A stretch of 21,253 bases of DNA from a virus. Below are positions 1-21,253 of the stretch, piece after piece. The position numbers and the translations under genes were made by a program. The stretch lies in IMG/VR virus record IMGVR_UViG_3300047557_003128, positions 1 through 21,253 of that record. One strand, given 5' to 3'. Below the pieces are notes generated by a model that was not told the DNA's origin, searched no databases, and saw only the letters and a program-made list of their open reading frames with translations. How positions within the stretch are numbered: the first letter of the stretch is position 1; the number at the start of each line of letters is the position of its first letter.

Positions 1-153
1 GGCGTAGAATACGTTAGCAGGGAACAATTAGAGCAGGCAATGGCAGAAACTCGTCGCGCTTCCATTGCTGGAGGCGCCAAACAGGGTATGTCAATGACGC
101 TCGATAAGATTAAGCAAAGTCCCTCCACTCGTTCTCGAATTGGTATGCGCTAA
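1..153 (+). CDS. C-terminal end of a tail protein, probably the tape-measure protein (partial)
   Basis: An open frame enters from the left edge in frame 1 and stops at TAA 151-153. Only 50 residues are visible. They are hydrophilic and basic at the end, with an amphipathic helix-like stretch containing EQLEQAMAE, then GGAKQG and a final SRIGMR. Similar short basic ends close the tape-measure proteins of many siphoviruses, and a tape measure is what the lambda-type order predicts just before the small tail-tip genes that follow. Its TAA overlaps the ATG of the next gene (TAATG), so the two are translationally coupled. The body of the protein is outside the window, so the assignment rests on position and a short tail; another minor tail protein is possible. 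Confidence 0.55.
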   Translation, partial: GVEYVSREQLEQAMAETRRASIAGGAKQGMSMTLDKIKQSPSTRSRIGMR

Positions 154-548
154 TGGCAATATTTCCTTCCATTAGACCAACCGGACGCTCTTATTCTCCG
201 GGGCAATTTCCCACGAAAGTTTATCGTGGACTTTCAGGGGCAACTGTTAAGCGAGTATTTGGCAATCGCTCGTTTGGTCACATCATTGATCTTCAGTTTG
301 AAAATATTTCTGACGCTAATACAAAGGCCATTCTTGATCATTACTATGGGCAATATGGAAATTATTCCCGCTTTAATCTTCCCGACGATATATTTTCTGG
401 CATGAGCACAACGCTAAAAGGCGTTGTGCAAGCTCCCACAAATATTCTCTGGGAATATGCCGAACCTCCGCAAGTGGAGAGTGTGTTCAATGGGCGCAGC
501 ACTGTTACAGTGAGGCTAATTGGCGAGCTGGATTATTCTGGCGTTTAA
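153..548 (+). CDS. Minor tail-tip protein, 131 aa (gpM-like by position)
   Basis: The product is 131 residues, with no signal peptide, membrane segment or cysteine. It is rich in Tyr, Phe and Asn (HYYGQYGNYSRFNLPDD near residues 62-78) and ends in a strand-rich segment (TVTVRLIGELDYSG), fitting a small beta-rich virion protein. It sits between the presumed tape-measure gene and a J-like tip gene, the place of lambda gpM (109 aa), with which I see no convincing residue-level match. The start at 153 overlaps the previous stop (TAATG), and the next gene begins 2 bp after its stop, so it is one cistron of a tightly packed late operon. Tail-tip assembly is inferred from position and size. Confidence 0.6.
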   Translation: MAIFPSIRPTGRSYSPGQFPTKVYRGLSGATVKRVFGNRSFGHIIDLQFENISDANTKAILDHYYGQYGNYSRFNLPDDIFSGMSTTLKGVVQAPTNILWEYAEPPQVESVFNGRSTVTVRLIGELDYSGV

Positions 549-550
549 TT

Positions 551-1057
551 ATGATGCCTACAATCCGCGTGGCGCATTTCGCTTTCATTGAAACGGCGAA
601 TCAACGCAGTCATTACTATCAGAACTATTTCTTTGGTAAAGACTTTACGGCAGTAGCAATCCCTGGCACTGCTTCACCAGTGTATCGCCATGCACCCTTT
701 GAGGCAAGAGGCTCTACGGCGGCACTAGGAGGCGATAATCCCGCTCTTCAGCTTTTGTTTCCTCATACTGCTTTCGCCATTGCGATGGTTGAAGATGGAG
801 AAGGCAATCGCCTTAGCAAGCTACAGCTAAGAACAGTGTGGATGGCTTCCAATGATATTTCTAATTACGCCAGCTATACAGTAGTAAATCAATATACGGA
901 ATACTATATTGGTGTTGGCGCTGCATTTAGCGACACTACCATTGAACTTCGTTTTAGGAGCGCAATGGACAGTGTTGGGGCCTCGTTCCCAGCACAACAG
1001 CTAAATAGGCAAAACGTTGGAATTCTTCCGCTTAATGCAGACTTGCGCTTGCAATGA
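551..1057 (+). CDS. Minor tail-tip protein, 168 aa (gpL-like by position)
   Basis: The product is a 168-residue soluble protein. Two adjacent ATG codons (551 and 554) could both serve as start. The N-terminal third is rich in Phe and Tyr, the middle has small hydrophobic strands, and the end runs NVGILPLNADLRLQ. There is no cysteine, so the metal or Fe-S cluster reported for lambda gpL has no obvious ligands here; if this is the positional equivalent, it lacks that feature. It follows the 131-aa tail gene by 2 bp, and its TGA overlaps the next ATG (ATGA at 1054-1057). Function is inferred only from its slot between the tape measure and the peptidase-like gene. Other minor tail or baseplate-hub roles are possible. 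Confidence 0.55.
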   Translation: MMPTIRVAHFAFIETANQRSHYYQNYFFGKDFTAVAIPGTASPVYRHAPFEARGSTAALGGDNPALQLLFPHTAFAIAMVEDGEGNRLSKLQLRTVWMASNDISNYASYTVVNQYTEYYIGVGAAFSDTTIELRFRSAMDSVGASFPAQQLNRQNVGILPLNADLRLQ

Positions 1058-1449
1058 TTAATGATCTGATTGGCCTTTCATATGAGCGAAGGGCTAGACC
1101 GTCTGATGGAGAAGGCAAAAGCGATTGCTTTATGCTTGTCTGTGAAGTGAGGAGAAGACTTGGTCTGTACGATTATGAAGATGACTTTAAGTGGGCTTAT
1201 GACGAATACGATAGTGGCAATTTGCCAATAAAAAGAGTGATTAGATGGCTGTTTGAAAATGGAAAAAGGACAACAACTAAAGACGATGGGAATGTGGCGA
1301 TTATTCTTCCAAGGCCTGGCGGTGAAATAGCAGTGGGGGTGGCTTATGATGGAGGGATAGTCACAGTTTCAAGGAATGGACGATCATATTGGTCTCCATC
1401 TTTTCCATCGTTGAAGCTGTTTAAAATGCTGCCTGATATTAAGCAATGA
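1054..1449 (+). CDS. NlpC/P60-like tail-tip protein lacking catalytic histidine (gpK-like)
   Basis: The product is 131 residues. The pattern GEGKSDCFMLVCEVRRRLG (residues 19-37) resembles the start of phage NlpC/P60 cysteine peptidases, where a conserved Asp-Cys is followed by a hydrophobic helix; the candidate nucleophile is Cys25. Further on, EIAVGVAYDGGIVTV (residues 91-105) resembles the strand pair that normally carries the catalytic His in an H-V-G-I motif, but here the position is Ala93. The protein contains no histidine at all. In lambda-like tails this slot holds gpK, a tip-associated peptidoglycan peptidase domain. The family resemblance is moderate. If right, the fold is probably retained for assembly rather than hydrolysis. 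It overlaps both neighbours by 4 bp (ATGA). Confidence 0.55.
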   Translation: MINDLIGLSYERRARPSDGEGKSDCFMLVCEVRRRLGLYDYEDDFKWAYDEYDSGNLPIKRVIRWLFENGKRTTTKDDGNVAIILPRPGGEIAVGVAYDGGIVTVSRNGRSYWSPSFPSLKLFKMLPDIKQ

Positions 1450-4400
1450 GACGCCTCCTTCCCTACGAACGCGCTCTAATTGATACGCTTGCGATCACGG
1501 AAGAGGAATATTTTCGTTTTATTGCTTACCAAGAGCAATATAAAGACATTAAAGACGGAACTATATTTGACATTAAAAATGGAGCGGAAACTGCGACTAT
1601 CGCGCTAATCCTTTCCATTGTTGGCACGTTAGCTCAAGTTGCATCGGCACTGTTAGCGCCCAAGCCTCAAATTGATAGCCCTGACGCTCCTGGTAGTCGC
1701 CGTGAGCGGAGGTTTAATCCTCGATTTGGTTTCGACAGCGCTCAAGATTTGGCTCAATATGGCAGTCCAGTCAATCTCGTCTATACAGACATCGATACCA
1801 ATCCCAATGGTGGCGTAAGGGCTGCCACTTCATTGCTGTGGTCTGCAGTGCATAGCTATGGAGCCAGGCAGTATATGCAAATACTGGCCGCCGTTGGCAG
1901 TTCTGATATTGTAGAAATTTCTGCTGAGCGTATTGCATTTGGTCAAACGCCGGCTCGACAATTTGTCAATACTGGCAACTGGTTTTATTTCCGCTCTGGC
2001 GGCCCTATTGTTTTCAATAATCTCTTGAGAGGCGATTCGACAGATCCCGCAAGAGCTGGACGTGCACCAGTCGATGCAGTTTACAAGCCGTATATTGTCG
2101 CTCCAAATGCTTTTGATGGCTTTAGTCAATCATTTTCTCCGTCTTCGTTCTCTTCTTTCGGCATTGAGGCTCCCATTCCAATCAATGTAGACGTATATGA
2201 AAGGGAAACCGATGGAAGCCCAAAAGGAAGCAACAATAGAATTACTGTTACTCAGCGAGGCAGCTATTGGCCTGGAATTTATGGCACATCAAGGCAGGCG
2301 TTTCCAATTGGTCATCGAATTGTCTTGGAGATTGCAAAGAATGATGGCAAGGGCAATTTAGCTGAAAAACAAGCGGAAGAAGATCGCCTTGTGGCAGCAT
2401 CGTCCATGGATGTAGCAAGCATTTATAAGCTTGGTAGCGCAAAGTTTAAAGTGGCAAATATTGCTGGAGATGACGATCTGGACAATGGCAGGCTAATAGT
2501 CACTCTTGAATGCTTTGACGATATGGGAGGAGTGAATGGAGGCTATGCGCCATGGGAAGATTACCAAACGCAAACAGTAAGAGATCAAGAGAAAGAGCTT
2601 GGTAATTTATTGCCAGCGCTAAAGGATAGTCTCAAGAAGAAGCAGGACGAACTGGCATTTAACATGCCTATTACGATTACCAATTTAACAGCATCACAAC
2701 AACAAGCTTACGCAGTATTTAATAGCAAGATTGATGAAATCGAGGACTTGGTTGACGACATTGCTTATGTTGTTAGAAAGCCGTCTGAGATGGATGAATA
2801 TGTTTTAGAAAATAGGAGCCTTTTCCCGGTTGATATTGTTACATGGGCAGAAAGCATAGATAGACTTGAGAATGACTTGGAAAATGAGCGCGAATTAATT
2901 ACTGAAGAACGCAAAAAGCAAAATCCTAGTCAGACAGAAATCGCTAGGCGAAGAGCCAAAATTGCAGAGATTAAGGCTCAAATTAAGCCTCTCAGGAAAA
3001 AACTTGACTTCTATGTTCGTGACAGGAACTTTGCGGATCAGCAGTTATTTAACTACCTAGCAGACATAGAAAGAGTTGTTAATGACGTGCAAAGACAATT
3101 TTCTACCATACAGGGCTACCAAGTTGTAAATGATACAGATTTTTCTGATTTGGTAAATGCTCGCAGAAACGCTGGCACATTAAACGCCAAGCAAGAGCGG
3201 CGCATCCTCAAAAGAGTTAGAAACAGAATGCGTCAAATTGAAAGCAGAATTTCTAGCTTAATTCAAATTGATTATCCTGCAATGGACGCGAGGAATCAAG
3301 GTATTTCTCGGGAAATCTCTTCCATCGAATCTCAAATTGCTGCGATTGAAGCTGAACTAGCGAATCCTGAAGCGTTAAATGATTACCTTGCCACAAAATG
3401 CTTGGTAAAGATTTCCCAAGCATCGTATGAGACAATCTCTGCTTGCAAAGTTGTTAATTTTGCGATCAAGGGCAAAGTTTTCATGCGCGTACAAGGACGC
3501 CAAAAGACCTATGGAGAAGTGAACGTAGATGGCTATCGCAATTCTGATAATGGCATTAAGTTTAGAAGCGCGTTTTTCTTGATGTTCGCCAAGGAAGCAA
3601 ACTCTCCCAATTCTGAGTGGAGATTAGTGCCTCGCGTTTTTGTTTTGCGCAGGGCTGCAGACAACGAATTTTTCTTCCCTGTTTACTTTGAGGCTCCAGA
3701 TAATACAAAGCGTTGGTCGTTTAGATTTGAGCCGGCATTTGACATTCCTTCAGAATCGCTCAAATATGGCGGGCTGAGATTTGCCTATTTAAATGCAGGT
3801 CAAAATTTAAGTTCTCCCCGTAGTGTTGACGTTCCTGGCATTCCCGGTGCAAAAGTGTTGTACTTTGGCTCTGACAGGGCTCCAGACAGGAATAATCTTC
3901 CTCCAAAGAACAAAAGCCCCTTTGCTCTTGATGAATGGGCACTTTATGCTCCATCCATGGTTCTAAAAGCTAGTGATGACAGGGATCGCATTGCCGCTTG
4001 TTCTTCTGATTGCAACATTCAATTCTCTTTTGATTCTGGACCGGAGTTTGAAATTACGGCAGTAACAGAACAGCAAGACGATCCAAATTATGCTGCAAAT
4101 TATCCAGATATTTATACTGGCATGTCGCTTGCTGGCTTTAATTCTTTTAGCGGCAAGGAGATCAAAAACCTTAAGTCATTAAGCGTATTTGTAACAAAAG
4201 GCAAGAGGCTTAGGAGAATTGCTGGACCAGATGGCAACGGGCAATCTTCTTATCCCGCATCTCCTGATGGACAAAGCAATTATGCTCCTGACATTTTTCT
4301 TGATACTGTTCTTGACAAGCAAAATGGAATTGGTCAGTTTGCGGACCCAGCAGGTATTGACATTGACCAGCTTGGGATAAGCAAAAGGATGTGCAGAACA

Positions 4401-5297
4401 ATGGGATATTTCATGGACGGAGTGATTGCCGACGCTCGTGCTTGGCGTGAATTCTGGGCCGAGGCTGCGCCCTATAGCATGCTGGAGTTTGCACGCATTG
4501 GTGGACGAGATACGCTGATTCCCGCCTTGCCAGTTGACGCTACAGGCAGAATTTATCGACAGATTACAATTAGCGCATTGTTTAATCAAGGCAACATCTT
4601 GGAAGATAGTTATAAAGAGGAATTTTTGGACTACGGAGATTCCACGCAGGATATCATTGCAACAATTATTTATAGGGCCCCAGAGCGCGATGGTGTGTTC
4701 CCTCAGAACACAAGCTTGACCATCAAGCTCGTTGATGCAAATGAAAACGATGCGAGGAGAGTGACTTTTGACTTGTCTCAATTTGTCACTTCTCGCACGC
4801 AAGCATTGCATTATGGAATGATGATGTGCATGCAGCGGCGTCACGTTCGTAGGGCCGTAGAGTTTAAAACGTTCCCGACTGAAGCCCCAGTCAAGCCCGG
4901 TTCATATATTTACGTGCAAGCCGACGAAAATCGCTGGGATAACATTAAGAGTGGCGCCGTGGAGGAAGGAGGCGCTTTGAACCTTCCATTGTCAGAAGAG
5001 CCAGTTAATGGCACGTTTAGCGTGCTCATTTATGATGGCGCCGATGAAGTGAGGAGCCTGTCCTCCGTAGGCGTGTCTAATAATGTCGCGACAAGCCTCG
5101 CTGGATATGAAGGGTGGCTCTTCGTTCTTGGTACACAATTGACCAATAAGAGAGTGTTTAAAGTTGTAGAAGTGGAAATGGACGAACAGGGAGAAGTGAC
5201 CATTAGGGCGAATGAGCATCCTTGCGTAGAAGAAGGTGGAGTCACGCGCTCCTTAATTGCTCGGCAAGATGAAGGCTTATTTACCATTGATGGATGA
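1446..5297 (+). CDS. J-like central tail-tip / host-specificity protein, 1283 aa
   Basis: This is the largest tail-tip protein. Residues 48-71 form a hydrophobic Ala/Ile/Leu-rich segment followed by PKP, and then RFGFDSAQDLAQYGSPV, as seen near the start of phage tip-attachment (J/TipJ) proteins. Residues about 375-655 are highly charged and helical (KKKQDEL, IDRLENDLENERELI, RRRAKIAEIKAQI, SRISSLIQI), predicting long coiled coils inserted in the protein. Residues about 985-1150 (MCRTMGYFMDGVI through the FVTSRTQALHYGMMMCMQRR segment) resemble the hub domain of J proteins. It should sit at the tail tip beneath the tape measure and form the central fibre. It is coupled to the upstream gene by ATGA and ends the operon; 44 bp follow before the next gene. 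Confidence is high for a tip protein and lower for receptor contact. Confidence 0.75.
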   Translation: MRRLLPYERALIDTLAITEEEYFRFIAYQEQYKDIKDGTIFDIKNGAETATIALILSIVGTLAQVASALLAPKPQIDSPDAPGSRRERRFNPRFGFDSAQDLAQYGSPVNLVYTDIDTNPNGGVRAATSLLWSAVHSYGARQYMQILAAVGSSDIVEISAERIAFGQTPARQFVNTGNWFYFRSGGPIVFNNLLRGDSTDPARAGRAPVDAVYKPYIVAPNAFDGFSQSFSPSSFSSFGIEAPIPINVDVYERETDGSPKGSNNRITVTQRGSYWPGIYGTSRQAFPIGHRIVLEIAKNDGKGNLAEKQAEEDRLVAASSMDVASIYKLGSAKFKVANIAGDDDLDNGRLIVTLECFDDMGGVNGGYAPWEDYQTQTVRDQEKELGNLLPALKDSLKKKQDELAFNMPITITNLTASQQQAYAVFNSKIDEIEDLVDDIAYVVRKPSEMDEYVLENRSLFPVDIVTWAESIDRLENDLENERELITEERKKQNPSQTEIARRRAKIAEIKAQIKPLRKKLDFYVRDRNFADQQLFNYLADIERVVNDVQRQFSTIQGYQVVNDTDFSDLVNARRNAGTLNAKQERRILKRVRNRMRQIESRISSLIQIDYPAMDARNQGISREISSIESQIAAIEAELANPEALNDYLATKCLVKISQASYETISACKVVNFAIKGKVFMRVQGRQKTYGEVNVDGYRNSDNGIKFRSAFFLMFAKEANSPNSEWRLVPRVFVLRRAADNEFFFPVYFEAPDNTKRWSFRFEPAFDIPSESLKYGGLRFAYLNAGQNLSSPRSVDVPGIPGAKVLYFGSDRAPDRNNLPPKNKSPFALDEWALYAPSMVLKASDDRDRIAACSSDCNIQFSFDSGPEFEITAVTEQQDDPNYAANYPDIYTGMSLAGFNSFSGKEIKNLKSLSVFVTKGKRLRRIAGPDGNGQSSYPASPDGQSNYAPDIFLDTVLDKQNGIGQFADPAGIDIDQLGISKRMCRTMGYFMDGVIADARAWREFWAEAAPYSMLEFARIGGRDTLIPALPVDATGRIYRQITISALFNQGNILEDSYKEEFLDYGDSTQDIIATIIYRAPERDGVFPQNTSLTIKLVDANENDARRVTFDLSQFVTSRTQALHYGMMMCMQRRHVRRAVEFKTFPTEAPVKPGSYIYVQADENRWDNIKSGAVEEGGALNLPLSEEPVNGTFSVLIYDGADEVRSLSSVGVSNNVATSLAGYEGWLFVLGTQLTNKRVFKVVEVEMDEQGEVTIRANEHPCVEEGGVTRSLIARQDEGLFTIDG

Positions 5298-5312
5298 TAC
5301 AAATTAGAATTT

Positions 5313-5321
5313 TGCTATCAT
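5313..5321 (+). promoter_or_regulatory. Possible extended -10 promoter before the tail-tube-like gene
   Basis: The spacer between the J-like gene and the 139-aa tube-like gene contains TTTGCTATCAT. TATCAT (5316-5321) matches the bacterial -10 box at five of six positions, and the preceding TGC fits the extended -10 pattern. No -35 box is found at 16-18 bp. The site lies 20 bp before the ATG at 5342, the spacing seen for other candidate promoters in this window. It is plausible because a highly expressed tube gene would need its own transcript, but the evidence is motif only. Confidence 0.25.
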
Positions 5322-5341
5322 GAACGAAAAGCTTTAAGACA

Positions 5342-5761
5342 ATGCCCTTTTATACTGGTCGCACTGGCAAGCTGCGTCTTAGCGGTAGCGAAGTGTCGAA
5401 GGTCCGTAACTGGACGCTCGACACCTCAGTGAACATGCTGGATACTACGTCCCTGGGGGATACTGCCAATACTTTCACGCCCGGCTTATTTAGCGCCACT
5501 GGTAGCGCTACGTTGTCCTACTACAACGGTGATGCAACTGACGTGACCAATCTTCTTGAAAGGATCACGAAAACTGGTGCCATCACTGAAAGCGATCGCG
5601 TGAACCTCACGTTTGAAGTGGGCACGAGTCAGTCTTTCAATGCTGACGCCTACATCAATAGCGCCAGTATTACTTCTTCCACGGATGAGCTGACTACTGT
5701 TTCGTTTAATTTTACAATTGACGGTCCTCTTGATGCAGTGGTTCTCACTGGTACCACTTGA
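5342..5761 (+). CDS. Tail-tube-like protein, 139 aa
   Basis: The product is 139 residues, all beta-strand in character. It starts MPFYTGRTGKLRLSGSEV and continues with a WTLDTSVNMLDTTSLGD block (residues 23-39), then FTPGLFSATGSATLSYY and a C-terminal strand region ending FNFTIDGPLDAVVL. The pattern 'short strand, V..W.LD, D-T-T-SLGD, G..S..GS..L.YY' is what I know from small siphophage tail-tube proteins, which polymerise as hexameric rings around the tape measure. Its position after the J-like gene is unusual, since tube genes normally precede the tape-measure gene; another tube gene may lie upstream of the window. It is followed by a candidate promoter overlapping its stop codon. A tail-tip ring or tube-decoration role is an alternative. 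Confidence 0.6.
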   Translation: MPFYTGRTGKLRLSGSEVSKVRNWTLDTSVNMLDTTSLGDTANTFTPGLFSATGSATLSYYNGDATDVTNLLERITKTGAITESDRVNLTFEVGTSQSFNADAYINSASITSSTDELTTVSFNFTIDGPLDAVVLTGTT

Positions 5762-5787
5762 TACCTTGCGAACAATGTTCGTACAAT
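5758..5787 (+). promoter_or_regulatory. Sigma70-type promoter with inverted repeat in the spacer
   Basis: TTGATA (5758-5763) and TACAAT (5782-5787) are separated by 18 bp; each resembles the -35 or -10 consensus (TTGACA, TATAAT) at five of six positions. The -35 overlaps the TGA stop of the tube-like gene. The spacer carries a perfect inverted repeat, CGAAC-AAT-GTTCG (5769-5781), abutting the -10 box, a typical place for an operator. Transcription would start about 5794, 17 bp before the ATG at 5811. This is the best promoter candidate in the window; binding of any regulator is inference. Confidence 0.5.
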
Positions 5788-5810
5788 AGAATAATCAATG
5801 CTGCGGCGAA

Positions 5811-6821
5811 ATGACATTCTTTGTTGGCCATACAGGCGCTATTAAGCTTCAGCGTGGAGGCGAAAATACCTTTACGGCCAGCGTTTCTCCAAACGATGTC
5901 AACACTGTATTAAATCGCTTTAGCTTTGAAGGGAGTGACGATAATTTAATTACAGGCGATCTCCTTGAAATCTCTACGGAGGACGATAGGGGATTGCTAT
6001 TTATGCCAGCCACGTTCTGGAGTATTCCAGGGCCAACTGTAGATGGCTATAGCGAAGTCGTTTGGACATCTGGTAGCACAGCGGCATTGTCTGGCTGGTT
6101 AGATGACGACATTACTACTAGCAGCGATTTACCTCCAGAAGGCTACGATGAATTTAGACTTAGCGATTTTATCATTGCGAACAACATTAGAACATATGCC
6201 AATGTAAACAGGGCGGGCGGCATTCGTCTGTTTGAAAATTTTAATGACGCCGTTAACAATGAAAGAGCAAACGAATACGCTTTAGCGGAATTTTACGGCG
6301 AGCCCATTGAAATTACAGTTGGCGTAAGAGACACAAGATATAACACGCTGGGTTCTGTCACTTCGTTTGAAATTAATACTGACAGGGCTGCTATGGAGAC
6401 AACAAGTCTCTCCGACAGATTCAAGCAGCAATATTCAGCAGGGTTGCTAAGTGGCAATGGAAGTATTGAATGCCTGTTTAGTTACGAAAGCGTATCTAAT
6501 CAGGACACGCCATTGTTCTTATTGCAGGTTATTAATCGCTTGGAAGTGGGCACTAATTTTAAGGCCCTGCTTTCAATTTCTTCCGTTGACCAAACGCCCG
6601 CGTTTAGAGAGGAAGTATATTACGAGATTGAGGCGGTAGTCACCAGGGCAGGAGTGACTGTCACGTCGGATGCATTGGTGGCATGTTCCATTGATTTTGT
6701 TACCACTGGCGACTTCAAGCTACGTGTGGGCATTCCGCCTGAATACATCCTGAAGGAAGACAATGATGGCATTTATCTTGAGCAAGGCCTTGATTATCTG
6801 CTCAAGGAACTCACTGATTGA
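5811..6821 (+). CDS. Enlarged tail-tube-like paralogue with internal insertion, 336 aa
   Basis: The first residues, FFVGHTGAIKLQ, parallel FYTGRTGKLRL of the preceding 139-aa protein. From residue 181 the two resume similarity: GSVTSFEINTDRAAMETTSLSD matches the V-x-x-W-x-LDTS...DTTSLGD block, followed by YSAGLLSGNGSIECLFSY against FTPGLFSATGSATLSYY, and a C-terminal strand region. Between them, residues about 18-180 are an unrelated acidic segment. I read it as a tube protein with a large surface insertion or decoration domain, perhaps a minor tube or tube-terminating subunit. It has its own candidate promoter upstream. The ATG at 5811 is the first in frame and lacks a clear Shine-Dalgarno sequence. 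Homology between the two is by eye, so a tail-adaptor role is possible. Confidence 0.55.
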   Translation: MTFFVGHTGAIKLQRGGENTFTASVSPNDVNTVLNRFSFEGSDDNLITGDLLEISTEDDRGLLFMPATFWSIPGPTVDGYSEVVWTSGSTAALSGWLDDDITTSSDLPPEGYDEFRLSDFIIANNIRTYANVNRAGGIRLFENFNDAVNNERANEYALAEFYGEPIEITVGVRDTRYNTLGSVTSFEINTDRAAMETTSLSDRFKQQYSAGLLSGNGSIECLFSYESVSNQDTPLFLLQVINRLEVGTNFKALLSISSVDQTPAFREEVYYEIEAVVTRAGVTVTSDALVACSIDFVTTGDFKLRVGIPPEYILKEDNDGIYLEQGLDYLLKELTD

Positions 6822-6856
6822 TTAAATGAAGAGGGGCGCTGCATAATAGCTATTAT
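6818..6856 (+). promoter_or_regulatory. Candidate promoter plus 14-bp palindrome before the giant fibre gene
   Basis: TTGATT (6818-6823) and CATAAT (6842-6847) are 18 bp apart, the same spacing and the same overlap with the preceding stop codon (TGA 6819-6821) as the promoter at 5758-5787. The -10 lies inside a perfect 14-bp palindrome, ATAATAGCTATTAT (6843-6856), which could be an operator or simply an AT-rich hairpin. The leader to the ATG at 6898 is about 40 nt and contains GAGAG just before the start. Motif evidence only. Confidence 0.35.
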
Positions 6857-6897
6857 CGTTTAAGACTAGACTGTATTTAGCTTTGCCTTTCTGAGAG

Positions 6898-9800
6898 ATG
6901 GCCGATCAAAGAATTACGGAACTCGTTGAACTTCCTCAGGGAGGCGTAGCTTCCAATGACGTTTTGCCCATTGCAGACGTTAGTGCCAGTCAAACCAAGA
7001 AAGTGCAAGTTAAGAGCCTGATTCAAGCAGGCTTTAACATTGCGGACGCATCGACTCTTGATATTTCAAAGATTAACCAGGCCAGCGCAGCGAAACTTAC
7101 TGGCACATCCATTGCCACTAATACGCTCACTTATGACAAGATTCAGCAGGTAAGCGCCAATAAGCTTCTTGGGCGAAGCGCATCTACTGGCAATGTAGAA
7201 GAAATTGATTGCACTGTTTATATTCGTACGCTTCTTGATGATGCCAATGCTGCCGCTGCTCGTTCCACATTGGAACTTGGCGTGGTTGCCACTGGCAATA
7301 CCATCAATACCAGTCTTCTTGAAGACCTAAGCGTTACCACTGGCAAGATCAACAACTTGGCCGTTACGGCTGCAAAGCTGGCTAGCGATGCAGTGGAAAC
7401 TGCGAAAATTCTTGATGGCGCTGTCACTTCTGCGAAAATTCAAACAAGTGGAATCACAGGCAGTAACGTAAGCGCTGGCGCTATTGACACGGTTCATCTG
7501 GCTACTAGCGGCGTCACGCTTATCAAGATGGCCGCCAATTCAGTTGGCACCATTCAATTAGTCGACAGCGGAATCACTCAAGCAAAGCTTGCCGCTGATG
7601 CAGTGGCAACTATTAATGTTGCTACCAGTGGCATCACGCAGCCCAAGCTTGCTGCAAATGCCGTCGCAACGATTAATCTCGTTGATAGTGGCGTTACTTT
7701 CGCAAAGCTTTCCTCGGACAGTGTCAATACGATTAATTTAGTTACAAGCGGCGTTACGCAAGCAAAGCTTGCTGCTGATGCAGTTGCAACGATTAATCTG
7801 GTTGATAGTGGAATCACTCAGCCAAAGCTTGCAAGTGGTTCAGTCGCCACCGTCAACGTCATTGATTCTGCCATCACTCTTGCAAAGATGGCAAGTGGTA
7901 GTGTCAACACCGCTCAGTTTGTAGACAGCGGCGTAACACAAGCCAAGCTTGCCTCTGGCGCTGTCAATACAATCAATTTAGTTGACAGCGGCATTACACA
8001 GCCCAAGCTTGCTGCCAATGCAATTGCCACTGTAAATATTGTCGACAGTGGAGTTACCACTGCAAAGCTTGCATCTGGCGCTGTCACTATTTCAAAGCTT
8101 AGTCTTTCTTCTGGAGAGCTTTCTGGCGCTGTAATCACTGCAAGCTCAATTCCTTCTGGAAGCTATGCAAGTGGTTCCGTCCCCACTGCTGCCATTGCAG
8201 ACAATTCCGTCACTTTTGCCAAGATTCAACAAGTGGCAAGTGGCGTATTGCTTGGTCGCGCCTCTGCTGGTAGCGGCAATGTGGAAAGCATTACTCTCAC
8301 AGAAGCAGGTAGAGCGCTCCTGGACGATGCCGACGCTGCTGCGCAGCGCACCACGCTTGGTTTGGAAACCATGGCTGTGCAGCCCGCATCTGGCGTAGCA
8401 ATCACTGGCGGCACGGCGGTACTCAGTAGTGGCACCATTACTTACGCCACAATCAATGGCGGTGTGATTAGTGGCATTACTGATCTTGCCATTGCAGACG
8501 GTGGCACGGGAGCCTCCACTGCTTCTGGAGCACGCACCAATCTTGGTTTGGCAATTGGCACTGATGTGCAAGCTTATGACCCTGCTCTTGCTTCCATCGC
8601 AGGACTTGCCACTGCATCTGGTCAGTTCATTTATACCACTGCTTCCGACACTTACGCTACTGCCACAATCACTGCTGCTGGTCGCGCCATTCTTGATGAT
8701 GCAGATGCGAGTGCGCAGCGTACCACGCTTGGACTTGGCTCGCTTGCCGTAAAAAATACAGTAGGAAGTGGCGATTACGATTCTTCTTCTATTGTCACTG
8801 CCAATATTGCCGATGGCGCAATTGCTACGGCAAAGCTTGCTGACAGTGGCGTTACCACTGTCAAGATTGTTGATGCAAACATCACAGCAGGTAAGCTTGC
8901 CAGTAATTCTGTTACTACAGCCAAGATTATTGACAGTGGCGTTACCACTGTCAAGATTGCTGACGGAGCTGTTTCTTACGCAAAAATTCAAGCCACTTCT
9001 GCAAGCGATGTACTGCTTGGTCGGTCCTCAGCAAGCGGTGGCACCGTAGAAGAAATCCCTTGCACTTCTGCTGCTCGTTCCATTCTTGATGATGCGACGA
9101 TTGCTGACATTCGCACAACGCTTGGTCTTGGCACATTAGCGCTGCAAAATGGCAGTTTTGCTGGCACATCCACTGGCACCAATACTGGCGACCAGACCAT
9201 CACGCTTTCTGGAGACGTTACAGGCACCGGCACTGGAGCGTTTGCCGCCACCATCGCCAACTCTGCAGTCACCTCAGCAAAGATCAATGATGGGGCAATT
9301 ATCACTGCAAAGATTAGTGACGATGCTGTTACTAGCGCCAAAATGGCAGATAATTCTGCTGCCATTGTTGCAGGCTCCACCCCGGTAGGCAGTGGTATCT
9401 TCATTGGCCAGCAATGGCTCAATACTGGCACTGGTGTTGAATACACTTGGACGGGCAGTGAATGGTTGCGGCAGTCTGGACTATCTACCACTGTTATTTC
9501 TGGCGACACTGTTTATAGCTTTACCACTTCTTATCCCGATGCCTTTAGTGCATCGATTGTTCCTGCATTAAACACGCAAGTTGCTACGCGCTTCTTTGCT
9601 GGTCCTGCAAGTGGTAGCGCTGATGCCGCCCCAACTTTCCGTGCCATCACTGCCAACGATCTCCCCAAAGGCACCACTTCAGCCTTGGGCGTAGCCCAAG
9701 CTGGCACGGGCTTGGTCACTGTTAGTGGCATCTTCAACCATGCCAATAGCGTTGCATCTGGTATTTATTACAAGGTGACAGTAGACCCGCAGGGGCATAT

Positions 9801-11178
9801 AAGCGCAGGGGAGGCAAGTCTTGTTGCAGATGACATTCCTGCTCTTCCTGCATCGAAAATCACCACTGGCACATTTGGTAGTGGCTTTATTGCGGACGAT
9901 TCCATTCTTGCTTCCAAGCTTGCTAACTATTCAGTGAGTCAGTTTGGCGAAGCACCGCCAGTTGCTGATTTCATTGGACAATTCTTCTTCAATCCATTGG
10001 AGAAAGATCTCTATCTGTGGGATGGTAACGTTTGGAACCCTGTTGGTATTAGCGTCGGGGAAATCATCTTTGGTGGCACATATAATGCAAGTGGGAATGT
10101 CATTGCTAGCACCAGTAGTGATGGCGCCGCCGTTGGCTTAAGCGTTGGTCAGCCACTGCCTTCTCCATCGGCCACTTTTAATCGTTATTACGTGGTGGTA
10201 GCGAGTGGCGGCACTGGCACATCGCCTGCTCCTGAGACCACTCTTCAGCCGCCCGATATTCTGCTTTGCAACGGCACTGCATGGACTGAAGTGGACGTTA
10301 GTTCCACCTATCTTTCTCAAACGGCTGCGCAGGTTTCATTTTCGCCTGCTGCGAACATTGCAAGCAGCAATGTGCAAGCTGCCATTGAAGAAGTTAGCAC
10401 GGAATGTAGAAATGTCAACAATGTAGCGAGTGGCATTCTTGCCGTTGGTTATGGCGGCACTAGCTTTAATTCCTATACAAAAGGAGATCTTCTCGTTGGT
10501 AGTGGTACCACTCTTATTAAGCAAGCAGTGGGAACCAATGGTCAAGTGCTAACTGCTAATTCAGCTTTTGGCGGAGGCGTGCATTGGACCACGCCTGCAA
10601 GCGGCACCGTTCTTTCAGTGAGCGCTAATGCTCCGCTCACTGTTGTCAGTGGCAGTACCACGCCAATTATTTCCATTCCCGATGCCACGACAAGCGTGCG
10701 TGGTAGCGTTCAGCTCACTGATTCCACCAGTACCACTAGTTCAACGCTTGCTGCTACTGCCACTGCAGTGAAGAGCGCTTTTGACCTGGCCAACGCTGCA
10801 TTGCCACGAGCCGGCGGCACTATCACTGGTGAAGTGGTTATTGGCACAACTGGCACGTTGTTGTTTGAAGGCTCCACGGATAATGCCTTTGAAATTCAGC
10901 TTGCTGCTGCTGATGCCACTTCAGACAAAATTGTCACTTTGCCAGACACCACTGGCACCATCATTACCACTGGAGACACTGGTACAGTCACCAATTTAAT
11001 GCTTGCTGGCAGCATTGCTGATACTAAGCTTTCCACGATTTCCACTGCCGGCAAGGTTAGCAATAGTGCCACCACTGCCACTAGTGCCAACACCGCCAGT
11101 GCAATTGTCGCTCGCGACGCAAGTGGCAATTTCTCCGCTGGCTCCATTGATGCCACCATTGATGAAGGTACTTTCTAA
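6898..11178 (+). CDS. Giant repeat-built tail fibre, 1426 aa
   Basis: The N-terminus, MADQRITELVELPQG...NDVLPIADVSASQTKKV, is of the kind that starts many cyanophage fibre proteins. Most of the chain is low-complexity, rich in Ala, Ser, Thr and Gly. Residues 182-401 are eleven 20-residue repeats (consensus VDSGVTQAKLAAxAVATINL). Four copies of a KIQ...LLGR...VEEI / LLDDA...RTTLGLG module lie at about residues 79-745, one of them partial. Two Trp-rich segments (GQQWLN...EWLRQSG near residue 835; LYLWDGNVWNPVG near 1035) may be carbohydrate-binding turns. The end is DATIDEGTF, a motif shared with two adaptor-like proteins in this window. It should form a long trimeric fibre, probably anchored by its N-terminus. 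The next gene follows a nested hairpin. Receptor specificity cannot be read from sequence. Confidence 0.75.
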   Translation: MADQRITELVELPQGGVASNDVLPIADVSASQTKKVQVKSLIQAGFNIADASTLDISKINQASAAKLTGTSIATNTLTYDKIQQVSANKLLGRSASTGNVEEIDCTVYIRTLLDDANAAAARSTLELGVVATGNTINTSLLEDLSVTTGKINNLAVTAAKLASDAVETAKILDGAVTSAKIQTSGITGSNVSAGAIDTVHLATSGVTLIKMAANSVGTIQLVDSGITQAKLAADAVATINVATSGITQPKLAANAVATINLVDSGVTFAKLSSDSVNTINLVTSGVTQAKLAADAVATINLVDSGITQPKLASGSVATVNVIDSAITLAKMASGSVNTAQFVDSGVTQAKLASGAVNTINLVDSGITQPKLAANAIATVNIVDSGVTTAKLASGAVTISKLSLSSGELSGAVITASSIPSGSYASGSVPTAAIADNSVTFAKIQQVASGVLLGRASAGSGNVESITLTEAGRALLDDADAAAQRTTLGLETMAVQPASGVAITGGTAVLSSGTITYATINGGVISGITDLAIADGGTGASTASGARTNLGLAIGTDVQAYDPALASIAGLATASGQFIYTTASDTYATATITAAGRAILDDADASAQRTTLGLGSLAVKNTVGSGDYDSSSIVTANIADGAIATAKLADSGVTTVKIVDANITAGKLASNSVTTAKIIDSGVTTVKIADGAVSYAKIQATSASDVLLGRSSASGGTVEEIPCTSAARSILDDATIADIRTTLGLGTLALQNGSFAGTSTGTNTGDQTITLSGDVTGTGTGAFAATIANSAVTSAKINDGAIITAKISDDAVTSAKMADNSAAIVAGSTPVGSGIFIGQQWLNTGTGVEYTWTGSEWLRQSGLSTTVISGDTVYSFTTSYPDAFSASIVPALNTQVATRFFAGPASGSADAAPTFRAITANDLPKGTTSALGVAQAGTGLVTVSGIFNHANSVASGIYYKVTVDPQGHISAGEASLVADDIPALPASKITTGTFGSGFIADDSILASKLANYSVSQFGEAPPVADFIGQFFFNPLEKDLYLWDGNVWNPVGISVGEIIFGGTYNASGNVIASTSSDGAAVGLSVGQPLPSPSATFNRYYVVVASGGTGTSPAPETTLQPPDILLCNGTAWTEVDVSSTYLSQTAAQVSFSPAANIASSNVQAAIEEVSTECRNVNNVASGILAVGYGGTSFNSYTKGDLLVGSGTTLIKQAVGTNGQVLTANSAFGGGVHWTTPASGTVLSVSANAPLTVVSGSTTPIISIPDATTSVRGSVQLTDSTSTTSSTLAATATAVKSAFDLANAALPRAGGTITGEVVIGTTGTLLFEGSTDNAFEIQLAAADATSDKIVTLPDTTGTIITTGDTGTVTNLMLAGSIADTKLSTISTAGKVSNSATTATSANTASAIVARDASGNFSAGSIDATIDEGTF
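7132..9132 (+). repeat. Dispersed LLGR / LLDDA-TTLGLG fibre modules (four copies)
   Basis: A module reading KIQ-x(6)-LLGR-x-S-x(2)-G-x-VEEI then R-x-LLDDA-x-A-x(3)-RTTLGLG occurs near 7132-7290, 8212-8365, 8660-8740 (second half only) and 8980-9132. The copies are separated by other sequence and differ at the DNA level, so they are old protein repeats rather than recent duplications. They probably form repeated folding units along the fibre shaft. Confidence 0.65.
7441..8100 (+). repeat. Eleven tandem 60-bp units inside the giant fibre gene
   Basis: The period is exactly 60 bp over 660 bp, in frame, each unit encoding 20 residues with the core DSG-[VI]-T-x-x-K-[LM]. Eight units carry AAGCTT at the same offset (units starting 7561, 7621, 7681, 7741, 7801, 7921, 7981, 8041). 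Copies differ from each other, mostly at third positions, so protein periodicity is kept while DNA drifts. The array encodes a regular fibre shaft. It is not a CRISPR array: there are no unique spacers and the reading frame is open throughout. Confidence 0.85.
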
Positions 11179-11190
11179 TCATTAAAAAGA

Positions 11191-11246
11191 AAAGCCTTTT
11201 AGAATTGCGAAAGACTGATTAGTCTTCTGTAATTCCGAAAGGCTTT
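11191..11246 (+). promoter_or_regulatory. Three-tier nested hairpin masking the ribosome-binding site of the S74 fibre
   Basis: Outer arms AAAGCCTTT (11191-11199) and AAAGGCTTT (11238-11246) are perfect complements. Inside them GAATT (11202-11206) pairs with AATTC (11231-11235). The core AAGACT (11211-11216) pairs with AGTCTT (11221-11226) around a GATT loop. The only ribosome-binding sequence before ATG 11251 is AAAGG (11238-11242), which lies in the outer arm and would be sequestered when folded. It may also work as a terminator for the giant fibre transcript, although the trailing T run is short. Either role is inferred from complementarity. Confidence 0.55.
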
Positions 11247-11250
11247 AATT

Positions 11251-13266
11251 ATGGCCGGTGTTCTTCAGCATCTGCGTTCATCAACGCTTAACAAGCGTCC
11301 TAATCCTGCTTCCATGGTTGATGGCCAATTGGCCATTAATTATGCAAGTGGAAGTCCTGGGGCTTTTTTCAAGGACAGCAACGGTAATTTAGTAAAAGTG
11401 GGGCCTGTGCATGTGGGAGCAACTGCTCCTAACGTGAGCCCTGCAAGTGGCGGCACTGCTGGTAATAGCCTTGGCGAGCAATGGCTTGATACCAGTGGTG
11501 GCACTTATGTGTTTAAGATTTGGGACGGGGCTTCGTGGCGCAGTGAGGCTGGTGAGTTTGTAAACGTCACTGGTGACACCATGACTGGAGCTTTGGGCGT
11601 TATTGCAGGCTCAGCTTCCACGCCAGGACTATTTTTTAGCGGGGACGCAAATTCTGGACTGTATTCCCCCGGCGCAGACCAAGTAGCCATCTCGACTAAT
11701 GGCACTGGGCGGTTGTTTGTTGACAGCAACGGGAATGTTGGCATCAACACAGCAAACACCATTGCACCAGGAGGATTCGGTTATGCAAGAGAATTTGCTT
11801 TAACTGGCGCAACATCAGGTGATTCAGCCGTCGCAATAAACCTAAGGGGATCCAGAACTGTTGCCGGGGGATTTGTCGACATTAACTTCTGGCATCAAAG
11901 CACATCTAATCGCGCTTACATCCAGGCTCGTCGCGGCTCTAGTGATAGTGCCATTGATCTGGACTTTATTACAAGTGGCGGCGCTGGGATGCGCCTGGAC
12001 TCCAGTGGCCGCTTAGGTCTGGGGACTAGTAGCCCTGGTTTTAAGTTAACTATTGAGGATGCTACGACACCCAGAATCCGCATCGGCGATGGTACCCGCC
12101 ATTTGAATATTGATGGCGGCTCCGCCACTCAAAACGCAGCTATAGGAACAGATTACGCGGGATCTTTTGGTATTTACACGAATGGGGCCGCAAATACACG
12201 ATTGCATGTTACCTCGGCAGGTAACGTAGGGATTGGCACTACGAGCCCTGGCGCAACATTAGATGTTAGTGGGACTGTTAATTTCAAACCTGCTGCGGGG
12301 TATAACGCTTTATTTCAGCAAAGCTCTACAACTTTGCGAATTAACTATTTGAATGACGCAGGATCAGCAAACGTATCGGCAACATACAGAGCAACTGACT
12401 TTGCCTGGCAGAAAGGAGATGGAGGTGAAGTTGCCCGCATCGACAGCTCCGGCAGGCTCCTGGTGGGCACGTCTTCTAGTTCTGCCGAGGCTAAATTTAT
12501 TGTCCAAGGTGGCGCTACTGCCGCCGGTGGAGCAATAAACATCCAGCGGAACGCAACTACTGCATCCGCTGGTAGCACGATTGGCTATATCAGCTTCGCC
12601 AATTCTGCTAACGACGCTGGCGCATTTATCTCTGCGGACGGTGACGGTACATGGAGCGCTGGCACTAGCCATCCAACGCTCTTAAAGTTCTCCACTACCG
12701 CCGACGGAGCGAGCAGCCCGACGGAGCGGATGAGGATAACGCAAAGCGGGGAACATGCAATGTTTTCCAACAGCGGTACGTTCACAGTAAATGCTTACAA
12801 CGCAAGCGCTGCTGGCACAATAAATGTCTTATTTCAAGGTCGCCATAGTGCTACTGGTGTTTTCAGTGGAACACAATCGTTTGTCGTGTACACAAACGGC
12901 AACGTTCAAAATACAAACGGGAGCTACGGGACTATTTCCGACGAAAAACTAAAAGAAAACATTGTCGATGCCAATTCGCAATGGGCAGATCTGAAAGCTA
13001 TCAAGATTCGCAACTGGAACTTCAAAGAAGAAACAGGGCACGGAACTCATCGTCAGATTGGCCCAATCGCTCAGGAACTCGAGAATGTATGCCCTGGCCT
13101 TGTCTTTGAAACACCCGACCGCGATGAAAACGGCAACGAAACTGAAGAAGTCACGAAAGGCGTAAATCAGTCCGTTCTTTACATGAAGGCGGTCAAGGCG
13201 CTGCAGGAAGCAATGGAGCGGATCGAAATCCTTGAGGCCAAAGTTGCGGCCATTGAGGGCGTGTAG
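11251..13266 (+). CDS. Tail fibre with S74 intramolecular chaperone domain, 671 aa
   Basis: Residues 1-60 form an anchor-like domain (VDGQLAINY...FFKDSNGNLVKVG). Near residues 74-98 is a Trp-rich EQWLD...IWDGASW segment. From residue 130 the shaft carries repeats such as GRLFVDSNGNVGI, RLDSSGRLGLGTSSP, VTSAGNVGIGTTSP and RIDSSGRLLVGTSS. The last 109 residues are a Peptidase S74 domain: S563-D-E-K-L-K568 is the Ser-Lys dyad signature, and the end (NQSVLYMKAVKALQEAMERIEILEAKVA) is the helical coiled-coil tail. In this family the domain trimerises the fibre and then cleaves itself off before the Ser, leaving a mature product of about 562 residues. AAAGG lies 8 nt before the ATG inside a hairpin. 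Receptor binding is inferred. Confidence 0.85.
   Translation: MAGVLQHLRSSTLNKRPNPASMVDGQLAINYASGSPGAFFKDSNGNLVKVGPVHVGATAPNVSPASGGTAGNSLGEQWLDTSGGTYVFKIWDGASWRSEAGEFVNVTGDTMTGALGVIAGSASTPGLFFSGDANSGLYSPGADQVAISTNGTGRLFVDSNGNVGINTANTIAPGGFGYAREFALTGATSGDSAVAINLRGSRTVAGGFVDINFWHQSTSNRAYIQARRGSSDSAIDLDFITSGGAGMRLDSSGRLGLGTSSPGFKLTIEDATTPRIRIGDGTRHLNIDGGSATQNAAIGTDYAGSFGIYTNGAANTRLHVTSAGNVGIGTTSPGATLDVSGTVNFKPAAGYNALFQQSSTTLRINYLNDAGSANVSATYRATDFAWQKGDGGEVARIDSSGRLLVGTSSSSAEAKFIVQGGATAAGGAINIQRNATTASAGSTIGYISFANSANDAGAFISADGDGTWSAGTSHPTLLKFSTTADGASSPTERMRITQSGEHAMFSNSGTFTVNAYNASAAGTINVLFQGRHSATGVFSGTQSFVVYTNGNVQNTNGSYGTISDEKLKENIVDANSQWADLKAIKIRNWNFKEETGHGTHRQIGPIAQELENVCPGLVFETPDRDENGNETEEVTKGVNQSVLYMKAVKALQEAMERIEILEAKVAAIEGV
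11681..11723 (+). repeat. 43-bp direct repeat, copy A (inside intact fibre gene)
   Basis: This copy matches 13824-13866 at 41 of 43 positions, with differences at the 7th and 26th bases. It encodes the junction VAISTNGTGRLFVD between the anchor part and the variable tip of the intact fibre. Both copies are in the same fibre reading frame, so recombination between them keeps the frame. Immediately after the repeat the two sequences diverge. Confidence 0.85.
11998..12027 (+). repeat. 30-bp identity island shared by the two fibre tips
   Basis: This stretch, encoding DSSGRLGLGT, is identical at the DNA level to 14111-14140 in the downstream fibre tip, although the sequences around it differ strongly. 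A second island, 12433-12456, is identical to 14558-14581 and encodes ARIDSSGR. Such islands in otherwise different sequence are marks of, and sites for, homologous exchange between tips. Confidence 0.75.
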
Positions 13267-13279
13267 GCCTACTCACTAA

Positions 13280-13387
13280 ATGCACTACCTAATTGCAGCA
13301 CTACTGTTGGTTATTGCCATCGTCTTCCCAATGGTCTGGATTTACGCAGGTCTTCCGTATCGGCGTGGTCCCTTCTTCTGGGATTGA
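13280..13387 (+). CDS. Small single-span membrane peptide, 35 aa
   Basis: ATG 13280 opens a 35-codon frame ending TGA 13385-13387, starting 13 bp after the fibre stop. The product begins MHYLIAALLLVIAIVFPMVW, a run of about 18 hydrophobic residues, then turns polar with YRRGPFFWD. It looks like a single transmembrane helix with a basic cytoplasmic end. No Shine-Dalgarno sequence is evident. It overlaps in another frame the unused N-terminal extension of the next gene, and this reading is favoured because it makes a clean membrane helix. Its role is unknown; holin- or superinfection-exclusion-like functions are possible but unsupported. It travels with the 126-aa gene between the two fibre tips. 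Confidence 0.5.
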   Translation: MHYLIAALLLVIAIVFPMVWIYAGLPYRRGPFFWD

Positions 13388-13448
13388 TGTAGTGTGGTGG
13401 GGCAGCGAGTTTGCACCTCCTGCCCCTGGCCACAGTTCCCTAGAAACC

Positions 13449-13829
13449 ATGACCAACGAAGATTACACGTTCCGGCCCACTGCGATTGTGGACCCAAACC
13501 CAACCAGTTTCCTCTTCCTGCGGGAAAATACGGAAGAAGTTATCCGGCTAGACAAGGAAGGCTTCCACTACAAAGGCGAGTTCATCGCTGATGCTGGTGA
13601 AGCGCATCGGCTGATGGTTGCGTTTCTGAAGCAGAACACCGCCCAGCCCGAGCCGCAGGGACCAACGGATGAGGAGCTGCTTCATATCGCCCGGTTCGCA
13701 ATAGAGCCTTACGCAGACTGCGGGATTGCTGTTGGCGAATATGAGGTGGAAACCGAATGCGCTATAGAAACGTATGGCAGCGAGCTGATCGCCTTTGCCC
13801 GCGCTGTCCTTGCCCGCTGGGGTAAGTAG
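13449..13829 (+). CDS. Conserved-looking cyanophage protein of unknown function, 126 aa
   Basis: The frame is open from 13293, but the first 52 codons read like non-coding sequence and overlap the 35-aa membrane peptide, so I prefer ATG 13449 (MTNEDYTFRPTAIVDPNPTSF). The product is soluble. Residues 28-50 (EEVIRLDKEGFHYKGEFIADAGE) and the end ELIAFARAVLARWG are patterns I recall from small hypothetical proteins of cyanophages; no function is known to me. A linker, QPEPQGPTDEE, separates the two halves. Its last codon and stop (AAG TAG, 13824-13829) lie inside copy B of the 43-bp repeat, so the gene abuts the fibre homology exactly. Its sequence is visibly richer in GC than neighbouring fibre DNA, suggesting separate origin. 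Confidence 0.65.
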   Translation: MTNEDYTFRPTAIVDPNPTSFLFLRENTEEVIRLDKEGFHYKGEFIADAGEAHRLMVAFLKQNTAQPEPQGPTDEELLHIARFAIEPYADCGIAVGEYEVETECAIETYGSELIAFARAVLARWGK

Positions 13830-13866
13830 TCATCTCGACTAATGGCACGGGGCGGTTGTTTGTTGA
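13824..13866 (+). repeat. 43-bp direct repeat, copy B (start of orphan fibre tip)
   Basis: This is the partner of 11681-11723 (41/43 identical). It begins at the AAGTAG that forms the last Lys codon and stop of the 126-aa gene and runs into GTTGA of the orphan tip. In the fibre frame it reads VVISTNGTGRLFVD directly after an in-frame TAA (13823-13825), so the tip has lost everything upstream of this motif. The repeat marks the edge of the inserted 2.1-kb segment 11681-13823. Confidence 0.85.
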
Positions 13867-15463
13867 TTCAAGTGGCAATATTGGCATTGGCACTGCTACG
13901 CCTAGTAATAGATTATCAATCTTGTCCGCAACCGCAGACATCGGACTACTTGGCACCAGCAATGTCTATTGCAACTACTTAATCAATTCTGCGTCGATTG
14001 GATATGTTGGCGATGCGAACTGGATGTTTGGGAATTCCAGTTCAGATTTTGGGTTACGTGCCACAAATAATCTTGTCTTTGGTATTGGCGCAAGCGAACG
14101 CGCCCGCATCGACTCCAGTGGCCGCTTAGGTCTGGGGACTTCTGCACCAGACGAAAGGTTAGTTGTTGCAGGTGCAATCCGCGCAACTAGTAATGCCACA
14201 GACTGGTCTGCGTCAAATGGTGCGTTGATTGACTACAACGCGGGAGAAATGAGAATTGTTGCTGCAAGAAATGGCGCAAACAGCAGCAATATGTCTTTTA
14301 CCACGTTTAACGCGGGCACGGCTGGCACGCGTATGTACATCACTTCGGCAGGATCGGTAGGGATTGGCACTACTGGACCCAGCCAGAAGTTGTCCGTCGA
14401 AGACGCTGCCGACACTTATGCGCTTGTCAAGAGGACGGTAAGCGGTTCCGAATCAACACTCCTTATCGGCGCGGAAAGTGGAAAAACAGTTATTTACTCT
14501 AGGGACAATGCTACTGGCGGTAGACCGCTTGAGTTCACTATTGGCACAGCTCCTGCGGCCCGCATCGACAGCTCCGGCAGGTTGTTAGTTGGCACGTCTT
14601 CGAGCGCTGGCGACGGACTGCTTCAGGTGCGAAATGATAGCGGTGGTGTTTGCTATGACGCTTTTAGGGCGGTTGGGACTGCCACTGGTGCGCCCGTTCT
14701 CCGGCTTAATAAATCTCGTGGAACTGCCGCTTCTCCTACAGAAGTAAGTAGCGGCGATGTTCTTGGATACATCGCATTTGCTGGTTATGACGGAGCAGCG
14801 TTTGCTGATGCTGCTTACATCACTGCAATAGCAGATGGAACGTGGACTGATGCTGGAGATACGACTGACAATCCTGGCGCGTTAGTGTTCTCCACTACTG
14901 CGGATGGGGCGAGTTCTCCGACGGAGCGGATGAAGATTACGCGAACTGGAGAGATATATGTTTTCTGCGCTAGCGGTGCGTGGAACCACTCAGCAAACAA
15001 TGGAAGTGGCGCTGGCACAGAATCTGCACTTTACCAAGGAAGATACGGTGCTACTGATAACACTGGGACTACGGGAACTAGATCTTATGTTGTCTGGACA
15101 AATGGTAACGTCCAGAACACTAACAACAGCTATACCGCAATCTCCGACATCAAGCTGAAGGAGAACGTTGTTGATGCCAATTCCCAATGGGCTGACATTA
15201 AGTCTTTGCAGGTTCGCAACTATAACCTCAAGGAAGGCCAAACTCATCGGCAGATTGGTTTGATTGCCCAAGAGGTTGAGCTTATCAGTCCCGGTCTTGT
15301 TTACGAATCCCCTGACCGCGACGACGACGGCAATGACCTTGGCACCGTCACCAAGAGCGTCAACTACTCGGTGCTCTACATGAAGGCAGTCAAGGCGCTT
15401 CAGGAAGCAATGGAGCGCATCGAAACCCTTGAAGCCAAAGTTGCTGCTCTTGAGAGCGCGTAG
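13856..15463 (+). CDS. Orphan S74 fibre tip without N-terminal anchor, 535 aa
   Basis: The frame opens after TAA 13823-13825, and the only early start is TTG 13856; the first in-frame ATG comes at about residue 57. The chain begins inside a fibre repeat (FVDSSGNIGIGTATPS) and then has the same block order as the intact fibre: DSSGRLGLGTS, ITSAGSVGIGTTGP, RIDSSGRLLVGTSS, FSTTADGASSPTERMKIT, and an S74 domain of 106 residues with S430-D-I-K-L-K435 and the helical end. Both catalytic residues are kept and no stop interrupts it, so selection has probably maintained it. There is no anchor domain, no evident ribosome-binding site and no promoter. It could be a displaced, silent tip cassette, a free-standing tip subunit, or a decaying duplicate. 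Confidence 0.7.
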   Translation: MFVDSSGNIGIGTATPSNRLSILSATADIGLLGTSNVYCNYLINSASIGYVGDANWMFGNSSSDFGLRATNNLVFGIGASERARIDSSGRLGLGTSAPDERLVVAGAIRATSNATDWSASNGALIDYNAGEMRIVAARNGANSSNMSFTTFNAGTAGTRMYITSAGSVGIGTTGPSQKLSVEDAADTYALVKRTVSGSESTLLIGAESGKTVIYSRDNATGGRPLEFTIGTAPAARIDSSGRLLVGTSSSAGDGLLQVRNDSGGVCYDAFRAVGTATGAPVLRLNKSRGTAASPTEVSSGDVLGYIAFAGYDGAAFADAAYITAIADGTWTDAGDTTDNPGALVFSTTADGASSPTERMKITRTGEIYVFCASGAWNHSANNGSGAGTESALYQGRYGATDNTGTTGTRSYVVWTNGNVQNTNNSYTAISDIKLKENVVDANSQWADIKSLQVRNYNLKEGQTHRQIGLIAQEVELISPGLVYESPDRDDDGNDLGTVTKSVNYSVLYMKAVKALQEAMERIETLEAKVAALESA

Positions 15464-15494
15464 TCCCCTTCAATACTGGTTTTGCGCAGCATGA

Positions 15495-15535
15495 GTCTGG
15501 CAGCCGCATTTTTTTGTCAGCCAGACACGTTTTTG
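15495..15535 (+). terminator. Hairpin with T tract after the orphan fibre tip
   Basis: GTCTGGC (15495-15501) pairs with GCCAGAC (15520-15526), an 18-nt loop between, and is followed by ACGTTTTT. The loop is large and itself T-rich, so this is a weaker terminator than the one 70 bp further on. The intergenic stretch 15464-15636 holds nothing else I can call. Confidence 0.4.
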
Positions 15536-15569
15536 AGCAAAGCCGGTAGTCCACGTCGCTACCAGCTCT

Positions 15570-15600
15570 AGGCGGTTTCCCGAAGGAACCGCCTTTCTTT
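15570..15600 (+). terminator. Rho-independent terminator closing the fibre region
   Basis: AGGCGGTT (15570-15577) pairs perfectly with AACCGCCT (15587-15594) around a 9-nt loop and is followed by TTCTTT. The stem is GC-rich and sits about 110 bp after the orphan tip and 37 bp before the next ATG. It should end transcription of the fibre region and isolate the following small genes. Confidence 0.75.
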
Positions 15601-15636
15601 CCATTGCTAAACTAACAAAGACCATTCTTTTTAACC

Positions 15637-15948
15637 ATGGCGATCACTTATTCCTGGGGCGTTTCCCAACTTGAAAGGCAGCTTTCGAGCGGTATTGTCT
15701 ACACCGTCCACTATACGATTTCTGCCGATGATGGCACGTATGCTAGTTCGGCATACGGCAGTCTTGGCCTTGAACCCCCTGATGAGGACGACGAGATTCC
15801 TTATGCTCAGCTCACCCCTGAAATCGTCACCGGCTGGGTGAAAGATAAGTTTGGCGATGAGAAAGTGGCAGAAATTGAAGCCGCCCTTGCAGAACAAATT
15901 TCTCAACAACGCACTCCCACTACTGGTACTGGCCTGCCTTGGAGCTGA
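15637..15948 (+). CDS. Conserved-looking cyanophage protein, 103 aa (DUF7936-like from memory)
   Basis: The product is an acidic 103-residue protein. The first half is beta-like (TYSWGVSQLERQ...VYTVHYTISADDGTYASSAYGSLGLEPP) and the second helical (QLTPEIVTGWVKDKFGDEKVAEIEAALAEQI), ending TGLPWS. This architecture, with an HYTISADDGTY-like strand, a YGS turn, an LT..IV.GWV helix and a final PWS, recalls small hypothetical proteins found in many cyanophages and labelled DUF7936; I could not check this. Its function is unknown. It stands alone between two terminators with the 45-aa basic gene, separated from that by only 3 bp. The start at 15637 is the first ATG; no clear Shine-Dalgarno sequence precedes it. 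Confidence 0.6.
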   Translation: MAITYSWGVSQLERQLSSGIVYTVHYTISADDGTYASSAYGSLGLEPPDEDDEIPYAQLTPEIVTGWVKDKFGDEKVAEIEAALAEQISQQRTPTTGTGLPWS

Positions 15949-15951
15949 TAA

Positions 15952-16089
15952 ATGGCAGCGAAATCGAAAGTTGGCATTAGCGGCCAGAAGCTTCATTCTC
16001 CTAATCGTCGCAAGAAGACTAGGCAAGGTAATGGAGCGAATAGCAAAGCTTCTCATGGGCGCAAGCTTATGCGAGGCCAAGGTAAATAA
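15952..16089 (+). CDS. Very basic 45-aa protein
   Basis: ATG 15952 lies 3 bp after the previous stop, and the frame ends TAA 16087-16089. The product has 45 residues, 13 of them Lys or Arg plus 2 His, and no acidic residue. SPNRRKKTRQG (residues 16-26) is the most basic part, and the chain ends RKLMRGQGK. It is probably disordered and able to bind nucleic acid or an acidic partner; small basic proteins of this look are common in tailed phages but have no role I can name. It shares a transcript with the acidic 103-aa protein, bounded by terminators on both sides. Confidence 0.6.
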   Translation: MAAKSKVGISGQKLHSPNRRKKTRQGNGANSKASHGRKLMRGQGK

Positions 16090-16093
16090 TTAC

Positions 16094-16118
16094 GGGGCCG
16101 AAAGGCCCTTTTTCTTTT
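16094..16118 (+). terminator. Strong rho-independent terminator
   Basis: GGGCC (16095-16099) and GGCCC (16104-16108) enclose a stable GAAA tetraloop and are followed by TTTTTCTTTT (16109-16118). It begins 5 bp after the 45-aa gene and closes the small two-gene unit. It is the clearest terminator in the window. Confidence 0.9.
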
Positions 16119-16123
16119 AGCAG

Positions 16124-16129
16124 TACAAT
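16124..16129 (+). promoter_or_regulatory. TACAAT -10-like box after a terminator
   Basis: TACAAT starts 6 bp after the T tract of the terminator and ends 20 bp before the ATG at 16150; it is followed by GGAAGAAAG, a purine-rich ribosome-binding sequence. A new transcript is expected here because the terminator has just ended the previous one. No -35 box is visible at 16-18 bp. The same box with a purine-rich downstream stretch recurs at 5782 and 17380. Confidence 0.35.
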
Positions 16130-16149
16130 GGAAGAAAGCATTGTTTCTC

Positions 16150-17373
16150 ATGGGCCAAATCATTGCAGGCGGTGAACAGTTTGAAACTCATATTGAAGCT
16201 GACTATCGTGGACAGATCTTAAAGACAGGCCCTGATAGTGGAGCCGTTGATGCCTTTGGTCGTGCTCGCACCAGTGCTCCCTATACGCTTTTCGATAGCA
16301 CGATGCGTTATGACAAGCGTGCTGACCAATGGTTCGATCGCGTATCCAACGGAGGTGTGGTCACGTATTTAACAAATGAAAGCAGCACTGCTTTGACGAC
16401 TACAACTGCGTCTGGCGATACAGTATTGCGTAGAACCAAGCAATGCTTTCCGTACCAACCAGGAAAGAGCATGATGATCATGCAAAGCTTTGCTGGCACC
16501 ACTCCCGTCTCTGGTTTCATTCAAGAAGTGGGCTTCTTTGATGACCAGAATGGAGTGATGTTTAGGGCAAGTGGTACTACTTTGCAAATGGTCATTAGAA
16601 GCTTTACGTCTGGCGCCATTGTTGAAAATGCAGTCGATCAATCAGCATGGAATATCAATACTCTTGATTCGCTGGACATCTCTAAAGCTCAAATTTTTAC
16701 CGCCGATCTTGAATGGCTTGGCGTGGGACGAGTAAGAGCTGGCTTTGTAGTCAATGGCGAGATTATCTATTGCCATGAATTTAATCATTACAACGCATTG
16801 ACTAGTGCATATATGACAACGGCTATTTTGCCATTGTCCTATCGTATTCACAATGCTTCCACTCAAGCTTCAGAGCGAACTATGAAGCAAATTTGTAGCA
16901 GCATTCTTAGTGAGGGAGGATATGAACCAGATGGCGCTGTGTATTCAGTGGGTCATGATCTTGCCACTGTCGCCAACACTTCTGGAGAGCGTATCACTGC
17001 TGGCATCCGCATGGCAAGTGGTCGCACTGGTAATGTTATTTTGCCTGTGAGGATTTCCACTGCCACTTCCTCTAGCGATGTTGTGCTATGGAGGCTTCGT
17101 CTTAATCCAACGCTAAGTGGAGTTGTGTGGAGCGCTGCGGACAATGAAAGGGGTAATGTGGAAGTTACAACTAGTGGCATTGCGACAGGCGGCACAGTGG
17201 TCGATGCAGGCTTTGTAAGCCAAGGTAGTGCGAATAATTACGACATTGCAGTGGCCATTCGTCTTTCCTTAGGGCAAAATGCGTCTGGCGAAAGCGACAC
17301 CCTCATTTTGACTGTCGACAGTTCTGTTAACGCCAAAGCTCTTGGTATGATCGGCTGGGTAGAAATTGCATAA
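16150..17373 (+). CDS. Phage virion structural protein, probable tail appendage, 407 aa
   Basis: The frame opens at TTG 16141, but ATG 16150 (MGQIIAGGEQFETHIE) is better placed behind GGAAGAAAG. The block DAFGRARTSAPYTLFDSTMRYDKR (about residues 36-59) and FPYQPGKSMMIMQSF (about 101-115) are patterns I recall from a family of virion proteins in cyanophages and other environmental phages. The rest is beta-rich (VGFFDDQNGVMFRASGTTLQMVIRSF), like a lamin- or lectin-type sandwich, followed by an Ala/Thr/Ser-rich C-terminal domain. It has no membrane segment. It is the first gene of a probable unit leading to the BppU-like and fibre genes. Surface appendage or decoration protein is the best guess; biochemical function is unknown. 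Confidence 0.6.
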   Translation: MGQIIAGGEQFETHIEADYRGQILKTGPDSGAVDAFGRARTSAPYTLFDSTMRYDKRADQWFDRVSNGGVVTYLTNESSTALTTTTASGDTVLRRTKQCFPYQPGKSMMIMQSFAGTTPVSGFIQEVGFFDDQNGVMFRASGTTLQMVIRSFTSGAIVENAVDQSAWNINTLDSLDISKAQIFTADLEWLGVGRVRAGFVVNGEIIYCHEFNHYNALTSAYMTTAILPLSYRIHNASTQASERTMKQICSSILSEGGYEPDGAVYSVGHDLATVANTSGERITAGIRMASGRTGNVILPVRISTATSSSDVVLWRLRLNPTLSGVVWSAADNERGNVEVTTSGIATGGTVVDAGFVSQGSANNYDIAVAIRLSLGQNASGESDTLILTVDSSVNAKALGMIGWVEIA

Positions 17374-17379
17374 TTCGCC

Positions 17380-17385
17380 TACAAT
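17380..17385 (+). promoter_or_regulatory. TACAAT -10-like box before the BppU-like gene
   Basis: TACAAT ends 17 bp before ATG 17403 and is followed by AAAAGAAAAAGC, which also offers a purine-rich ribosome-binding stretch. Its form and spacing match the boxes at 5782 and 16124. No -35 box is found at the usual distance, so activity would need a non-standard or phage-modified polymerase, or the match is chance. Confidence 0.3.
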
Positions 17386-17402
17386 AAAAGAAAAAGCTTA
17401 TC

Positions 17403-17741
17403 ATGATTACGCCAGGTAAACACGATATTACAATTTATCAGGGCGCAACTTTTGAGCTTCAGTTGCAATACAAGGATGCTTCTGGTGTGCCGGTCAACAT
17501 GAGCGGCTACACCGTGGCGTCCAAGCTATATGATCGCCTAGGAAGTTCTAAGCTTGCTGATTTTGCCGTATCATACGTAAATCAAGCTAGCGGTATTTTC
17601 AAGCTACGTCTAGAAGCTTCTGGAACAAGCGGGATTACAGAGCAGGGGCAGTATGACGTGCTGATTACGGAACCTGACAATAGTAAGTATTATCTTGTAG
17701 AGGGCAATGCCTTTATTAATCTTGGCTTGAGCTTCAAATGA
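17403..17741 (+). CDS. BppU-N-like beta-sandwich protein, 112 aa
   Basis: The product is 112 residues. IYQGATFELQLQYKDASGVPVNMSGYTVASKLYD (residues 11-44) fits the pattern 'QG.TF...L...D.sG.P.dlsGYt...k.' of the N-terminal domain of phage baseplate upper proteins (BppU) and related appendage proteins. The end (GQYDVLITEPDNSKYYLVEGNAFI) closes the sandwich. In that family the domain attaches receptor-binding proteins to the baseplate and is usually fused to a longer protein; here it stands alone, coupled by ATGA to the collagen-like adaptor that follows, as if the fusion were split into two genes. Its role in anchoring the next fibres is inferred. Confidence 0.6.
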   Translation: MITPGKHDITIYQGATFELQLQYKDASGVPVNMSGYTVASKLYDRLGSSKLADFAVSYVNQASGIFKLRLEASGTSGITEQGQYDVLITEPDNSKYYLVEGNAFINLGLSFK

Positions 17742-18040
17742 CAGTTATTGTGCAACAGTCTCCTTCCATTGTCTCAATTACCGAGGCGGAGGATTCCATT
17801 GTTGTCATTAATGAAGAAAGTAATGCAATAGAAATACAGGCTCTTCCGCCATCGCCAAGGCTTGAGTTTTTTGGCAGCGGCCCTCAAGGAGCTATTGGTC
17901 CTCAAGGGGAAAAAGGAATTAATTTAGACGAAACCGCTAAAATTGATGGAAGCGTAGTTTATTACGATGCTGCTGCGGCAAAGTTTAAGGCAGACGCAAC
18001 AATTACTACCAATCTTCTTACTGACGGAGGCAATTTCTAA
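17738..18040 (+). CDS. Short collagen-like fibre adaptor, 100 aa
   Basis: The first 45 residues form strands rich in Ile and Val. Residues 48-60 (GPQGAIGPQGEKG) are four collagen-type Gly-X-Y triplets, a common trimerising or hinge element in phage fibres. The rest (VVYYDAAAAKFKADATITTNLLTDGGNF) ends in the D-G-G-N-F motif shared with two other fibre proteins here. It overlaps the BppU-like gene by ATGA and the next fibre gene by TAATG, so the three are translationally coupled. A linker or adaptor role between the anchor and the 359-aa fibre is inferred from these features. Confidence 0.6.
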   Translation: MTVIVQQSPSIVSITEAEDSIVVINEESNAIEIQALPPSPRLEFFGSGPQGAIGPQGEKGINLDETAKIDGSVVYYDAAAAKFKADATITTNLLTDGGNF

Positions 18041-19119
18041 TGGCCAATACCATTCGCATTAAGCGCAGGGCTTCTGGAGGTAGTACTGGCGCGCCCGCGA
18101 GCTTGGCCAATGCTGAACTTGCCTATAACGAAAGTGATGCTGGCAATGGCGTTCTTTATTATGGCTATGGTACTGGCGGCGCTGGCGGAAGTGCCACGCA
18201 AGTTGTTGCCATTGGCGGCGATGGTGCATTCGTAAATCTTACCGGCTCTCAAACGATTAGCGGCAATAAAACTTTTACTGGCACGCTAACAATGAGCGGT
18301 GCCACGATTGACGGCTTTAGCACCACTGGCAATGTAACAATTGGTGGAAATTTTACCGTCAACGGCACTACGACTACTGTCAACAGCACAACAATTAGTG
18401 TTGACGATAAAAACATTGAACTAGGCAGCGTTGCAAGCCCCACTGACACCACTGCGGACGGAGGCGGCATTCTTCTTAAAGGAGATACTGATAAGACCAT
18501 TTATTGGGTGAATGCCACTGACGCATGGACGAGTAGTGAACACATTGCCGTAGCAAGCGGTAAGTCTTATTTCATTAACAACAGCAATGTCCTCAGTAGT
18601 AGTGCATTAGGAAGTGGCATCATTACGTCCAGTCTGACCAGCGTTGGCACTCTCACTTCTGGCACATGGTCTGCGTCGACCATTGCCGTTGACAAAGGAG
18701 GCACAGGACAGTCAAGTTATACAAATGGTCAATTATTAATTGGCAATACCACTGGTAATACACTTACGAAGGCCACGCTAACTGCTGGCAGTGGCATTTC
18801 AATTACAAATGGCAATGGCAGTATTACCATTGAATCTACTGGCGTAAGTTTCGCTGCTGGCGATGGTTTAGATCTGGCAGGAGGCACGCTATCAGTTGAC
18901 TTGAAGGCCAATGGTGGCTTGGTCATTGAAAGCACAGAACTTGCGCTTGATCTTGGTGCATCTAGTATCACGGGCACCTTGGCCGTTGCCGATGGTGGCA
19001 CGGGAGCAACAACCTTAACTGGCATCTTGAAGGGTAATGGCACGTCTGCATTTACTGCTGCTGTTGCAGGGACCGACTATCTTGATACAAACAGCACAGT
19101 GGACGGAGGAACCTTCTAA
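18040..19119 (+). CDS. Tail fibre shaft/adaptor, 359 aa
   Basis: The N-terminal domain (residues 1-60: MANTIRIKRR...SLANAELAYNESD...LYYGYG...VVAIGG) is the GELAYN-type domain that begins many phage fibres. Residues 103-130 (GNFTVNGTTTTVN...DDKNIELGS) are a motif familiar from cyanomyovirus fibre proteins. Low-complexity Gly/Ser/Thr strands follow (LTSVGTLTSGTW, GGTGQSSYTNGQLLIG, ADGGTGATTL), then the terminal sequence TVDGGTF. It should form a trimeric beta-structured shaft. Its start overlaps the stop of the adaptor gene, and its stop abuts the next ATG, giving one coupled fibre set. The exchange of this fibre type between tail types is known; receptor identity is not visible. Confidence 0.75.
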   Translation: MANTIRIKRRASGGSTGAPASLANAELAYNESDAGNGVLYYGYGTGGAGGSATQVVAIGGDGAFVNLTGSQTISGNKTFTGTLTMSGATIDGFSTTGNVTIGGNFTVNGTTTTVNSTTISVDDKNIELGSVASPTDTTADGGGILLKGDTDKTIYWVNATDAWTSSEHIAVASGKSYFINNSNVLSSSALGSGIITSSLTSVGTLTSGTWSASTIAVDKGGTGQSSYTNGQLLIGNTTGNTLTKATLTAGSGISITNGNGSITIESTGVSFAAGDGLDLAGGTLSVDLKANGGLVIESTELALDLGASSITGTLAVADGGTGATTLTGILKGNGTSAFTAAVAGTDYLDTNSTVDGGTF

Positions 19120-19950
19120 ATGCCTCGTCAAAATAAAATCATTCTTCGTAATGGCACGACAGTGCCTAATGGAGCAGATTTTGACATTGGTGAACCTGCA
19201 TGGAATAAAGACGCAGGAACGCTTTATGTGAAAAATTCTGCCGGAACAATGGTTTCCATCGGCGCACCTTTTACTGGCGGCACTTTAACTAGCGGACTAG
19301 TAGCTGCATCTGGTACTACGTCTTTAGCTCCATTGTCATTTCAGGCAGGCACTAATTTAACCTCTGCCACTGCAGGGGCAATGGAATATGACGGGAAAGT
19401 GCTGTATTCCACTCCGTCTGGACGCGGGGTATCTCCATCAATGATGTTCTATCGATTGAATGGCGGCTTAGCGGGCAGTAACGTTAATACAGCTCAATCA
19501 TTATTCGGCGCTGGCATTACGCTTGCAGCTAGCACAGTTTATGCTTTTGAAAGTTTTTATATTTTACAGAAAACATCCGGGACCACTTCTCATACTATCG
19601 CATCGTTGTTTGGCGGAACTGCAACACTTAACAATATCAATTACAGCATATTTTGGTCCCGGGATAATGCTGCAGCGGCTAGTTCTTCGATGGTTACTTT
19701 TTCTGCCTTTTTAGGTTATGCAACCTCTGCGTCAAACCTTGTAATTACAAGTGCAATTACATCAGCAAATCAAACATTTTGTGCGCTGATAAAAGGAACT
19801 GTTAGTATTGATGCAAGCGGAACTTTTATTCCTCAATATAGATTAAGTGCAGCTCCTGGCGGTGCATACACTACTATTGCTGGCTCTTACTTTGCCATTT
19901 GGCCAATTGGCGCTGCAGGATCGAGCACTTCTGTCGGACCATGGGCCTAA
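19120..19950 (+). CDS. Fibre tip / probable receptor-binding protein, 276 aa
   Basis: Residues 1-48 (MPRQNKIILRNGTTV...DIGEPAWNKDAGTLYVKNSAGTMVSIG) are a second copy of the fibre N-terminal domain. From about residue 68 the chain changes to SLAPLSFQAGTNLTSATAGAMEYDGKVLY, a segment I recognise from the distal domains of many phage fibres. It is followed by an aromatic beta-rich region (FFGAGITLAAS-like strands, YAFESFYILQKTSG, INYSIFWSRDN) ending SSTSVGPWA. Lack of a DGGTF end and its place last in the coupled set fit a terminal tip that contacts the host. It immediately follows the 359-aa fibre with no spacer. No signal or membrane segment is present. Confidence 0.7.
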   Translation: MPRQNKIILRNGTTVPNGADFDIGEPAWNKDAGTLYVKNSAGTMVSIGAPFTGGTLTSGLVAASGTTSLAPLSFQAGTNLTSATAGAMEYDGKVLYSTPSGRGVSPSMMFYRLNGGLAGSNVNTAQSLFGAGITLAASTVYAFESFYILQKTSGTTSHTIASLFGGTATLNNINYSIFWSRDNAAAASSSMVTFSAFLGYATSASNLVITSAITSANQTFCALIKGTVSIDASGTFIPQYRLSAAPGGAYTTIAGSYFAIWPIGAAGSSTSVGPWA

Positions 19951-19981
19951 CGTCTAACATGCAAGAGCATTTCTGGCTCTC

Positions 19982-20194
19982 ATGGCTTTTTCTTTTATTG
20001 CAGAAGGCGATTGGTACAAGCAACAAACCGAGCATCTTTCAGACATTTTGGCTGAGCTGCTAACAGACGACGATCCGGCAATGGCTTGCAAAGCGCTGAG
20101 TGAAACCATCGCTTCGTGGGAGGACTACCACGAGAAGGAACTTGCTAAGTTGAAGCGCCTTAGGGCGCTTCTTGGTCTGGGAACTGGTACGTAA
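19982..20194 (+). CDS. Small helical protein of unknown function, 70 aa
   Basis: The product is 70 residues, mostly helical and acidic in the middle (LSDILAELLTDDDPAMACKALSETIASWEDYHEKELAKLKRLRALLG), with a hydrophobic start MAFSFIAEGDW that is too short for a membrane span. I do not recognise a family; small proteins of this look occur beside cyanophage tail genes. It begins 31 bp after the fibre-tip gene and is the last plus-strand gene. Its 3' end overlaps the end of the minus-strand gene by about 35 bp, so the two transcription units converge here. A hairpin AAGCGCC-TTAG-GGCGCTT (20154-20171) lies in its last codons but lacks a T tract. Confidence 0.5.
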   Translation: MAFSFIAEGDWYKQQTEHLSDILAELLTDDDPAMACKALSETIASWEDYHEKELAKLKRLRALLGLGTGT

Positions 20195-20468
20195 TCCTCA
20201 TCTCTCCTCCAAGGGCTTTTACGGCCTCGCTAGCGTCCGCTGGTGGGGCCTTTTCAATGAGAACAGACGGGACAATGGCATTGGGGAGGGGCGTGACTTT
20301 GGCATCAGGAAAAAGCTCGTGGGCTTTTTCGGCAAGAGCGTTTACTTTTGTTTCCCGCTCATCCTCTTCCCATCGTTTAACCAGTGTGATTGCCTGCTGG
20401 TCAATTTTCTTTATTACTGCTTTGGTTTTCCATTCCGACCAATCAGGGCGGCAATGAGCCATGAGCAT
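20160..20468 (-). CDS. Unknown protein, about 102 aa
   Basis: The frame is open from 20564, but a strong hairpin terminator (20489-20514) falls in the first part, so I prefer the start at ATG 20468 (MLMAHCRPDWSEW) or ATG 20462. The product is soluble. A charged helical first half (AVIKKIDQQAITLVKRWEEDERETKVNALAEKAHELFP) is followed by a short beta-like part (KVTPLPNAIVPSVLI) and an end, EAVKALGGEMRITYQFPDQEAP. The composition is that of a real protein, while the plus-strand frames opposite it are arginine- and proline-rich shadows. No family is recognised. It lies downstream of the peptidoglycan-enzyme gene on the same strand and could be read through from it. Confidence 0.55.
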   Translation of the reverse strand: MLMAHCRPDWSEWKTKAVIKKIDQQAITLVKRWEEDERETKVNALAEKAHELFPDAKVTPLPNAIVPSVLIEKAPPADASEAVKALGGEMRITYQFPDQEAP

Positions 20469-20488
20469 TTTGAACCATGGCTTCAATG

Positions 20489-20514
20489 CAAGAGAAGGCC
20501 GCCTTGAGGCGGCC
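20489..20514 (-). terminator. Minus-strand terminator after the peptidoglycan-enzyme gene
   Basis: On the minus strand GGCCGCC-TCAA-GGCGGCC is a perfect 7-bp GC stem with a tetraloop (20497-20514), followed by TTCTCTTG. It lies 75 bp past the stop of the enzyme gene. The T tract is moderate. On the plus strand no T run follows, so it is read as acting for minus-strand transcripts. Confidence 0.55.
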
Positions 20515-20588
20515 CATAAGGCTAGTTCATAGCAAAGTGCATTAAACCAAGATTGCCAGTTCATTTGCTATTTGCGAATGGCGAATAA

Positions 20589-21253
20589 TTAGCCTTCTTG
20601 AAAAACTGAAATGTACACGGTGCCAGTTTTAGTGAGAGGAAGAATCTTGTCGCGCAAGTCGATATTATGACAGCGCACGCAACCATGAGTGGGGACAAGA
20701 GGCTGCTTTGGAGCCCATGCTCCAGGCCAACCATTTGCACCTCCGCCACCATGGGTCATAATTCCTGCCCTGCCACTACCAGCTTCTTGATTTTCTAGTT
20801 CGACCATGTCGAAGCTGTACCAGCCGTAGGCCATAAGAGTGCGATCATATGCAGGCTTGTCGCCCACTCGCTCATAGTCTTTATAAATAGCGCCAATCTT
20901 GTAAATTCCAGGCGGCGTGTCTGAATTTGTGATTTTCCATTCAAAATCACTGTATTGCCCACGAGCGAGACACGGGATTTCCCATAAAAGCTTTCCTTCA
21001 AAAGAGAAAGCTTTCATGGTTTCCACTGCATCGTTCACAATCAAATGTGAATCGCCTTTCTTAAAGCCAAAATCTTGCGGACGTTTTTTAGGGCCAATCA
21101 TAGTAAAAGCAGTGCTCTCAGGGGCATATTCCTTCATGAGCTTAGACAATTTTGCAGGATAATCTGGATCAGTGGCATACGATTGCTCCTTGAGCATTCG
21201 CGCTGCTGCATAGCGATTTGGAGCATTATTAATGCCCTTGAAATGACGATAGT
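20589..21253 (-). CDS. Peptidoglycan enzyme: glucosaminidase-like fused to L,D-transpeptidase (YkuD)-like domain (5' partial)
   Basis: The frame has no stop up to the right edge, so the protein starts outside the window; ATG 21197 is internal. Upstream of it the chain reads YRHFKGINNAPNRYAAARMLKEQSYATDPDYPAKLSKLMKEY, the C-terminal part of a FlgJ-type N-acetylglucosaminidase domain (the YATDP-x-Y-x-x-KL signature). About 50 residues later comes a beta-rich domain with GIMTHGGGG and PTHGCVRCHN, the YkuD signature: counted from the internal Met, first His 149, second His 171 and catalytic Cys 173, then Arg 175. Such enzymes act on peptidoglycan stem peptides; glucosaminidases cut the glycan. 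The product should be a virion or lysis enzyme. It is convergent to the tail genes. Confidence 0.7.
   Translation of the reverse strand, partial: YRHFKGINNAPNRYAAARMLKEQSYATDPDYPAKLSKLMKEYAPESTAFTMIGPKKRPQDFGFKKGDSHLIVNDAVETMKAFSFEGKLLWEIPCLARGQYSDFEWKITNSDTPPGIYKIGAIYKDYERVGDKPAYDRTLMAYGWYSFDMVELENQEAGSGRAGIMTHGGGGANGWPGAWAPKQPLVPTHGCVRCHNIDLRDKILPLTKTGTVYISVFQEG

Follow-up and report, generated by a model that had tools for sequence, protein, structure and literature searches.

A second, anchorless S74 tip behind an intact cyanophage tail fibre, probably stranded by illegitimate recombination

Introduction

The 21,253-bp IMG/VR virus record analysed here (the window) carries tail and fibre genes, among them an intact S74 tail fibre and, downstream of it, a second complete fibre tip that lacks both an anchor and a start codon. 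The two are linked by a 43-bp direct repeat, which raises the question of how the second tip came to lie there and whether the locus is a device for switching tips or the trace of a single recombination event.

Results

Two complete S74 tips share one anchor. The fibre features of the locus are as follows.

11251..13266, + strand: intact S74 tail fibre, 671 aa (anchor, tip1 and S74 chaperone)
11251..11680, + strand: fibre anchor, 90-98% identical in amino acids in the closest relatives bearing other tips
11681..11723, + strand: repeat copy A, the joint between anchor and tip DQVAISTNGTGRLFVD; fibres whose anchors and tips are unrelated carry nearly identical DNA
11724..12930, + strand: tip1 shaft/tip (from DNA comparison with other phages)
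12931..13266, + strand: Peptidase_S74 intramolecular chaperone of tip1 (Pfam)
13826..15463, + strand: orphan tip2, 545 open codons with no start codon at its head
15137..15463, + strand: Peptidase_S74 chaperone of tip2 (Pfam)

Both tips match PF13884 (Peptidase_S74, the endosialidase-type intramolecular chaperone; 9e-12 for tip1 and 4e-9 for tip2), carry a putative S-D-x-x-L-K Ser-Lys dyad at the predicted cleavage site (SDEKLK and SDIKLK, respectively) and align with each other from the repeat to the C-terminus at 44% identity over 572 columns. The tip2 frame follows a TAA at 13823-13825 and begins inside the joint, so that the N-terminal virion anchor is absent; 66 codons separate the TAA from the first in-frame ATG (14024), upstream of which the sole candidate start is a TTG at 13856. 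An earlier reading of the sequence alone had described tip2 as a displaced, anchorless tip cut off by an in-frame stop with no ATG nearby, and had assigned the S74 signature to both tips; these descriptions hold, as tip2 is a startless but complete S74 tip from joint to C-terminus. Alignment and coordinates likewise confirm the repeat that it placed at the anchor/tip boundary: the copies at 11681-11723 and 13824-13866 are identical at 41 of 43 positions, with uninterrupted runs of 18 and 17 bp, lie in the same phase of their respective frames, and extend without gaps to 73 nt at 81% identity. Being an allelic segment of the fibre, the repeat far exceeds what chance would give.

Tip2 appears to derive from a working fibre. 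Across 14878-15424, within its 3' part, the DNA of tip2 has 89% identity to the C-terminal portion of the one, anchored fibre in L138, which is among the closest relatives, and the substitutions fall mostly at third positions (14/12/42 across the three codon positions; dN 0.064, dS 0.41); the source of tip2 was therefore a working fibre of this lineage. A genome with the whole of tip2 on an anchor was not found, and relatives of its N-terminal two thirds are only about 50% identical. The 545 codons without stop or frameshift suggest a recent event, and would also fit maintenance by selection.

Lacking a start, a ribosome site and an anchor, tip2 is probably silent, and the best explanation of the locus is that the window phage uses tip1. 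The promoter-like matches inside tip2 are weak, and none is convincing. Translation of tip2 by itself, from TTG 13856, from ATG 14024 or by coupling to the gene upstream (ORF126, below), could yield a separate trimeric subunit or a soluble tip, and the long open frame, the intact S74 domain and the position of the ORF126 stop about 27 bp before TTG 13856 would suit such an outcome. This TTG, however, is the Leu codon of the joint, and inspection by eye shows no clear ribosome site for it; the first ATG comes 66 codons into the frame, and tandem S74 genes elsewhere appear to have an N-terminal start of their own; we therefore regard independent translation as very improbable. A frameshift fusion of ORF126 and tip2 was also considered, and no slippery heptamer was seen by eye.

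The fibre slot is conserved. The closest relatives of the window are three uncultured phages on contigs of about 75 kb (L138, L104 and L106), and the window phage is best read as a freshwater cyanophage related to S-EIV1 (KJ410740), a cultured Synechococcus phage. Gene order at the slot is constant across relatives: a conserved fibre-like gene of 1426 aa (up1426) lies upstream, followed by the anchor, a variable segment and the downstream border gene.

15637..15948, + strand: dn103, 103 aa, phrog_7802; 99% identical in L138 and L104, 46% in S-EIV1

In each of the 37 entries with both the anchor and dn103 (a set that includes the window and duplicate contigs), a single anchored fibre is present, and from none to several small cargo ORFs follow it; of these entries, the window alone has an anchorless tip. 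S-EIV1 shows the same arrangement, with an S74 fibre that bears the joint motif and a homologue of dn103; unlike the window, it has one fibre directly before this homologue, with no ORF126 and no orphan tip. Across 177 S74-bearing loci, no orphan tip was found apart from that of the window. Several tandem S74 loci (L028, L055, L090, L091, L110/L115 and L148/L149) were examined as further candidates and set aside, since an own start near the head of the ORF is apparent in them.

Fibre tips are commonly swapped at the joint. Copy A (PGADQVAISTNGTGRLFVD) also occurs outside the window phage. An exact 23-bp part of it is present in at least 120 IMG/VR stretches, and 36 instances that are mutually unrelated on both sides have this exact 23-bp joint in common, a count that is not an unbiased rate, most of these loci having been picked by the joint pattern itself. 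As an unbiased check we used loci fetched by protein search only, in which the codons for QVAISTNG show 94.8% pairwise nucleotide identity; the corresponding values for 12 other conserved peptides of the fibres are 79-91%. Where the residue is the same, codon identity likewise rises from about 0.35 outside the joint to 0.6-0.97 at many joint positions. These values fit a segment through which tips may be exchanged.

The boundaries of sequence similarity point to the same place. DNA alignments of the window with five close relatives that have homologous anchors (L138, L104, L106, L085 and L092) end within 11722-11749, the end of copy A, beyond which the region is a patchwork of blocks matching different phages at 92-99%. 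The joint and the 5' part of tip1 recur in L095 (96.5% identity for the latter), although the L095 anchor is unrelated. The same joint DNA thus lies between unrelated anchors and unrelated tips, which is the mark of modular fibre exchange. No exact match to the joint was found in cellular genomes, and the joint is a specific motif of cyanophage S74 fibres.

Copy B is a composite of two sequences. The segment between the two tips holds a cargo gene and the junction.

13380..13448, + strand: promoter-like and hairpin leader of ORF126, common to different cargo genes in about 49 loci
13449..13829, + strand: ORF126, a 126-aa cargo gene (ATG 13449, TAG 13827-13829) with relatives just behind fibres in the same slot
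13824..13833, + strand: AAGTAGTCAT, the 3' end of ORF126 and its own downstream flank, microhomologous to AAGTAGCCAT of the fibre joint
13831..13833, no strand: breakpoint CAT, common to both parents (comparison of ORF126 flank and joint)
13834..13866, + strand: fibre-derived rest of copy B, the joint of the displaced fibre

ORF126, which the sequence-only reading did not name, sits between the two tips, with its stop codon inside copy B; it has no Pfam, PHROG or PADLOC match, and no immunity-like gene was identified at the locus. The opening ~10 bp of copy B come from this gene and not from the fibre.

This division is evident from the ORF126 relatives. Copy B opens with AAGTAGTCAT, the ORF126 3' end (relatives have AAGTAGTCATTACC...), and continues as the joint, AAGTAGcCATCTCG... 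In L153, L154 and L160, the gene ends in AAGTAG followed by TCATTACCACTAATCACC, with the same flank in L158 and L095; the window has AAGTAG followed by TCATCTCGACTAATGGCAC, and the fibre joint has AAGTAG followed by CCATCTCGACTAATGGCAC. Counted from the TAG, the three sequences to be compared are the ORF126 flank TCATTACC (found in L153, L154, L160, L158 and L095, and similar in L157), the fibre joint GTAGCCATCTCG and the window TCATCTCG. From this comparison it follows that copy B is composite and that, of the two positions at which the copies differ, one is a junction scar: the odd T at 13830, which gives Val for Ala, is there because it comes from the ORF126 flank. As T13830 derives from that flank and C13834 from the fibre joint, the switch lies within CAT 13831-13833.

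The ORF126 flank and the joint agree at 16 of 22 bases (P = 0.0006 in shuffles and P = 0.0026 in random real 25-mers), with a longest common exact run of 6 bp. Judged from these sequences, the junction appears to be an illegitimate join guided by microhomology. The exact junction was found in no other IMG/VR contig and is known from one metagenomic contig; L416 and L417, taken up as possible second contigs, matched a shorter pattern and are chance matches.

The proposal of a dedicated, repeat-based system finds no support in these results, given that at least 120 viral stretches carry the joint and that copy B was apparently formed by microhomology joining to the ORF126 end. Programmed, repeat-mediated displacement was rejected on the same two grounds, the ORF126 origin of the first ~10 bp of copy B and the wide distribution of the joint.

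Origin of the stranded tip. The reading we favour, with a probability of about 0.72, starts from two related cyanophages infecting the same cell, whose illegitimate recombination stranded the 3' portion of a second fibre allele as tip2. From the first parent would come the anchor, joint, tip1, S74 domain and ORF126, ending at AAGTAGTCAT immediately beyond the ORF126 stop codon; from the second would come a stretch that opens at the CAT within the joint of its fibre (AAGTAGCCATCTCG...) and runs through tip2 and its S74 domain to the 103-aa gene. The 10-bp microhomology AAGTAGyCAT, within the longer stretch of similarity, may have guided the join, and an allele joined inside its joint would have lost its anchor and become tip2. 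The presence of ORF126 relatives behind fibres (an ORF126-like gene lies behind the L095 fibre as well) and of the joint and tip1 start on another anchor in L095 supports an origin by recombination. Because no parent genome with the whole of tip2 on an anchor is at hand, we infer the state before the event.

The event may have been either a single displaced crossover or an insertion accompanied by a homologous left crossover in the joint. The window matches L138 at about 91% in the left arm and at 99-100% in the right arm, over 16-19 kb; L138 and L104 are also less alike on the left (82%) than on the right (95%), and the arm identities therefore fit both routes alike.

The same junction could have arisen in vitro, as a chimera of amplification or assembly in which the tip1-ORF126 end and a tip2 allele from different phages of the same sample became joined. 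The locus is indeed a single metagenomic contig with a junction seen nowhere else in IMG/VR, and microhomology is typical of amplification chimeras. Without spanning reads, however, k-mer assembly could not have bridged so short an exact run as 6 bp; the sequence before copy B is not an anchor, which excludes the 43-bp repeat itself as the cause of the join; and both flanks of the locus match a single backbone, that of L138. We consider an artefact improbable, and the locus is probably an isolated, recent recombination relic.

Discussion

A silent reservoir or a relic. Tip2 might instead be kept for reactivation, with recombination between the joints producing an anchor-tip2 fibre of changed receptor specificity. 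The joint copies are in frame and share identical runs of 18 and 17 bases, tip2 is a complete and open S74 tip, the joint is a naturally used swap point, and functional precedent exists in Rhs orphans (PMC3967940, PMC4927057), the reactivation of which was shown in Salmonella. Reactivation by deletion between the joints would be possible in principle, and the arithmetic of the sequence-only reading, a 2143-bp deletion giving a 689-residue fusion (144 + 545), is right. Such a deletion would, however, irreversibly remove ORF126 and tip1 as well. Tip2 also appears to have been stranded by microhomology joining rather than by a repeat-targeted process; the orphan is unique among the 177 S74 loci, with no array; and a search for relatives with the anchor and tip2 only, proposed as a check by the earlier reading, yielded no such genome. 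No RecT or ERF annealase was found in the three ~75-kb relatives. We therefore judge a tip reservoir unlikely. Invertase switching and a diversity-generating (DGR) mechanism were rejected, as profile searches found no serine invertase or Resolvase (PF00239) and no reverse transcriptase (PF00078) in the window or in these three relatives.

Comparison with known systems. Invertible tail-fibre segments are found in Mu (G) and P1 (C), and like them the window has two alternative tips beside one anchor; unlike them, its tips have the same orientation and there is no Resolvase-type invertase match. In Rhs/CdiA systems, orphan C-terminal modules are displaced tips (PMC4927057) whose reactivation has been shown (PMC3967940). 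The window shares with them a startless, displaced C-terminal tip downstream of an intact gene, with homology to the junction of that gene retained. It differs in that the tip is that of a fibre and not a toxin, in that ORF126, between the tips, falls in no known family and was not identified as an immunity gene, and in being a single case with neither an array nor recurrence in relatives. The Rhs/CDI pattern drawn by the sequence-only reading thus stands for the geometry of a displaced orphan and falls for toxin and immunity, arrays and recurrence; the resemblance is one of geometry only. That the locus is a fibre counterpart of the Rhs/CDI orphan modules, storing a silent second tip to be switched in through the shared joint copies, is in our view decidedly unlikely.

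The process itself is a case of modular tip exchange, as known from other tail fibres. The fibre tips of P2, lambda, T4 and Mu are exchanged modularly, by homologous or illegitimate recombination (PMC10579305; references in PMC3945230), and the window shares with these systems a conserved anchor, a variable tip, swaps at short conserved motifs and cargo or chaperone genes behind the tip. Unlike them, it keeps the displaced tip rather than replacing it, and its microhomology junction is mapped at the level of the base. We found no description of the joint or of stranded fibre tips in the open-access literature; what is new here is the base-level view of a stranded-tip product, together with a joint common to many cyanophage fibres.

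The locus represents an intermediate of tip exchange in which the displaced tip is still visible and the junction can be read to within three bases. With a near-identical joint in the fibres of many uncultured cyanophages, the way in which host-range modules are exchanged becomes open to direct test. Should reactivation of the stranded tip prove possible, phages would have a reservoir of tips comparable to the one in bacterial Rhs loci.

Fibre genes and their neighbours

Tandem S74 fibre genes are also found at other loci compared with the window (L028, L055, L090, L091 and L148/L149), where the second S74 gene appears to have its own start, unlike the window's orphan, an anchorless S74 fibre tip. 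In the fibres of L308, L347, L380 and L386, a single protein carries at least two consecutive modules (GSAAAP..F..DPNTGIYSPGADQVAISTNGT) resembling the joint, the short DNA at the anchor/tip boundary, an arrangement that reads as if the module had itself been duplicated.

Upstream of the window's fibre lies the gene of a repeat-containing fibre-like protein, and in the cultured Synechococcus phage S-EIV1 (KJ410740) the fibre is fused to a relative of the C-terminal part of this protein. The structural genes lie on the strand opposite to a YkuD-domain ORF.

6898-11178: fibre-like protein, 1426 aa
7548-8089: imperfect 60-nt tandem repeats within its gene
20589-21197, minus strand: 202-aa ORF, YkuD L,D-transpeptidase domain

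Cargo genes and their leader

ORF126, the small gene between the two tips, belongs to a modular family, each half of which is found apart from the other in many phage cargo genes (small variable genes behind the fibre).

13380-13470: ORF126 leader, about 80 bp (TAnnnT box, then hairpin, then CAGTTCCCTAGAAACCATGACC)
13449-13829: ORF126
Residues about 1-65: N-terminal half
Residues about 65-126: C-terminal half, its end resembling FARAVLARWGK

The leader recurs at about 49 loci with 75-98% identity, while the small cargo genes behind it differ. Its hairpin (arms GTGGT-GGGGCAG...CTGCCCC-GGCCAC), which holds ACCTCCT in the loop and had no match in Rfam, shows compensatory changes at 4 pairs (12 cells, versus 2.8 in shuffles). 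The leader is possibly an expression leader common to mobile cargo genes.
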